In this document: one piece after another, positions 1-57,736 of the stretch
Position numbering within the stretch: the stretch's first letter is position 1
Layout of the letters: each line of letters begins with the position of its first letter
Assembly: GCA_017523615.1 (NCBI GenBank)
Contig: JAFWWK010000154.1
Location: forward strand, 1-57,736
DNA: 57,736 nucleotides
Direction: 5' to 3'
From: Clostridia bacterium
Lineage (GTDB): Bacteria > Bacillota > Clostridia > Christensenellales > Aristaeellaceae
Position numbers and translations under genes: made by a program
Notes under the pieces: generated by a model
Seen by the model: the letters and a program-made list of their open reading frames with translations, nothing else
The model's database searches: none
Told to the model about the DNA's origin: nothing

Positions 1-1083
1 GATGGTATGATTGGTATAGGCCACCGTCCGGCGGACGATGCTCTCCGCTTCGTCCCAGCCCAGGCCCTCCTCGTCCATCAGAAGGCGCATCAGTTCCGGG
101 ATCGCAAGGCCCGGGTGGGTGTCGTTGATATGGATGGTCACCTTTTCGGGAAAGATCGAGAAATCATTGCCGAAACGGCGTTTGAAATCCTTCAGGGCAT
201 ACTGAAGGGTGGCGCTGGTAAAGAAATAATGCTGTTTGAGGCGCAGTTCCTTGCCTTCGTAATGGTTGTCCTCAGGATAGAGCACCTTGCTGATCACCGC
301 GGCCAGTTCCTGTTCCTTCATGGCCTTGAAATAATCGCCGCTGTTAAAGGAATCAAAATCCAGGGCCTTGGGAGAACGGGCACGCCACATCCTAAGGCTG
401 TTCACCGTTTCACAGTCATACCCGACCACCGGCATGTCATAGGGAATGGCCTCCACCGTCTGATAATCATAGTGATGGAAGCGCATATTGCCCTGTTCGT
501 CAAAATACGTATCGATCTTGCCTCCGTAATGTACCTCGCAGGTATCCTCGGGCACGGGCATTTCCCAGGCATTTCCGTTTTCCAGCCAGGAATCCGGCAC
601 TTCGACCTGGCGGCCGTCGATGATCTTCTGGCGGAAAAGCCCGTATTCATAACGGATGGTGCAGCCCATGGCCGGCAGGGACAGCGACGCGAGGCTGTCC
701 ATAAAACATGCGGCCAGCCTGCCAAGGCCGCCGTTGCCGAGGCCGGGCTCCGGTTCCTCGGCGAAGACCTTACGGTAATCTATGCCCAGTTCTTTCATGG
801 CCAGGCGGTAATTCTCCTGGCTGGTCATGTTCAGTATGTTGCAGTACAGCGACCGTCCGGTGAGAAATTCAACCGACAGATAATAAAGCTTTTTCCCCTG
901 TTCCTTTTTTTCCTTTTCCTTGTAAGCCATCCATTTCTGCATGATCTGGTCACGCACGGTGGACGCCACCGCGTGGTAGATCTGCTGATTGGTGGCTTCC
1001 TCCAGCGTCTTGCCGTTGTAGCGCTGCAGTTTGCCGATGATCGCTTCCTTGATGGACTCCTTATCAAAACGTGTGGTTGGCAT
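1..1083 (-). CDS. glgP: glycogen/maltodextrin phosphorylase, N-terminal part (runs off the left edge)
   Basis: The enzyme removes glucose-1-phosphate from alpha-1,4-glucans in the cytoplasm using pyridoxal phosphate. The reverse strand reads MPTTRFDKESIKEAI, followed by typical family blocks: YYLSVEFLTGRSL, LGNGGLGRLAACFMDSLA, the YEYGLFRQ region and INDTHP. The start is the ATG at 1083-1081, preceded by AGGAGG about 5 nt upstream. Only about 361 residues lie in the window; the PLP-lysine half of the roughly 800-residue protein is outside it. It is divergent from polA and has its own promoter at 1159-1187. Family assignment is secure. Whether glycogen or maltodextrin is preferred cannot be told from this part. 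Confidence 0.95.
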   Translation of the reverse strand, partial: MPTTRFDKESIKEAIIGKLQRYNGKTLEEATNQQIYHAVASTVRDQIMQKWMAYKEKEKKEQGKKLYYLSVEFLTGRSLYCNILNMTSQENYRLAMKELGIDYRKVFAEEPEPGLGNGGLGRLAACFMDSLASLSLPAMGCTIRYEYGLFRQKIIDGRQVEVPDSWLENGNAWEMPVPEDTCEVHYGGKIDTYFDEQGNMRFHHYDYQTVEAIPYDMPVVGYDCETVNSLRMWRARSPKALDFDSFNSGDYFKAMKEQELAAVISKVLYPEDNHYEGKELRLKQHYFFTSATLQYALKDFKRRFGNDFSIFPEKVTIHINDTHPGLAIPELMRLLMDEEGLGWDEAESIVRRTVAYTNHTI

Positions 1084-1158
1084 ACGTCCTCCTGTCCGTT
1101 TTGCTGCGCGCCGCTGATTTTCCCGCTTTTCTCAGGGGATGCGCACGCAATCCTGCTT

Positions 1159-1187
1159 ATTATACATAAATCGATTTGTCTTGTAAA
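1159..1187 (-). promoter_or_regulatory. sigma-A-type promoter for glgP
   Basis: Reverse strand: TTTACA at 1187-1182, a 17-nt spacer, and TATAAT at 1164-1159, about 75 nt upstream of the glgP start. Only a -10-like TATACT (1303-1308) without a convincing -35 was found facing polA in the rest of this 243-nt gap. Confidence 0.7.
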
Positions 1188-1327
1188 CTTTTTTGTGCCT
1201 TTCCGCCCGGGTTCCTGCTCGGATCAGCCCGTCAGGCGGCATTTGCCGCGGAATTATGACAGAACTGCGAATTTTTCGGTTTAAATTGTTAAAAATTTAT
1301 GATATACTGATCCGGAGGTGATTCCCG

Positions 1328-3952
1328 ATGACCGAAAGCACGTCTTCACTGCGTCCCCTGCTCCTGGTCGTGGACGGCAACAGCCTGCTCCACAGGGCTT
1401 TTCACGCGCTTCCGCTGATGGACGCGGACGGTATTTTTACCAACGCAGTCCACGGCTTCATGATGATGTTCCTGAAGGTGGTGCGCGAATATTCGCCCGT
1501 ATCTGCCGCCGTTGCCTTTGATACCCACGCCCCCACCTTCCGGCACGAGGCGTACGAAGGCTACAAGGCAGGCAGACAGGCCGCTCCCGACGAGATGAAA
1601 ATGCAGTTTCCCGTCCTGAAGGAAGTCCTGCAAAGCATGCATATCGGCGTCCTTTCCGCCGACGGCTGGGAGGCCGACGACATTCTGGGGACCTGCGCCC
1701 GCCTGTGTGCCGAGGGAGGCATGTATTCCTGCATGCTGCTGACGGGTGACCGGGACGCCCTGCAGTTGGTCACGGACGATTCCATGGTGCTTTTTACCCG
1801 CAAGGGGATCACCGAGGCCGTCCGATTCACCCCGGAAACGGTAAAGGAAGCCTACGGCATCACTCCCTCTCAGGTCCCTGACTGGAAAGGGCTGGCCGGA
1901 GACAGCAGCGACAATATCCCCGGGATCCCAGGCGTTGGGGACAAGACCGCGGTGAAGCTTCTGGCCGAATACGGCACCCTTGAAAACGTGCTTGCCCACG
2001 GTAACGACATCAAGGGCAAGCTGGGCGAAAAGATCCGTGCCAACGCGGACCAGGCCCGTTTTTCGAAAGATCTGGCCACCATCCGCCCCGAAGCGCCGAT
2101 CGCCTTCACCCCCGGGGAATGGACCCTGGACCGGTTGGGCGACGGAGCGGGCGTATTGAAAAAATACCGTCTCGGCCAGGTGCTCAGGCAGGTGTCCTCC
2201 GCCGGCGGAACAGCTGCCGCACCTGTTGAAACGACAGCACGCACAAAGGAGCCCCCCGCTGCGCCGGAAGCGGAATTACCTGCGGATGAACCCGCAGCCC
2301 TGCCCCGGCCCGAAACCGTCCCGCTCTCCACCCCCGATGAGATCCGCGCTTTTCTGAAGGACGGCTGCCAGGGAGACTGCGCCGTATGCCTGGCAGGGAA
2401 CGACCTGACGATCTACTCGGACGGCACTCTGGGAAGGGCCATCCTGGGAGGGGATCTCCTGGACCCGGGAATGTCACCCCGGGAAGCGCTGGAGGCCATG
2501 GACGTCCTGTTCGCTTCGCCCCGGCTGCATGTGCACGGCGGCAAGGAACTGATGCGCATCCTCGGCTCCATGGGCCTGCCCCTGCCCCATCCCGTATGGG
2601 ACACCATGCTGGCCCAGTACCTCCTTTCGCCCCTTGATCCCGCCTATCCGCTGGAGAATCTCTCCGACCCCGATGCGTTCGGCGTCATTTCCCTCAGCCT
2701 CCGGCAGAAAAAAGCCCTGGAGGAAAAGGGCATGCTCCACCTCCTGACCGACGTGGAAATGCCCCTTCAGGAAGTCCTCTATGACATGGAGACCGACGGT
2801 TTCCGCGTAGACCCCTCGGTGCTCCGGGAGCTGGGCAAAAGCTGGACCGGGCAGGCGGACGATCTGCGGGAGGAGATCTATGCCATGACAGGCGTCCGGG
2901 ATTTCAACCTGAACAGCCCGAAGCAGCTGGGCCAGGTCCTGTTTGAGACCCTGGGCCTCCCGGGAGGAAAAAAGAACAGCAAGGGCTGGTCCACCGACGC
3001 GTCGGTGCTCGAAAAGCTCAGGGACGTGCATCCGGCTGCCGGCAGGATCCTGGAATACAGGCAGCTGATGAAGCTGACGGGCACCTATGTGGAACCGCTG
3101 ATCTCCCGGATGGACGCCGAAGGGCGCATCCATTCCCTGTTTGATCAGACGGCCACCGCCACCGGCCGCATATCCTCAAGCGAACCGAACCTGCAGAATA
3201 TCCCCGTACGCACCGAAACGGGCCGTGAGATCCGCCGGGCGTTCATTCCGCGGGAGGGCTGGAAGCTTTGCGATGCGGACTACAGCCAGATCGAACTGCG
3301 GGTACTGGCCCACCTGAGCGGGGACGGGGCCATGTGCGACGCTTTCCTGAAAGGACAGGACGTTCATACCCGCACCGCCAGCGAAGTTTATTCTGTACCG
3401 ATGGACGAGGTGACTGCGGCGATGCGCAGGTCCGCCAAGGCCGTCAACTTCGGCCTGGTCTACGGCATCAGCGAATTCGGCCTCGCCCGGAACATCGGCG
3501 TCAGCCGTTCCGAAGCCCATGACTTTATCGCCCGTTATTTTGAACGTTATCCCGGCATCAAGCGTTATATGGACGAATCCGTCCGGCGCGGCCGGTCGCA
3601 GGGCTACACCTCCACCCTGTTCGGACGGCGCCGCCCACTGCCCGAGATCCGGAATCCCAACGGGAATATTCGTGCCTTTGGCGAAAGGGTCGCGATGAAC
3701 GCCCCGGTCCAGGGTACGGCCGCGGATATCATCAAGATCGCCATGATCCGGGTCCACTCCGCCCTGAAGAAGCAGGGGCTCCGGGCCAGGCTGATCCTGC
3801 AGGTCCACGACGAGCTGTTGATCGAATGCCCGCCCGAGGAAGAAAGCGCGGTCACTGCCCTTCTTAAGGAATGCATGGAGAACGCGGTGGCCCTTTCCGT
3901 ACCCCTGACCGTGGAGGTCAAAAGCGGGGAAAGCTGGTTTGAAACAAAATGA
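1328..3952 (+). CDS. polA: DNA polymerase I
   Basis: Repair and Okazaki-fragment polymerase, 874 residues. It has an N-terminal 5'-3' flap exonuclease domain (about 10-290, with VVDGNSL, GWEADDILGT and GDSSDNIPGIPGVG), a degenerate 3'-5' exonuclease-like domain (about 310-490) and the polymerase domain. Motif A is DADYSQIELR (D649), motif B is RRSAKAVNFGLVYGIS, and motif C is VHDE at 826-829. The DxE residues needed for proofreading are not visible, as in Bacillus-type PolA, so proofreading is probably absent. A GGAGGTG ribosome site lies 8 nt before the ATG. The stop overlaps the coaE start (ATGA), so the two are probably co-transcribed. Confidence 0.97.
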   Translation: MTESTSSLRPLLLVVDGNSLLHRAFHALPLMDADGIFTNAVHGFMMMFLKVVREYSPVSAAVAFDTHAPTFRHEAYEGYKAGRQAAPDEMKMQFPVLKEVLQSMHIGVLSADGWEADDILGTCARLCAEGGMYSCMLLTGDRDALQLVTDDSMVLFTRKGITEAVRFTPETVKEAYGITPSQVPDWKGLAGDSSDNIPGIPGVGDKTAVKLLAEYGTLENVLAHGNDIKGKLGEKIRANADQARFSKDLATIRPEAPIAFTPGEWTLDRLGDGAGVLKKYRLGQVLRQVSSAGGTAAAPVETTARTKEPPAAPEAELPADEPAALPRPETVPLSTPDEIRAFLKDGCQGDCAVCLAGNDLTIYSDGTLGRAILGGDLLDPGMSPREALEAMDVLFASPRLHVHGGKELMRILGSMGLPLPHPVWDTMLAQYLLSPLDPAYPLENLSDPDAFGVISLSLRQKKALEEKGMLHLLTDVEMPLQEVLYDMETDGFRVDPSVLRELGKSWTGQADDLREEIYAMTGVRDFNLNSPKQLGQVLFETLGLPGGKKNSKGWSTDASVLEKLRDVHPAAGRILEYRQLMKLTGTYVEPLISRMDAEGRIHSLFDQTATATGRISSSEPNLQNIPVRTETGREIRRAFIPREGWKLCDADYSQIELRVLAHLSGDGAMCDAFLKGQDVHTRTASEVYSVPMDEVTAAMRRSAKAVNFGLVYGISEFGLARNIGVSRSEAHDFIARYFERYPGIKRYMDESVRRGRSQGYTSTLFGRRRPLPEIRNPNGNIRAFGERVAMNAPVQGTAADIIKIAMIRVHSALKKQGLRARLILQVHDELLIECPPEEESAVTALLKECMENAVALSVPLTVEVKSGESWFETK

Positions 3953-4560
3953 ACCGTTATGTGATCGGCGTCACAGGCGGGATCGCCTGCGGAAAGACCA
4001 ACCTGACTGACACCCTGAAGGCCCTCGGCGCAGTCGTTATCGATGCCGACGAGGTCAGCCGCGCCCTGACCGCCCCGGGCGGCGAAGCCCTCGTCCCCAT
4101 CCGCGCCGCCTTTGGGGACGGCGTCTTCCGCGGAGACGACCTGGACCGCCGGGCTCTGGGCAGCATCGTTTTTTCCGATCCGGACAGTAAAAAGCTCCTG
4201 GAGGATATCCTTCACCCGATGATCAGGGAAAGGATCGCATCCCTCCTGGACCGGGCCGAAGGCATCGTCTTCCTCAGCGCTCCCCTTTTGTTTGAATGCG
4301 GCTACGAAAAAATCTGCGATGAGGTCTGGTGCGTGTACGTCCCCCAAAGAGAGCAGCTGCGCCGCCTGATGGCAAGGGACCGCCTGACGCGCGCTGAAGC
4401 CCTGAGACGCATCGGCAGCCAGTGGAGCGCATTCAAAAAAGCCGGGCTTTCCGACGTGGTGATCCGTACCGACGGCACACCGGAGGAAAGCGCGGAAAAA
4501 GTTACCGGCCTGTACCTTGACCGAAAGGAGACCTGCCTTGCAGAACGATCCTTACAATAA
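3949..4560 (+). CDS. coaE: dephospho-CoA kinase
   Basis: Phosphorylates the ribose 3'-hydroxyl of dephospho-CoA, the last step of coenzyme A synthesis, in the cytoplasm. The 203 residues match family length. The P-loop GGIACGKT lies at 10-17, followed by the conserved VIDADEVSR segment and the family block LLEDILHPMIR. The start ATG overlaps the polA stop by four bases. The 3' end overlaps the next gene by 23 nt, so polA, coaE and the lytic transglycosylase form one transcription unit. The polA-coaE pairing is common in Bacillota. Confidence 0.95.
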   Translation: MNRYVIGVTGGIACGKTNLTDTLKALGAVVIDADEVSRALTAPGGEALVPIRAAFGDGVFRGDDLDRRALGSIVFSDPDSKKLLEDILHPMIRERIASLLDRAEGIVFLSAPLLFECGYEKICDEVWCVYVPQREQLRRLMARDRLTRAEALRRIGSQWSAFKKAGLSDVVIRTDGTPEESAEKVTGLYLDRKETCLAERSLQ

Positions 4561-5380
4561 CGAAACGCCCGTCCGGCACCGGCGCAGCGACCGGCACGCG
4601 TCAGTCCGGAGATCCTTCAGCGGCCCGGGCCCCGATCCCGAAGCTTCCCATTCTCCACACAGGTCAAAGGACGCCTCCCCGCGCTTATCGCGCGGCATGC
4701 CTTTCCTCAAAACAGGCGCTGACGCAGCAAAGCCCCGGCGGGGGAAAAAGCTTCCGCCCCTCCAGACAGCCGCCCTTTTCGTGCTTGTCGTCATCTGTAT
4801 CTTCGGGGCCTACAGCCTCTGCAACAATTCTTTAAAAATCTCCGAGCTGCGGGACGAGCGCGCAAGGATCGAAGCCGAACGACGGAACACGGTCCTCAGG
4901 CATCAGCCGCTTTATACCGACCTGATCGAGCACTGGGCGGAAAGGAACGGGATCGAGCCCGCCTTCGTTTGCGCCGTTATCTACCGTGAAAGCCATTACG
5001 ATCCCGGAGCCGTATCTTCGGCCGGAGCCCGGGGGCTGATGCAGCTGATGCCCGACACCGGCACCTGGTGGGCGGGAAACCTCGGGATCCGGGATTATAC
5101 CGCGGAAAGCCTTTTTGTCCCGGATATGAATATCCGCCTGGGGGTGAGATACCTGAGATATCTGAGCGAAAAATTCGGCGGCGACCCCATCCTGGTCGCC
5201 TGCGGCTATCACGCCGGACCGGGCAACGTGGAAAGCTGGATCAAGAAATATTCGTCCGACGGCAGGACGCTGACCCTGGACGAGATCCCGATGGATGATA
5301 CGCAAACCTACGCAAGGAGGGTGATGGAAAGTTATGCGATCTACCTGCAGTATTACTACCCCTCGGGAAGGCGCACGTAA
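4538..5380 (+). CDS. membrane-anchored lytic murein transglycosylase (SLT domain)
   Basis: Cleaves the MurNAc-GlcNAc bond in peptidoglycan. I chose the TTG at 4538 because GAAAGGAGA lies 7 nt upstream; a TTG at 4517 has no such site. The product is 280 residues: a basic, Pro/Ser-rich cytoplasmic tail (1-70), one membrane segment (about 76-94), a short helix, then an SLT domain. The catalytic Glu is in YRESHYDP (E151). SAGARGLMQLMP and the CGYHAGPGNVESW motif follow. It overlaps coaE upstream and the following binding-protein gene by 47 nt downstream. It resembles the Slt-like proteins encoded beside coaE in clostridia. The cellular role (elongation, sporulation or secretion) is not evident. 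Confidence 0.9.
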   Translation: MQNDPYNNETPVRHRRSDRHASVRRSFSGPGPDPEASHSPHRSKDASPRLSRGMPFLKTGADAAKPRRGKKLPPLQTAALFVLVVICIFGAYSLCNNSLKISELRDERARIEAERRNTVLRHQPLYTDLIEHWAERNGIEPAFVCAVIYRESHYDPGAVSSAGARGLMQLMPDTGTWWAGNLGIRDYTAESLFVPDMNIRLGVRYLRYLSEKFGGDPILVACGYHAGPGNVESWIKKYSSDGRTLTLDEIPMDDTQTYARRVMESYAIYLQYYYPSGRRT

Positions 5381-6941
5381 GTCCCTTTGCCGGGCAGCGG
5401 CGTTCCTGACCGCGGTGATGACCTTCCTGGCAGGCCCGTGTACGGCTTTTGCCTCTGTCCTTGACAACATGTTCACCGTGGGGATCATCTCGGTCAGGAC
5501 CAGCAAGCTGAATCCCTTCTTCATCGAGGAGAGAGAATTCAAATCCATCGGCTGTCTCATATACGAGAGCCTGGTCTCCATCGACGACGATTATATGCCC
5601 CAGCCGTCGGTCGCCGACCATTGGGATTCCGCGGACGGCTCTTCCTGGACCTTTACCATCCGGTCCGGCGTCACCTTCCACGACGGAACGCCTCTGACCG
5701 CTTATGACGTCTATGCCACGATCCAGGAGATCCTGCGCCTGGCCGACGAGGGAAAAGGCCAGTACGCCACGCTGAAGTACATGATCAAATCCGTCACCAT
5801 CAAGGACGAACGCACCATCACCATCTCCACCTCCCGCAGGTACTACGGCTTTTTGTACGCAATGACTTTCCCGATCCTCAAGCAGGACCAGGTGCAGGCG
5901 GACAATCCCATCGGGAGCGGACCGTATTATATTCAGGCCTTCTCCCCGGGAGATTATATCTACCTGTCGGCCTATACCAACTGGTGGAAATCCACTCCCG
6001 CCATCACACAGATCAACGTGGTCCTGTTTTCCAGCAACAAGGACCTGATCAATGCCTATGAATACAACCGCATCGATGCGGCGGTGACCCGGTCCAGCAA
6101 CGCGGCCCAATACAGCCGGACCGCGAAATCCCTTTCTATCACTTACCGCACCCAGCAGCTCGAGACCCTCCTGATCAACCGCTCCTCCTTCCCCGTCAAC
6201 GATCCGGAGGTGCGTATGGCGATACGCTATGCCATCAATCCCGACGTCCTCCTGTCCTCGTCCTACCAGGGCATGGCCGCCAGGACCGACACTCCCCTTC
6301 CCCAGGGGACCTGGATGTACAACCCGCACCTCTCTTCCTATCCCTACGACCCCGACAGGGCAAAGCAGATCCTGACTGACGCGGGTTGGGTCCCCAGCAG
6401 TGACGACAACATGCTCCATAAGGTCATAGACGGTAAAACGCGAAATCTGCATATCCGACTGTACGTCTACGAGGAGCAGGACAACAGCGTCCGGGTCAGC
6501 GCCGCCTACCTGATCGCGAACCAGCTGGAAGCCGTGGGTTTCGGCGTCACGGTGACCAGCATGACGTTTTCCCAGGCAAAGGAAAAACTTTCAGCGGGAA
6601 GTTTCGACCTGTGCCTGGCCGCTTTCCAGATGGACCCGGTCCCCGACCCCGGTTTTATGCTGATGTCCTCCAACACCGGGAACTACAGCCGTTATACCTC
6701 TACCCAGATGAACAACCTTTTCTCCGCCCTCAGGGGGTCGGGGACCAGCTCCGACGACAGGCAGAAATTTGACGCATACAAGGAATGCCTCTATAACATT
6801 CAGGAGCAGTTTTATACCGATGTTCCCTTCATCTGCCTGTACTACCGGACCGGCGCTATCATGACACGCAAAATGTTCACCGTTGCAAGAGATGTGCGGG
6901 AACCGGATCTTTTCCGCGGTATCGAATCCTTCACCCCGTAA
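5334..6941 (+). CDS. ABC transporter substrate-binding protein, family 5 (oligopeptide/nickel type)
   Basis: Secreted or lipid-free binding protein of 535 residues. Basic residues and a hydrophobic stretch (about 20-40) form a signal peptide ending near TAFA. The mature part has family-5 features: SCLIYESLV-like opening, SWTFTIRSGVTFHDG, GSGPYYI and IRYAINPDVL. No lipobox Cys follows the signal, which is unusual for a Gram-positive binding protein; anchoring could be through the uncleaved signal. The start ATG lies inside the end of the transglycosylase gene, with AAGGAGG 13 nt upstream. No permease or ATPase genes are adjacent, so it is an orphan whose partners must be elsewhere. The ligand is unknown. 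Confidence 0.85.
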   Translation: MRSTCSITTPREGARKSLCRAAAFLTAVMTFLAGPCTAFASVLDNMFTVGIISVRTSKLNPFFIEEREFKSIGCLIYESLVSIDDDYMPQPSVADHWDSADGSSWTFTIRSGVTFHDGTPLTAYDVYATIQEILRLADEGKGQYATLKYMIKSVTIKDERTITISTSRRYYGFLYAMTFPILKQDQVQADNPIGSGPYYIQAFSPGDYIYLSAYTNWWKSTPAITQINVVLFSSNKDLINAYEYNRIDAAVTRSSNAAQYSRTAKSLSITYRTQQLETLLINRSSFPVNDPEVRMAIRYAINPDVLLSSSYQGMAARTDTPLPQGTWMYNPHLSSYPYDPDRAKQILTDAGWVPSSDDNMLHKVIDGKTRNLHIRLYVYEEQDNSVRVSAAYLIANQLEAVGFGVTVTSMTFSQAKEKLSAGSFDLCLAAFQMDPVPDPGFMLMSSNTGNYSRYTSTQMNNLFSALRGSGTSSDDRQKFDAYKECLYNIQEQFYTDVPFICLYYRTGAIMTRKMFTVARDVREPDLFRGIESFTP

Positions 6942-7033
6942 CGCCCCCGCAGGCCTGCCCCGTTCAAACCCGCGCAGCCACCGCGCGGCTGATAATACTT
7001 CAATACCCGACGCTCATACGAGGAGGAAAAAAA

Positions 7034-7507
7034 ATGCGCTGTCAGTACTGCGGTTCCCCCGACAGCCGGGTCGTGGACTCACGGCCGGCCGACGACGGCA
7101 ATTCCATCAGGCGCAGGCGCGTATGTACCAACTGCGGCCGCCGTTTCACCACCTATGAAAAGGTGGAGACCAAGCAGATCCTGGTCATCAAAAAGGATTC
7201 CAGCCGTGAATTGTTCGACCCCCAGAAGGTCCGCAGCGGCATCATCGCCGCCTGCCACAAACGCCCCGTGACAGCCTCACAGATCGAAAAGGTCGTTTCT
7301 TCCGTGGAGCAGTTCGCTGCCAACTCCCTCCAGGAGGAGATCACCACCCGGCAGATCGGCGAAATGGTCATGGAGGAGCTTCGCAAACTGGACGAGGTAG
7401 CCTATATCCGTTTTGCTTCGGTTTACCGTCAGTTTACCGACATTCCCTCCTTTATGAACGAACTCAACCAGCTGTTAAAAGACAGGCCCGCCCAGGACAA
7501 AGCCTGA
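7034..7507 (+). CDS. nrdR: transcriptional repressor NrdR
   Basis: ATP/dATP-sensing repressor of ribonucleotide reductase genes. The 157 residues match family length. An N-terminal zinc ribbon has C3, C6, C31 and C34 (MRCQYCGS and CTNCGRRF). An ATP-cone domain follows (KKDSSRELFDPQKVRSGI through AYIRFASVYR). GAGGAGG sits 8 nt before the ATG. It is separated by about 90 nt from the binding-protein gene and followed by a strong terminator. No nrd reductase genes are in the window, so its targets are elsewhere. Confidence 0.97.
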   Translation: MRCQYCGSPDSRVVDSRPADDGNSIRRRRVCTNCGRRFTTYEKVETKQILVIKKDSSRELFDPQKVRSGIIAACHKRPVTASQIEKVVSSVEQFAANSLQEEITTRQIGEMVMEELRKLDEVAYIRFASVYRQFTDIPSFMNELNQLLKDRPAQDKA

Positions 7508-7525
7508 AGCGGGTCCAATGACAAA

Positions 7526-7559
7526 ACTGCCGCGTTTTCCGCCGCGGCAGTCTTTTTTT
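7526..7559. terminator. intrinsic terminator between nrdR and gtrA (possibly bidirectional)
   Basis: ACTGCCGCG (7526-7534) pairs perfectly with CGCGGCAGT (7543-7551) across an 8-nt loop, followed by seven T residues (7553-7559). On the reverse strand a run of four T follows the same stem, so it may also serve gtrA, whose stop codon lies in the T tract. Confidence 0.9.
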
Positions 7560-8046
7560 ACCTGTTCCTCTGCGCTTTTTTCGCTTCCGCGTTGGTGTCG
7601 ATGGAATCCCTGTACACAACGAAACGCTGATACAGGAACTCAGTCACAAAATTGATCAGCATGGTGCCTATCTGTACCACATAATTGTTCACAGCCGTTC
7701 CTTCCGACGCTGCCGCCCCGGTAAAGGGGTTTTCCCCGGTCAGCGCAGCGGTCCACCAGGTGCTCAGCGGAGTGAAGACAACATAAAAGAGGGCCACCAG
7801 AAGCATGCTCTTTTTCAGGTCCGCGTCGCTGCGGAAGGTGTATTTGCGGTTGAAGGTAAAATTCCACAGAACACTCAGGATGAGGCTTACAAGATATGCC
7901 AGCCACGGTGCCCAGTGCAGCACCTCGTAAAACAGCGTATATGATACGATCTGGATGATCCCCGCCGAAGCGGAAAATAAGGTGAATTTGATCACCTGCC
8001 ACAGGTTTTTCCTTGTTTTGTCGCTCTTATCCGTTTCAGGGGACAT
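7558..8046 (-). CDS. GtrA-family membrane protein
   Basis: Small integral membrane protein of 162 residues with four predicted membrane segments. It has the family layout: FTLFSASAGIIQ in the first segment, WNFTFNRKYTFRS in the loop after the second, and a C-terminal FLYQRFVVYRD. GtrA-like proteins are linked to translocation of lipid-linked sugars across the membrane. The ATG at 8046 is preferred over a TTG at 8052 because AGAAGGG lies 7 nt before it. It follows the transporter ATPase gene by 15 nt and is probably on the same T-box-controlled transcript, although no functional link to tryptophan is evident. Confidence 0.85.
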   Translation of the reverse strand: MSPETDKSDKTRKNLWQVIKFTLFSASAGIIQIVSYTLFYEVLHWAPWLAYLVSLILSVLWNFTFNRKYTFRSDADLKKSMLLVALFYVVFTPLSTWWTAALTGENPFTGAAASEGTAVNNYVVQIGTMLINFVTEFLYQRFVVYRDSIDTNAEAKKAQRNR

Positions 8047-8061
8047 TTCCAAGCCCTTCTT

Positions 8062-8880
8062 TCAATGTTTAAAGTTACGCGGAGTGTCCTTTACCGTTGA
8101 GAGGAGCATCCGGTCATTGTCCAGCTTTTTGCCGCTGGAAGCGCGGAAACGATCGAGAAGCCCCTCCACGGTCAGCATTTTGCGCTCCTCTCCCCGGGTG
8201 TCAAAAACGATGTTCCCGCCGTCCATCATGATGGTCCTGTCCCCCAGGTCCAGGGCTGACTGCATATTGTGCGTGATCATCAGGCACGTCAGATGCTCCT
8301 CTGCCACGATCTCCGTGGTCAGCTTCAGTACTTTTTCCGCCGTCCCCGGATCCAGCGCCGCGGTGTGCTCGTCCAGCAGCAGCAGCTTCGGATGCGCCAT
8401 TGTCGCCATCATCAGCGTCAGCGCCTGGCGCTGCCCGCCGGAAAGCAGGCCCACGGGGGCTTTCATCCGGTCCTCCAGACCCATGCCCAACAGGGCCAGC
8501 CTGTCCCTGAATCCGGCGCGTTCGTCCGGTGAGGATATGCTCAGCCACCCGCCGCGTCCGGCAGCCAGGATCAGGTTTTCCTCGATGCTCATCCCGGGAG
8601 CGCTCCCCTTCATCGGGTCCTGAAAAAGCCTGCCGATCACCTTCGCTCTGATATGCTCGGGGACCCGTGTCACATCCGTCCCGTCCAGAACGATGCTCCC
8701 CCTGTCGACCAGAAAAGTCCCGCAGATCGCATTGAAAAGTGTGGACTTTCCCGCGCCGTTGGCCCCGATGATGGATATGAACTCCCCGTCCTCTACCTTG
8801 AGGCTCAGCCCGTTCAGGGCGATCTTTTCATCCATCGTGCCGGGGTTGAAGACCTTCCAGATATCCCGGATCTCCAGCAT
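8062..8880 (-). CDS. trpZ: ABC transporter ATP-binding protein, probable tryptophan uptake
   Basis: 272-residue ABC ATPase. Walker A is GANGAGKST at 39-47, the signature is LSGGQRQALT, Walker B is LLLLDEHTAALDP, and a switch His lies in MITHNMQ. The ATG at 8880 is chosen because GGGAGG lies about 9 nt upstream; the longer in-frame reading would run back through the permease gene. Only 2 nt separate it from the permease stop. It belongs to the COG1101-like ATPases that pair with COG4120 permeases. The gene symbol follows the comparative-genomics name for T-box(Trp)-regulated systems and rests on the leader, not on the ATPase itself. Confidence 0.85.
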   Translation of the reverse strand: MLEIRDIWKVFNPGTMDEKIALNGLSLKVEDGEFISIIGANGAGKSTLFNAICGTFLVDRGSIVLDGTDVTRVPEHIRAKVIGRLFQDPMKGSAPGMSIEENLILAAGRGGWLSISSPDERAGFRDRLALLGMGLEDRMKAPVGLLSGGQRQALTLMMATMAHPKLLLLDEHTAALDPGTAEKVLKLTTEIVAEEHLTCLMITHNMQSALDLGDRTIMMDGGNIVFDTRGEERKMLTVEGLLDRFRASSGKKLDNDRMLLSTVKDTPRNFKH

Positions 8881-8882
8881 CT

Positions 8883-9809
8883 TCACTCGCCTCCCTTCAT
8901 GACGGAAAGCCCCGCGATGCGTCTTTGGCTGCCCTTCCCATACAGGTAGGGGATAGACAGCGCCGCCAGCACGATCACTGACGATACCAGCTTCAGCATA
9001 TACGCGGGCAGATGGAAGCGAAGCGCAACGGTATAGACAAGGCGGAAGATAAAGGTGCCCAGCACAGCTCCGACCGCCCTTAAGGTAATACCGCGCCGGA
9101 TGATGACGCCGCCGATCAGGAGGCTTGCCAGGGCCACCGTCACCATACCGGAGCCGATATCCACGGTTACGCTCTTCTGGCTTTGGGCCATCAGGCACCC
9201 GGAAAGAGCGGTAAAGGAGTTGGCGATCACAAGGCCCACCGTCGTGGTGAACCTGGGATCAATGGAAGAAGAGCGGACCATGTCAGGATTGTTGCCGGTC
9301 GCCCGGATCGCCAGACCCATGCGGGTCCTGAGGAAAAAAGACAGGAACAGGATGACGATCACAACCGCGGCGGTGCCGACGATCAGGTTCTGCCAGGTCC
9401 CGAGCCCGGCGGATTTCAGCCAGTCCTTCAGCATGGTGAATACCGTCGTCGTCTTATTCAGGTTCTTCAGGCTGCTTCCTTCCATCACCGCGATATTGAC
9501 GGAATACAGCCCGGTATTCACCACGATGCCGGCGAGCAGGGAATTGACCCCCATGCGCGTCTGAAGGACCGCGGTAACCAGCCCGGAAACCATGCCCGCG
9601 AGCATAGCCGCCGGAATGGAGAGCACAGGATAGCCTGCCAGGGCCACCATGGCCCCCACTGCCGCGCCAAGGGTATAGCATCCATCGGTGGACAGATCGC
9701 AGACGTTCAGCATGGAATAGCTCAGGTACAGCGCGAGGACCGTCAGCGAATTGAAGAGCGCCAGCTCCAGAGCCGTCTGGCCCAGGCCAAGAAAATCCAC
9801 AAAAGACAT
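8883..9809 (-). CDS. trpY: ABC transporter permease, probable tryptophan uptake
   Basis: 308-residue hydrophobic protein of the branched-chain-amino-acid-type permease family (BPD_transp_2, COG4120-like), with about eight or nine membrane segments. Recognisable parts are LNVCDLSTDG near the N-terminus, RTRMGLAIRATGNNPDMVR (the cytoplasmic loop contacting the ATPase) and GGVIIRRG. It lies between the binding protein (94 nt upstream, with a strong hairpin in the gap) and the ATPase (2 nt downstream). A single permease of this type would act as a homodimer. Confidence 0.85.
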   Translation of the reverse strand: MSFVDFLGLGQTALELALFNSLTVLALYLSYSMLNVCDLSTDGCYTLGAAVGAMVALAGYPVLSIPAAMLAGMVSGLVTAVLQTRMGVNSLLAGIVVNTGLYSVNIAVMEGSSLKNLNKTTTVFTMLKDWLKSAGLGTWQNLIVGTAAVVIVILFLSFFLRTRMGLAIRATGNNPDMVRSSSIDPRFTTTVGLVIANSFTALSGCLMAQSQKSVTVDIGSGMVTVALASLLIGGVIIRRGITLRAVGAVLGTFIFRLVYTVALRFHLPAYMLKLVSSVIVLAALSIPYLYGKGSQRRIAGLSVMKGGE

Positions 9810-9827
9810 AACTCAACTCCGTACAAT

Positions 9828-9860
9828 GCCCGGGGCCGCCCTTTTTCGGCGGTCCCGGGC
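9828..9860 (-). other. strong intergenic hairpin between trpX and trpY
   Basis: Reverse strand: GCCCGGGACCGCC pairs with GGCGGCCCCGGGC across a 7-nt A-rich loop (13 bp with one G-U-type pair). No T run follows in the transcribed direction, so it is probably not a terminator. Such structures after a binding-protein gene often protect the upstream mRNA from 3' decay. Confidence 0.7.
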
Positions 9861-9903
9861 AAATATGTCGATCTTTGTTCCCGGCGCGCACCGGAGAAAA
9901 AGC

Positions 9904-10920
9904 TTACTCAGCGTTCCCAAAGCTTTCGGCCGTCGTAATGGTCTGGATCCGGGTGCAGAAGGGGGTCATAGCCTCGGTGACCACGTCGTAATCCAGGCCA
10001 AGCAGCTCGCAGGTTTCGGTGTTCACGGTCGCGGTGCCGTTGTCAAAGGTGCGGACGGCGATCTCCGCGGGTGATTTGCCCTCCACCAGGATCTCCGCGG
10101 CGATCTCCGCGGTCTCGCGGCCCAGGTTGGCGTAATCCACCCCGTAGCCGAGGAACGCACCGTTGAGGGCGAAAGAATCCGCGCCGGTAAAGTGGAGGAT
10201 GCCGTTTTCGATCAGGATCTCATAGATGCTCAGTTCCGCGGCCATCACGGTGTTATCCTGAGGTGTAAAGGCGGCGTCCACACCGTCGGCGGCCATGGCC
10301 TGGGCGCACATCATCAGTTCGGTGGCGTTGGTGCCGGTGTATTCGCGATAGGCAACACCCTTTTCGTTAAGAACCTTTTTGGCAGCCGCAATGGGCGTGG
10401 CGGAAGCGTCCTGTCCCACGTCGTACAGGAGGCCGATCAGGTCGGCGTCCGGGAGCGCGGCGAACATCAGGTTGAATACAGCCACAGTATCAAGATAATC
10501 GGAGGTGCCTGTGATGTTGGCCCCGGGAGCTTTCAGGGAATCCACCAGTGCGGCTCCCACCGGATCGGTCACAGCCGCGAACACCACCGGGATCTGGTTG
10601 TCCTCGGTCATTGCCTGCATGGTCATGGCCACCGGCGTCGCCACGCCGATCATCAGATCCACCTTGTCGGCGATAAAGTTGGCGATGATCTGCTGCATGA
10701 CGCTGGCATCCGCATTGCAGTTTTCGTACAGGATCTCGAATTTCACGCCGTTTTCCGCGCCGATCTCCTCCAGGCGGGTACGGATATTATCGACGATCTG
10801 GTTCAGGGACGCGTCGTCGACATAGTTGCAGATGCCCACCTTGAAGGTCTTGTTCTCAGCGGACGCGCCGAGGCACAGGGCAAAGGTCAGAGCCAGAATG
10901 ACAGAGATGATCTTCTTCAT
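9904..10920 (-). CDS. trpX: ABC transporter substrate-binding protein, probable tryptophan uptake (TrpX-like)
   Basis: 338-residue secreted binding protein of the ABC_sub_bind family (COG2984). The signal peptide is MKKIISVILALTFALCLGASA. The mature part has FKVGICNYVDDASLNQIV, the IPVVFAAVTDPVGAALV core and GYGVDYANLGRETA near the end. The ATG at 10920 is preceded by AAAGGAAG. It is the first gene of a four-gene unit (binding protein, permease, ATPase, GtrA) downstream of a T-box leader with a Trp specifier. That combination matches the predicted TrpXYZ tryptophan transporter; without the leader the family alone would not reveal the ligand. Confidence 0.88.
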   Translation of the reverse strand: MKKIISVILALTFALCLGASAENKTFKVGICNYVDDASLNQIVDNIRTRLEEIGAENGVKFEILYENCNADASVMQQIIANFIADKVDLMIGVATPVAMTMQAMTEDNQIPVVFAAVTDPVGAALVDSLKAPGANITGTSDYLDTVAVFNLMFAALPDADLIGLLYDVGQDASATPIAAAKKVLNEKGVAYREYTGTNATELMMCAQAMAADGVDAAFTPQDNTVMAAELSIYEILIENGILHFTGADSFALNGAFLGYGVDYANLGRETAEIAAEILVEGKSPAEIAVRTFDNGTATVNTETCELLGLDYDVVTEAMTPFCTRIQTITTAESFGNAE

Positions 10921-10984
10921 GGTCGTACTTCCTTTCTTTTGTTCCGCCTTTTCAGGCCGGCAGTTTCGCATGGGACGAGTATGC

Positions 10985-11262
10985 AAAAAACCCTGCCCCA
11001 CGCATGTTGTTCATGCTGGGACAGGGTCCGAAGATCCTGCGGTGCCACCCGGCTTGACGCGTTAAAGCGTCCTCTCGACGCATACCTTTTGATATGCCGA
11101 TCTTTGATCACGGAGGATCCGGCTCCGTCTCCCCTACCGGTGCCAGGCACGTTCAGGTCGCTCTCAGGGGTCCATTGGGCTGCTGCCTCCTGCCGCGTTC
11201 CCATCGCCGGCGGCTCTCTTGGAAGAAGCGGTACAGCTTACTTGCTCCCCGTCATCGATTTA
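10985..11262 (-). promoter_or_regulatory. T-box leader, tryptophan specifier (TGG)
   Basis: This holds most of the 420-nt gap upstream of trpX. On the reverse strand the T-box core GGGTGGCACCGC lies near 11050-11039. It is followed by a terminator stem (ACCCTGtCCC pairing with GGGgCAGGGT, about 10985-11027) ending in six T. In stem I, GGGG pairs with CCCC and GCTG with CAGC. The internal loop between them has AGTA on one side and CAATGGA on the other, which places the specifier TGG at 11174-11172. AAGAGAG matches the distal conserved loop. Uncharged tRNA-Trp would stabilise the antiterminator and switch on transporter transcription. Confidence 0.9.
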
Positions 11263-11267
11263 ATGGT

Positions 11268-11297
11268 ATTCTACCCCGCCTTCAAGCCCTCTGTCAA
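11268..11297 (-). promoter_or_regulatory. promoter of the T-box/trpXYZ unit
   Basis: Reverse strand: TTGACA at 11297-11292, an 18-nt spacer, and TAGAAT at 11273-11268, placing the transcript start near 11261, just upstream of stem I. Confidence 0.85.
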
Positions 11298-11341
11298 CCC
11301 CCGGGAAAACGCCAAAGGCAAAAAACAATAATAAAACAGTC

Positions 11342-12520
11342 TTACATGCCGTAGATACCCGCAAAGCGGCGGACCAGTTTTTCCCCGTCCTTCGCTTCAC
11401 CGGCGCCGATCACATTGATGTTCAGTTCCTGGGCTCTGGCCCTCATGGCGGCGCTGTTCCGGCTGACGGTGTTCGCCGACGTCACAATGGCCGCGTATGA
11501 ACCGGCCCCGCCGAAGCGATCCCTAAGAATGGCCAGTTCGTTCAGAGCCTCGGTCCGGATCTCGGTGGCTTTGCAGGAGATGAAAATGGGCTTGACCCCC
11601 CGGACGGCCATGACATCGATCTCGTTGGTGACACTTCCCTCACCCCGTCCACCATAATGCCAATTGACCGCCGCCGACAGGATCACATCGTTGAAAAGCC
11701 CGGACTCGATGCAGGCGCGGTACACATGCACCTCCAGCGCGCTGCCCACATCCCTCAGCCAGAACCGGACCAGGGGAGACTTGAATGCAAAGGCGACCTC
11801 TCCGTCCGTGACCTCAAGGCCCCGGATCAATCCGCCGTCCTCCAGCATACGCAGCATTTCCATGTTGGCGCTGACCTGCCCCCGGTCTCCCTTGACCGAA
11901 GCAGGTCCCCGGGCTGTCAGCTCCTTTTCAAAGTTCTGGGAGATCCGCTGCATATACGTGACCGCACTGTGCCATTCCTTTTTAAATCGGCAGTAGACTT
12001 TCCACAGGAGCTCCATCTCCGGAAGAGAATCCTTCAAAAGGGAATTGTCTTCCCGGCCCTGCTTCAGGCTGCCGCCGGCCATCAGGAAGCAGTCCGCACA
12101 GGTAAGGGATACCCCGCAGGGAAGGCTGTCTGCGAAGGGCGCGTTTTTGATGTCGAAAAAAGTATTCCGTTTATGACTGTATGTAAAGACGGGCACGTCT
12201 TCACCTCCGGCTACCATTCCGGCTGCAAACAGGGCGGAATCCGTCCCTCCGGCAATGTCAATGGCGCAGTCTTCGCATTTTTCCAATACCCCTCGCAGAG
12301 CCTCGACAACCTCGCCGGTGTTCAGCATGTTCACCGGAACAAAAACGCACCGGGTATCGACGCCTCTGCTTTGAAAATACCTTTCCAGCGAGGTCTTCAT
12401 CGCGGGGGAATCAGCCACCTCGGAGGGACAGATAAAAACCGTGCTCTCAGGGCGGAACATCTCCGCAGCCAGGACATTTTCCATCGGTCTTTCGTCATAC
12501 AGTTCGATCAGCGTTTTCAT
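11342..12520 (-). CDS. Card1/Can2-like CARF-domain nuclease (DUF1887 family)
   Basis: 392-residue protein with two parts. The N-terminal CARF-like Rossmann domain (about 1-150) has DIAGGTDSALFAAG at 88-101, corresponding to the GGT-type nucleotide-binding motif. The C-terminal part (about 255-392) is a PD-(D/E)xK restriction-like domain: LEVHVY (E263), NEID (E300, D302) and ISCK (K317). Known relatives are metal-dependent single-strand nucleases that type III CRISPR systems switch on with cyclic tetra-adenylate. Here the acidic residue before xK reads Ser (S315). Length matches the family (about 375-390). The ATG at 12520 has AGGAGA 7 nt upstream. No cas gene or repeat array is in the window. 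It has its own promoter, facing a histidine-phosphatase gene. Confidence 0.82.
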   Translation of the reverse strand: MKTLIELYDERPMENVLAAEMFRPESTVFICPSEVADSPAMKTSLERYFQSRGVDTRCVFVPVNMLNTGEVVEALRGVLEKCEDCAIDIAGGTDSALFAAGMVAGGEDVPVFTYSHKRNTFFDIKNAPFADSLPCGVSLTCADCFLMAGGSLKQGREDNSLLKDSLPEMELLWKVYCRFKKEWHSAVTYMQRISQNFEKELTARGPASVKGDRGQVSANMEMLRMLEDGGLIRGLEVTDGEVAFAFKSPLVRFWLRDVGSALEVHVYRACIESGLFNDVILSAAVNWHYGGRGEGSVTNEIDVMAVRGVKPIFISCKATEIRTEALNELAILRDRFGGAGSYAAIVTSANTVSRNSAAMRARAQELNINVIGAGEAKDGEKLVRRFAGIYGM

Positions 12521-12565
12521 ATCATTGTCTCCTGTTCCCGGTCCGGATTTGTCATCGAGGAAAAC

Positions 12566-12594
12566 AGCATACGGCCTCCGCATGGTGTTGTCAA
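12566..12594 (-). promoter_or_regulatory. promoter of the Card1-like gene
   Basis: Reverse strand: TTGACA at 12594-12589, a 17-nt spacer, and TATGCT at 12571-12566, about 46 nt upstream of the start codon. The -35 overlaps the -35 of the opposite promoter. Confidence 0.75.
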
Positions 12595-12616
12595 GAAAAA
12601 TAAACTGCTTTATAAT
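12588..12616 (+). promoter_or_regulatory. promoter of the histidine-phosphatase gene
   Basis: TTGTCA at 12588-12593, a 17-nt spacer, and TATAAT at 12611-12616. It implies a 5' UTR of about 127 nt. The -35 hexamer shares five bases with the divergent -35. Confidence 0.75.
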
Positions 12617-12749
12617 GAATCCATCCGGGTTTTCCACCTCGCCGGCGGAGCCCGGTCTTCAGACATGTTTTTCCCGGCTGCATTATCGGCCGGGCATCTT
12701 GGGAAGCCGCTTTTTTATCTGGCTTCCGTCTTTACAGGAGAACTGCCGC

Positions 12750-13523
12750 ATGAGGATCCTGATCATCCGCCACGCAGAGCCTGACTACACCGTGGACGGT
12801 CTGACCGAAAAGGGAAAAAGGGAAGCCGGCCTTCTTGCCCAAAGGCTGAAGGACACGCCCATGGACCGCATTTATCTGTCTCCTAAAGGACGCGCCAAGG
12901 AGACTGCCGCCCCCACGCTCTCTCTCCTGGGCCGCAGCGGGGAAACCCTTCCCTGGCTGGAGGAATTCCGCGGGCACTTTTTCGACCCGGACAAACAGCG
13001 CATGCGCATCCCGTGGGACCTAAAGCCCGCAGCCTGGCAGGGGGAAAAGCTTCTGATGGATGAGGACCGCTGGACGGAGCATCCCATGTTCGCAGGCTCT
13101 GACGTCCCCCAGGTTTGGAAAGAGACCTGCGAAGGCCTGGACGCCCTGCTCAGCGAGAACGGATACGTCCGGGAAGGGGGATGCTACCGCGTCGTACGCC
13201 GGAATATGAACACCCTGGCCTTTTTCTGCCATTTTGGCATCGGCTCCGCCCTCCTCAGTCACCTGACCCATATCCCCGTCGTTGCCCTCTGGCAGGGCAC
13301 CTGCATGCTGCCCTCGTCAGTGACCACCGTGGTGACCCAGGAACGGGAAGACGAGCTTTGCGACTGGCGCTGCGTCTGCATGGGTGACCTGACCCACCTG
13401 TACGCGGCAAGGGAAAAAGCCAGCCTGTACGCCATGTTTCCCGAAACATGGAACGGCGTCGACACCACCTGCCCGGATGACTGGCCCAAAGGCGGCCCCA
13501 GGGACGCAAGACCCATGTGGTGA
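12750..13523 (+). CDS. histidine phosphatase family protein (phosphoglycerate-mutase fold)
   Basis: 257 residues. The catalytic RHAEP motif (His8) is at the N-terminus. LSPKGRAKETA supplies the second arginine region. The later FFCHFGIGSALLSHL carries the second catalytic His. The substrate cannot be inferred; these enzymes remove phosphate from sugars, nucleotides, proteins or phospho-RNA precursors. The ATG at 12750 is chosen because AGGAG lies about 10 nt upstream and RHAE must be near the start; the reading frame is open further upstream but without a ribosome site. It is divergent from the Card1-like gene and convergent with the RNA ligase gene, with 21 nt between stops and no terminator seen. 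Confidence 0.85.
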   Translation: MRILIIRHAEPDYTVDGLTEKGKREAGLLAQRLKDTPMDRIYLSPKGRAKETAAPTLSLLGRSGETLPWLEEFRGHFFDPDKQRMRIPWDLKPAAWQGEKLLMDEDRWTEHPMFAGSDVPQVWKETCEGLDALLSENGYVREGGCYRVVRRNMNTLAFFCHFGIGSALLSHLTHIPVVALWQGTCMLPSSVTTVVTQEREDELCDWRCVCMGDLTHLYAAREKASLYAMFPETWNGVDTTCPDDWPKGGPRDARPMW

Positions 13524-13544
13524 CCGTTCCGGGCATATTGGGGG

Positions 13545-14672
13545 TCAGAAGAGTTCCTCCCGCGGGTACGCCCTGATCATGCGGCAGATCTTGATCAGCG
13601 GCTTTCTCCGCAGGATCTGCCGGCCCGGCTGCCCCGGTATGTCCAGCGCCTCAAAACCGATAAAGGCCAGTGGATGATCCCCGAGGCTTTTTGCCACCGC
13701 GGCGCGGTCGTGACTGTATTCTTCGTACATGGCCCTGGACAGCTCGGCGATCTGATCTGCACGTGAAAACAGTTCCTCCAGCTGCCAGTCATAGTATTTC
13801 AGCACTTTCGCGTCCCTCGGGCGGATCCCGCACAGCTTCACGATGTTCTGCCCGCCGTTCAGTATCAGGTCCAGGCAGTTTTCCCTTGTGAGGGTCAGGG
13901 TAAACACTTTATGTCTGACCAGATAATCGGGATTTTTGATCTTGACCCGGTGCCAGGCGGCGTCCACGACCACAAAACCCTCATGCCGCACCTCCGTTTC
14001 CCGGTCATTGAGACGGGCGGCCGCCGCGACACAATCCGCCAGGCTGGTCAGTGGAAAGCGCGCAGGACGCGCGACACCGATATCCTCGTCGGATTCCTGG
14101 CCTGTGCGGTTGTCCTTCGTCCCGATATGATAAAGGAAAGGCCGCTCATAGTGCACGATGACCCGGACCTCCGGACCGACCAGTTCGAAGAGGTATGTCT
14201 TATGCCTGTCCAGTGTTTCAAAACGAAGATCGGAATAGTTTTCTGTGTTTTGGACCGCCTCCAGGAAGGTATGCCCCAGCGGAGAGCTTTCGATCATCGC
14301 CTTAGCGGCGTCGATCACGCCGTTTGTTGAAAATATCCACCGTCCCCGACGCTCCGAATACCAGAGTTTCATGATAGAGCCGTCCACTTTTTCCTGTACT
14401 TCCGCCGTGCCCCAGTCGATGAGGTCCGCATAGCTCTCGGTATAATTTCCGAATTTACGGAAAGGCCAGCATACCACCTCCAGGCGTTCCGTATCTATGA
14501 TGATGCCCCGCGCCTCCTGGACCAGGGGATCGGTGAAATCCGAATCATAACTGTAAAGGAACAGCGCGTAAACGCCGTCCCTGCGGATCTTCAGGCCATA
14601 GCCTCTCTCAAGACCCGTCTCCCAGTCCGGGTGCTCCGCCATGTAACGGCACAGGAAGGATCTTTCATTCAA
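13545..14672 (-). CDS. ATP-dependent RNA ligase, T4 Rnl1-like
   Basis: 375-residue nucleotidyltransferase ligase that would seal 3'-OH and 5'-phosphate RNA ends. Ordered motifs: motif I EKVDGSI with Lys95 as the adenylated residue, motif III FELVGP (162-167), motif IV EGFVVVD (231-237) and motif V RVKIKNPDY (242-250). Upstream RGIIID and FRKFGNY resemble the Rnl1 N-terminal region. The start is a TTG at 14672 in the overlap TTGA with the upstream kinase-HD gene; AAAGGAG lies 6 nt before it. Tight coupling with an end-healing enzyme indicates an RNA repair operon. The RNA substrate (tRNA being the classical one) is an inference from T4. Confidence 0.9.
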   Translation of the reverse strand: MNERSFLCRYMAEHPDWETGLERGYGLKIRRDGVYALFLYSYDSDFTDPLVQEARGIIIDTERLEVVCWPFRKFGNYTESYADLIDWGTAEVQEKVDGSIMKLWYSERRGRWIFSTNGVIDAAKAMIESSPLGHTFLEAVQNTENYSDLRFETLDRHKTYLFELVGPEVRVIVHYERPFLYHIGTKDNRTGQESDEDIGVARPARFPLTSLADCVAAAARLNDRETEVRHEGFVVVDAAWHRVKIKNPDYLVRHKVFTLTLTRENCLDLILNGGQNIVKLCGIRPRDAKVLKYYDWQLEELFSRADQIAELSRAMYEEYSHDRAAVAKSLGDHPLAFIGFEALDIPGQPGRQILRRKPLIKICRMIRAYPREELF

Positions 14673-15586
14673 AGCGGACTCCTTTCATGGGCAAAAGCAT
14701 CGGCCCGGCTCAGCTGTTCCAGTTCCCGGAACATTCCTTCTCCCATCAGTTTGCGGTCGTTTTCCTGCGAACCCGGATTCTGCGGCCACTTATTGACAAA
14801 ACACATATGCCAGTTGATGAGACCTGCAATATACAGCGTCTCCCGCCATCTGTTTTCCGGCACGGCAGTGCTCAGCTTTTCGCACAGGTACAGGTACGCG
14901 CCGTAGTTTTCGTGTCCGTAATAATGCGCGTAAACCGTCGCCTCGCCGCTTCTTGTCAGGAAACCCCTGGTATACATCTTCCCGATATCATGATACCATG
15001 CCGCTTCCTGCACAGATGGACTGAAGCCATTCATCCGGGCATAATCCCTGGCGGCGTCCAGATGGGCCCCCAGGGTCAGCGCGTGGTAAGGATTCTCCTG
15101 ATCAAAAGACGCCGCTGCCTCCCGCGGAAATCTGTAAGGCCCGTCGTTATACACATAGCGGATCTCGTCCCAGCCTTCGTAATAATACGGCGTTTCAAAG
15201 CCGCACAGCATTTCGTGGATGGACCTGTCCGGAACGACTCGGGACCTTAGCCTGTTCCTTTCCAGAAGAGTCTCCGGCCTGCTCAAAACAATCACGCAGG
15301 TCTTTTTGACGTTCTGAAGCCGCAAATCGCTCAGTGAGGCCATTCTGCGCCTTCGGCGGAGATTGGAGGCGTCGATCACGCAGGGGGATCCTTCTTGAAG
15401 GTCGTGCCGGGTCCTCCCGATCAGGATTTTGAATATCTCCGGCGCGTTTCCCTGGATCCCTTCGCTTCCGTACAGTTCCCGGCGGATAGCGTCGGAAGAA
15501 TGGATCCTGTATCCCAGACGCCGGTATTTTTCCGCTTCGCGGCTTTTGCCGCTGGCCGGAACACCTGTCAGCATGACCAGTTCCAT
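14669..15586 (-). CDS. polynucleotide kinase-like P-loop domain fused to a C-terminal HD phosphohydrolase
   Basis: 305-residue two-domain protein. Residues 1-150 are a T4-Pnk-like P-loop kinase: GVPASGKS at 8-15, SSDAIRREL with Asp32 as the likely general base, and an arginine-rich lid near 111-121. Residues about 165-305 are an HD domain: H175, H199-D200, H221, H225 and D296. This would phosphorylate 5'-OH ends and hydrolyse 2',3'-cyclic or 3'-phosphates. The known HD-Pnk enzyme of Runella has the opposite domain order. The ATG at 15586 is preferred because it directly precedes the first strand; a GTG at 15613 sits in a hairpin (15605-15632). It overlaps the ligase start by 4 nt. Confidence 0.85.
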   Translation of the reverse strand: MELVMLTGVPASGKSREAEKYRRLGYRIHSSDAIRRELYGSEGIQGNAPEIFKILIGRTRHDLQEGSPCVIDASNLRRRRRMASLSDLRLQNVKKTCVIVLSRPETLLERNRLRSRVVPDRSIHEMLCGFETPYYYEGWDEIRYVYNDGPYRFPREAAASFDQENPYHALTLGAHLDAARDYARMNGFSPSVQEAAWYHDIGKMYTRGFLTRSGEATVYAHYYGHENYGAYLYLCEKLSTAVPENRWRETLYIAGLINWHMCFVNKWPQNPGSQENDRKLMGEGMFRELEQLSRADAFAHERSPL

Positions 15587-15704
15587 ATTGCCTTTCCCTG
15601 CTGCGAGGGGCACGGTTTAAAAAAGCCCCCTCAGATTATTCGATCGCTTTTAAAACCGAAAAAGAAGTATGCGATGCTTTCGACCGGATTTGTTTTTGGT
15701 TCTC

Positions 15705-16457
15705 TCACGCGGATCCTTCCGGTCCCTGCGCATCGTGCTCCTTTCCCGCCAACGAAATACAGCGATGACCGCCGCCTTCTGTGATCAGCAGCACGGTATT
15801 CTTTCCGCAGTCACGGATATCAAGCGCTGTCATGATATCCAGGAACGCCCGTTTTGCCTGTTCCAGGTCGTCCAGGGGAGCCTCTCGCCGCTTCAGGTAC
15901 TTTTCCAGTTCGGGCAGGTGTTCCCCGATCGCCTGCTTGGTGTAAACCTCGATGCCGTCACGCAAAGCCAGAGCCTGGCCGAACTGAAACGCCATGCTTT
16001 TGATCCTTTCCAGCCTGTCTTCCAGGGATATCTCCCACCTGAGGGCGCGCAGGTCGGCGGACCGCGCCAGCTGCATCCTGTCCAGGTATGTTCCTTTCAG
16101 CGCTTTTTGGGCCGCGTCATATAAAGCAGTATGCCGCAATTCCATGATGAACTTGCGCAGAACGGACAGGTATTTCAGTTCCCTGTCCCGGGGGACCGCG
16201 CGCAGGATCATCAGTGCGTCCCGCTGGGCATGCAGCGGATATGTCGCAGCCACCGCGTTGTTCACTTCATCCGGAAACCCTTTGTAGCACGCAGAAACAA
16301 CCCCGTCCGATACCACGGCCAGATTGCGGTTTTCACTGCGGTCCGCGCTGCAGAAAACGGCGCACTCCCGCAGCGACGGCAGATGGTCCGTGATGTACAG
16401 TACATCACAGTCAACACTGTCTGACGAGCCATGGATATATCGGGCCAGAATATTCAT
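15705..16457 (-). CDS. nucleotidyltransferase-like protein of the RNA-repair operon
   Basis: 250 residues. HGSSDSVDCDVLYI at 9-22 resembles the GS...DxD motif of polymerase-beta-fold nucleotidyltransferases (G10-S11, D16, D18), but the spacing is shorter than usual. Other blocks are KGFPDEVNNAVAATY and a helical C-terminal half. The extreme C-terminus is charged. The start ATG at 16457 has GGAGG upstream. It is 118 nt upstream of the kinase-HD gene on the same strand, and therefore probably the first gene of the operon. About 180 nt separate it from the terminator of the giant gene; no clear promoter was found there. It may transfer a nucleotide to RNA ends or a protein, but function is unknown. 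Confidence 0.6.
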   Translation of the reverse strand: MNILARYIHGSSDSVDCDVLYITDHLPSLRECAVFCSADRSENRNLAVVSDGVVSACYKGFPDEVNNAVAATYPLHAQRDALMILRAVPRDRELKYLSVLRKFIMELRHTALYDAAQKALKGTYLDRMQLARSADLRALRWEISLEDRLERIKSMAFQFGQALALRDGIEVYTKQAIGEHLPELEKYLKRREAPLDDLEQAKRAFLDIMTALDIRDCGKNTVLLITEGGGHRCISLAGKEHDAQGPEGSA

Positions 16458-16634
16458 GAAAGCCTCCGATCTGCAACGGATCCACGGACCAAGGTGCGTT
16501 TGGAAACAGCGCTCCCGGTTGATGATCGACCGCCGTCAAAGGAATAACCTTTTCCCCGAACGGTCCCGGACTGATCCGGATTCATCCGCGCGGCGCCGGG
16601 ATCACGGTTCTTATTCCGACAAACGGTAAAACAC

Positions 16635-16702
16635 AAAAGGGGCCGTGAACCCGGTCATCTGTCCGATGACGTTTTCCCACAGCCCCTTTGTTGCCTTTTT
16701 TC
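16635..16702. terminator. bidirectional terminator-like structure after the giant surface-protein gene
   Basis: AAAAGGGGCCGTG (16635-16647) pairs with CACAGCCCCTTT (16678-16689). An inner hairpin GTCATC/GATGAC lies in the loop. T-rich tracts follow on both strands. Confidence 0.7.
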
Positions 16703-16729
16703 ACGGAGCGGCGCGCATCGTCCGACAGG

Positions 16730-19700
16730 TCATTTCCTGCGGCGCCTGCGCATCCCGTAATAGACTCCTCCGCCCGCCAGACCCAGCAGCGCGGCGCCGG
16801 CCCCGGCGTAAAGGATCATGCGTTTGGTGGAAACACCTTTCCTGCCGGCCGTGAAGGTGGCAGTGCCGCCGTCGTACAGGCATTTGGTCACATTTCCGTA
16901 CTTGCCGGCATTCCGGTTGGAGGAGTTGTATCCATTCACTCCCGAAAGCATGACATAGTATTCATGTTCGGCGTCCAGTCCGCTCAGTCGGCACCATCCG
17001 GTATCATCCGGGATCAGGCTGACATCCCCAACCCTGCCTTCTTCGTTGTAAAGCACCGCGCTCACCGTGCGGTAAGTATAAACGGGTTCGTCGCCGCCTT
17101 CCGTAAACCGGACCCTGACGGAGAACATCACGCCCCGGTGAAACTGTACCGTTCCGCCCGAGAACACCTCGTCGTTGTCGTCGGCATTTTCCCCGGAATT
17201 CACATAGGTCACCGTGGTATTGCCGTCAGCCACGACGGCCCTTGCGGTATATTTGACAGCCTTGCCATCCGTGTCCGCATAAGGCAGTCCCAGGATGGCA
17301 AATTCGTTCCCGTCGGCCTCAAACCGGTTCCCGGTTTCGACACCGTTGGCGTACAGCGTCCATTCCGCCATCTCTCCCGGCACATTGGACTGAACGCCGT
17401 TTTCATCCGTAAATTCGGCGCGGAAGCGGAAATCCGTCGTCCTGAATGAGCAGTTGAGGATGCACTCCCGGTTTTCGGTCATCGTACCTTCGGAGTTTTC
17501 CGTCCTGACAGTATATCTCATGCCTGTTTCGCTTGTTACGGTATATCGGGTACCCTGGGGAAGGTCAGTGATCACAGCCGTCGTATCCGGCTTGATCGTC
17601 AGTGTGCCGCCGGATGAGATCGTCTCCTCCGGGGCGCCGGTCACGGGGTATTCTCCCTTCAGTTCCACTCCGTCCGCTGTCAGAACGACCTTGCAGGGGA
17701 TCGCTTCCCTGTTGCCTGTGACCGTTATCTTCAATTCAAGCGCGTACTCGACCACGAAGCGGATCATATCCGTAACGCCTTCGGAACCTCTGACTGTCTC
17801 AGAAACGCTCAAGGTCCCATCCAGACCGTCGGAAATATAGGCTTCGACCGTATATTCGCTCTCCACGTCCGAACAAGAGACCGTATAAACAAACCGTTTG
17901 CCGGCATCCGCCTGTGAAAAGGCGATCGGTGAAAAGACATTCACACCCTCGATAGCGGTGATCTCCTCCACAACGTTGCCGTCCGTATCCTTCAGGGTCA
18001 AACGAGGGCTTTCCCCGCTGCCGGTCCCGGTCACCACCATTTTGGCGCGGATGGTCAGCACTGTCGTCGCAGAAAAACTGTTGCGGAAGGCGTATCCGCT
18101 GCCGGTGGTCACGATCTTCAGCACACCGCCGCCTTCGTCGGAAACCTTCACCGTAACGATCTGTTTTTCGGTGCTCAGCGGCACCCCGGCTTCTGATGTC
18201 GCGGTCTCGGAGATCTCATAGATATGCGTCCCGACATCGTCGATTCCATATTCAATGGGATCGAACCGGACCACCCCTTCGTCGTCGTTGCTCTTCTGCT
18301 GGATGGTTTTTCCGTTCTCTGTCATCGTCAGGGTAAAGCTGTCCCTGCTCAGGGCCCTCCCGATCAGGTTCACCTCGGAAGTGATCACCGCCTGACCGGA
18401 CGCCTGATATCTGTTACGGAAAGCGGGAGTATCGGCATATTCGCATGTGATCCCCCCCTGCCCGTCGTCCTTCACCGTCACCAGCAGAGGATACACCGTT
18501 TCGTCGTATGTGATCCCGGCTTCGTTCCCGGGGATCTGGGACAGTTCCAGCGAAAGGATTCCCACATCATTCTGTGTCAGGGGCAGCGCGTTGAATGCGA
18601 CCCGGCCCGTACCGTCGCATTGCGCCGTCATCATCTTCTCCCCGTCACGGTACAGCGCAAGCATGAATTGTTTTTCTCTCAGCTCCCTCCCGGCCAGGAT
18701 GACCTGGGCGCTTACCTTCAGTTCTCCCGACGAGGTATAGGTGTTCACGTAAGTGACCCCGTTTTCGGGGTACTCGACCACGGTCTCAAGCTCTCCCGTG
18801 CCCCTGTCGATCACGTTCACCCGAACGGTATACCTCCGGTTCTGGATCGTGACCCCCTTATGGCTGGTGTCAAGCTGCATCACCTGGTAAGTATGGACGC
18901 CTGTGTCATCCGTATTATAGAAGATGTCGAATCCCGCTCTTCCGTTTTTGTCGGAACGGGCAGTCGCGATCACGCTGTCGTGCTCCACCAGGGCAAAGGC
19001 AAACTCGTCGTTCTTCAGTTCCCTTCCTTCCAGAGAAACGTTCAGGTCCACCCGGGCATAACCCGCCGATAGATAGCTGAGGGGGACGGTGAGGCCGTCT
19101 TCCGTCTGGAAGGAAAGCGTTCCGTCATTGTTATCCCTGACAGTAACGCGCACCGGTACGCCATCCTCTGGGGATACCATGCCGCTGTAAGCGTCCGAGG
19201 AAGCGTAGATCAGGTAATCATGGGGCCCTACGTCATTTCCTGTAAATTTGACCGGAGAGAATACGACCCTTCCGTCAGAATCATTGGTCCCCTCTGAGAC
19301 CATATTCCCATCCTGGGTCAGGGTCAGCTTCACCACATCCCCGGCGGGCGAAAAACCCGTGCATGAAATCACCGCTTCCGGCACCCACTCGCCCGAAGAT
19401 GCGTATCCGTTGGCAAAGACAGGGGATCCGGACGCTTCGCATTTGAGGGTGCCGTCGTTTTCTTCGGTAACGCGGACCGTTACCGTCCGCACCGATTCGT
19501 CATACACCACACCGCTTAGCCCGCCCTTCTCCTGACGGATACGGTATACATGCTCTCCAACGTCCTGAAGCGCATAATCGATGGCGGGGAAGATCACGGT
19601 CCCGTCCTCTTCGTTGACCGCGCTGGTCTGATTGCCTTTCTCATCCTCAAGGACAAGGGTGAAGTCGCCTTCGCCAAAGCTCACCCTTTCAGATGTGACC

Positions 19701-22700
19701 GAACAGGTGATCTGTGCGGAGCCGGTGGGTGCATACACATAATTCATCGGTACAGGCATCTCAATGTCCGTTGAAACGGAGATAGCGCCCTTCTGGTCAT
19801 CGACGGCAAATGCGGCGATCTGTACGCTCCCGTCTCCGGAAACGCCGCCCGGAAGCGTTCCATACAGCTTCACCGTGTATTCCTTTGCCCCGGCGCCGCC
19901 TTCAACAAACAGGATATCCGGAAATACGGCGATACCCTTTTCGTCGACGGAAGCCGTGCCCAGGGTCGTATAGCCGTCCATCAGAACATAGCTGATCTCA
20001 CCTTCCCTGATGTCCCTCCCGCTCATCACAGCCCGGACACTGATCCTGAAAGCTCCTTCGGAGCGGTATCTGTAGGAAAAGACCGCTTCCTCAGGAACAG
20101 AAATATCAAGGGCTCCGTCCCCCTTGTCCGCGACTGTGATCTTTATCAGGACCGTTTCTTCTCCCATCATGGTCAGGGAAGGGTGGGGAGCGTTTGCCGG
20201 GCGCACTGTATATGTATGTTCGCCCTCGTCAGCCTGGGTATATTTGAGATGTGCGAGCACAGCCCGGCCCGCTTCGTCCGTTCCGGCGCGGCCGATCTCC
20301 CGGCCTTCCTCCTCCAGGATGTAAACGAATTCGCCCGCGGCGATCTCCCGTCCGGTGACCTCAGCGCGGACGGAAATCTCTGTTTCCCCTTCGGCCTGGT
20401 AAATATTTTCAAATACCGGGACCGCGGACTGTGTGACCTTCAGCGTGCCGTCCGCGGAGTCCTCCACGATCAGGGACACCGCAGCAGTTTTCCTGTCAAG
20501 GGTATAACCGTTCATATCACCGCCGGTCTGAGTGACAGTATATTCCCACGTGCCCACCTTTGATTCGTCAAATGCGATCGGATCAAATACGATCTTTCCG
20601 TCGGCCCCGCAGGTTTTTTCATCCACAGTCCCGTCAGCGCCGGTCAGGGTAAAGGTGAACTGGCCTTCCTCCAAAGTCCTTCCCGCAAGATGCGCTTCGC
20701 AGACGATGCCGATGTTGCCTTCCGCGGTATACTTTACCTCGAAGGGCTCATATTCCTGGCTTTCGATCCACCAGCTCATCCTGCCCATTCCGTCGGCGCG
20801 GACCTCCACCGTTGCGTTTGTCCTGCCTGAAAGCAGTTCGGTACCGTCAGGCAAGGAAGTGAGGGCGACCTCATATCTGTGGATCCCTTCATCGCCGCTT
20901 TGATAGGAAATGCCGAACGCGGCCTGCCCACGGGCGTCATTTGTCCCGGTGGCTTTCTGCTGTCCATTCTCTGTCAGAGCAAAGGTAAACTCTCCTTCCC
21001 TGACGGGCCTCCCCTTCATCGATATCCCGGAGGTGACGGTCATTTCCCCGATGTTGGCAAGCCTGTTTTCAAAAGCAGGCGCTTCGGATACGATCTCCGC
21101 CTCCATGTTTCCCAAGCCGTCGTCCCTGACTTCCACCGCGACCTCGAACGTCCTGCCGTCATAGATCATGCCCGGCAGGTCGCCTGCTTTCTGAACGACC
21201 GTATAAGTGTGGGTCCCCGCATCCCTCTGGGTGTATCGGACAGCCGGGAAAGCAAAGGTCCCGTCCTTTTCGTTGGAAGCGGCCCCGATCACGACGCCGT
21301 TATCAAGGAGCTCAAACTTAAAGTCACCTTCCGCGGCGATGTAATCCGCAGCCCGGACCGTGCCGGAAACGGCCGCCTCGCCGGAAGCCTCATAGGAAAC
21401 GCGGAAGACGATGCTTTCCGCCTCGGGGGATTTGGTCACGGTCATGGTCCCGTTGCCCAAATCCTTCAGCCCCACCCGGAAGGTGATATTCCCGGTGTCC
21501 GCAGTCAGTCCGGCATTTTCGGGCACGGGTCTCATGGATACCGAGAGCATCAGGCTGTTGTCACTGATAAGGACACCGTTCATCGGGACCAGGTCATCCT
21601 GTGTAAAGACCAGGTCCTGGAAAACGATCAGCCCATCCGAATTATTGACGCCTGTGGTGATCAGGCGATCGCCGCAGCGGACTTCAAAGGCAAATTCGCC
21701 GTCACGTATCGCCCGTCCGGAGAGGATCACCTTGCCGTTCAGGTATGCAGTACCCACTGTCCTGTATTCGTTGTTGAAACGGATATCCCCGCTCAGCCTC
21801 TCTGCGTTCAGGGTGCCGTCACCGTTGTCGGTCACTTCGACGATCAGCTCATACACCGTCCTGTCCAGATGGATCCCGCCCAGCTCAAGTCCGGTCTGCC
21901 GCACGGCGTACACATGACGTCCCACGTCCTGTTCGGAATAGTCGATCTGGCTGAATTCGATCACGCCGTCACTGCCGTTCTGCCTGGTACGGATCGTCCT
22001 GCCGTTTTCCAGGATCTCGAAAGTGAACTGACCCTCGGATACAACACTGTTATTCAAAAACACCCTGGCCTGGGGCGTGTAGCTGCCGGAAGCCGCATAG
22101 CCGCAGAAGAACTGCATATCGTCCGCGCATTCGGCATCCACATCCAGCGTACCGTCGCCCCTGTCGGTCACGGTCACGGTAATGTCAAAGGAATTGCTGT
22201 CGCGGACCACACCCTGCGGCACAGTCTCATTCTGTACGCAGGTGTATTCGTGAACACCGACATCTTTCACGGTGTAAACCACCGGATCGAACCGGATATC
22301 TCCGTTGGCGTCGGCCGAACCCGTACTCACCGCCACATTGTCCTCCAGCAGTGAGAAGGACAGTTCCCCGGACTTCAGATCACGGCCCGTCATGGTCACG
22401 CCGGCCTGGGCGCTGTAGCTTCCCAAAGCGGAATAGACAAACTCAAACACCGGAGGCTTTCCTTCGAGTCTGATCGTCAGGGAGCCCGTGCCCGTATCGG
22501 CCACGTTCACAAGGACCGGATATTCCACCGCGGCGCAGCTGACCCGCGGCGCGGCGGGCAGGACGGCCCTGACCGTGTAAAGATGATCGCCCAGGTCCGC
22601 AAGACTGTAATTGATCTCTTTAAATACCACCTGTCCGGAGGTATCAGCCCACGCTTCGTCGATCACATCCGGCCCCGAGAGGAGCTGGAAAAGAAATTCG

Positions 22701-24889
22701 TTTTCACCGACGGCCCTGTTTTCGAGGGTCATGGAGGCGGCAGGCGCGAAGGCGCCGTAGGCGTGGTAGCCGTTTTCAAAGGTCACGCGCCCGTCAGGAG
22801 AGTCCGTGACGATGCATGACGTGGTCAGGGTCCCGTTCCCGGCGTCCTTCACCGTAACGTCCAGGGTATAGGTCCTGGTATCCAGCATCACCGAATCTGT
22901 CTCCGCGGTATACTGGGAGACCTCCAGGGCATATCTGCCCACCTCGTTCTGGTTGTACCTGATCGGCGGGAATACGATCGTCCCGTCCGCTTCATTGACC
23001 GCTGTCGCGACCGTGCGGCCGTCCTCCTTGTCGCGGATGACGAAAGAGAACTGGCCCGGCTTCATCTCGCCCTCGGTGAAGATGACCCTGCCGACAATTT
23101 CCACCGTGCCCGCGGCGGTATACGAATGGGAAAAGACGATATTGGAGGCATCCGGTTCGAACGTGCATTCAATGTTCCCATTGCTTTTGTCCGTCAGCGT
23201 CACACGGACGGTGATGGAATCACGGTCGATCCTGACGCCGGGAAGGTCCTTGCCCTCGGTGAGCAGGCGGACCCTGTAGGTCAGGGTATTGGTGCGCTGG
23301 CCCGCGCCTTTGCCCTGACGCACATCCTCCAGGCCGTACTCCATCCGGAGCACCGCGTTTCCTCCTGCGTCGGCGGCCGCACTGGCGACCAGATCCTGTC
23401 CCTGGAACAGCCCGTAAGTCAGTTCCCCTTCCTTCAGCCACCTGCCGGAAAAAGCGGTAGTGACGGGCAGTTCCAAAACTCCTTTGGCGTAATACCCGTT
23501 GGTGAAAACGATCTTTTCGCCGGTGTCCGCCTGCAGCCGCCCATCGCCCGCGTCGGAAATCGTTACGGTCACTTCATATTCGTTTTCATCGTATTCCACG
23601 CCGGGCGCGTTGCCTTTCTCCTGAACAACGGTATAATGTTTTTCCCCAATATCCGCGTAAGAATAAGTGATCGCGTCAAAGGCGAAGGTGCCTCCGGCCG
23701 CCGTCACCGCGCGGCCGATCTCGACCCCGTCCTCCTTCAGTACCAGGGTGAATTCTCCTGCCCTGGCGGGGATGAACCTGGCCGGCAGGGAGACCCGCCC
23801 GGAGATCACGCCCTCGCCCGACGCCAGGCATTCGGTAGCAAAAGAGACCGTGGGATACGCGCCGTCAGAAACCTCGGCGTGAAGAGTGCCGTCGCTGTCC
23901 CAGAAAAAAGAAACTTCCTGCACCGTATCCATCACGGGGTCGCCGTTGCCGTCCGATATCGTGATACGCCTTGTTCCAAGATACCCCGTTCCGTTCCACT
24001 CAAGCGTTCCGTCCCCCGCATAAAGGGTGTAAACCGTATCCCGGAGCTCAAGGTACGGTGACAATACCGTTTCCGATATGGCAAATGTCTTCCCCTCGGC
24101 ATCAAAAGGCCAGCCGCTGTCAAGATAAAACAGGGCGGATCCTGTTTCATCGCATTCCAGGACCTTATCCCCGCCTTCTACACCGGAAACAGTAAAGCTG
24201 ACATCGCCCGACGACGGCTGGTAGTACTGCGGAGCATCCATCCCGGCGGCAACGGCCACGGGAAGGATCATATAGCCTGTTTCCGCCACGGCGAATGCGT
24301 TTTCTCCCTCATCAGAAAACCATTTTGCCTCTTTCAGCGGAAGGAATCCGGAGATCAGCCTCTCGGCCCCGCCCTGCGGCAGTTTCCCGCAGTCCATGGA
24401 CATGCCCGCTTCCACAACGCAGCGGTCATAACCCGACATATCCATTCCAAAGGAAAGCTCGGCAAGGCCCGTGTCCGCATTGGAGTTGAGCAGGATTTGG
24501 CTGTCCTCCTTGTCGGCGCACATCAGCACCAGCGTTTTCCCCTCTTCGGTAGTATAAGAAGGTTCAAAATAATAGCTGCCGTTTTCATCATACAGCGTCA
24601 CCCGTACGCTCTCCCAGTCAAATCCGAAAGACCATGGGCAGCTGAAGGGTTTGCCGTCGTCCCTGGCCTCGTCCCCGCTTCCGCTCCACATCCTGAGGAC
24701 GGCGGAAGTGCCAAGGGCATTTTCCCCTTCGCAGGTCAGCGTTACGGTGGTCTTCAGGTCGGAGGAAAGAATACCCCCCATGCTTCGGCAGTCCGGAACG
24801 ACGGTCTCCGCGCCGGCAGACGCACATGCTGCAAAAACGGCGAACGCTGCGGCGGCAGTCAAAACCATGCGGTTATTCTTTATATCCAT
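16730..24889 (-). CDS. giant repetitive surface protein with about 18 pilin isopeptide-linkage-type (Spy0128-like) domains
   Basis: 2,719-residue exported protein. The signal peptide spans about 1-28. A non-repetitive N-terminal region runs to about 354, followed by about 18 domains of 105-125 residues (about 355-2381). Each repeat has the pattern GR-x-[IL]-x-x-GEFTF, DG-x-[IV]-x-F, DVG-x-H-x-YTV and VTV-x-D-x-GDGTL, and often ends F-x-N-x-Y. Two or three different beta-rich domains precede the C-terminal membrane segment and MRRRRRK tail. No LPxTG-type sortase motif is seen, so anchoring is probably by the membrane segment. The start ATG has GAGGTGG upstream. In most repeats the reactive Lys and the catalytic Glu are replaced. 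A stalk or adhesin role is inferred. Confidence 0.85.
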   Translation of the reverse strand: MDIKNNRMVLTAAAAFAVFAACASAGAETVVPDCRSMGGILSSDLKTTVTLTCEGENALGTSAVLRMWSGSGDEARDDGKPFSCPWSFGFDWESVRVTLYDENGSYYFEPSYTTEEGKTLVLMCADKEDSQILLNSNADTGLAELSFGMDMSGYDRCVVEAGMSMDCGKLPQGGAERLISGFLPLKEAKWFSDEGENAFAVAETGYMILPVAVAAGMDAPQYYQPSSGDVSFTVSGVEGGDKVLECDETGSALFYLDSGWPFDAEGKTFAISETVLSPYLELRDTVYTLYAGDGTLEWNGTGYLGTRRITISDGNGDPVMDTVQEVSFFWDSDGTLHAEVSDGAYPTVSFATECLASGEGVISGRVSLPARFIPARAGEFTLVLKEDGVEIGRAVTAAGGTFAFDAITYSYADIGEKHYTVVQEKGNAPGVEYDENEYEVTVTISDAGDGRLQADTGEKIVFTNGYYAKGVLELPVTTAFSGRWLKEGELTYGLFQGQDLVASAAADAGGNAVLRMEYGLEDVRQGKGAGQRTNTLTYRVRLLTEGKDLPGVRIDRDSITVRVTLTDKSNGNIECTFEPDASNIVFSHSYTAAGTVEIVGRVIFTEGEMKPGQFSFVIRDKEDGRTVATAVNEADGTIVFPPIRYNQNEVGRYALEVSQYTAETDSVMLDTRTYTLDVTVKDAGNGTLTTSCIVTDSPDGRVTFENGYHAYGAFAPAASMTLENRAVGENEFLFQLLSGPDVIDEAWADTSGQVVFKEINYSLADLGDHLYTVRAVLPAAPRVSCAAVEYPVLVNVADTGTGSLTIRLEGKPPVFEFVYSALGSYSAQAGVTMTGRDLKSGELSFSLLEDNVAVSTGSADANGDIRFDPVVYTVKDVGVHEYTCVQNETVPQGVVRDSNSFDITVTVTDRGDGTLDVDAECADDMQFFCGYAASGSYTPQARVFLNNSVVSEGQFTFEILENGRTIRTRQNGSDGVIEFSQIDYSEQDVGRHVYAVRQTGLELGGIHLDRTVYELIVEVTDNGDGTLNAERLSGDIRFNNEYRTVGTAYLNGKVILSGRAIRDGEFAFEVRCGDRLITTGVNNSDGLIVFQDLVFTQDDLVPMNGVLISDNSLMLSVSMRPVPENAGLTADTGNITFRVGLKDLGNGTMTVTKSPEAESIVFRVSYEASGEAAVSGTVRAADYIAAEGDFKFELLDNGVVIGAASNEKDGTFAFPAVRYTQRDAGTHTYTVVQKAGDLPGMIYDGRTFEVAVEVRDDGLGNMEAEIVSEAPAFENRLANIGEMTVTSGISMKGRPVREGEFTFALTENGQQKATGTNDARGQAAFGISYQSGDEGIHRYEVALTSLPDGTELLSGRTNATVEVRADGMGRMSWWIESQEYEPFEVKYTAEGNIGIVCEAHLAGRTLEEGQFTFTLTGADGTVDEKTCGADGKIVFDPIAFDESKVGTWEYTVTQTGGDMNGYTLDRKTAAVSLIVEDSADGTLKVTQSAVPVFENIYQAEGETEISVRAEVTGREIAAGEFVYILEEEGREIGRAGTDEAGRAVLAHLKYTQADEGEHTYTVRPANAPHPSLTMMGEETVLIKITVADKGDGALDISVPEEAVFSYRYRSEGAFRISVRAVMSGRDIREGEISYVLMDGYTTLGTASVDEKGIAVFPDILFVEGGAGAKEYTVKLYGTLPGGVSGDGSVQIAAFAVDDQKGAISVSTDIEMPVPMNYVYAPTGSAQITCSVTSERVSFGEGDFTLVLEDEKGNQTSAVNEEDGTVIFPAIDYALQDVGEHVYRIRQEKGGLSGVVYDESVRTVTVRVTEENDGTLKCEASGSPVFANGYASSGEWVPEAVISCTGFSPAGDVVKLTLTQDGNMVSEGTNDSDGRVVFSPVKFTGNDVGPHDYLIYASSDAYSGMVSPEDGVPVRVTVRDNNDGTLSFQTEDGLTVPLSYLSAGYARVDLNVSLEGRELKNDEFAFALVEHDSVIATARSDKNGRAGFDIFYNTDDTGVHTYQVMQLDTSHKGVTIQNRRYTVRVNVIDRGTGELETVVEYPENGVTYVNTYTSSGELKVSAQVILAGRELREKQFMLALYRDGEKMMTAQCDGTGRVAFNALPLTQNDVGILSLELSQIPGNEAGITYDETVYPLLVTVKDDGQGGITCEYADTPAFRNRYQASGQAVITSEVNLIGRALSRDSFTLTMTENGKTIQQKSNDDEGVVRFDPIEYGIDDVGTHIYEISETATSEAGVPLSTEKQIVTVKVSDEGGGVLKIVTTGSGYAFRNSFSATTVLTIRAKMVVTGTGSGESPRLTLKDTDGNVVEEITAIEGVNVFSPIAFSQADAGKRFVYTVSCSDVESEYTVEAYISDGLDGTLSVSETVRGSEGVTDMIRFVVEYALELKITVTGNREAIPCKVVLTADGVELKGEYPVTGAPEETISSGGTLTIKPDTTAVITDLPQGTRYTVTSETGMRYTVRTENSEGTMTENRECILNCSFRTTDFRFRAEFTDENGVQSNVPGEMAEWTLYANGVETGNRFEADGNEFAILGLPYADTDGKAVKYTARAVVADGNTTVTYVNSGENADDNDEVFSGGTVQFHRGVMFSVRVRFTEGGDEPVYTYRTVSAVLYNEEGRVGDVSLIPDDTGWCRLSGLDAEHEYYVMLSGVNGYNSSNRNAGKYGNVTKCLYDGGTATFTAGRKGVSTKRMILYAGAGAALLGLAGGGVYYGMRRRRRK
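17747..23827 (-). repeat. tandem array of about 18 degenerate protein-coding repeats
   Basis: The repeats are about 330-375 nt each and clearly diverged at DNA level, so they are old duplications. The last copy (before about 17747) is the most degenerate. Repeats 2, 3 and 7 are longer because of insertions near the DVG-x-H-x-Y segment. Confidence 0.8.
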
Positions 24890-24952
24890 ATATCCACCTC
24901 ATCGGTCAGGTCCCCGGGACCCGTCCGTATTATCTATTTGCCCGTCAATGAA

Positions 24953-24998
24953 CTGTCCCCCGTTTTTTCCGGTGGGAAAGCGCGGGAGCGGGGGGCAG
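24953..24998. other. hairpin in the leader of the giant surface-protein gene
   Basis: CTGTCCCCCG (24953-24962) is complementary to CGGGGGGCAG (24989-24998) apart from one G-U or C-A pair, depending on strand. It lies in the roughly 125-nt untranslated leader of the minus-strand gene, with no T run. This covers part of the 330-nt gap 24890-25219, which otherwise holds two divergent promoters. Confidence 0.5.
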
Positions 24999-25021
24999 GA
25001 TGCCCACAGTTGCCAACTCAT

Positions 25022-25050
25022 ATTTTATCACGCTTCACCGATTTACTCAA
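25022..25050 (-). promoter_or_regulatory. promoter of the giant surface-protein gene
   Basis: Reverse strand: TTGAGT at 25050-25045, a 17-nt spacer, and TAAAAT at 25027-25022. It implies a leader of about 125 nt. Confidence 0.65.
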
Positions 25051-25058
25051 GCATTTCC

Positions 25059-25087
25059 TTGGAAGGCAGCCAAATATGTGTTATACT
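25059..25087 (+). promoter_or_regulatory. promoter of the PfkB-family kinase gene
   Basis: TTGGAA at 25059-25064, a 17-nt spacer, and TATACT at 25082-25087, with an extended -10 TG at 25079-25080. Its -35 is 8 nt from the -35 of the divergent giant-gene promoter. Confidence 0.7.
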
Positions 25088-25219
25088 TTCAACATAGGGC
25101 ATGGGAACGGCTTTTCCGGGCGCACTGCGCCGAGGGTTTCCCCCGTTTTTTCATGTCCCCGGATTTTTACGAGAAGTCTTGTATCCAAAGGCACGGCTTT
25201 CCGGGAAAGGAAAGATTCC

Positions 25220-26074
25220 ATGAACATCATCGCCCTGGGCGGCGTCAACCTGGATATCCTTGGCCAAAGCGACGGGACTTTCGCATTCGGCGATTCCAAT
25301 CCCGGCCGCGTCCGTTTCCGCGCCGGAGGGGTCAGCCACAACATCGCCGCGGAGCTAGTCCGCCTCGGACATCATGTTTCTCTGATCAGCGCCCTGGGAA
25401 GCGACCACGCCTCCATGACGGTCAGGGCCATGTGCCTGTCGGAGGGGATCGATACGGACCTGTGCGTTCCGGGAAACTCCGGTCCCGGTGTTTATCTGTG
25501 CCTTCACGGGCCTGATGGGGATATGATCGCCGCCGTCAATGACATGCGCGGGATGGGATCGCTGCAGCCGGAGGCAGTCCTCCCGCAGCTCGAAGGCCTG
25601 GATATGGACCTGATGGTCATGGACTGCAACCTGCCGGAGGATACCCTAACCGCCGCGGCCCGTGCATGGGGAAACAGAGTCCCCATTTTTATCGATCCCG
25701 TTTCCGCCTTCAAGGCCCGGCGCTGCCTGAAAGCCCTGCCCTTTGTCAGCGCTGTCAAGCCCAACCTGACCGAAGCGCGGGCAATGACCGGCAGGGAAAG
25801 CGCCGGGGACTGTGTGTCGGCGCTCCTCGACCTTGGCGCGAAAAGGGTGTTCATATCCATGGGTGCCGCAGGGGTCTTCTATGCTTCGGAAAAAGAGCGA
25901 GGCGTATGTCCAGCCATCCCGCTCCCGGAGGGCACATCCCTGACCGGGGCGGGGGACGCCCTTTGCGCCGGCCTGATCTCGGGCATGCTGAAAGGCCTTT
26001 CCGACGCGGAATGCGCCGGGGAGGGCGTAAGGTGCGCGGACGCAAGGCTCCGGCGGACGGACGCCTTCCTGTGA
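25220..26074 (+). CDS. PfkB-family carbohydrate/nucleoside kinase (pseudouridine-kinase-like)
   Basis: 284-residue ribokinase-fold kinase. The N-terminus MNIIALGGVNLDILG, the GGVSHNIAAEL substrate-binding segment and the ATP-site motif TGAGDALCAG (catalytic Asp) define the family. VKPNLTEA is the conserved strand before the ATP site. The opening is closest in style to PsuK pseudouridine kinases, but no psuG glycosidase gene is adjacent, so the substrate is left open. The ATG at 25220 has AAGGAAAG upstream; the much longer open frame before it has no start signal and lies partly across the promoter. It is followed after 96 nt by the HAD-Tmk gene. Confidence 0.85.
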   Translation: MNIIALGGVNLDILGQSDGTFAFGDSNPGRVRFRAGGVSHNIAAELVRLGHHVSLISALGSDHASMTVRAMCLSEGIDTDLCVPGNSGPGVYLCLHGPDGDMIAAVNDMRGMGSLQPEAVLPQLEGLDMDLMVMDCNLPEDTLTAAARAWGNRVPIFIDPVSAFKARRCLKALPFVSAVKPNLTEARAMTGRESAGDCVSALLDLGAKRVFISMGAAGVFYASEKERGVCPAIPLPEGTSLTGAGDALCAGLISGMLKGLSDAECAGEGVRCADARLRRTDAFL

Positions 26075-26170
26075 AAAAAACCGGAGCCGGCCCGGGGTTC
26101 TGCTCCGTCCGGCGCCATACCAACAATCGAAAATTTTAACTTATAGGGCCCGAGCGGCCCGGGAGGAAAC

Positions 26171-27490
26171 ATGGTCCCGGCCTACACATGCGTCGTATTC
26201 GATCTTGACGGCACCCTGACCGATTCCAGGGAAGGCATATACGCATCCATCCGATATGCCCTTGACAAAAACGGTTTCCCCTGTCCCGGAGAGGACATAC
26301 TCCGCCGTTTTCTCGGTCCGCCGCTGGCGGAATCCTTTATTGCCTGGTGCGGCATGACCGAGGAGGAAGCCGCCCGGGCTACGGAAAGCTACCGTGAGCG
26401 CTACGTTCCCCAGGGCATGCTGGAAAACTCCGTCTATCCCGGGATCCCGGCTCTCCTTAAAAGCCTGAAGGAGGAAGGGATCTTCCTTGCCGTCGCTACC
26501 GGAAAACCGCTGAACGCCACGCGTCCCATTCTTGAGCATTTCGGACTGTGGGACTTTTTTTCATCCGTCGCCTGCCCCTCTCTCAGCGACCTGCACGCAG
26601 ACAAGGCCGTCCTGATCAGGCGCGCCCTTTCCGGCCTTCCCGAAAATGCCCGGGAACGGGTGCTGATGGTGGGCGATATCCCGGGGGACATCCTGGGGGG
26701 GCGGCGCGCCGGCTGTGACACCTGCGCCGCCCTGTGGGGCTACGGGGATGACGACGCCATCCTCTCCTCCTCCCCCACCTTTTCGGCGAAAGACCCCGAC
26801 GCTCTGTTCCGCCTCCTCCTCGGGGACCGGAAACCGCCCCGGGGGCCCTTTATCTCCTTCGAAGGGGTCGACGGCTGCGGCAAATCCACCCAGATCCGCC
26901 TGTTCAGGGCCGAGATGGAAAAAATGGGCTACCGGACCCTGCTGACCCGGGAACCCGGCGGGTGCCCGATCTCCGAAGGGATCAGGGGCATGCTGCTCAC
27001 AAAAGAGGACAACGGCATGTGCGATGAGGCCGAGGCGCTGCTTTTCGCCGCCGCCCGGGCCCAGCACCTGCGCGAGGTCATCCTCCCCGCCCTTTCGAAG
27101 GGATGGGCCGTGATATCCGACCGCTATCTGGATTCATCCCTCGTCTATCAAGGCGCGGGCAGGGGGCTCGGGATGGAATGGATACGCGCTATCAACCGGC
27201 CTGCCGTACGGGACGGGATGCCGGACGTCACCGTCATCCTGACCCTGGACCCGGCGGAAGCCCTGCGCCGGCGGACAAAGCAGGACGCCCCGGACCGGAT
27301 CGAAAAAAGCGGCGGCGCGTTTTTTGACGTCGCCGACCGGGCCTTCCGCCGCCTGGCGGAGGAAGATCCCCTCCGCTGCGCCGCCGTGGACGCCGCCGGG
27401 ACGGAAGACGAAGTCGCTTCCCGGGTGCGGACCGCCGTTTTTTCCCGCCTTTCCGCCCGGAAAAACGAAGGGAGGAAAGAAAACCATTGA
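26171..27490 (+). CDS. tmk: HAD-type phosphatase fused to thymidylate kinase
   Basis: 439-residue bifunctional protein. Residues 1-210 are a HAD hydrolase of the phosphoglycolate-phosphatase type: [10 protein letters not shown] (D11, D13), VATGKP, and [12 protein letters not shown] in place of the usual VGDS. Residues about 224-439 are a dTMP kinase: P-loop GVDGCGKST at 232-240, [20 protein letters not shown] and a lid region rich in Arg. The two active sites lie in one unbroken frame with a short linker. Tmk converts dTMP to dTDP. The HAD half might act on a nucleotide or on phosphoglycolate; this is unknown. GGAGG precedes the ATG. The stop overlaps the mnmA start as TTGA. Confidence 0.9.
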
Positions 27491-28551
27491 AGATCATCGT
27501 CGGGATGAGCGGCGGCGTCGATTCCTCCGTGGCGGCGCTGCTTTTGAAGGAACAGGGGCACGACGTTGTCGGCGTGTTCATGAAAAACTGGGAGGATGAC
27601 GACGGGGAGGGCGTCTGCGCCGCGGAGGACGATTTCCGCGACGTAAGAAGCGTCTGCGACCTTATCGGCATCCCCTATTACAGCGTCAATTTCGCAAAAG
27701 AATACTGGGACCGGGTCTTCAGCCTGTTCCTGGAGGAATACAGCCGCGGCCGCACCCCCAACCCGGACGTTTTGTGCAACCGTGAGATCAAATTCAAGGC
27801 GTTCCTGGAATTCGCCCTGCGCATTGGCGGGGAGCGCCTGGCCACAGGGCATTTCGTACGCACCGACGGGGAAGGCCGCCTTCTGAAGGGGAGCGACAGC
27901 GCCAAAGACCAAAGCTATTTCTTGTATATGCTCAAAAGCGCCCAGTTGAAAAGATCCGTTTTCCCGGTAGGCGCCATGACCAAGGCGGAGGTGCGGGCCA
28001 TTGCCCGGGATCACGGGCTCAGGGTCAGCGAAAAAAAAGACTCCACCGGCGTATGCTTTATCGGGGAGAGGAATTTCAGGCAGTTCCTGAAAAACTACCT
28101 GCCTGCCCGGCCCGGCGACATGGTGACCGACCGGGGCGAGATCGTCGGCCGCCACGAAGGACTGATGTATTACACCCTCGGCCAGAGGCGTGGCCTCGGC
28201 ATCGGCGGGCGCGGCGACGGACGCAGCTTTTTCGTGGTGGACAAGGATCTGGAAAACAACCGCCTGATCGTGGCCCAGGGGGAGGACCACCCTCTGCTCT
28301 TCTCCCGCGGGTGCGTCTGCTCCCAGGCCACCTTCGTCCTGGAAGAGGTGCCGGAGGGCATCCCCGTTTCCCTCGCCTGCCGTTTCCGTTACCGCCAGGG
28401 GGACCAGAAGGTCACCGTCCGCCGGCAGGGAGACGCAATGGAGATCATCGCAGATGAGAAGCAGCGCGCGCTGACTCCCGGCCAGAGCGCGGTCCTCTAC
28501 GACGGGGACGTGTGCCTCGGCGGGGGTATCATCGATACCGTTCTGCGCTGA
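27487..28551 (+). CDS. mnmA: tRNA-specific 2-thiouridylase MnmA
   Basis: Thiolates U34 of tRNA-Lys, -Glu and -Gln. 354 residues. PP-loop SGGVDSS near the N-terminus, catalytic C97 in [10 protein letters not shown]190 in STGVCFIGE, and the QRRGLGIGG element. The start is a TTG at 27487 with GGGAGG about 10 nt upstream, overlapping the HAD-Tmk stop by four bases (TTGA), so translation is likely coupled. A strong terminator follows. Confidence 0.96.
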
Positions 28552-28569
28552 AAAAGCGCAGTACGCTCA

Positions 28570-28611
28570 GGGACCGCCGTGCTTCACTGCGCGGCGGTCC
28601 CAAGTTTTTTA
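28570..28611 (+). terminator. intrinsic terminator of the pfkB-tmk-mnmA unit
   Basis: GGGACCGCCG (28570-28579) pairs perfectly with CGGCGGTCCC (28592-28601), followed by TTTTTT (28605-28610). Confidence 0.9.
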
Positions 28612-29493
28612 TTACTCGTCCGGCGAAGCCTCCTCCGGCTGTCCGGCCTTTCTCGGAAAATGGGCGATAAACGCCGTGCTCCTGTCGCTGCTCTCCACAC
28701 GGATATCCCCTCCGGCCTCCCTGAGCGTCTGCCGGGTGATATACAGGCCCATGCCCCGGCCTTCGCCCTTCAGGGAAAACCCCGCCTCGAAAATGTTTTC
28801 CATTACGTTCTCGGGGATCCGCGGACCGTTGTTCCTGATCTGGAACCCGTATCCCTTCACGTCCTCAGTCAGCGTCACCCAGATCCTGGGGTGCTTCGTA
28901 TCCTTCAGGGCGTCCCGCGCGTTGTCGATCAGGTTGCCCAGGCACCGGCAGATCTCCCAATCGGCAATGGGCAGATCATCCCACCGGGCCCGGACCTCCG
29001 TCTCCATCTGGATACCGCGTTCCCGGCATTCCTGGGTCTTTGCCATCAAAAGGGCGTTCACCGGCGCGCTGGCCGTCTTCAGGTTTTTCCCCACGGACCG
29101 GATATCGCCATAAACCTGGCTGATGTACCTCATCGCCTCGTCGTATTCCCCCATCTCCATCAGGCTGTATACCACCTGAAGGTGATTAAGGAAATCGTGC
29201 CTCTGCACCCGCAGCTGCCGGTTCTGCAGCGTCATGGCCTGGACCGTTTCGTCCAGGCTGTTTACGTCGGCGTGCACCCGTATGGCCGAGATCGCCTCGC
29301 GGATATCCACCACCGCCCCGAGGATCACGATCAGCGACAGAAAAACCACGGCGGTCCGGGCGATGGAGCCGCTTTTCCCCATGAGCACGGTCACGGTCAT
29401 CCCCATCGCCGCCAGGATCTCCAGGATATTCACCGCAGCGGCGAACATTGCCGCCTTACGCGACTGGACGTAGGTGGTCCTCGGTCTTTTCAT
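28612..29493 (-). CDS. membrane sensor histidine kinase, Spo0B/GHKL type
   Basis: 293 residues. Two membrane segments (about 14-37 and 46-64) with almost no external loop, a linker helix, then a Spo0B-type dimerisation helix with QRHDFLNHLQ (His99 likely phosphorylated). The HATPase domain has an N box NLIDNARDAL and a G box GMGLYI. The lack of an extracellular domain suggests sensing within the membrane or through a partner. The ATG at 29493 fits GGGAGG with 7-nt spacing better than the ATG at 29499. It starts 28 nt after the dnaE stop on the same strand and has no adjacent response regulator, so its partner is elsewhere. Confidence 0.85.
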   Translation of the reverse strand: MKRPRTTYVQSRKAAMFAAAVNILEILAAMGMTVTVLMGKSGSIARTAVVFLSLIVILGAVVDIREAISAIRVHADVNSLDETVQAMTLQNRQLRVQRHDFLNHLQVVYSLMEMGEYDEAMRYISQVYGDIRSVGKNLKTASAPVNALLMAKTQECRERGIQMETEVRARWDDLPIADWEICRCLGNLIDNARDALKDTKHPRIWVTLTEDVKGYGFQIRNNGPRIPENVMENIFEAGFSLKGEGRGMGLYITRQTLREAGGDIRVESSDRSTAFIAHFPRKAGQPEEASPDE

Positions 29494-29521
29494 CGGCATC
29501 CCTCCCGATCCGCCCCGCGGA

Positions 29522-32500
29522 TCATTTGATCTTGACGTTCCCTGTACCGAAGGTAAGGATCAGCTTTTTCGAAGCCTCGTCCATGTCCCCCGGCCAGGAC
29601 TCCCTGGGCATCAGGATCAGCTGTCTGGTCCCCTTCAGCTGGCAGTAGACGGGGATATCCCCCTTCACAAGGTTTTCCAGCACCTTTTCAAGCCGCGGAA
29701 GCGCGCTTTCGGGCAAATGCAGGTATATCCGTTTTTCCGCTTTTCCTGCCGCCGAGCACAGGGCAGGATCCTTCCCGGAGGAGACGACCTCATGGACCGG
29801 TCCGGATCCGCCCGGGATCAGGCCGATCCCCTCCCGCAGATCCTGTACTTCTTCCACGATCAGCTTTGGGTTCTCGTCCTCCCTCACGCTGAGTCTGCCG
29901 CTGAGAAGCACCTCCCGGTCCTCGGTCAGCTCCCGCCCGAGCCGGGCGTAGACCCTGGGGAACACCATTCCCTCCACCTGGCCATACAGGTCTTCCAGGA
30001 TGACAAAGCCCATCAGATCCCCCTTGCGGGTGGCTTTTGAACGGCTGGAGATCAGAATGCCGCCCATCATGCATTTCCTTCCGTCCTCGGAGACCCCTTT
30101 GTCCTCCCGTTCCTCCAATTCCTGCAGGAAGAGGGTGTTGACTTCCAGGCGGTCCAGAAGAGGCGCGCAGTCGTCAAGGGGATGTCCGGAGATATAGACC
30201 CCGGTCATTTCCTTTTCCTGGTTGAGTATCTCCCGCCGGGGAAATTCCGGGATATCGGGAAAAACGTCGGTGCTGCTTCCAAACAGATCGCTTTCCCCTT
30301 CCCCAAAGTCGAACAGGGAGATCTGTCCCTCCACGTTGTTCCTTTTCCTGCTGCTCTCGGCGTCCAGGGCCTGCTCGTAAACGCTCATGCACTGGCTTCT
30401 TTTCGCACCCAGCGCGTCAAAGCAGCCGGCGCGGATCAGGCTTTCCACCGCCCGCTTGTTCACCACCTCGCCGCCCATGCGCCGGCAGAAATCAAAGATC
30501 CCCGCGAAGGGCCCCTTTTTCTCCCGGTCCCTAACGATGGCCTCCACCACGCTGTCCCCCACGTTCCTGACGCCGCCCATGCCGAACCGGATGCCCTTGC
30601 GTCCGTCGGGGGCGAAGCCGACCATGAACTTTGTCACGCTGGTATTGATGTCCGGAGGCAGGATCAGGATATCGTTCCTGCGGCAGTACTGGATATACCC
30701 GGCGATCTTGGCGGAATTGCCCCGGACGCTGTTCATCAGCGCGGCCATGAATTCGGCCGGATAATGCTTTTTGAGGTAAGCGGTCTGCAGGCTCACCACC
30801 GCATAGCACGCAGCGTGGGGCTTGTTGAAGGCATAGGACGCGAAGGCTGTCATTTCATCAAAGATCTTCTCTGCCGCTTCCCTGCTGACCCCGTTTTTCA
30901 GCGCGCCGGGCACGCCGGTCTCCGGAGAACCGTTGATGAAGACCTCCCGCTCCTTCGCCATCACGTCATGCTTTTTCTTGGCCATGGCGCGGCGCACCAG
31001 ATCGCTGCGGCCCATGGAATACCCCGCCAGGTCCCGTACGATCTGCATCACCTGCTCCTGGTAGACCATGCACCCGTAGGTGACATCCAGGATGGGGCGC
31101 AGTTTCTCGGTATCGTAAACCACCTGGTCCGGGTGTTCCTTGCCGCGGATATAGCGCGGTATGGATTCCATCGGGCCGGGACGGTACAGGGAAATGGCGG
31201 CGATGATATCCTCAAAGGTCCTGGGACGCATGTTGGTAAGGAACGTCCTCATCCCGCCGCCTTCCAGCTGGAAGACCCCGTCGGTATCCCCGGCGCAGAT
31301 CATGTCGAACACCGCGCTGTCGTCCATGGGGATATCCTCCGCCCGCAGCTCTGTCCCGCCCATGCGGATCATGTCCAGCGCGTCCCTGATCACGGTCAGG
31401 GTCCTCAGCCCCAGAAAGTCCATTTTGAGCAGGCCCAGGTCAGAAATGATGCCCATCGGGTACTGGGTGGTGATCACCTCGTCGTTGCGCTGCAGGGGCA
31501 CGAAATGGGTCACCGGCTCGCCGGTGATCAGGACGCCGGCGGCATGGGTCGACGCATGCCTGGGCATGCCCTCCAGCTTCACGGCGGTATCGATCAGGGT
31601 CCGGACCCGGTCCTCGCCCTCATACATCTCCTTCAGTTCCGGCGATATCTTCAGCGCCTTTTCCAGCGTCATGTCCAGTGCCATCGGGATGGCCTTGCTG
31701 ACCCGGTCTCCGTCGGCGTAGCTCCATCCCAGCACCCGCGCCACGTCCCTCACGACGCCCCGGGCTGCCATGGTGCCGAAGGTGATGATCTGGCATACCC
31801 GGTCGCTGCCGTATTTGCGGGTCACATAATCGATGACCTCCTGCCTTCGCTCATAGCAGAAATCCATGTCGATATCGGGCATGGAGACCCGCTCGGGATT
31901 GAGGAACCGCTCGAACACCAGGTTGTATTTCAGCGGGTCCAGCATGGTGATATTAAGGCAGTACGCCACGATGGACGCCGCGCCGGAGCCTCGTCCCGGG
32001 CCGACCATGATCCCATGGTCCTTGGCGTATTTTACAAAATCCCACACGATCAGGAAATAATCGTCAAAGCCCATGGAATGGATGACCGACAATTCGTATT
32101 CCAGGCGTTCGCGGGCCGCGGCGTCCCCCACGTCGTAGCGTTCCCGAAAACCTTCCTCGCACAGGCCCCTCAGCATGTCCCCCGCGTTTTCATAGGGCGG
32201 GACGATATCGAATTTGGGCAGGTGCCGGGTGCTGAAGTCAAAGTCCACATGACACCGCATGGCGATCTCGTGGGTCCTCTCCACGGCGTCTTTGTGATCC
32301 GGGAACAGGCGAAGCATTTCCTCTTCGTCCTTTACGTACAGTTCCCGGGTATCCATGCGCATCCGGCTTTCGTCTTCCAGGGTCTTGCCGGTCTGGATGC
32401 ACATCAGGATCTCCTGCGCCTCGGCGTCCTCCCTGCGAAGGTAATGACAGTCGTTGGTGCACACCAGCTTTACGCCGGTCCGGCGGGATATCTCCTGAAG

Positions 32501-33058
32501 CCGCGGGAGCACGGTCTTCTCGTCCGGCAGCCCATGATCCATCATCTCGATATAAAAGCGGTCTTTTCCGAAGATCCTCTCCATCTCGCGAACATAGTTT
32601 TCAGCCTGCTTCCACTGCTCCTGGAGGAGCAGGCGCGGAAGATCGCCGGACAGGCACGCGCTCAGACAGATGAGCCCCTCGTGATGCTCCTCAAGAAGCT
32701 TATAATCGATCCGCGGCTTGTAATAATAGCCGCGGGTAAAAGCCTCGGAATCCAGGTACATCAGGTTGCGGTATCCGGTCTCGTTTTCACACAGGAGGAT
32801 CAGGTGGCTGTAGTCCCGGGTCAGAGCGCTTTTATCGTTCATATCTCGGCAGACATACATTTCGCAGCCGATCACCGGATGGATCCCCTCTTTTTTGCAG
32901 GCACGGTAAAAGTCCACCGCGCCGTACAAAACCCCGTGATCCGTCACCGCGCAGGAATCCATTCCCAGCTCCTTCAGCCTTTTCGGAAGCGCGCTTATGC
33001 GGCATGCTCCGTCCAGAAGGCTGTATTCGGTATGCAGGTGCAGATGTGTGAACGCCAT
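29522..33058 (-). CDS. dnaE: DNA polymerase III subunit alpha (DnaE)
   Basis: 1,178-residue replicative polymerase. An N-terminal PHP domain (HLHLHTEYSLLDG, TDHG) is followed by the polymerase palm (VGPGRGSGAAS, PDIDMDF at about 393-399), fingers and thumb with the PGPMESIPRYI segment, tandem HhH motifs and an OB fold near 1000-1080. PHP metal ligands appear present, so the domain may keep proofreading-type activity; this is inferred. The ATG at 33058 has GGGGGAAG upstream. It is divergent from ligA with a short promoter region between them, and a sensor kinase follows. Confidence 0.97.
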   Translation of the reverse strand: MAFTHLHLHTEYSLLDGACRISALPKRLKELGMDSCAVTDHGVLYGAVDFYRACKKEGIHPVIGCEMYVCRDMNDKSALTRDYSHLILLCENETGYRNLMYLDSEAFTRGYYYKPRIDYKLLEEHHEGLICLSACLSGDLPRLLLQEQWKQAENYVREMERIFGKDRFYIEMMDHGLPDEKTVLPRLQEISRRTGVKLVCTNDCHYLRREDAEAQEILMCIQTGKTLEDESRMRMDTRELYVKDEEEMLRLFPDHKDAVERTHEIAMRCHVDFDFSTRHLPKFDIVPPYENAGDMLRGLCEEGFRERYDVGDAAARERLEYELSVIHSMGFDDYFLIVWDFVKYAKDHGIMVGPGRGSGAASIVAYCLNITMLDPLKYNLVFERFLNPERVSMPDIDMDFCYERRQEVIDYVTRKYGSDRVCQIITFGTMAARGVVRDVARVLGWSYADGDRVSKAIPMALDMTLEKALKISPELKEMYEGEDRVRTLIDTAVKLEGMPRHASTHAAGVLITGEPVTHFVPLQRNDEVITTQYPMGIISDLGLLKMDFLGLRTLTVIRDALDMIRMGGTELRAEDIPMDDSAVFDMICAGDTDGVFQLEGGGMRTFLTNMRPRTFEDIIAAISLYRPGPMESIPRYIRGKEHPDQVVYDTEKLRPILDVTYGCMVYQEQVMQIVRDLAGYSMGRSDLVRRAMAKKKHDVMAKEREVFINGSPETGVPGALKNGVSREAAEKIFDEMTAFASYAFNKPHAACYAVVSLQTAYLKKHYPAEFMAALMNSVRGNSAKIAGYIQYCRRNDILILPPDINTSVTKFMVGFAPDGRKGIRFGMGGVRNVGDSVVEAIVRDREKKGPFAGIFDFCRRMGGEVVNKRAVESLIRAGCFDALGAKRSQCMSVYEQALDAESSRKRNNVEGQISLFDFGEGESDLFGSSTDVFPDIPEFPRREILNQEKEMTGVYISGHPLDDCAPLLDRLEVNTLFLQELEEREDKGVSEDGRKCMMGGILISSRSKATRKGDLMGFVILEDLYGQVEGMVFPRVYARLGRELTEDREVLLSGRLSVREDENPKLIVEEVQDLREGIGLIPGGSGPVHEVVSSGKDPALCSAAGKAEKRIYLHLPESALPRLEKVLENLVKGDIPVYCQLKGTRQLILMPRESWPGDMDEASKKLILTFGTGNVKIK

Positions 33059-33096
33059 GATCTTCCCCCGTTCCCTCGATTTGTACGATCCTTCGC

Positions 33097-33125
33097 ATTA
33101 TACTATAACCGGCGGAGGACTGCAA
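33097..33125 (-). promoter_or_regulatory. promoter of dnaE
   Basis: Reverse strand: TTGCAG at 33125-33120, a 17-nt spacer, and TATAAT at 33102-33097, about 39 nt upstream of the start codon. Confidence 0.75.
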
Positions 33126-33140
33126 ACCGCTTTTGAACGC

Positions 33141-33169
33141 TTGATGGAAAAAGGGAATGATGTTACAAT
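33141..33169 (+). promoter_or_regulatory. promoter of ligA
   Basis: TTGATG at 33141-33146, a 17-nt spacer, and TACAAT at 33164-33169. It supports the start at 33235 rather than an upstream in-frame ATG at 33157, which lies in the promoter. Confidence 0.75.
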
Positions 33170-33234
33170 ATAGAAGCATATTTTCGGCCCCGGCCCGCAG
33201 GTATTCCGGCCGCCGGCCCCGAACGGAGGCACCC

Positions 33235-35193
33235 ATGGAGGAGAGGATCCGCCGTCTGATCGATACCCTGAACGCCGCTTCCGCCGCTTATTACAGCGGA
33301 AAAAACGAGATCATGACCGATCATGAATGGGACGAGGCTTTCGACGAACTGACCCGCCTGGAAAACGAGAGCGGGATCCGCTTCCCGGACAGCCCCACCC
33401 AAAGGGTCAGTGAAGACGTCATACCCGGGCAGGAGGAACCCCACGAATATCCCGCCCTTTCCCTGCAGAAGACCAAATCCGCCGTTGACCTGGTCAAGTG
33501 GGCCGGCGGAAAAAGCGTCTGGGTCTCATGGAAGGAGGACGGACTGACCCTGGTCGCCACCTACGAGCGCGGACGCCTCGTCCGTCTTCTCACCCGCGGC
33601 AACGGGATCGTTGGCACCAACCTGACCCACCTGGCCCCGTGCATCGCCGGAATCCCGGACGCTGTTGCCGAAAACGGCAAGCTGGTCATCCGGGGCGAAG
33701 CGGTCATCTCCTACGCCGATTTCGACGCCTTCCTCCTTGAATCCGGAGAGGATTACCAGAATCCCCGGAACCTGGCCTCAGGATCCCTTTCCCTGAAGGA
33801 TCCCGCCGAAGTGCGCCGCCGCCGCATCCGTTTTATCCCCTTTACGCTGGTCCATACGGACAGGAACATCGTATCCTGGGGAGAAAGGCTGGACCTGCTT
33901 GACAGTCTGGGCTTTACTACCGTCGAAAGGGAAAGGGTGGACGACCCCGAAAAACTTGCGGACACCGTAAAACAATGGTCGGACAGGGCAGAAAAGGGCC
34001 TTTCCCCTTTTCCCGTGGACGGCCTGGTCATCACCTACGACGACACGGTCTATGCCGAAGGCGGCACCGTCACCGGCCATCACCGGACCAGGGGCGGCAT
34101 CGCTTTCAAATGGGCCGACGAAAGCGCCGACACCGTCCTCAGGCAGGTGGAATGGTCCTGCGCCGCTTCTGCCATCACGCCGGTAGCGGTTTTTGACCCG
34201 GTGCGGCTGGAAGGGACCACCGTGTCCCGGGCCACGCTCCACAACGTATCGGAATGCCGCCGCCTGGGGCTCGGCGGTGCGGGGACCCGCATCCGCGTGA
34301 TCAAGTCAAACAAGATCATCCCCAAGGTGATCGCGGTACTCGGGGCCGAAGGGGTTTTTTCCGTTCCGTCGGCCTGCCCCGTGTGCGGAAACGACACCGT
34401 CCTATCCATGTCCGACAGCGGGGCCGAGACCCTGCGCTGTACCTTTGAGGGATGCCCCGGCAAAAAGATCCGCAAGCTCACCCGGTTCGTTTCCAAAGCC
34501 GGCATGGATATCGACGGCCTTTCCGTCCAGACCCTGGTGCGTCTCATCAACCTGGGATGGGTCCGGGAATACAGGGACATTTACACCCTGTCGAGCCACG
34601 CCTCAGAAATGGCTGTCCTGGACGGTTTTGGTGAAAAGAGCGTCTCCAACCTCCTTTCCGCCATCGACAAAAGCCGCGCAGTCAGCGCGGACAGGCTGCT
34701 GTATGCCCTGAACATCCCCCTGTGCGGCAGCGAGGTGGCACGGCTCCTTTTGAAGCATTACACCCTGGACGGCCTGATCCTGGCTGCGGCCGGGGCTGAA
34801 GACAGCAGCGTCTTCACCGGAATCGACGGCATCGGTCCCGAGAAATCCGCCTCCATGGTCACCTGGATGAAGGACGAAGAAAACCACCGGTCCCTAAAGG
34901 ACCTTCTCGGGGAGCTTCAGGTGACCGAAACGGAAAAAACCCCCTCCGGCGAAAAATGCTCCGGGCTCACCTTCGTCATTACCGGCGACGTTTCCGTTTT
35001 CCGCAACCGCGCCGAAATGAAAAAATATATCGAGTCCCAGGGCGGGAAGGTCACCGGATCGGTCACCTCCAAAACCTCCTATCTTGTATCCAACGACGCT
35101 TCTTCCGGCAGTGAAAAAAGCCGGAAGGCCGCCAGCCTTGGGGTCCCGGTCATCACCGAGGAAGAGTTCATCTCATCCTACGGCAGGCCCTGA
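33235..35193 (+). CDS. ligA: NAD-dependent DNA ligase, divergent LigA type
   Basis: 652 residues. Layout: Ia-like N-terminus (AAYYSGKNEIMTDHEWD), adenylation domain with WKEDG (Lys100), OB fold, four-Cys zinc finger (CPVCG and CTFEGC), helix-hairpin-helix repeats and C-terminal BRCT (about 575-652). Several signature blocks differ from the common form: TRGNGIVGTN instead of TRGDGxxGED, NPRNLASGS instead of NPRNAAAGS, and DGLVITYDD for the lysine-bearing motif. All catalytic elements have counterparts, so it is probably active. GGAGG precedes the ATG. The next gene starts after about 115 nt. Confidence 0.93.
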   Translation: MEERIRRLIDTLNAASAAYYSGKNEIMTDHEWDEAFDELTRLENESGIRFPDSPTQRVSEDVIPGQEEPHEYPALSLQKTKSAVDLVKWAGGKSVWVSWKEDGLTLVATYERGRLVRLLTRGNGIVGTNLTHLAPCIAGIPDAVAENGKLVIRGEAVISYADFDAFLLESGEDYQNPRNLASGSLSLKDPAEVRRRRIRFIPFTLVHTDRNIVSWGERLDLLDSLGFTTVERERVDDPEKLADTVKQWSDRAEKGLSPFPVDGLVITYDDTVYAEGGTVTGHHRTRGGIAFKWADESADTVLRQVEWSCAASAITPVAVFDPVRLEGTTVSRATLHNVSECRRLGLGGAGTRIRVIKSNKIIPKVIAVLGAEGVFSVPSACPVCGNDTVLSMSDSGAETLRCTFEGCPGKKIRKLTRFVSKAGMDIDGLSVQTLVRLINLGWVREYRDIYTLSSHASEMAVLDGFGEKSVSNLLSAIDKSRAVSADRLLYALNIPLCGSEVARLLLKHYTLDGLILAAAGAEDSSVFTGIDGIGPEKSASMVTWMKDEENHRSLKDLLGELQVTETEKTPSGEKCSGLTFVITGDVSVFRNRAEMKKYIESQGGKVTGSVTSKTSYLVSNDASSGSEKSRKAASLGVPVITEEEFISSYGRP

Positions 35194-35307
35194 AACTGCA
35201 AATAAGAGAGGCGGATCCGTTAAAAGCAGCCCCTCATGATGATTTGGCGCCGGCGAGGGCGGGCATTCCTTGACGCTCCTCACGCCGGTGCGGGAAAGAG
35301 AAAAGCC

Positions 35308-37698
35308 ATGAAGAACGAAACCGATCCAGGCCTGAAGATCCCCACCTCCCTGCCCGAGGGCTGGCAGCTCACAGGCCCGGAGGGACTGACAGACGCTCAA
35401 TGTGAGGAACGCGTCCGGGCGGGCCTTGGAAACACCGTGTCGGACGACAACGAAAGAAGCCCGCTTTCCATCCTCCGAAGCCACGTATTGACCCTGTTCA
35501 ACCTCCTGAACGCGCTGATCGCCATCGCGCTGATCGCCGTGGGAGCCTACCGCAACCTGACATTTCTCCTTGTTGTCCTCAGCAACACCCTGATCGGCAC
35601 CGTCCAGGAGCTTCGGACCTGGCGGGCTCTCAAAAAGATGCAGCTGATGGCGGAAGGAAGCATTTCTGTCCTGCGAAACGGAAATTGGCAGAGCCTCCGT
35701 TCCCGCGAACTGGTCGAGGGCGACGTCATCCGCCTCAAGAGCGGCGAACAGGTCCCCGCCGACGCCGTGGTGCTCGACGGGCACGGGGCCGCCAACGAAA
35801 GCATGCTCACCGGCGAGAGCCGCGCCGTGTTCAAGGAAAATGGGCAATGGCTCCTGAGCGGAAGCTATCTGTCAGAGGGCGGATTCACCGCCCAGATCGT
35901 CCACGCCGGGGAAAGAAGCTATATCAACCGGCTCCAGAAAAGCGCCAGGAACATCCGGCCGCCCCGCTCCCGGCTGCTTGAGGATATGAGAAAGCTGGTC
36001 CGCTTCTCCAGCATCCTCCTTGTCCCCGTCGGCATTCTCCTGTTCCTGAAGCAGTATTATATCCTGCATTTTCCCATTGAGGACGCGGTGACGAAAAGCG
36101 CCGCCTCCATGCTTGGCATGCTGCCCGAGGGGCTGATCCTTCTGACCTCCACCGCCCTGATGGCCGGGGTGATCAAGCTGTCCCGGCACAGGGCCATGGT
36201 CCGGGACCTGTATTCCATCGAATCCCTTGCCCGGGTGGACGTACTGTGCCTGGACAAGACCGGTACCCTGACCAGCGGGGATATGACCCTGCAGGAGATC
36301 GTGCCCCTGGACGGGGACGACGACGGGATCCGGACCTCCCTTTCCCGTTTTCTCGGGGCGGTGGACATATCCTCCCCCACACTGACGGCCATCTCCCTGC
36401 AGGTCTCTCCGTCGGACGAAAAGCCCCTGGACGTCCTGCCTTTCTCATCGGAACGGAAGTACTCCGCCGCCGCTTTTCAGGACGGGACGGTCATCGCCGC
36501 CGGCGCCCCCTCCTTCCTGCTGGGGAGCCTGTATACGGACGATATCCGGCGCCTGTGCTCCTCCTACGCGTCCCAGGGCTGCCGGGTGGTCTGCGCCGTC
36601 CGCTGCCGGGGGCGGATCGAGGACCGGAGGATCCCTCCGGTCGATAAGATCCTCTGCCTATGCGTGATCCGGGACAAGATCCGCGAGGGATGCGAAGAGA
36701 CCCTTGCCTATTTCCGGCAGCAGGACGTGACCCTCAAGGTCATCAGCGGCGACGATCCCGGCACCGTTTCTGCCATCGCCTCCAGGGTAGGCATCCCCGG
36801 CGCGGAAAACTGTGCCGACGTATCCCACCTTACGGACGATACGCCCCCGGAGGAGATCCGCGCCCTGGTCCGAAAAAATACGGTCTTCGGGCGGGTGACT
36901 CCCCAGGGCAAATGCCTGCTGGTCGAGGCCCTGAAGGCCGAAGGGCACACCGTGGCCATGACCGGCGACGGCGTGAACGACATCCCGGCCCTGAAGGCCT
37001 CGGACTGCTCCATCGCCGTCGGAGGGAGCGACGCCGTGCGCAAGGCTGCACAGCTTTCCCTTCTCGACAGCGATTTTTCCACTCTTCCCCGGGTGGTCGG
37101 CGAAGGACGGCGCGTCATCAACAACATCGGGCGGGCCGCGTCGCTGTTTCTGGTCAAGACACTCTTTTCCTTCGCCCTCAGCTTCCTTACCCTCTGCCTG
37201 CCCGTACCCTATCCCTTCAAGCCCATCCAGCTGACCCTGATCTCGTCCCTGACCGTCGGCACGCCCTCCTTCTTCCTCGCCTTTGAGGCCAACAACGAAA
37301 GGGTCAGCGGGAATTTCCTCAAAAAAGTGTTCATGCGCGCCGCACCGGGCGCCGCTGCAGCTACGGTCTTGTGCACCGTCGCCTCGCTTCTTTCCCTCGG
37401 CCCCTGGTCCGCGGACACCAGTTCCACCGTCGCCGTCATCGTGACCGGTGTCATTTCCCTGGGGATGCTCTATACGGTCTGCAGGCCCCTGAACAGGTTC
37501 CGCACTCTGCTGATCGCCGTTTTGTCCCTTGCGTTTGCATCTGCGGTGCTCTTTGCCGGCGGGATCTTTTACCTGACGGCGCTCGACGGGCCGCAGAAGC
37601 TCTCCCTGGCGGCCATGTGCCTTGGCGGCCTCCTGATGATCTATCTGCTTTCACGCTTCCTTTTCAGGCCGCGGACCGAAATCAAAGACCGGCCCTGA
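35308..37698 (+). CDS. cation-transporting P-type ATPase, CtpE-like
   Basis: 796 residues. Conserved elements: actuator TGES in SMLTGES, phosphorylation site DKTGTLT with Asp316, hinge MTGDGVNDIPAL, and membrane motif MLPEGLILLTS in the fourth transmembrane helix. PEGL followed by LLTS matches the CtpE group, whose mycobacterial member is a calcium-uptake ATPase. About eight to ten membrane segments. No heavy-metal CPC motif or N-terminal metal-binding domain is present. The ATG at 35308 is chosen over upstream starts because the N-terminal extension is not conserved-looking; its ribosome site is weak (GGGAAAG). Substrate is inferred to be calcium, not shown. Confidence 0.85.
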   Translation: MKNETDPGLKIPTSLPEGWQLTGPEGLTDAQCEERVRAGLGNTVSDDNERSPLSILRSHVLTLFNLLNALIAIALIAVGAYRNLTFLLVVLSNTLIGTVQELRTWRALKKMQLMAEGSISVLRNGNWQSLRSRELVEGDVIRLKSGEQVPADAVVLDGHGAANESMLTGESRAVFKENGQWLLSGSYLSEGGFTAQIVHAGERSYINRLQKSARNIRPPRSRLLEDMRKLVRFSSILLVPVGILLFLKQYYILHFPIEDAVTKSAASMLGMLPEGLILLTSTALMAGVIKLSRHRAMVRDLYSIESLARVDVLCLDKTGTLTSGDMTLQEIVPLDGDDDGIRTSLSRFLGAVDISSPTLTAISLQVSPSDEKPLDVLPFSSERKYSAAAFQDGTVIAAGAPSFLLGSLYTDDIRRLCSSYASQGCRVVCAVRCRGRIEDRRIPPVDKILCLCVIRDKIREGCEETLAYFRQQDVTLKVISGDDPGTVSAIASRVGIPGAENCADVSHLTDDTPPEEIRALVRKNTVFGRVTPQGKCLLVEALKAEGHTVAMTGDGVNDIPALKASDCSIAVGGSDAVRKAAQLSLLDSDFSTLPRVVGEGRRVINNIGRAASLFLVKTLFSFALSFLTLCLPVPYPFKPIQLTLISSLTVGTPSFFLAFEANNERVSGNFLKKVFMRAAPGAAAATVLCTVASLLSLGPWSADTSSTVAVIVTGVISLGMLYTVCRPLNRFRTLLIAVLSLAFASAVLFAGGIFYLTALDGPQKLSLAAMCLGGLLMIYLLSRFLFRPRTEIKDRP

Positions 37699-37772
37699 CG
37701 GAGGAACGCTCCCTTAGATGTTTTCACGCTCCGGCATTCCCCGCCCCTTAGTGTTAAAGAAAGGATCGTTCC

Positions 37773-39254
37773 ATGTTTCGTTTTGGTCCCGACGCCGAGG
37801 AATACGGCGTGACCGCAGTCGAAAACCTGTTTATCCGCAATTTTCTTCCCTCCGCCAAGGGCGACCAGGTAAAAGTATACCTGTGGGGCCTGTACCAGTG
37901 CGGACGGGACGGCGCTTTTGCCACCCTGGAGGATGCCGCGGCGGAACTGAACATTTCGGCCCCCGAGATCGCCGCGGCCATGAGGTACTGGGAACGCAGG
38001 GGCCTTGTGACCATCGAGACCGAGGACCCGCCGCGCTACGTGTTCCACTCTCCCAGGCAGCGCGCCTCCTCCGGGGCGGGCTTTGAAGCCGATCCCTCCT
38101 ACCTGGATTTTGCGGAATCGGTCTACGCCGCCTTCGGGGACAGGCGCAAGGTGCGCCCGTCGGAAATCGCCCAGGCCTGGGAATGGGTCCAGGACATGGG
38201 GCTCTCCCCCGAGGCCGTCCTGATGCTGATCAACCACTTGATCTCGACCTCCGGCCCCCAGTTCACTTTCAAAAAAGCCGAAAGCAGCGCGGCAGCCATG
38301 CGCGAAGGAGGCGTGGTGTCGGCGGAGGACGCAGAGTCCTACCTGAGGATGGACCTCAGTCTCAGGAAAGGCTGTGAAAAGGTCATCCGCGCCCTGGGAA
38401 AACGGGGCCGCATGGCCAGCGACGCCGAGATCGCCATGTACCGCAAATGGCGTGTCGACTGGAAATTCGAACACGACGCCATCATGGCGGCCACGGAAGA
38501 AACGGTCAAGGGCGAGCCCACCATGGCGTACCTGGACGGCATCCTTTCGGGCCTCAGGAGCCGCGGGGACGCGCGGACCGGCGACCAGGTGGAAAGGACC
38601 CTGCGCAGCGAAAAGGACGAATTCACTCTGATCAGCGAGGTCACCGGCGGACTCAGGCCGGCGATGCAGCGCCAGGTCGCGGTCAATTTGTACCGGCAAT
38701 GGCGCAAGACCTTTCCCCACGGCGTACTGGTATGCGCCGCGGACGAATGCCGCCGCGCGGGAGGCGGCGTGGAAGAGATGGCAATGCTCCTCTCCTCGTG
38801 GGAAAAGAAAGGCATGACTGACGAAAAAACGGTCTCTGCCTATCTTGACAGGATGCATCAGGCCAACCAGGAACTGCGCGGCCTGTTCGAAGCCTGCGGC
38901 CGCGACGGCCGGATCACCCAGGGCGACCGCGCCTGGTACCTTAACTGGCGGGACAGGGGCGCGACGCTGGAACTCATGACGGCCGCGGCCGAAAAAGCCC
39001 TGGGCGTCAGCGGAAACAAGCTGTCCTATATGGATTCCATACTGAATTCATGGCTGGACAAGGGCATAACCTCCGCCGCGGAGGCCGCGGCGGAACAGCC
39101 CCCGGCCCGAGAGAAGCGTCCCGGCGGCAAAAAAAGCGTGACTGCCCAGCAGTTTCCTCAAAGGAACTATACCGACAGCCAGATGGACCAGTTCTTCAGT
39201 CCGTTTCTGGAGCAGGCGCTGAAGGAAAACACGGAGGACGGGAATGAACAGTGA
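37773..39254 (+). CDS. dnaD: DnaD-domain replication initiation protein with repeated DnaD modules
   Basis: 493 residues, about twice the size of B. subtilis DnaD. A winged-helix N-terminal domain (LPSAKGDQVKVYLWGLYQCG through a second helix-turn) is followed by helical DnaD (DDBH2) modules. One ends YLDGILSGLRSRG, a middle one ends LLSSWEKKGMT, and the last ends YMDSILNSWLDKGIT; this last YxxxI-x-x-W motif is the classic DnaD/DnaB signature. AAAGGA lies before the ATG. The stop overlaps the loader ATPase gene by 11 nt. Together they form a primosome pair. Confidence 0.9.
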   Translation: MFRFGPDAEEYGVTAVENLFIRNFLPSAKGDQVKVYLWGLYQCGRDGAFATLEDAAAELNISAPEIAAAMRYWERRGLVTIETEDPPRYVFHSPRQRASSGAGFEADPSYLDFAESVYAAFGDRRKVRPSEIAQAWEWVQDMGLSPEAVLMLINHLISTSGPQFTFKKAESSAAAMREGGVVSAEDAESYLRMDLSLRKGCEKVIRALGKRGRMASDAEIAMYRKWRVDWKFEHDAIMAATEETVKGEPTMAYLDGILSGLRSRGDARTGDQVERTLRSEKDEFTLISEVTGGLRPAMQRQVAVNLYRQWRKTFPHGVLVCAADECRRAGGGVEEMAMLLSSWEKKGMTDEKTVSAYLDRMHQANQELRGLFEACGRDGRITQGDRAWYLNWRDRGATLELMTAAAEKALGVSGNKLSYMDSILNSWLDKGITSAAEAAAEQPPAREKRPGGKKSVTAQQFPQRNYTDSQMDQFFSPFLEQALKENTEDGNEQ

Positions 39255-40203
39255 GATATACCGCGCCCTGATGGAGGAATACCGTCTCCGGCGCGAGCAA
39301 AACAGCCGGATCGAATCCGAAAGGGAAAACGAAGTCTTCTCAGCCCATCCGGACATCGAAAAACTTTGCAGGGAAAGACACCGCTGGATCCTCGGAGGGA
39401 TCGACGGCATCCTAAACGGAAGGGACGGCGGCGACCTGGAAAAACTGATGGACGATCGCAACCGCGAGATCGGCGACCGGCTTGCCGCCTGCGGCTATCC
39501 CAGGGATTATCTGGCGCCGGTCTTCCAATGCCCGGACTGCAGGGATACCGGCTATGTCGGTGATGTGATCAGGCGGGAGTGCGCCTGTTTTGTCAGACGG
39601 GCCCGGGAAATGGAGGAAAACAGGCAGGAAAAGACCGCCTTCAGCAGCGCTTCCTTCGATCATTTCGATTATTCAGTGTTCCCCGACGAAAAGCTGGAAG
39701 GCAGGGATATCACACAGAGGAAATACATGAAGACGGTCGTCAGCGCCTGCCGCACTTTCGCCGACGGTTATCCCCGGGACAAAAGGAACCTGATCCTCCA
39801 GGGGAACACCGGTCTCGGAAAGACCTACCTCCTTAAATGCGTCGAAAAAGCGCTTTCCGATCGGGGATTTGAAACGGTCTACGTCACAGCCTACAGGCTG
39901 CTTGACGACCTGAGGAACGCGTATTTCCGCCCCGGGTCCCGGGATACCGAAGGCTTTTTCGGCTGCGATCTTTTGATCGTCGATGACCTGGGCATGGAAC
40001 CCCTCTTTGACAACATCACCGTGGAACTGCTCCTGAACGTCCTCAATGAAAGGACCCTGCGGGAGAAGGGGGTCGCTGTCAGCACCAACCTGAGCCTGAA
40101 CAACCTGAAGGAGCGCTATACCGAGCGTTTTTTCAGCCGTCTGATGGACAGGCGGATCGCCATGTGCATCCCCTTTTACGGGACGGACCTCAGACTGAAA
40201 TGA
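39244..40203 (+). CDS. DnaC/DnaI-like helicase-loader ATPase
   Basis: 319-residue AAA+ protein. An N-terminal helical region carries a Cys cluster (C96, C99, C113, C115; CPDC and CAC), resembling the zinc-binding part of DnaI. Walker A GNTGLGKT is at 187-194, Walker B is LLIVDDLG, sensor 1 is STNLS, and an arginine-rich end includes RLMDR. It would deliver the replicative helicase to DNA together with DnaD. It overlaps dnaD by 11 nt and is followed by a strong bidirectional terminator. IstB-type transposition helpers are an alternative but lack this N-terminal Cys region and context. Confidence 0.92.
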   Translation: MNSEIYRALMEEYRLRREQNSRIESERENEVFSAHPDIEKLCRERHRWILGGIDGILNGRDGGDLEKLMDDRNREIGDRLAACGYPRDYLAPVFQCPDCRDTGYVGDVIRRECACFVRRAREMEENRQEKTAFSSASFDHFDYSVFPDEKLEGRDITQRKYMKTVVSACRTFADGYPRDKRNLILQGNTGLGKTYLLKCVEKALSDRGFETVYVTAYRLLDDLRNAYFRPGSRDTEGFFGCDLLIVDDLGMEPLFDNITVELLLNVLNERTLREKGVAVSTNLSLNNLKERYTERFFSRLMDRRIAMCIPFYGTDLRLK

Positions 40204-40236
40204 CCCTTATCCCCCCTCCTCCGCTAAAAGCAGGCA

Positions 40237-40281
40237 CAAAAAACCTCCGGCCGCAGATTTGCGTGCCGGAGGAAATTTTTT
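40237..40281. terminator. bidirectional terminator between the loader gene and yajC
   Basis: CCTCCGGcCGCA (40244-40255) pairs with TGCGtGCCGGAGG (40260-40272). A poly-A tract precedes it and six T (40276-40281) follow, so both convergent units could stop here. Confidence 0.9.
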
Positions 40282-40290
40282 AACGGAGGA

Positions 40291-40680
40291 TCAGGTGAGT
40301 TCTTCGCCGTCATTCTTGATGCTGACATCCTCCACACCGCGGATGGCCCAGCGGGCTACGACCATTTCCATCCGGTCGGAGCCGACGTACAGGGTGATGG
40401 TATCATCCTTGATCGCCTTGATGGTGCCATAGATCCCGCCGATGGTGGTGATCCTGTCACCGGGCTTCAGAGCGGCCAGCATCTCCTTGACCTGCTTGTC
40501 CTTTTTGCGCTGGGGACGGATCAGCATGAAATAGAAGATCGCGACCATGCCGACCATCATCAGCAGGGTTGTGACCAGGCTCCCGACACCCATGGCCTGC
40601 GCGGAAGGATCGCCCGTACCGGCGGTGGTGCCGCTTTCGGCGAAGGCGGAGGCGATACCGAACAGCTTATCAAAAAACAT
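40291..40680 (-). CDS. yajC: preprotein translocase subunit YajC
   Basis: 129 residues. A Gly/Ala-rich N-terminus, one membrane segment (about 34-54), the signature FYFMLIRPQRKKDK and then a small beta domain with KPGDRITTIGGIYGTI. It is an accessory subunit of SecYEG-SecDF. No secDF or tgt genes are in the window, but they could follow beyond the local context. The N-terminal stretch before the membrane segment is longer than in E. coli. The ATG at 40680 has AGGAATC upstream. Confidence 0.93.
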   Translation of the reverse strand: MFFDKLFGIASAFAESGTTAGTGDPSAQAMGVGSLVTTLLMMVGMVAIFYFMLIRPQRKKDKQVKEMLAALKPGDRITTIGGIYGTIKAIKDDTITLYVGSDRMEMVVARWAIRGVEDVSIKNDGEELT

Positions 40681-40777
40681 TCTGAAGATTCCTGCCTTTC
40701 AATTTCGATTTGCCTGTCCATTATACCCGGGAATGTGCATAAAGTAAAGACAAAAATTTTGCCCCCGCCCAAGGAAA

Positions 40778-40812
40778 GCCTGCCGCCCCGGTAAGTCCCG
40801 GAAGCGGCAGGC
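40778..40812 (-). terminator. stem-loop after the winged-helix gene (weak terminator)
   Basis: GCCTGCCGC and GCGGCAGGC arms (40778-40786 and 40804-40812) form a 9-bp stem with a CCGG/CCGG inner pair. On the reverse strand the tail has only an interrupted T run, so termination is plausible but not certain. Confidence 0.5.
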
Positions 40813-40851
40813 AATGTCGGTTCTATATGCGTTTCTTTTAATGCTCTGGCG

Positions 40852-41172
40852 TCATACGGCCTCGGCGCACAGCCGGTAACCGTAGCGGTAGACGGTCTCG
40901 ATGGCGGCGGCACCCAGCTTGCGCCTGAGCCGCTGGATGTGGACGTCCACCGTGCGGGTCTCACCCATCAACTGGAACCCCCATGCGTTTTTCAGGATCA
41001 CTTCCCGGGACACAGGCTCGTCCGTATGGCTTGCCAGCTCCGTCAGAAGGCTGTATTCCTGACGGGTCAGGCAGCATTCCCGGCCGTTGATGAACACCTT
41101 TTTCCGATGATCGTCGATGTACAGGACCTTGCGCGCATTGTTCTCGTCTCTCACAATGTACAGCTTACTCAT
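40852..41172 (-). CDS. stand-alone OmpR/PhoB-type winged-helix DNA-binding protein
   Basis: 106 residues consisting of a PhoB C-terminal effector domain only: CCLTRQEYSLLTELASH, SREVILKNAWGF, RTVDVHIQRLRRKLG and ETVYRYGYRL. The receiver domain is absent; a 30-residue beta-rich N-terminal piece replaces it. Without a phosphorylation site, control must come from concentration or a partner. The ATG at 41172 has GAGGTGA upstream. Two direct TATGAA repeats 11 bp apart lie just upstream, a spacing typical for this DNA-binding family, so autoregulation is likely. It lies downstream of rodA on the same strand. Confidence 0.88.
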   Translation of the reverse strand: MSKLYIVRDENNARKVLYIDDHRKKVFINGRECCLTRQEYSLLTELASHTDEPVSREVILKNAWGFQLMGETRTVDVHIQRLRRKLGAAAIETVYRYGYRLCAEAV

Positions 41173-41232
41173 TGTTCATCACCTCACTCATAAGACGAAT
41201 GAGGCGGCGGTTTTCTTCCCCTGGAAAAAAGA

Positions 41233-41249
41233 TTCATATTTTGTTCATA
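41233..41249 (-). promoter_or_regulatory. direct-repeat operator candidate for the winged-helix protein
   Basis: On the reverse strand TATGAA occurs at 41249-41244 and 41238-41233, an 11-bp period, 61-77 nt upstream of the gene start. Confidence 0.5.
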
Positions 41250-41264
41250 CTTGGAAAATGGCCT

Positions 41265-42521
41265 TCAGTTCCGGGCGTGTTTTGCCTTTTTGGGCTTCTC
41301 CCGCAAAAACCGCTTGACTCCTTCGGATTCGGCGTAGCCTCCGGCGTTGTACATCCCGCTGGAGCCCGTCCTGGAACGGGTCACGTTGATCACCAGCGCA
41401 ACGCCGATGATGTTCGTCATAAAGTTGGAACCGCCGTAGGATAAAAACGGCAGAGGGATGCCGGTGATGGGCATCAGTCCCAGGCACATGGATATGTTTT
41501 CAAACACATGGAAAAACAGCATGCTCATCACGCCCACGATCAGCAGCTTTCCGTACTGGTCCCTTGTGTACCGGGCAAGGTAAAGCATGCGCAGAATGAT
41601 GAACAGATACACAGCGAGGACAGCGGAAACACCGATAAAGCCATAGGCCTCCCCGATGGATGACAGGATGAAGTCCGTCGAATTTTCCGGCACGCCCCCC
41701 AATTGGGTCACCGTCCCCAGGGTGAAGGCTTTCATGCCAGTCAGCTGGCCCGAACCGATGGCTTTCTGGGAGTTGAGCAGCTGATACCCGCCGCTAGACT
41801 GGTACTTGGTGGGATCCGTGAAGGCCAGCAGGCGGAGGATGCGGTAATCCGAGGAATCGGTGATCAGCGCGTATCCGATGATCGCGGCGATGCCCAGGGC
41901 GCCCGCGGCCACGATGCCAAGCACCAGACGGATGTCAGCACCGGAAAAATAGAGCATCAGCACAAACATGACCACGATGACAATGACCGATCCCGTCTCG
42001 CCCTGGGCCAGAACGATCATCGTAGGAATGCCGACAATGACCGCGATCTGGAAGAATTCCCTGACGTTGGCGACGGGTTTTTCAGATTTGGAAAGGTTCC
42101 GGGCCAGGGACATCATGACCGAGATCTTGGCAAATTCCGCCGGCTGGATCGACCGTCCGAGGCCGGTATTCAGCCAAGCCCTGATGCCGTTGACCAGGGT
42201 GGTCGTAACCAGGGTGATCACAAGAAGGGAGACCACCGCCAGGTAGATCAGCCTCGTCTGACTGCGGAAAAGGTCTATAGGGACCGAAGACACCACCAGC
42301 AGGACGATGGGAGACGCCAGGACAAAAATGCTCTGCCACATGGACGATCTGGAATTGAGCACCCTGTTCAGGAGGGTGGAATCCGCGCCCAAATCCGGGT
42401 CATAAGTCGCGGAGGCGATCATATAGATCCCAAAGATCGCAAGCAAATAGACCGCGATCACAAGAAGCCAGTCAAAATGGGCCCTGTTGCGGCGTTTGAG
42501 TTCTGCGTTCGCTGCTGTCAT
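41265..42521 (-). CDS. rodA: rod-shape peptidoglycan polymerase RodA (SEDS family)
   Basis: 418 residues with about ten membrane segments. SEDS signatures include GIRAWLN, IQPAEFAKI, AQGETGSVIV and GLMPITGIPLPFLSYGGSNF. It polymerises lipid II together with the class B PBP encoded three genes upstream. The start ATG at 42521 overlaps the minD stop by four bases (ATGA). It ends the mre cluster; a basic, Lys-rich tail (about 400-418) is cytoplasmic. Context rules out FtsW or SpoVE as the best name. Confidence 0.93.
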   Translation of the reverse strand: MTAANAELKRRNRAHFDWLLVIAVYLLAIFGIYMIASATYDPDLGADSTLLNRVLNSRSSMWQSIFVLASPIVLLVVSSVPIDLFRSQTRLIYLAVVSLLVITLVTTTLVNGIRAWLNTGLGRSIQPAEFAKISVMMSLARNLSKSEKPVANVREFFQIAVIVGIPTMIVLAQGETGSVIVIVVMFVLMLYFSGADIRLVLGIVAAGALGIAAIIGYALITDSSDYRILRLLAFTDPTKYQSSGGYQLLNSQKAIGSGQLTGMKAFTLGTVTQLGGVPENSTDFILSSIGEAYGFIGVSAVLAVYLFIILRMLYLARYTRDQYGKLLIVGVMSMLFFHVFENISMCLGLMPITGIPLPFLSYGGSNFMTNIIGVALVINVTRSRTGSSGMYNAGGYAESEGVKRFLREKPKKAKHARN

Positions 42522-43318
42522 TTTTTCTCACCCCTCCAGCGGCTGAAAAAACGGATCACCGGGCTCATCTGAATGTCCCTGAAGGGCTCGTCGCCCCCGA
42601 GCAGCCGCGAAACAGTCCGGTCAAAGGCTTTTTTCACCTTCCGGTCCCCGGAATAATAGGCGCAGCAGCGGCGGAGCATGGCGGGATAGATCTCCGGGCT
42701 GTCCGGGATCACGCCCAACAGGGGCATGTCCAGCGCCAAGGAGATTTCCTTCGGCGCGCTGATCACGCCGGTACGCACCAGATAGGGGTCCATCCGGTTC
42801 AGCACCAGCCAGGGATGGTCTTTTCCGTGCTCACGCAGCACTTCGCCAGCTTTTTCGGCGTCCCTGAAGGAAATATCGTCGGGGGTCGCTACCATAATGA
42901 ATTCGTCCGCCGCGTCGATAAGCACCTTCAGGTTCCTGCCGATGCCGGCCGGTCCGTCGATAATGACCGCGCCAAAGTGTTTTTTCATTTCATCGGTGAT
43001 CTTTTTAACTTCCTTCGGCCTCACCTGGGACGCCCGGAGCAGCTGGGACGTGGCAAGCAGGCCGACCCTCCCCGGGCCCATCCAGGGAACGTCGTACAAC
43101 GCGTCCTCCAAGGCGCAGTTCCCTTCGCACAGATCCATGAAATCAAAGACGACCTTATCCTGCATGTTCATCATCAGGTCGGCGCATCTCAGACCCACGT
43201 CCCCGTCCATGACCGCGCAGGACAGTCCTCTCTCGGAAAAAGCGGCGGCAAGGGATACGGCGGTGGTGCTTTTGCCCACACCGCCCTTGCCGGAAAGGAT
43301 CAGATACGTTTTGCTCAT
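42518..43318 (-). CDS. minD: MinD-family ATPase
   Basis: 266 residues. Deviant Walker A GKGGVGKST at 10-18, switch I DGDVGLRCAD, and VIIDGPAGIGR as Walker B. The last residues MSPVIRFFSRWRGEKK look like an amphipathic membrane-targeting helix. MinD normally works with MinC and MinE in placing the division site. Here it lies between mrdA and rodA, with neither minC nor minE seen in the cluster; in many clostridia they are adjacent. It may therefore act in elongation or use a distant or different partner (for example DivIVA). Confidence 0.88.
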   Translation of the reverse strand: MSKTYLILSGKGGVGKSTTAVSLAAAFSERGLSCAVMDGDVGLRCADLMMNMQDKVVFDFMDLCEGNCALEDALYDVPWMGPGRVGLLATSQLLRASQVRPKEVKKITDEMKKHFGAVIIDGPAGIGRNLKVLIDAADEFIMVATPDDISFRDAEKAGEVLREHGKDHPWLVLNRMDPYLVRTGVISAPKEISLALDMPLLGVIPDSPEIYPAMLRRCCAYYSGDRKVKKAFDRTVSRLLGGDEPFRDIQMSPVIRFFSRWRGEKK

Positions 43319-43328
43319 ACCCGCCTCC

Positions 43329-45914
43329 TCAGGGAGTCAGTTGGTTTCCGCCGGGCAGGACCAGGTTCTCCTCGCCCTTATTCATCTCATCCAGATACCA
43401 GCCGATAAAGTCACGTGCGGCCTGGGTAGCGTGGGCCCCGGCATAACCATTGGGGATGAAGGAGACCACGGCGATCTTCGGGTCGTTCTGCGGCGCCAGG
43501 CAAATGAACCAGGCGTTGTTCTCAAGGTCCAGCTTGATGCCGCCGATGGTCACCTGGCTCGTTCCCGTTTTTCCCATGATCCATTCCGACGCCGTGTATT
43601 TCCAGTTCCTGAAGTATCGGACGGCGGTACCGCCGTCATCGACCACGCCTTCCATCCCGGCGTGGATATACGGAAGATACGGGAGCGCGTCCTCAAGGTA
43701 ATTGAACAGACTGGGTTCCTTGGCGGATAGGATCTCGCCGTCCGGGGATATGATGGAATCGATGATATTGACGTTCCATACGTTGCCCTTCGCCAGGGCT
43801 CCGAGGTAGCGCACCACCGCCACCGGGGTCAGAAGCGTGATGGACTGCCCGATACCTACCTGGATCTCCTGGCTGCCGCCCCATTTGATGGTGTTCAGGT
43901 AGATCCACAGGTCGGACATCAGGGCCCTCTGCATGACCATGGTCCTGCTCATGTTCAGTTCGCTCATCAGTATGGGCCGCGCGTTTGTGACCCAGTAGTC
44001 GGAACCGGTCTCAATGGCCATGTCCATCAGCTGCTTGATGGCCCGATCCAGGCGGGCGGTGTCATACTGGATGCCATAGCTGGCGCCGTAGTTGATCAGG
44101 TGGGTCTTGATGGAGTTGGCCACGATGATGGGCGTGTCGGTCACCTGTTCAGAAAGGCTGACGGTGGTATCGTACAGGTTCTGCTGGTTTCCCACGATGC
44201 TCCTCAGTTCGCCCGGCAGCTCGATCCCCGTCTTGCTGGTCAAGCCCATTTTTGCCGCGTACTTGTACAAAAGCTGGTCCGACGCGTGCTCGCCGTTCTG
44301 ACCGTAAAGGAAACTTGCCAGCGAATAGAAAAAGAAATTGCAGCTGTTGGAAAGGCCCTGGACGATGGTCTGGTCCCTGTGGTTCTGCGGATAATTGGTC
44401 CAGCAGGTAGGGGCTTCATTTTCATTGGTGGTATACACCGTGAACTTGCCGCCGTCACTGATGCGCGTGTCTACGGTGAAGCCCGTCACCGCGCTGTTGG
44501 TCAACGCAGCGAGGCCCGTGCACATTTTGAATATGGATCCGGGCTCAGCGCGGGTCTGTGTGGCATAGTTCATCAGCAGGTTTCTTTCGTCCAGAACGAT
44601 CTCACGGGCGGAGGCGCCTCCGGCGACCATCGCGTTCAGGTCGTAGGTGGGGTACTGAGCCGATGCCAGCAGGTTGCCCGTTTCCACATCCATGACCAGC
44701 AGAACGCCGGTATCCGCCAGCTGGATCGGGTACCGCACCCAGTCGCGGTTCGCGCTCTTTGCGCTGTTCGCCTCAAGCCAGGAACCAGATGACAAGGTAT
44801 CCTCCTGCAGCGTCCTCACAGCGTTCACGTTGGCTGCGATGGCCGTTTCCGCCACCCGCTGCATATTGACGTCCAGGGTCAGTTTGACGGTATTCCCATC
44901 CTGGGGCGCGGTATAGTTCAGGTACCTGGTGATCTTTCCGTTGGAGTCCCGTTCCACCACCCAGCTGCCCTGGCGTTCTTTGATGCAGGCGGTCAGCCAT
45001 GATTCCATGGACCATTCCACGCCGTCCAGGCCGATCTTGTCGTTGAGGGCGTAGCCCTGACCCTGAAGCTCCGAATAGAAACGCGCCGCGTTCTGGATGG
45101 CCCCCGTATAGCCGATGACCGTACAGGCCAGGTTGCCCTGGGGATAAACACGCTTCTCGCCCACCGATATGCTCATGCCCCTGAGGGCCAGGCTGTTGGC
45201 CTCGATGATCGTTACGGCGTCATAAGGGATGTCCTTGGCGATGGTGACCGGGACCGAGTTGAACAGGTTCATCTGCATTTCGTTGTAGACCGCCAGGACC
45301 CTGAGGCTGTCCTCCTCCGAAACCACCGCGACAGCGCGGAGGCTCCCGTCCGGCGAATCGGCCAGACGGTAGCGCTGGCACAGCAGCACATAGCAGTCCT
45401 CCGGGTCGGCGTAGGACGCGCTTGTCAGGTAGTGGTTGGACCGCCACTGGCGTTCGCGGGTGGCCAGAACGCTTTCGGATACGCCGCTGCCGAAGTCCAG
45501 CTCCCACAGGCCCGTTTCCGGATTGTGGACCAAAGGACAGGAGACCGACAATTGACACCCAAACTGGTCCAGGATCTTCAGCACCTCCAGGATCGCCAGA
45601 GTAAACTCCGCGTAGTCCGCGCTGGAGTTCTCGTCGCTGACCCTCTGGAACTGCAGGTCGTAGGAAATCTCCGATTTTGCAAGGATCACAGAGTTGGCGT
45701 CCACGATCATCCCGCGCATACCCTTGACCGGAATGGTCTTGGTGCCCGAGGCATTGGCGCTTTCGGCGTATTCCTCTCCCTTGATGATCTGCAGATTATA
45801 CGCGCCGTACGCCATATAGCCGAAACTGATCAGGACTGCCAGGCCAAAGGCGGCAAAACGTCTCGCTGACCTCTTTTCAGGTGATACGGTTTTTTTCTTT
45901 CCGCGCCTCTTCAA
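43329..45914 (-). CDS. mrdA: class B penicillin-binding protein 2 (elongasome transpeptidase)
   Basis: 861 residues. A short basic cytoplasmic tail, one membrane segment (about 21-43), a dimerisation domain, a long spacer (about 110-300) and the transpeptidase domain. Active-site motifs: SIFK with Ser460, SCN in GLSNSCNFFF, and KTGT in MGKTGTSQ. It cross-links new peptidoglycan with RodA. The start overlaps the mreD stop by four bases. The N-terminal spacer is larger than in E. coli PBP2, as is common in clostridia. Confidence 0.95.
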   Translation of the reverse strand: MKRRGKKKTVSPEKRSARRFAAFGLAVLISFGYMAYGAYNLQIIKGEEYAESANASGTKTIPVKGMRGMIVDANSVILAKSEISYDLQFQRVSDENSSADYAEFTLAILEVLKILDQFGCQLSVSCPLVHNPETGLWELDFGSGVSESVLATRERQWRSNHYLTSASYADPEDCYVLLCQRYRLADSPDGSLRAVAVVSEEDSLRVLAVYNEMQMNLFNSVPVTIAKDIPYDAVTIIEANSLALRGMSISVGEKRVYPQGNLACTVIGYTGAIQNAARFYSELQGQGYALNDKIGLDGVEWSMESWLTACIKERQGSWVVERDSNGKITRYLNYTAPQDGNTVKLTLDVNMQRVAETAIAANVNAVRTLQEDTLSSGSWLEANSAKSANRDWVRYPIQLADTGVLLVMDVETGNLLASAQYPTYDLNAMVAGGASAREIVLDERNLLMNYATQTRAEPGSIFKMCTGLAALTNSAVTGFTVDTRISDGGKFTVYTTNENEAPTCWTNYPQNHRDQTIVQGLSNSCNFFFYSLASFLYGQNGEHASDQLLYKYAAKMGLTSKTGIELPGELRSIVGNQQNLYDTTVSLSEQVTDTPIIVANSIKTHLINYGASYGIQYDTARLDRAIKQLMDMAIETGSDYWVTNARPILMSELNMSRTMVMQRALMSDLWIYLNTIKWGGSQEIQVGIGQSITLLTPVAVVRYLGALAKGNVWNVNIIDSIISPDGEILSAKEPSLFNYLEDALPYLPYIHAGMEGVVDDGGTAVRYFRNWKYTASEWIMGKTGTSQVTIGGIKLDLENNAWFICLAPQNDPKIAVVSFIPNGYAGAHATQAARDFIGWYLDEMNKGEENLVLPGGNQLTP

Positions 45915-46498
45915 GCCGGGCCTCCTTCCTGCACTTCATTCGTCCGTTTTTTGTACATTCCCAGCATAAACCTGACCGGCAGCGCCAGGATCAGCGAAAG
46001 CGCCGCCGTATACAGGGTCTGCAGAAGGGCTCTTGATATATGCGAAATTGTTATGGGGCTGCCGATCAGGTATACGTATCCGAGATTGATGACCTGCATC
46101 GACAGGCACATGCAGAACGCGCTCAGGGGGATCCTCAGAAAGGCGGGAAGATCCTCCTGGCGTTTGTCGGGATGCAGCATCTCCCTCTGCTCCCGCTGGC
46201 GTTCGGTCATGTCGCAGAAAAGCTGGGCCCAGAGCATCGTCAGGAGGGGATAACAGATGATGTAAAGCGAATCCACCATGGAAAGCATGCTCTCCATCAG
46301 GATGCCGATCACGCTGGACGCGATGAACACGCTCTTTTTCCCGCAGGAGACCATGATCACCGCAAGGTAGGCAAACAGCACGGATCCGCTGACGCCCCTG
46401 ACGGTCAGGTGCTGCATGACCGTCGCCTGGATCAGGTAGATCAGGAATGCCCCGGGGATCACCGCCAGGAGCTTTTTGAAAGGATGAATGACTTTCAT
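45911..46498 (-). CDS. mreD: rod-shape determining protein MreD
   Basis: 195 residues with five or six membrane segments and an internal charged loop (about 95-120, MTERQREQREMLHPDKRQ). Sequence is weakly conserved in this family, so the call rests on hydropathy, size and position between mreC and mrdA. The start is TGATG-coupled to the mreC stop (1-nt overlap) and the stop overlaps mrdA by four bases. Confidence 0.9.
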   Translation of the reverse strand: MKVIHPFKKLLAVIPGAFLIYLIQATVMQHLTVRGVSGSVLFAYLAVIMVSCGKKSVFIASSVIGILMESMLSMVDSLYIICYPLLTMLWAQLFCDMTERQREQREMLHPDKRQEDLPAFLRIPLSAFCMCLSMQVINLGYVYLIGSPITISHISRALLQTLYTAALSLILALPVRFMLGMYKKRTNEVQEGGPA

Positions 46499-48078
46499 CA
46501 GGGTTCGTCTTCCTCTACGGTCAGGGTTCCGGGATCAAACGTGGGAACGGGCGTCGGCGTGGGAGTCGGTTCGGGCGTGGGCGACGGAGTCGGCGTACCG
46601 GCGATGCTCTCCGGGGGATTGTAGACCACGGTCTCGGGCACCGGGGTCACATCCGGCCCGGGGGTGGGCGCCGGGGTCGGTTCGGGTATATCCGACGGCC
46701 CGGGCGAAGGTTCCGGTGTCTCCTCCGTCCCGTCAACAGGCATGCCGTCCTCGTTGTTTTTCGGGTATACCGGCGTGGGCCGCGGAGTCTCCAGGGGAAT
46801 CGGCGTCATATCGCCATAGCTGGAGCGCTGCTGGACCGGCTGGGTATACGGAGGACGGTAGCGATAGACCACCACATACTCCAGGTGCTGGAAATCAACG
46901 ATGGGTTCCACCACCACATAGCTTTTGTTGTCGTCCATACCCCGGGTGCTTTCGCGCACGTGTCCGATGGGGATCCCCACGGGAAATTCCACGCCGACGC
47001 CGCTGGTCACCACCAGGTCGCCGGGGCGGGGCAGGCTGTCGTCAGGCAGGTAATACATGCGGCAGTTGGCGGAGCCGTCCGAAAGCGTCCCCTTAAGGCT
47101 TCCCTGGTCGCGGGTATTCTGGACCATGGCCGCCACGGTCGCGTTGCTGTCGATGACGCACAGGACGTTGCAGGTGGTCGACTTTACGTTGTAGGTATAG
47201 CCCACAAGACCTCCGGAAAAAACCACGGCCATATTCTCGGAAACGCCCTGGTTGCTCCCCACGTCGATGGTCAGCACTGAAAAATAGTTCCCGGTATCGT
47301 GCCCGATCACCGACGCGGAAACCGGGTTCATGTCCGTGTTGCGCTTCATTTCGTCCATCAGGTCGTAAAGCTGGTCCAGCTGGTGCTTGTATTCTTCGGC
47401 CATGGCAGCCTCGCTGGCCAGGTCGTCCATTTTCTTGAGCATCTCACCGTATTCGTATTCCAGTTCGCCGCGCACCTTCAGCGTCCGCACATAATCCGCG
47501 ACCGTGTCCACAAAGCCTGAAAACAGCCTCTGCACGGGAGCAACGACCCGGCTCACGACGGACTTGGGCCTTTCCAGCGCCGGGGAACTGATGAAGCTCG
47601 AAAGGGTCATGGCGGCGACGACGATGAACAGAACGATGCACAAAAACCACACCAGGCCCTTCCTCAGGCCGGTGTGCTTTTCATCGTCCCCGTAAAAGGA
47701 CGCGCCGGAGGTGATCCTTTTGCGGCCCTTCCGGGCATCGTCCGGGGCTTTCTTTCCGCCGTTTTTTTTCTTCTGCCCTCCATCCGCGCCGCCTGCGTCT
47801 TTTTCGGCAGGTTTTTCCTGTTGATCCGGGCCTTCCTCTTTGCCGGGTTCCTCATCGTCGTCCGGCATAAACTTGCGCCGGCTCCGGGGCTGTTCGGGCT
47901 TTTCCGCGTCCTCCTCGTCATTGTCCCAGGCGGACCGCCTTTTCCACCCGTCGGCGGGGTCCTCCCCGGCCGTCGCGCCGTCCTTCGGGAGGTCTTCGGT
48001 TTTTTTGTTTTCCTCTTCCCCGGCGTTCTTTTTTTCAGGGCGCCTGTAAAGGGATTCGTCAAATTCTTCCCGTGCCAT
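46498..48078 (-). CDS. mreC: rod-shape determining protein MreC with extended cytoplasmic and C-terminal regions
   Basis: 526 residues, nearly twice usual length. Residues 1-140 are a highly charged, low-complexity cytoplasmic tail rich in Glu, Lys and Pro. A membrane segment (141-161) and a coiled coil (about 195-245, EYGEMLKKMDDLASEAAMAEE) follow. The typical beta-barrel core (about 255-410) has GSNQGVSENMAV, IDSNATVAAMV and GDLVVTSGVG. A Pro/Thr/Glu-rich external tail (about 425-526) comes last. MreC links MreB, MreD and PBP2. The start ATG lies 3 nt after the mreB stop. Confidence 0.93.
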   Translation of the reverse strand: MAREEFDESLYRRPEKKNAGEEENKKTEDLPKDGATAGEDPADGWKRRSAWDNDEEDAEKPEQPRSRRKFMPDDDEEPGKEEGPDQQEKPAEKDAGGADGGQKKKNGGKKAPDDARKGRKRITSGASFYGDDEKHTGLRKGLVWFLCIVLFIVVAAMTLSSFISSPALERPKSVVSRVVAPVQRLFSGFVDTVADYVRTLKVRGELEYEYGEMLKKMDDLASEAAMAEEYKHQLDQLYDLMDEMKRNTDMNPVSASVIGHDTGNYFSVLTIDVGSNQGVSENMAVVFSGGLVGYTYNVKSTTCNVLCVIDSNATVAAMVQNTRDQGSLKGTLSDGSANCRMYYLPDDSLPRPGDLVVTSGVGVEFPVGIPIGHVRESTRGMDDNKSYVVVEPIVDFQHLEYVVVYRYRPPYTQPVQQRSSYGDMTPIPLETPRPTPVYPKNNEDGMPVDGTEETPEPSPGPSDIPEPTPAPTPGPDVTPVPETVVYNPPESIAGTPTPSPTPEPTPTPTPVPTFDPGTLTVEEDEP

Positions 48079-48081
48079 GCC

Positions 48082-49125
48082 TCACTCTTCCTCGTCGTCT
48101 CTGAGAAAACTGGACCTGCCGATGCGGTGGAGCAATTCGATATTATCCGTCAGCTCGCCGACACCCCTGATGGTGCAGGACTCCGAGTTGCGGGCGAGCA
48201 GCACCGGGATGCCCAGTTCGCTTGCGATATACTGATCCAGGCCGAACAGGTTGGCGCCGCCGCCGGTCAGGTGGATCCCGCTCTTCATGATGTCCCCGGC
48301 CAGCTCGGGAGGCGTTTTTTCCAGCACAAAGCGGATCGCGTTGAGGATCGCCTGGATCGGGGGCTGCAGGGCCTCATAGACCATATCGGACCGGAGGACC
48401 ACGTTCCTCGCCAGGCGCGTCACCATCTCGCGCCCGCGCACAGGGCATTCCCTCAGGTCCCTGGTGGGAATGGCGCTGCCCAGGTTCAGCTTGATGTCCT
48501 CGCTGGTCCGGTCTCCGATGAGCACACTGAATTCCTTCTTGACATACGACGCCACGGCTTCGTCCATTTTGATGCCGCCGATCCTGATCGCCCGGGAGAT
48601 CACCACGCCGCCAAGGGAAATGACAGCCACCTCCGTGGTCCCGCCTCCGATATCCACCACCATGGAGCCGACCGGATCAAATACCGGGAGCCCGCATCCC
48701 AGGGCGGCCGCAAAGGGCTTTTCAATCATCTGGAGGTGTCCCTGCCTGATCCCGCTGCCGAAGGCGGCCTGCCTGACGGCGCGGCGTTCGATGGGGGTAA
48801 TGCGGCATGGGACCGTAATGATGGCCCTCGGCTTGATCAGATGGGAAACGCCGATGGCCTTGCGTACAAAATACTGCAGCATATACTGCGCCAGGTCAAA
48901 ATCCCTGATCATGCCGTCGCTCAGAGGGCGCATCGCAGTCAGATCGCCGGCGGTGCGGCCCATCAGCACCAGCGCGTCCTCGCCTATGGCCTTCACCTGA
49001 TGCTTGCCGCCCCTTTCCAGGACCAGAATGGAAGGTTCATCGATCACAATGTCCTTCCCCCGAACATAGATCAGTGTGTTGCTGGTGCCCAGGTCGATCC
49101 CGATATCAGGGGCAATAATGGCCAT
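48082..49125 (-). CDS. mreB: rod-shape determining actin-like protein MreB
   Basis: 347 residues. Actin-fold phosphate motifs: DIGIDLGTSNTLIYV (phosphate 1), VVDIGGGTTEVAVISLGGVV (phosphate 2) and HLTGGGANLFG (adenosine). It forms the membrane-bound filament that guides lateral wall synthesis. The ATG at 49125 has GAGGT upstream. It follows maf by 97 nt on the same strand and heads the mreBCD unit. Mbl paralogues are indistinguishable by eye, but the operon favours mreB. Confidence 0.97.
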   Translation of the reverse strand: MAIIAPDIGIDLGTSNTLIYVRGKDIVIDEPSILVLERGGKHQVKAIGEDALVLMGRTAGDLTAMRPLSDGMIRDFDLAQYMLQYFVRKAIGVSHLIKPRAIITVPCRITPIERRAVRQAAFGSGIRQGHLQMIEKPFAAALGCGLPVFDPVGSMVVDIGGGTTEVAVISLGGVVISRAIRIGGIKMDEAVASYVKKEFSVLIGDRTSEDIKLNLGSAIPTRDLRECPVRGREMVTRLARNVVLRSDMVYEALQPPIQAILNAIRFVLEKTPPELAGDIMKSGIHLTGGGANLFGLDQYIASELGIPVLLARNSESCTIRGVGELTDNIELLHRIGRSSFLRDDEEE

Positions 49126-49222
49126 AATCTATACCTCGCAATCAAAAGCGCGTAATAATCCAGTCGATGCCGTCCCGTTCCGGCTTCCCAGGCCGGATCG
49201 TACAATAAAAAGCCTCGTTCGC

Positions 49223-49798
49223 TCACCGCATCCGGGTAACGGTGAAACCGGGAACAGCGCGCAAAAGCCGCCGGACCAGGGTCGTCGGCAGGCCGATTAT
49301 GTTCGTAACGCTGCCCTCCACCCTTTCAACGTAAACGCCGGCACCTCCCTGCAGGGCATAGGCGCCCGCTTTATCCATCGGTTCACCGGTAGCGATGTAA
49401 TCCCATATCTCTTCGTCTGTAAGCGTGTCAAAAACCACCCGGGAAACCTCGGCGGCGGCCTTCACCCCATCCGGGGAAAACACTGCCACGCCAGTCACCA
49501 CCCGATGGGCCGCCCCTGACAGGGCCCGGAGCATCCCGAAGGCTTCCTCCCGGCTGCGGGGCTTTCCGAGGATGCGCCCGTCATCCAGGCAGACCACCGT
49601 ATCGGCGGCCAGAACGATATCGTCGGGATGAAGGCGGCTTACTGCCTCCCCTTTTTTCATGGCATTGCCCATAGCCACTTCCTCGGGCGACCCGGAAGCG
49701 TCCTCCTCGGCGTCTGATACCGCCGTTTCGAAAGGGATACCCATATATTCAAGCAGTTCCCTGCGTCTTGGCGACGCGGAAGCCAGGTAAAGCTTCAA
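49223..49798 (-). CDS. maf: Maf-family nucleotide pyrophosphatase
   Basis: 191 residues. Hydrolyses non-canonical nucleoside triphosphates (dTTP/UTP type). Motifs: LASASPRRRELL, VLAADTVV, ILGKPRS and the EPMDKAGAYALQG stretch. I chose the TTG at 49798 because AAGGA lies upstream and a promoter -10 at 49846-49851 would start the RNA near 49839. That excludes the GTG at 49840. It lies upstream of mreB, as in B. subtilis and many clostridia. Confidence 0.93.
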   Translation of the reverse strand: MKLYLASASPRRRELLEYMGIPFETAVSDAEEDASGSPEEVAMGNAMKKGEAVSRLHPDDIVLAADTVVCLDDGRILGKPRSREEAFGMLRALSGAAHRVVTGVAVFSPDGVKAAAEVSRVVFDTLTDEEIWDYIATGEPMDKAGAYALQGGAGVYVERVEGSVTNIIGLPTTLVRRLLRAVPGFTVTRMR

Positions 49799-49823
49799 AT
49801 CCGCAGTTCCTTCTTTCCGTTTG

Positions 49824-49851
49824 TGTGTGCCGGGGCACACATTTGATTATA
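49824..49851 (-). promoter_or_regulatory. maf promoter -10 with an immediate 5' hairpin
   Basis: Reverse strand: TATAAT at 49851-49846 with an upstream TG (extended -10) and only a weak -35. The RNA would begin with TGTGTGCC and GGCACACA arms (49841-49824), an 8-bp inverted repeat at its very 5' end. Confidence 0.6.
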
Positions 49852-50007
49852 GCATAGTTTCCCTCACTTCGTACACCCCTTTTCAAGGTAGAATCGGTTC
49901 CATTTTTGTAAAGTTCGCGCCGGGACAGTACCCCGGAGGGAAACCGGCCCGGCGCGGCGTCAGCAATAACATACCAGCGTCTGTTTTCCGCTTTTACCCG
50001 TTTATGA

Positions 50008-52656
50008 TCATTCGGTCCTCAGCGCCGCCACGGGATCCTTTCTTCCGGCGGACGCGGAGGGGATCAGGCCGGAGATGAAGGTCAGCCCCATCGAGATCAG
50101 GATCAGGATCAGCGCGCTTCCAACAGGCAGCACCGCCGTAGCGGATATCCCGGTCAGATTATGCAGAACGATGTTGACAAGAATGTTCAAAAGCAGCGTC
50201 GCACAGATGCCTATCATGCCGCTGACCAGGCCGATGATCATGGTCTCGGCGTTGAACACCCGCCCCACATCCCTTCTGGAAGCCCCGATGGCGCGGAGGA
50301 TACCGATCTCCCGGGTACGCTCCATGACGGAAATATAGGTGATGACGCCGATCATGATGGACGAGACCACCAGGGAAATGGCCACAAATGCGATCAGTAC
50401 ATAGCTGACAGCGTTGACGATGGTGGTCACGCTGGAAAGAAGCAGGCCGATGTAATCAGTGTAGGAAATGGCCCCCTCCTCCCCGGCCTCCTTATTGTAT
50501 TCTGCGATCAGGGCGGCGATCCTTTCCTTGCTTTCAAAATCCCGCGGGTAGATGCTGATGGTCACGGGATCGTCGGGATCGATCACGCCAAGCGTTTTCA
50601 GGTTGCTCTCCAGGGTGGAAGCGGAGGTAAAGGAAATGTCCAGCCCGTACATGGATCCATATTTTTTCGCCATATCGATGATCTGCTCGTCGGACATGTT
50701 CTGGACAAAGGCCCGGTACTGCTCGGGGATCACGGACCTGTCCAGGACGATGTTCCCAGTCTCGGCGGCTTCGGTCCCTTCAAAAGGCAGGCCGCTGAAG
50801 ATATCGACCTCGGGCGAGGCCATCTGGGCGGTAACCGCAGGGCTGGAATTCACAAGTTCGATGGCCTTCTGCTGGAGCGATCCGAGGTAACCGATGCCGC
50901 CGGAGGCGCCGCTCTGTGTCGTCACCGCGTCCTCGCGCGGCTTGAGGATGCCGACGATGCGTATCTCGGGCGAAGACGCGTAGATCCCGGCCATATAGGC
51001 GGCGTCACCGCTCATATCGACCCAGATCCCGCCTTCGTTCTCCCGGTACCGGTAGCTGTCCGGCACCAGGCGGAAGGAAAGGGCCATCAGTTCGTCATAG
51101 CTGTAGCTGGTCTGTTCCACCGTTATCTCGTTCCCTGCCAGGGTCTCCTTGGTCAGGTAAGCGATCTCGCTCTGGTCCCTGAGGCCGAGGGCGTAGAGGG
51201 TGTAATCGGAGATCATGCCCCTTTCGGTCACGATGATGACCGCCTCGTCCCATGAGGAGGGCATCCTTCCCGTAAGCACTTCATACTGCTGATCCATCAA
51301 TTCCCTGTTGTCAAGCAGCTGGGTGAACACGTCCAGGTTGGCCAGGGAGTAGGACATGGACGACAGGCCCATCAGCTCCATGACGCTGTTGTCGCTCCCC
51401 ATCAGCCCCGAAAGGGAGAGCACCTGGCTGGGATTGACCTGGATCCATCCCTGATCTCCGGCGTCACGCCAGATGCTGAGCTGATTGCCGTAGGAATAAC
51501 GGATATCGCTGGTCAAATCCTCAATACCCATCCCGCCCCGGTCCAGGAAAGCCTTGAAGGATTTCAGGTCGTTGTGGGTCATGGTGGCGTTCATCGCGTT
51601 GAGCATCCGGCTCATCACGTCGCCGCTGTATATCCGTCCTTCCTCCCGTTCTGTATTCGCCGCGCCTGCGCGTCCCGCGCTCATGTTCATCATCATGCCG
51701 GTCATGTCCATCTGGCTCGATTCGATCTCCAGGGGATAACCCGACAGCGTGTCCTGCTGCACCCGGTCGATGTACCGGCTGATCCCGGTGGAGATGGAAA
51801 GGATCAGGGCAATGCCAATGATCCCTATAGAGCCGGCAAAGCTGGTCAGGATCGTCCGGCCCTTTTTGGTCATCAGATTCCTGAAGGACAGCCCCAGGGC
51901 GGTCCCGAAGCCCATGGACGGACGCTTTTCCCCTGCCCCGGCGCTGCCGGCCTTCGCCTCCGCGGACAGCTCATCCGCTCCGCAGGGGTCGCTGTCGCTG
52001 ATCACTCTTCCGTCTTCAAGGCGTACGATCCGGGTGGCGTAGGTGTCCGCCAGGTCCGGGTTATGCGTGACCATGATGACCAGCCGGTCCCGGGCCACCT
52101 CTTTGAGGATCTCCATCACCTGGATCCCAGTGGCCGAATCCAGCGCCCCGGTGGGCTCGTCCGCCAGCAGGATCTCCGGGTCATTCACCAGCGCCCTGGC
52201 AATAGCCACCCGCTGCATCTGCCCTCCGCTCAGCTGGTTGGGGCGCTTATTCGTCTGGTCTCCCAACCCCACCCTTTCCAGGGCTTCCCTCGCGCGCGCC
52301 CGCCTTTCGGCTTTTCCGACGCCCGAAAGCGTCAGCGCCAGCTCCACGTTCCCAAGCACCGTCTGATGGGGGATCAGGTGATAGCTCTGGAAAACAAAGC
52401 CGACCCGGTGATTCCTGTAATTGTCCCAGTCCCGCTCCGTAAACTGCTTCGTGGAGCGTCCCTGGACGAGCATATCGCCCGAATCATAATGATCCAGGCC
52501 TCCGATGATATTGAGCAGCGTCGTTTTCCCGCTGCCGCTCTGGCCGAGCACCGCCACAAACTCGTTTTTTCTGAAGGCGATGCTGATGCCCTGCAGCGCC
52601 CGGGCGCTGACACCCGCGGCTTTATAGGTTTTTACGGCATCCCTGATCTCCAGCAT
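50008..52656 (-). CDS. MacB-type ABC transporter, fused ATPase and FtsX-like permease
   Basis: 882 residues. Residues 1-225 are an ABC ATPase: Walker A GQSGSGKT at 38-45, signature LSGGQMQR, Walker [14 protein letters not shown] linker leads to a membrane segment (about 275), a very large external domain (about 300-740) and three C-terminal membrane segments with the FtsX-like motif [14 protein letters not shown]. It belongs to mechanotransmission exporters (lantibiotic, lipoprotein or lipid export). No HlyD partner is adjacent. The ATG at 52656 is chosen because GGAGAG lies upstream; the longer in-frame region runs into the leader. Substrate unknown. Confidence 0.88.
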
Positions 52657-52693
52657 ATCTTCTCTCCCGTCTCTCCCGCGCGTATATCTCGTC

Positions 52694-52777
52694 CCCGCGG
52701 AGAATAAGTCCGCGGGATCCCGCTTTATCGCGGGCCTCTTCCATATTACCATATTCCTCGCTGAAAATAAGTCCGCG
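52694..52777. repeat. paired direct repeats and hairpins in the leader of the MacB-type gene
   Basis: AATAAGTCCGCG occurs at 52703-52714 and 52766-52777, exactly 63 bp apart. CCCGCGGA/TCCGCGGG (52694-52701, 52709-52716) and CCCGC/GCGGG (52719-52723, 52730-52734) form hairpins. They lie upstream of the MacB-type gene start and near the divergent promoter at 52826. Confidence 0.65.
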
Positions 52778-52825
52778 CGCAAAATAAAAACAAGGCAAAA
52801 GTATGTCAGCCGCCGGAAAATCCGA

Positions 52826-52854
52826 TTGATGTTCTCTGCTGTTTTTGATAGAAT
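52826..52854 (+). promoter_or_regulatory. promoter of the secreted-protein gene
   Basis: TTGATG at 52826-52831, a 17-nt spacer, and TAGAAT at 52849-52854; the start codon is 43 nt downstream. Confidence 0.75.
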
Positions 52855-52897
52855 ATTCGGGAAATCGCATTCATCAACAGAAAGGGGCACAAATCCG

Positions 52898-54082
52898 ATG
52901 AAAAAAAAGATTCTCTGTCTCATCGCGGCCTTTGCGATGCTCCTTGCCCTCCCGGTCTCAGCCGACAACAACGCTTCCCTCCCGGATCTGGGCACCTATG
53001 ATCCCCTTGTCATCCAGTCTCTCACCTGGACCGAAGGGACCCCTTTTTACGATTACGTGATGTTCAATTACAACAATACGGACGATCCTTTCGAAACCTA
53101 TGAGATCACCGCCGTCTGGCCCGACATGAGCTCCGCCCTCGTCCTGAGGGACGGCGGCCGCACCATCACGGTCGAGCCCCTTATCCTGGCCTCTGAAGGC
53201 ATCACCGTACCCGTAATGTACTTTGGCGTCTCCGATACCCTCGTAAAGATCTCCCGGGTCGAGATCCGCACCGGGCAGATCACCCTCTCATGTGATTTCT
53301 CCGGCGCCGATGAACACCTTGCCGTCAATCAGGAACGCCGTTTCTCCCAAGCCAGTGTGATCAACATCGGCTCCAACCTCTTCACCCTCATCGGTGACCT
53401 TGCAGACAACGGCGCCTCCCTTTCCTGCACCGTCACCCTGGAGAACGGGAACACGATCGAAGCCTCCTCGGAAAAGATCCCGGAGAAAGAAAACAATCCC
53501 TTCTACTGGCTGGACCTGTGCCTGAAGGAATCCGGCCTGCTGGACGGCGACCGCCGCCTCCAGGAGAGCCTCCGCCTGTATACCGCCCAGTACATCCTCC
53601 ATTTTGATACCCTTCCGGAGGTAAAGATGACCGGCGCAAATTGGATAAACGACCTGGACGACAGCGTGGCGGCCTATCCGTTGAAACTGGAATACGCCCG
53701 CGACGTTGAAGGCGCGGCCCTCACCTTGGGGATCCTCAACTATTCCGGCGCCTTCGGCAGCAAAAGCATCCGTTCCTCCTCCGCGGTCCGCCTGGTCTAT
53801 TACTGCCTGGACGGCGACGGCCAGGCCCTCGCCTTCGCGGATGGCAGTGTTTTCCATTACGTGGATTCCTTCTGCTACTTGGATCCCTGCGAAAGCGCCG
53901 TCCTTCCCTTTGACGTTCACCTGCCCCAAGGGACCGAATCGGTCATGGCGGCCATTTCGTCGGTGACCTGGTCGGAAGGCGCGGTACAGACCATTCCCGA
54001 CAGGGATCTGGTGTTTGTGAAATACACCCCGCAGAAGGTCGTCCCCGATACCGTCACGCAGGACGGCACCATCTCTCTCTGA
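52898..54082 (+). CDS. secreted protein of unknown function
   Basis: 394 residues with a clear signal peptide (MKKKILCLIAAFAMLLALPVSA, cleavage after Ala22). I recognise no family. The mature part is predicted beta-rich, with several aromatic strands, two closely spaced Cys in the C-terminal third (SFCYLDPCES) and no membrane segment or anchoring motif. Repeated structural echoes (SLTWTEGT near the start, SVTWSEGA near the end) suggest duplicated beta-sandwich domains. AAAGGGG lies before the ATG. It is divergent from the MacB-type exporter and followed by a strong terminator. Confidence 0.8.
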   Translation: MKKKILCLIAAFAMLLALPVSADNNASLPDLGTYDPLVIQSLTWTEGTPFYDYVMFNYNNTDDPFETYEITAVWPDMSSALVLRDGGRTITVEPLILASEGITVPVMYFGVSDTLVKISRVEIRTGQITLSCDFSGADEHLAVNQERRFSQASVINIGSNLFTLIGDLADNGASLSCTVTLENGNTIEASSEKIPEKENNPFYWLDLCLKESGLLDGDRRLQESLRLYTAQYILHFDTLPEVKMTGANWINDLDDSVAAYPLKLEYARDVEGAALTLGILNYSGAFGSKSIRSSSAVRLVYYCLDGDGQALAFADGSVFHYVDSFCYLDPCESAVLPFDVHLPQGTESVMAAISSVTWSEGAVQTIPDRDLVFVKYTPQKVVPDTVTQDGTISL

Positions 54083-54094
54083 CGCTTTGTTTCT

Positions 54095-54137
54095 GCGCAA
54101 AAAAGGACCGGACTTCGCGGCCCGGTCTTTTTTGCGC
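54095..54137. terminator. intrinsic terminator after the secreted-protein gene
   Basis: GCGCAAAAAA with GACCGG (54095-54111) pairs with CCGGTC and TTTTTTGCGC (54121-54137), with one bulged G. The flanking A and T tracts make it work in either direction. Confidence 0.85.
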
Positions 54138-54229
54138 ATTTATATGTTTTTGCTTTCACAGCAGCACACTGTTTTTGTGTTTTTTTGCTTTTCTCTTTTT
54201 TTCGGACAGTGTTTTTTTCGCCGCCTCCG

Positions 54230-55981
54230 TCAGCGTTCTTCTTCCTTTCCCTCCATCTTTGCCCAGCGGTCGCGGAACCAGTGGGCCGCCATCTTGGGAC
54301 GCCGGTCCCGGGTGAACAGGCCCTTGCGGTTCCCGCCGGGGCGCATCGGGCCCTGGCAGGTATTGAAGTCGGCAAAGTTCCAGGGCATTTCGCCGACGAC
54401 AAAATCCCTTTCGTCCAGGCACTCGCTCATTGCCCGGTAAAACTCCACCTGGAACTCTTCGGTAAACATCTCCGCCGCCGTCCCGTGAAGTCCGGCGATG
54501 GTATCGGCGCCATATTCCGACAGCACCACGGGCTTGTTTTTATCCTTCCACCAGTCAAGTTCCATCCGGAAAGCGTATTTTGCCGCGTCCAGGTCCCCGG
54601 AAAGGTTGTACCAGCCATAATACCTGTTGATGAACACCACGTCCATTTCGGGTATGATCCGGTCTTTTTCGTATATGTTCTGGCATCCCACCAGCGTCAC
54701 CGGCCGGTCCTGCGGATCTGTCCGGTGGGCCAGTCGATACAGGGGCATCCAGTAATCCCTGGCTTTTTCGGGGTATGTGTCGGTGCCCGGCTCGTTGCCG
54801 AGACTCCAGACGACGACGCAGGGATGGTTCTTGTCCCGGTCGATCATGTCCCGCAGCACCTGCGCATGATAGTCCCCGAGGCCCCAGCCATAGTTTTCGT
54901 CCGCCCACATGCCCACCGCGGGGGTCTCGTCCACGATCACGATGCCCTCCCGGTCACACAGGTCATAGATCTCCTCGGCGTAGGGATAATGGCTGGTCCT
55001 GAAGCAATTGGCGTGGAGCCAGTGGTACAGATTGATGTCGGTCATATTCAGGCAATGGTCCATGCCGCGCCCGCGGAAAGGGCTGTCCTCATGCCTGCAG
55101 GGACCGTGAAAATGGAAAGGTCTGCCGTTGATCAGGAACCGCGTCCCCTCAACCTTCACTTCCCGGACGCCGAAGGGCTGGTCATATTCGTCCGCGCCGC
55201 AGGTCACATGGGCCGTATACAGATAGGGCGTCCCCGGACGAGGTTCCCACAGCCTGGGCTCCGGAATGGTCAGTATCCCCTCGGGGCCTTTTCCTTCGGC
55301 CACCGTACGCCCCTGGGCGTCCAGGACGGTCACCCGGATCTCCCCCGTCCCCTCAGCGTCCACCCGGTAGCGCACCTCCCCGGTCATTTTCGTCACCAGG
55401 GTGATGTCGCGGATATACTCCGCGGGCGTGGTATACAGCCTTACCGGCCGGTTGATGCCCGCGTAATTGAAGAAATCGAAGGCCGGCAGGTTGACGCCTT
55501 TTTCCCGGCGGAGCCGTTTTCCTGCTTCGACCGAAGTGATCCCGGGATTATCCGAACCGAAAAAGGCCGTATCCCCCTCCGTGCCGATGGGCAGCGTAGT
55601 ATGGTCTATGCGGTTATCGGCTTCCACAAGGATCTCCGCCTCATCGCCGGGAGAGATCAGGTCCGTCACCTCGATCTCAAAAGGCAAAAAGCCGCCCCGG
55701 TGGGCGCAGATTTCCTTCCCGTTCAGAAACACCCGGGCATTGTGGGTCACGGCGTCGAACCGCAGCACGGCCCGCTGGCCGGCAAAGAAGGCGGGACAGG
55801 CGATCCTCTTCCTGTACCACACCTTCCCCGTGTGGTCCCGGAAGGCCGCGTCGGGGCACTGGTCGTTATAGGATGCGGGCACCGCGATTGACTGCCACGC
55901 GTCTCCCTCGCGCAGGCGGAACTGCCAGATGCCCGACAGGTCCATAACGGCGCGGGCTGAATTGATCTGCGGATACAGCAT
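54230..55981 (-). CDS. uidA: beta-glucuronidase (glycoside hydrolase family 2)
   Basis: 583 residues. An N-terminal sugar-binding domain (YPQINSARAVMDLSGIWQF), an immunoglobulin-like domain (about 185-275) and a TIM barrel. Acid/base Glu397 is in SLGNEPGT, and nucleophile Glu489 is in LSEYGAD. The NxK motif N551-R-K553 contacts the glucuronate carboxylate and separates this group from beta-galactosidases. The segment between PAVGMWADENYG and HAQVLRDM is much shorter than in E. coli, so it probably belongs to the no-loop class. AGGAGG lies 7 nt before the ATG at 55981. It follows the LacI gene by 66 nt on the same strand. Confidence 0.93.
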   Translation of the reverse strand: MLYPQINSARAVMDLSGIWQFRLREGDAWQSIAVPASYNDQCPDAAFRDHTGKVWYRKRIACPAFFAGQRAVLRFDAVTHNARVFLNGKEICAHRGGFLPFEIEVTDLISPGDEAEILVEADNRIDHTTLPIGTEGDTAFFGSDNPGITSVEAGKRLRREKGVNLPAFDFFNYAGINRPVRLYTTPAEYIRDITLVTKMTGEVRYRVDAEGTGEIRVTVLDAQGRTVAEGKGPEGILTIPEPRLWEPRPGTPYLYTAHVTCGADEYDQPFGVREVKVEGTRFLINGRPFHFHGPCRHEDSPFRGRGMDHCLNMTDINLYHWLHANCFRTSHYPYAEEIYDLCDREGIVIVDETPAVGMWADENYGWGLGDYHAQVLRDMIDRDKNHPCVVVWSLGNEPGTDTYPEKARDYWMPLYRLAHRTDPQDRPVTLVGCQNIYEKDRIIPEMDVVFINRYYGWYNLSGDLDAAKYAFRMELDWWKDKNKPVVLSEYGADTIAGLHGTAAEMFTEEFQVEFYRAMSECLDERDFVVGEMPWNFADFNTCQGPMRPGGNRKGLFTRDRRPKMAAHWFRDRWAKMEGKEEER

Positions 55982-56047
55982 ATGTTTCCTCCTGTAAGAT
56001 ATGCGGTTGCAAAAGGCGGTCCTGCCGCCGGAAGCGGCCGGCGGCTT

Positions 56048-57115
56048 TCAGGAAATAACTTCAAAACTGCGTACGCCCAGGGCCGCGCCGCAGCTCTCCC
56101 TGACGATCAGGGTGCTTTCAAAGGACTGGTTGAAGGCGATGGGCTTCCCGGCGCTGATGGACATGATCAGCTCCGCCACGGCGCTGCGTCCGTGCTCATA
56201 GGGATGGAGGTCGATGGTGGTCAGCGAAGGTGTCAGGTATTGGGTGAAAAATGCGTTGTCGCAGCCCACCAGCGCCATGTCCCCGGGCACGCTCAGCCCC
56301 ATCCGGTGCAGCTGCCGCATGGCTCCCAGGGCCACCAGATCGTTGATGGCGAAGATCGCGGTGGGGTAATCTCCCCGGGCGTGATTGCCCAAAAGGATGC
56401 TGACGCCCAGTTCGCCGGCCTGGGCGTTGGTGCCGGTCAGCATCACATAGCCCGGGTCCTCGCGGCATGACAGGCGTTTTACTTCTTCATAATACGCGTT
56501 TTCGCGGATGGTGCTGAACCGGGCGCTCCGGTCTCCCCCCACGAAAGCGATCCTGCGGTGGCCCAGCATGCACAGGTGCGCCATGGCCTTTCTTACGCAC
56601 TGGGTGGGATCCGGCAGGGTCTGTCTGGCGCATTCGATGCCTTCCACCGGCGGACCGATGGCCACAAGCGGCATGGCTTCCTGGATGCGCATCAGGCTGG
56701 CCCGGGTCATCTCCGGGTTCACGCTCCTCTCCGTCGGGAATCCCGCCAGCAGCGCCCCCGCCGGCCTCAGGGCCAGCAGGTCCTCGGTCACTGTCTCGCA
56801 GGAAACGCCCTCGGGGTATGAAAGCACCAGCAGCTTGTATCCGCTGCGGGCCGCCTCCGCCGTCATCCCTTCGCACATGGCCGCGTAGTAGGGATTCGTC
56901 TGGGACGAAAGGACGGCGGCGATGAAGCGCCCCGCTTCCCTTATGGGATCGGAGCGGGTATACCCGGGCCGGTAATTCAGCCGTTCCGCGGCCGCTTCCA
57001 CCTTCCGGCGGGAGGCGGAGGAAACGCTGCCGCCGGTCAGGGCCCTGCTCACGGTGGCGATGGATACGCCCGCTTCCCTGGCGACATCCACAATGGTGGG
57101 CTGTTTTTCATTCAT
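56048..57115 (-). CDS. LacI-family transcriptional regulator
   Basis: 355 residues. A helix-turn-helix at 5-26 (TIVDVAREAGVSIATVSRALTGG) with hinge RRKVEAAAERLNYRP, followed by a periplasmic-binding-protein-like sugar domain. It lies upstream of uidA and divergent from a sugar-binding protein gene, so it probably controls glucuronide or oligosaccharide use. The ATG at 57115 has GGGTGA upstream. TGTAAA-type palindromes in the divergent region are likely operators. Confidence 0.93.
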   Translation of the reverse strand: MNEKQPTIVDVAREAGVSIATVSRALTGGSVSSASRRKVEAAAERLNYRPGYTRSDPIREAGRFIAAVLSSQTNPYYAAMCEGMTAEAARSGYKLLVLSYPEGVSCETVTEDLLALRPAGALLAGFPTERSVNPEMTRASLMRIQEAMPLVAIGPPVEGIECARQTLPDPTQCVRKAMAHLCMLGHRRIAFVGGDRSARFSTIRENAYYEEVKRLSCREDPGYVMLTGTNAQAGELGVSILLGNHARGDYPTAIFAINDLVALGAMRQLHRMGLSVPGDMALVGCDNAFFTQYLTPSLTTIDLHPYEHGRSAVAELIMSISAGKPIAFNQSFESTLIVRESCGAALGVRSFEVIS

Positions 57116-57201
57116 CCGATATCACCCGTTTCGCCCTGCGCCTGCACGCCGGTCGACGGCATGGCTGCGGCCCATGGCGTTCTGTCTGTTCTCTACGAAC
57201 T

Positions 57202-57230
57202 ATTATAGCACATCCTCGGCGTCATTTCAA
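57202..57230 (-). promoter_or_regulatory. promoter of lacI-type gene and uidA
   Basis: Reverse strand: TTGAAA at 57230-57225, a 17-nt spacer, and TATAAT at 57207-57202. This and the following entries describe the 327-nt divergent gap 57116-57442. Confidence 0.75.
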
Positions 57231-57238
57231 TAGAAAAC

Positions 57239-57271
57239 TGTAAACATTTACACTCATTTACACTATTTACA
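57239..57271. promoter_or_regulatory. palindromic operator and tandem TTTACA half-sites
   Basis: TGTAAA-CA-TTTACA (57239-57252) is a near-perfect palindrome. Further TTTACA copies at 57257-57262 and 57266-57271 keep about one helical turn between them. They lie between the two divergent promoters. Confidence 0.65.
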
Positions 57272-57304
57272 ATCAAGATTCTGAAAATAATTTCACATCA
57301 AGGC

Positions 57305-57332
57305 TTGACACACGGAAAAAACGGGATATAAT
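57305..57332 (+). promoter_or_regulatory. promoter of the sugar-binding protein gene
   Basis: TTGACA at 57305-57310, a 16-nt spacer, and TATAAT at 57327-57332. Confidence 0.8.
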
Positions 57333-57374
57333 TGTTCGTGTAAGACAAATCGTCAAGTTTCATTCCATATCGTT

Positions 57375-57388
57375 TGTAAACGTTTCCA
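57375..57388 (+). promoter_or_regulatory. downstream LacI/CcpA-type operator
   Basis: TGTAAACGTTTCCA resembles the cre/LacI consensus with a central CG. It lies between the predicted transcript start and the ribosome site, so a bound repressor would block transcription. Confidence 0.65.
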
Positions 57389-57442
57389 CAGGTCAAAAAC
57401 GGCGCGTCCGTTTTCGATATCAATTAAAGGAGGAACTCATCC

Positions 57443-57736
57443 ATGAAGAAACTGCTGGCACTCTCTCTGTCCGTGATCATGGTCCTGTCCATGGTCTGCG
57501 CCGCCGCCGACGACGGCGTCGTCCTGAAGGTCGTGGCGTGGGACGTCAACACCACCACCTATTACGCCGCCCAGAAGGAAGCTTTCGAAGCCTCCCACCC
57601 CGGCATCACCATCGAGTATGTGGACGTGGCTTCCCAGGATTACGGCACCAAGACCAGCACCATGCTGGCCGGCGACGACACCTCCGACATCTTCATGATC
57701 AAAGAGGTCACCGACATCCTGAACTGGAACAAGGCC
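57443..57736 (+). CDS. ABC transporter sugar-binding protein, family 1 (partial, runs off the right edge)
   Basis: The first 98 residues are present. The signal peptide is MKKLLALSLSVIMVLSMVCAAA; the mature start VVLKVVAWDVNTTTYYAAQ is followed by FEASHPGITIEYVDV, typical of family-1 sugar-binding proteins. AAAGGAGG lies 9 nt before the ATG. Its divergence from the LacI-uidA unit suggests uptake of a glucuronic-acid-containing sugar; permease genes would lie beyond the edge. Confidence 0.9.
   Translation, partial: MKKLLALSLSVIMVLSMVCAAADDGVVLKVVAWDVNTTTYYAAQKEAFEASHPGITIEYVDVASQDYGTKTSTMLAGDDTSDIFMIKEVTDILNWNKA

Follow-up and report, generated by a model that had tools for sequence, protein, structure and literature searches.

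Bacteriophage T4 repairs cleaved tRNA with a pair of enzymes, Pnkp, which consists of an N-terminal kinase and a C-terminal HAD phosphatase, and the ligase Rnl1. Nucleases that cut the tRNA anticodon leave 2',3'-cyclic phosphate and 5'-OH ends. In the families concerned, HD domains remove the 2',3'-cyclic phosphate, kinases phosphorylate the 5' end and Rnl1 joins 5'-phosphate to 3'-OH. The HD-Pnk of Runella carries the two healing domains in one protein, with the HD domain first. Phage RM378 has the same order in a protein that is labelled probable poly A polymerase (L050, 48060-49145; HD at residues 18-159, then kinase at 190-336), and PMC1997131 describes it for DRB0098 of D. radiodurans. 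A further partner of RNA ligases is the Pol-beta-type nucleotidyltransferase RlaP (PF10127), which according to PMC7824862 is predicted to restore lost nucleotides before ligation; the same source also notes that a few jumbo phages carry HD-like phosphatases.

A comparable set of genes was found in the window, the whole stretch of 57,736 nucleotides analysed here, which is chromosomal and encodes DNA polymerase I, DnaE, MreC and a penicillin-binding protein. As the earlier note had claimed, three adjacent ORFs are present on the minus strand at 13545..16457. In order, they encode a putative nucleotidyltransferase (NT, 15705-16457, 250 aa), a protein with polynucleotide kinase and HD domains (PNK-HD, 14669-15586, with an ATG start and an alternative GTG start at 15613) and a putative T4 Rnl1-like ATP-dependent RNA ligase (LIG, 13545-14672, 375 aa, TTG start). 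The gap between NT and PNK-HD is 118 nt, and the LIG and PNK-HD frames have 4 nt (TTGA) in common at the start of the former and the stop of the latter, with AAAGGAG preceding the LIG TTG. Like the T4 pair, the operon combines an Rnl1-like ligase with an N-terminal kinase and C-terminal end-healing phosphatase, but the phosphatase is of the HD and not the HAD type, a nucleotidyltransferase gene is added and the genes are adjacent in a bacterial chromosome.

On balance, and with modest confidence, we favor the reading that the operon is a phage-derived set that heals RNA ends, restores nucleotides and seals. We infer that the substrate would be RNA cut so as to leave 2',3'-cyclic phosphate and 5'-OH ends. 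The HD domain would open the cyclic phosphate and remove the 3' phosphate, the kinase domain would phosphorylate the 5'-OH, and LIG would join the ends; before that, and this is the most conditional step of all, NT might extend the freed 3'-OH by one or a few nucleotides wherever some had been lost to the nuclease. Should NT indeed add nucleotides to the ends of broken RNA, the operon would amount to a compact set that can heal, refill and reseal them, and would offer a testable way to learn how cells and large phages withstand nucleases that both cut and remove nucleotides.

The ligase assignment draws on several agreeing matches. LIG scores above the cut-off of the Pfam family RNA_lig_T4_1 (PF09511; E 1.5e-13, 51.6 bits, cut-off 28.3) and matches phrog_562 (E 2.9e-43). 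Its motif I is K95-V-D-G-S, with Lys95 as the predicted nucleophile, and the regions of motifs III, IV and V align with RNA ligase 2c5u (E 6.2e-6), which we take to be T4 Rnl1; the motif names are likewise presumed. These features point to a T4 Rnl1-type ligase with a Lys nucleophile, in agreement with what had been proposed, although LIG is below the equivalog cut-off for T4 RnlA itself (TIGR02308, 36.5 vs 242.25 bits). That LIG is of the T4 Rnl1 family and not a DNA ligase also weighs against the alternative in which the target is not tRNA but DNA breaks, or DNA as well as RNA, an alternative that we consider improbable. DRB0098, an HD-first protein, phosphorylates DNA according to PMC1997131, and among the relatives of PNK-HD the gene of phage BcoS-136 has a DNA-ligase gene four genes on and that of L025 lies behind an ORF resembling, by eye, an ATP-dependent DNA ligase. 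However, the BcoS-136 gene directly beside PNK-HD is annotated as RNA ligase, and the gene company of NT described below includes Thg1, the tRNA-His guanylyltransferase.

PNK-HD contains an N-terminal 5'-polynucleotide kinase domain (residues 1-150; K14, S15, D32, R35 and R114) and a C-terminal HD phosphoesterase domain (residues ~160-301; H175, H199, D200, H225, H260 and D296), the same two catalytic domains as in HD-Pnk. In Pfam, the kinase part matches AAA_33 (E 8.9e-18) and the HD match (E 0.0096) is below the cut-off, which is passed in the phage homologue from L033 (25.2 vs 22 bits). Among 56 aligned rows, representing 54 different sequences with a few loci as near-copies, the kinase residues are kept in 53-56 rows and the HD residues in 51-56. 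The kinase-HD composition anticipated from the first inspection is thus upheld, and the predicted HD metal site is intact as regards its residues, as distinct from its geometry. Since the kinase half is what the VIA rows of the kinase-HD model cover, the HD half rests on sequence. The closest kinase is that of C. thermocellum, a likeness shared with bacterial Pnkp and Pnkp1-Rnl-Hen1, but PNK-HD is far below the bacterial Pnkp cut-off (TIGR04075, 37.1 vs 750 bits) and the host has a separate Pnkp-sized protein. The latter, encoded by an ORF of 874 aa that PNK-HD matches in its kinase part, lies in a second, separate cluster of the same genome that resembles RNA repair (L053, contig C133, 2674-11646) and includes two RlaP-family genes above the PF10127 cut-off.

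The kinase-first order of PNK-HD is the reverse of that in RM378, DRB0098 and Runella, and PHROG 6931, its best phage family, also looks HD-first, having its kinase at 185-339 of 343 residues. The earlier note took the reversed order for a special feature of the operon. This did not hold: the order is present in 43 of 80 viral loci among the matches listed in the PNK-HD scan and recurs in Paenibacillus, so that it is neither special to this operon nor a unique fusion. The 43:1 ratio of kinase-first proteins among the matches listed is not a census, since a kinase-first query favors such proteins and some loci are near-copies. With at least 43 viral loci, the family might yield enzymes useful for processing RNA ends.

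The new element of the operon is NT, whose family is without a name in the libraries searched. Neither Pfam nor PHROGs gave a match at E 0.1 or better; NCBIfam and PADLOC returned one sub-threshold line each, and PDB sequences one chance line. As a single-sequence query NT retrieved no relative from viral_contigs, but an alignment query did. Its predicted model is confident (pLDDT 92.5) and has a Pol-beta nucleotidyltransferase palm followed by a HEPN-like C-terminal helical domain. The motif GSx4DxD (residues 10-18) is invariant, with the x4 spacing in 15/15 NT rows, and the invariant D63 and E64 are candidates for the third catalytic carboxylate. With GS and DxD on a predicted palm fold, as in the Pol-beta superfamily, NT is a nucleotidyltransferase by its model and probably adds nucleotides, in line with the nucleotidyltransferase-like character that had been suspected from its GS...DxD pattern. 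A chance or decayed ORF was rejected as an explanation of NT. In one phage contig (L037, 5971-6681) a stop splits the NT reading frame.

Like RlaP, NT is of the Pol-beta type and is found with RNA ligases. Its identity with RlaP was nevertheless rejected: PF10127 gives no match up to E 0.1, the profile-profile probability is 1.2%, and 12/12 rows of the RlaP group have GSx10DxD (in three of them the spacing is 8 by pattern, due to an earlier D, and 10 by eye). Furthermore, NT stands beside a separate Pol-beta/RlaP-like gene in L033 and L045. By its place and fold, NT could restore lost nucleotides as RlaP is predicted to do, as a different enzyme; the non-significant profile comparison of the two counts against the healing-set reading. 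The best fold matches of the NT model, palm and helical domain included, are HalB of Hailong and the AAD(9)/AadA adenylyltransferases, with 8-15% identity over the aligned part and other gene company where seen. Three giant-virus proteins are possible fold relatives (BFVD E 2e-10 to 5e-9). That the nearest folds are a maker of DNA oligomers and drug adenylyltransferases, and not RNA-repair polymerases, also counts against that reading.

HalB builds a short oligonucleotide, and MntA-type antitoxins nucleotidylate HEPN toxins. It is conceivable, if unlikely, that PNK-HD and LIG repair RNA while NT is a regulator or sensor: like MntA it might nucleotidylate a protein, or like HalB make a short oligonucleotide attached to itself or to a different protein. 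However, this fold is common to many Pol-beta families, so the nearest fold says little on the substrate, and the recognised neighbors of NT in phages are Rnl1, Pol-beta/RlaP-like, PNK-HD and Thg1 genes. No toxin or channel that might partner NT stood out among its neighbors in the window. Among the titles and abstract openings listed, none names a kinase-first HD polynucleotide kinase or the NT family; the RNA-repair survey of Burroughs and Aravind 2016, reportedly the main one on such systems, and the Hailong paper may describe parts.

Relatives of NT are present in phages, including phage G and the Lak megaphages. In a 180-kb phage (L033), genes for Rnl1, a Pol-beta/RlaP-like protein (Polbeta 26.5 vs a cut-off of 26.9 bits; RlaP 14.3 vs 23), NT and PNK-HD lie in a row, NT with an overlap of 4 nt and PNK-HD after a gap of 1 nt; within the stretches read, this is the only phage in which NT adjoins a ligase gene. 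In L045, NT, Thg1 and a Pol-beta/RlaP-like gene follow one another without interruption, and in L038 NT lies 461 nt downstream of Thg1, the interval holding a small, unproven ORF on the opposite strand. Over 16 NT-bearing records (14 from IMG/VR and two Lak), RlaP was found in 9 at E 0.001 (8 above cut-off), Thg1 in 8, a full PNK-HD in two and Rnl1 in 9, the last by a search known to miss cases. At least one of these four is present in 15 of the 16, the exception being a 73-kb fragment, a figure without a baseline as the control count covers Thg1 only. Thg1 is also encoded in 9/17 phage records with kinase-HD but no NT (L088-L130 loci, 117-221 kb), against 8/16 with NT. The co-occurrence survey is thus less telling than it appears, and a link between NT and Thg1 through shared genomes is not supported. 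The two genes lie close together in two of eight records, against 0.23 expected (P about 0.02), weak evidence because closeness was tested after being seen. What counts is the adjacency of NT to RNA-repair genes, though the number of cases is small.

More tentatively, short of probable in our view, NT may found a new RNA-repair nucleotidyltransferase family that spread through phages and works beside RlaP and Thg1. It would act where these two do not, for instance by rebuilding the end of a tRNA that Rnl1 then ligates, and its capture by a few bacteria, together with the kinase-HD protein and the ligase, may have served to defend them against nucleases that cut RNA.

In bacteria the genes are rare. 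PNK-HD found matches in 12 of 200 genomes from the window's family, at full length in the window's own genome only; a partial match among them, L008, has the HD domain first. A scan of genome_contigs with PNK-HD gave 10 loci. A Lachnospiraceae MAG (L015), whose contig begins at NT, has NT, PNK-HD and LIG in the window's order at 57, 57 and 62% identity, so these are not merely chance ORFs. PNK-HD and LIG are together in L017 and L018, and in the genome of L019 LIG lies elsewhere; L016 has PNK-HD, and a LIG search of its genome gave no match. At two loci in Paenibacillus (L022 and L023), PNK-HD precedes a gene for a small KMDGEN protein that by eye is an Rnl2-like ligase. L020 (Mogibacterium) encodes a kinase-first protein, LIG and NT not being found there, and is outside the count and alignment below, while L024 matches PNK-HD in the HD part only.

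In the clade of six genomes formed by the window and L015-L019, LIG is present in 5/6 and adjacent to PNK-HD in 4/6, whereas NT is present in 3/6 and adjacent in 2/6. Of the expectation that the three genes stay together, the PNK-HD and LIG part therefore mostly stood and the NT part did not: PNK-HD and LIG are the core, and NT is optional. Its absence from half of the clade and its unlinked position in one genome count against the healing-set reading; in this third case, the genome of L017, NT is on a 6-kb contig (L167) away from PNK-HD. All three NT-bearing bacterial genomes found have LIG and PNK-HD, two of them in an operon. NT searches of 396 genomes of the window's order (by a weaker two-row query), 391 of its class and 397 of the family of L015 matched only the window's and that of L015. 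Among nine genomes selected by PNK-HD (L015-L023) two have NT, in comparison with one draw of 395 others (P 0.0004, post hoc). These absences are soft, because the genome searches use a loose first pass that may miss and many genomes are incomplete MAGs. Blanks in the PF09511 genome search do not equal absences either, since it missed the window's own LIG, which a second search recovered.

The unrooted trees connect the operon to viruses. For PNK-HD, the window's six proteins form a clade (100/99) whose sister is viral contig L087 (99/93), and Paenibacillus is apart, with phage BcoS-136 and kin (89/81). L087 is also the nearest viral row to LIG (99/96) and has both homologues adjacent; being an 11-kb contig, its viral nature rests on IMG/VR. 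NT instead falls in a group with those of phage G, Lak and L033-L035 (100/98), and support for joining the three bacterial sequences is weak (80/60). The simplest reading of these trees would be capture from phages, with NT from a different phage line than the PNK-HD/LIG pair.

Such kinship, with the very patchy bacterial distribution, would also suit phage-origin passengers or decaying genes that are functionless in the bacterium, as would the operon G+C of 0.561 against a window mean of 0.591 (lowest 2.2% of the window's 2.9-kb stretches), weak evidence because the neighboring CARF and surface-protein genes have similar third-position G+C. We regard this as very unlikely, since all three frames are open with catalytic residues intact, the order is kept in L015 at 57-62% identity, and ribosome-binding sites and the translational overlap are in place.

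Beyond the operon lies a gene for a CARF-PDDEXK protein of the Card1/Can2 kind (11342-12637, minus strand; PF09002 E 1.2e-8, PADLOC CARF4 E 4.4e-39). A functional link was set aside because a plus-strand histidine-phosphatase gene separates the two and nothing resembling it was noticed among the ORFs seen in L015. On the other side, a repetitive 2719-aa ORF (16730-24889, minus strand) with a hydrophobic C-terminal end is, by eye, probably a surface protein. Further on, a 439-aa ORF on the plus strand (26171-27490) combines HAD-type hydrolase and thymidylate kinase domains.
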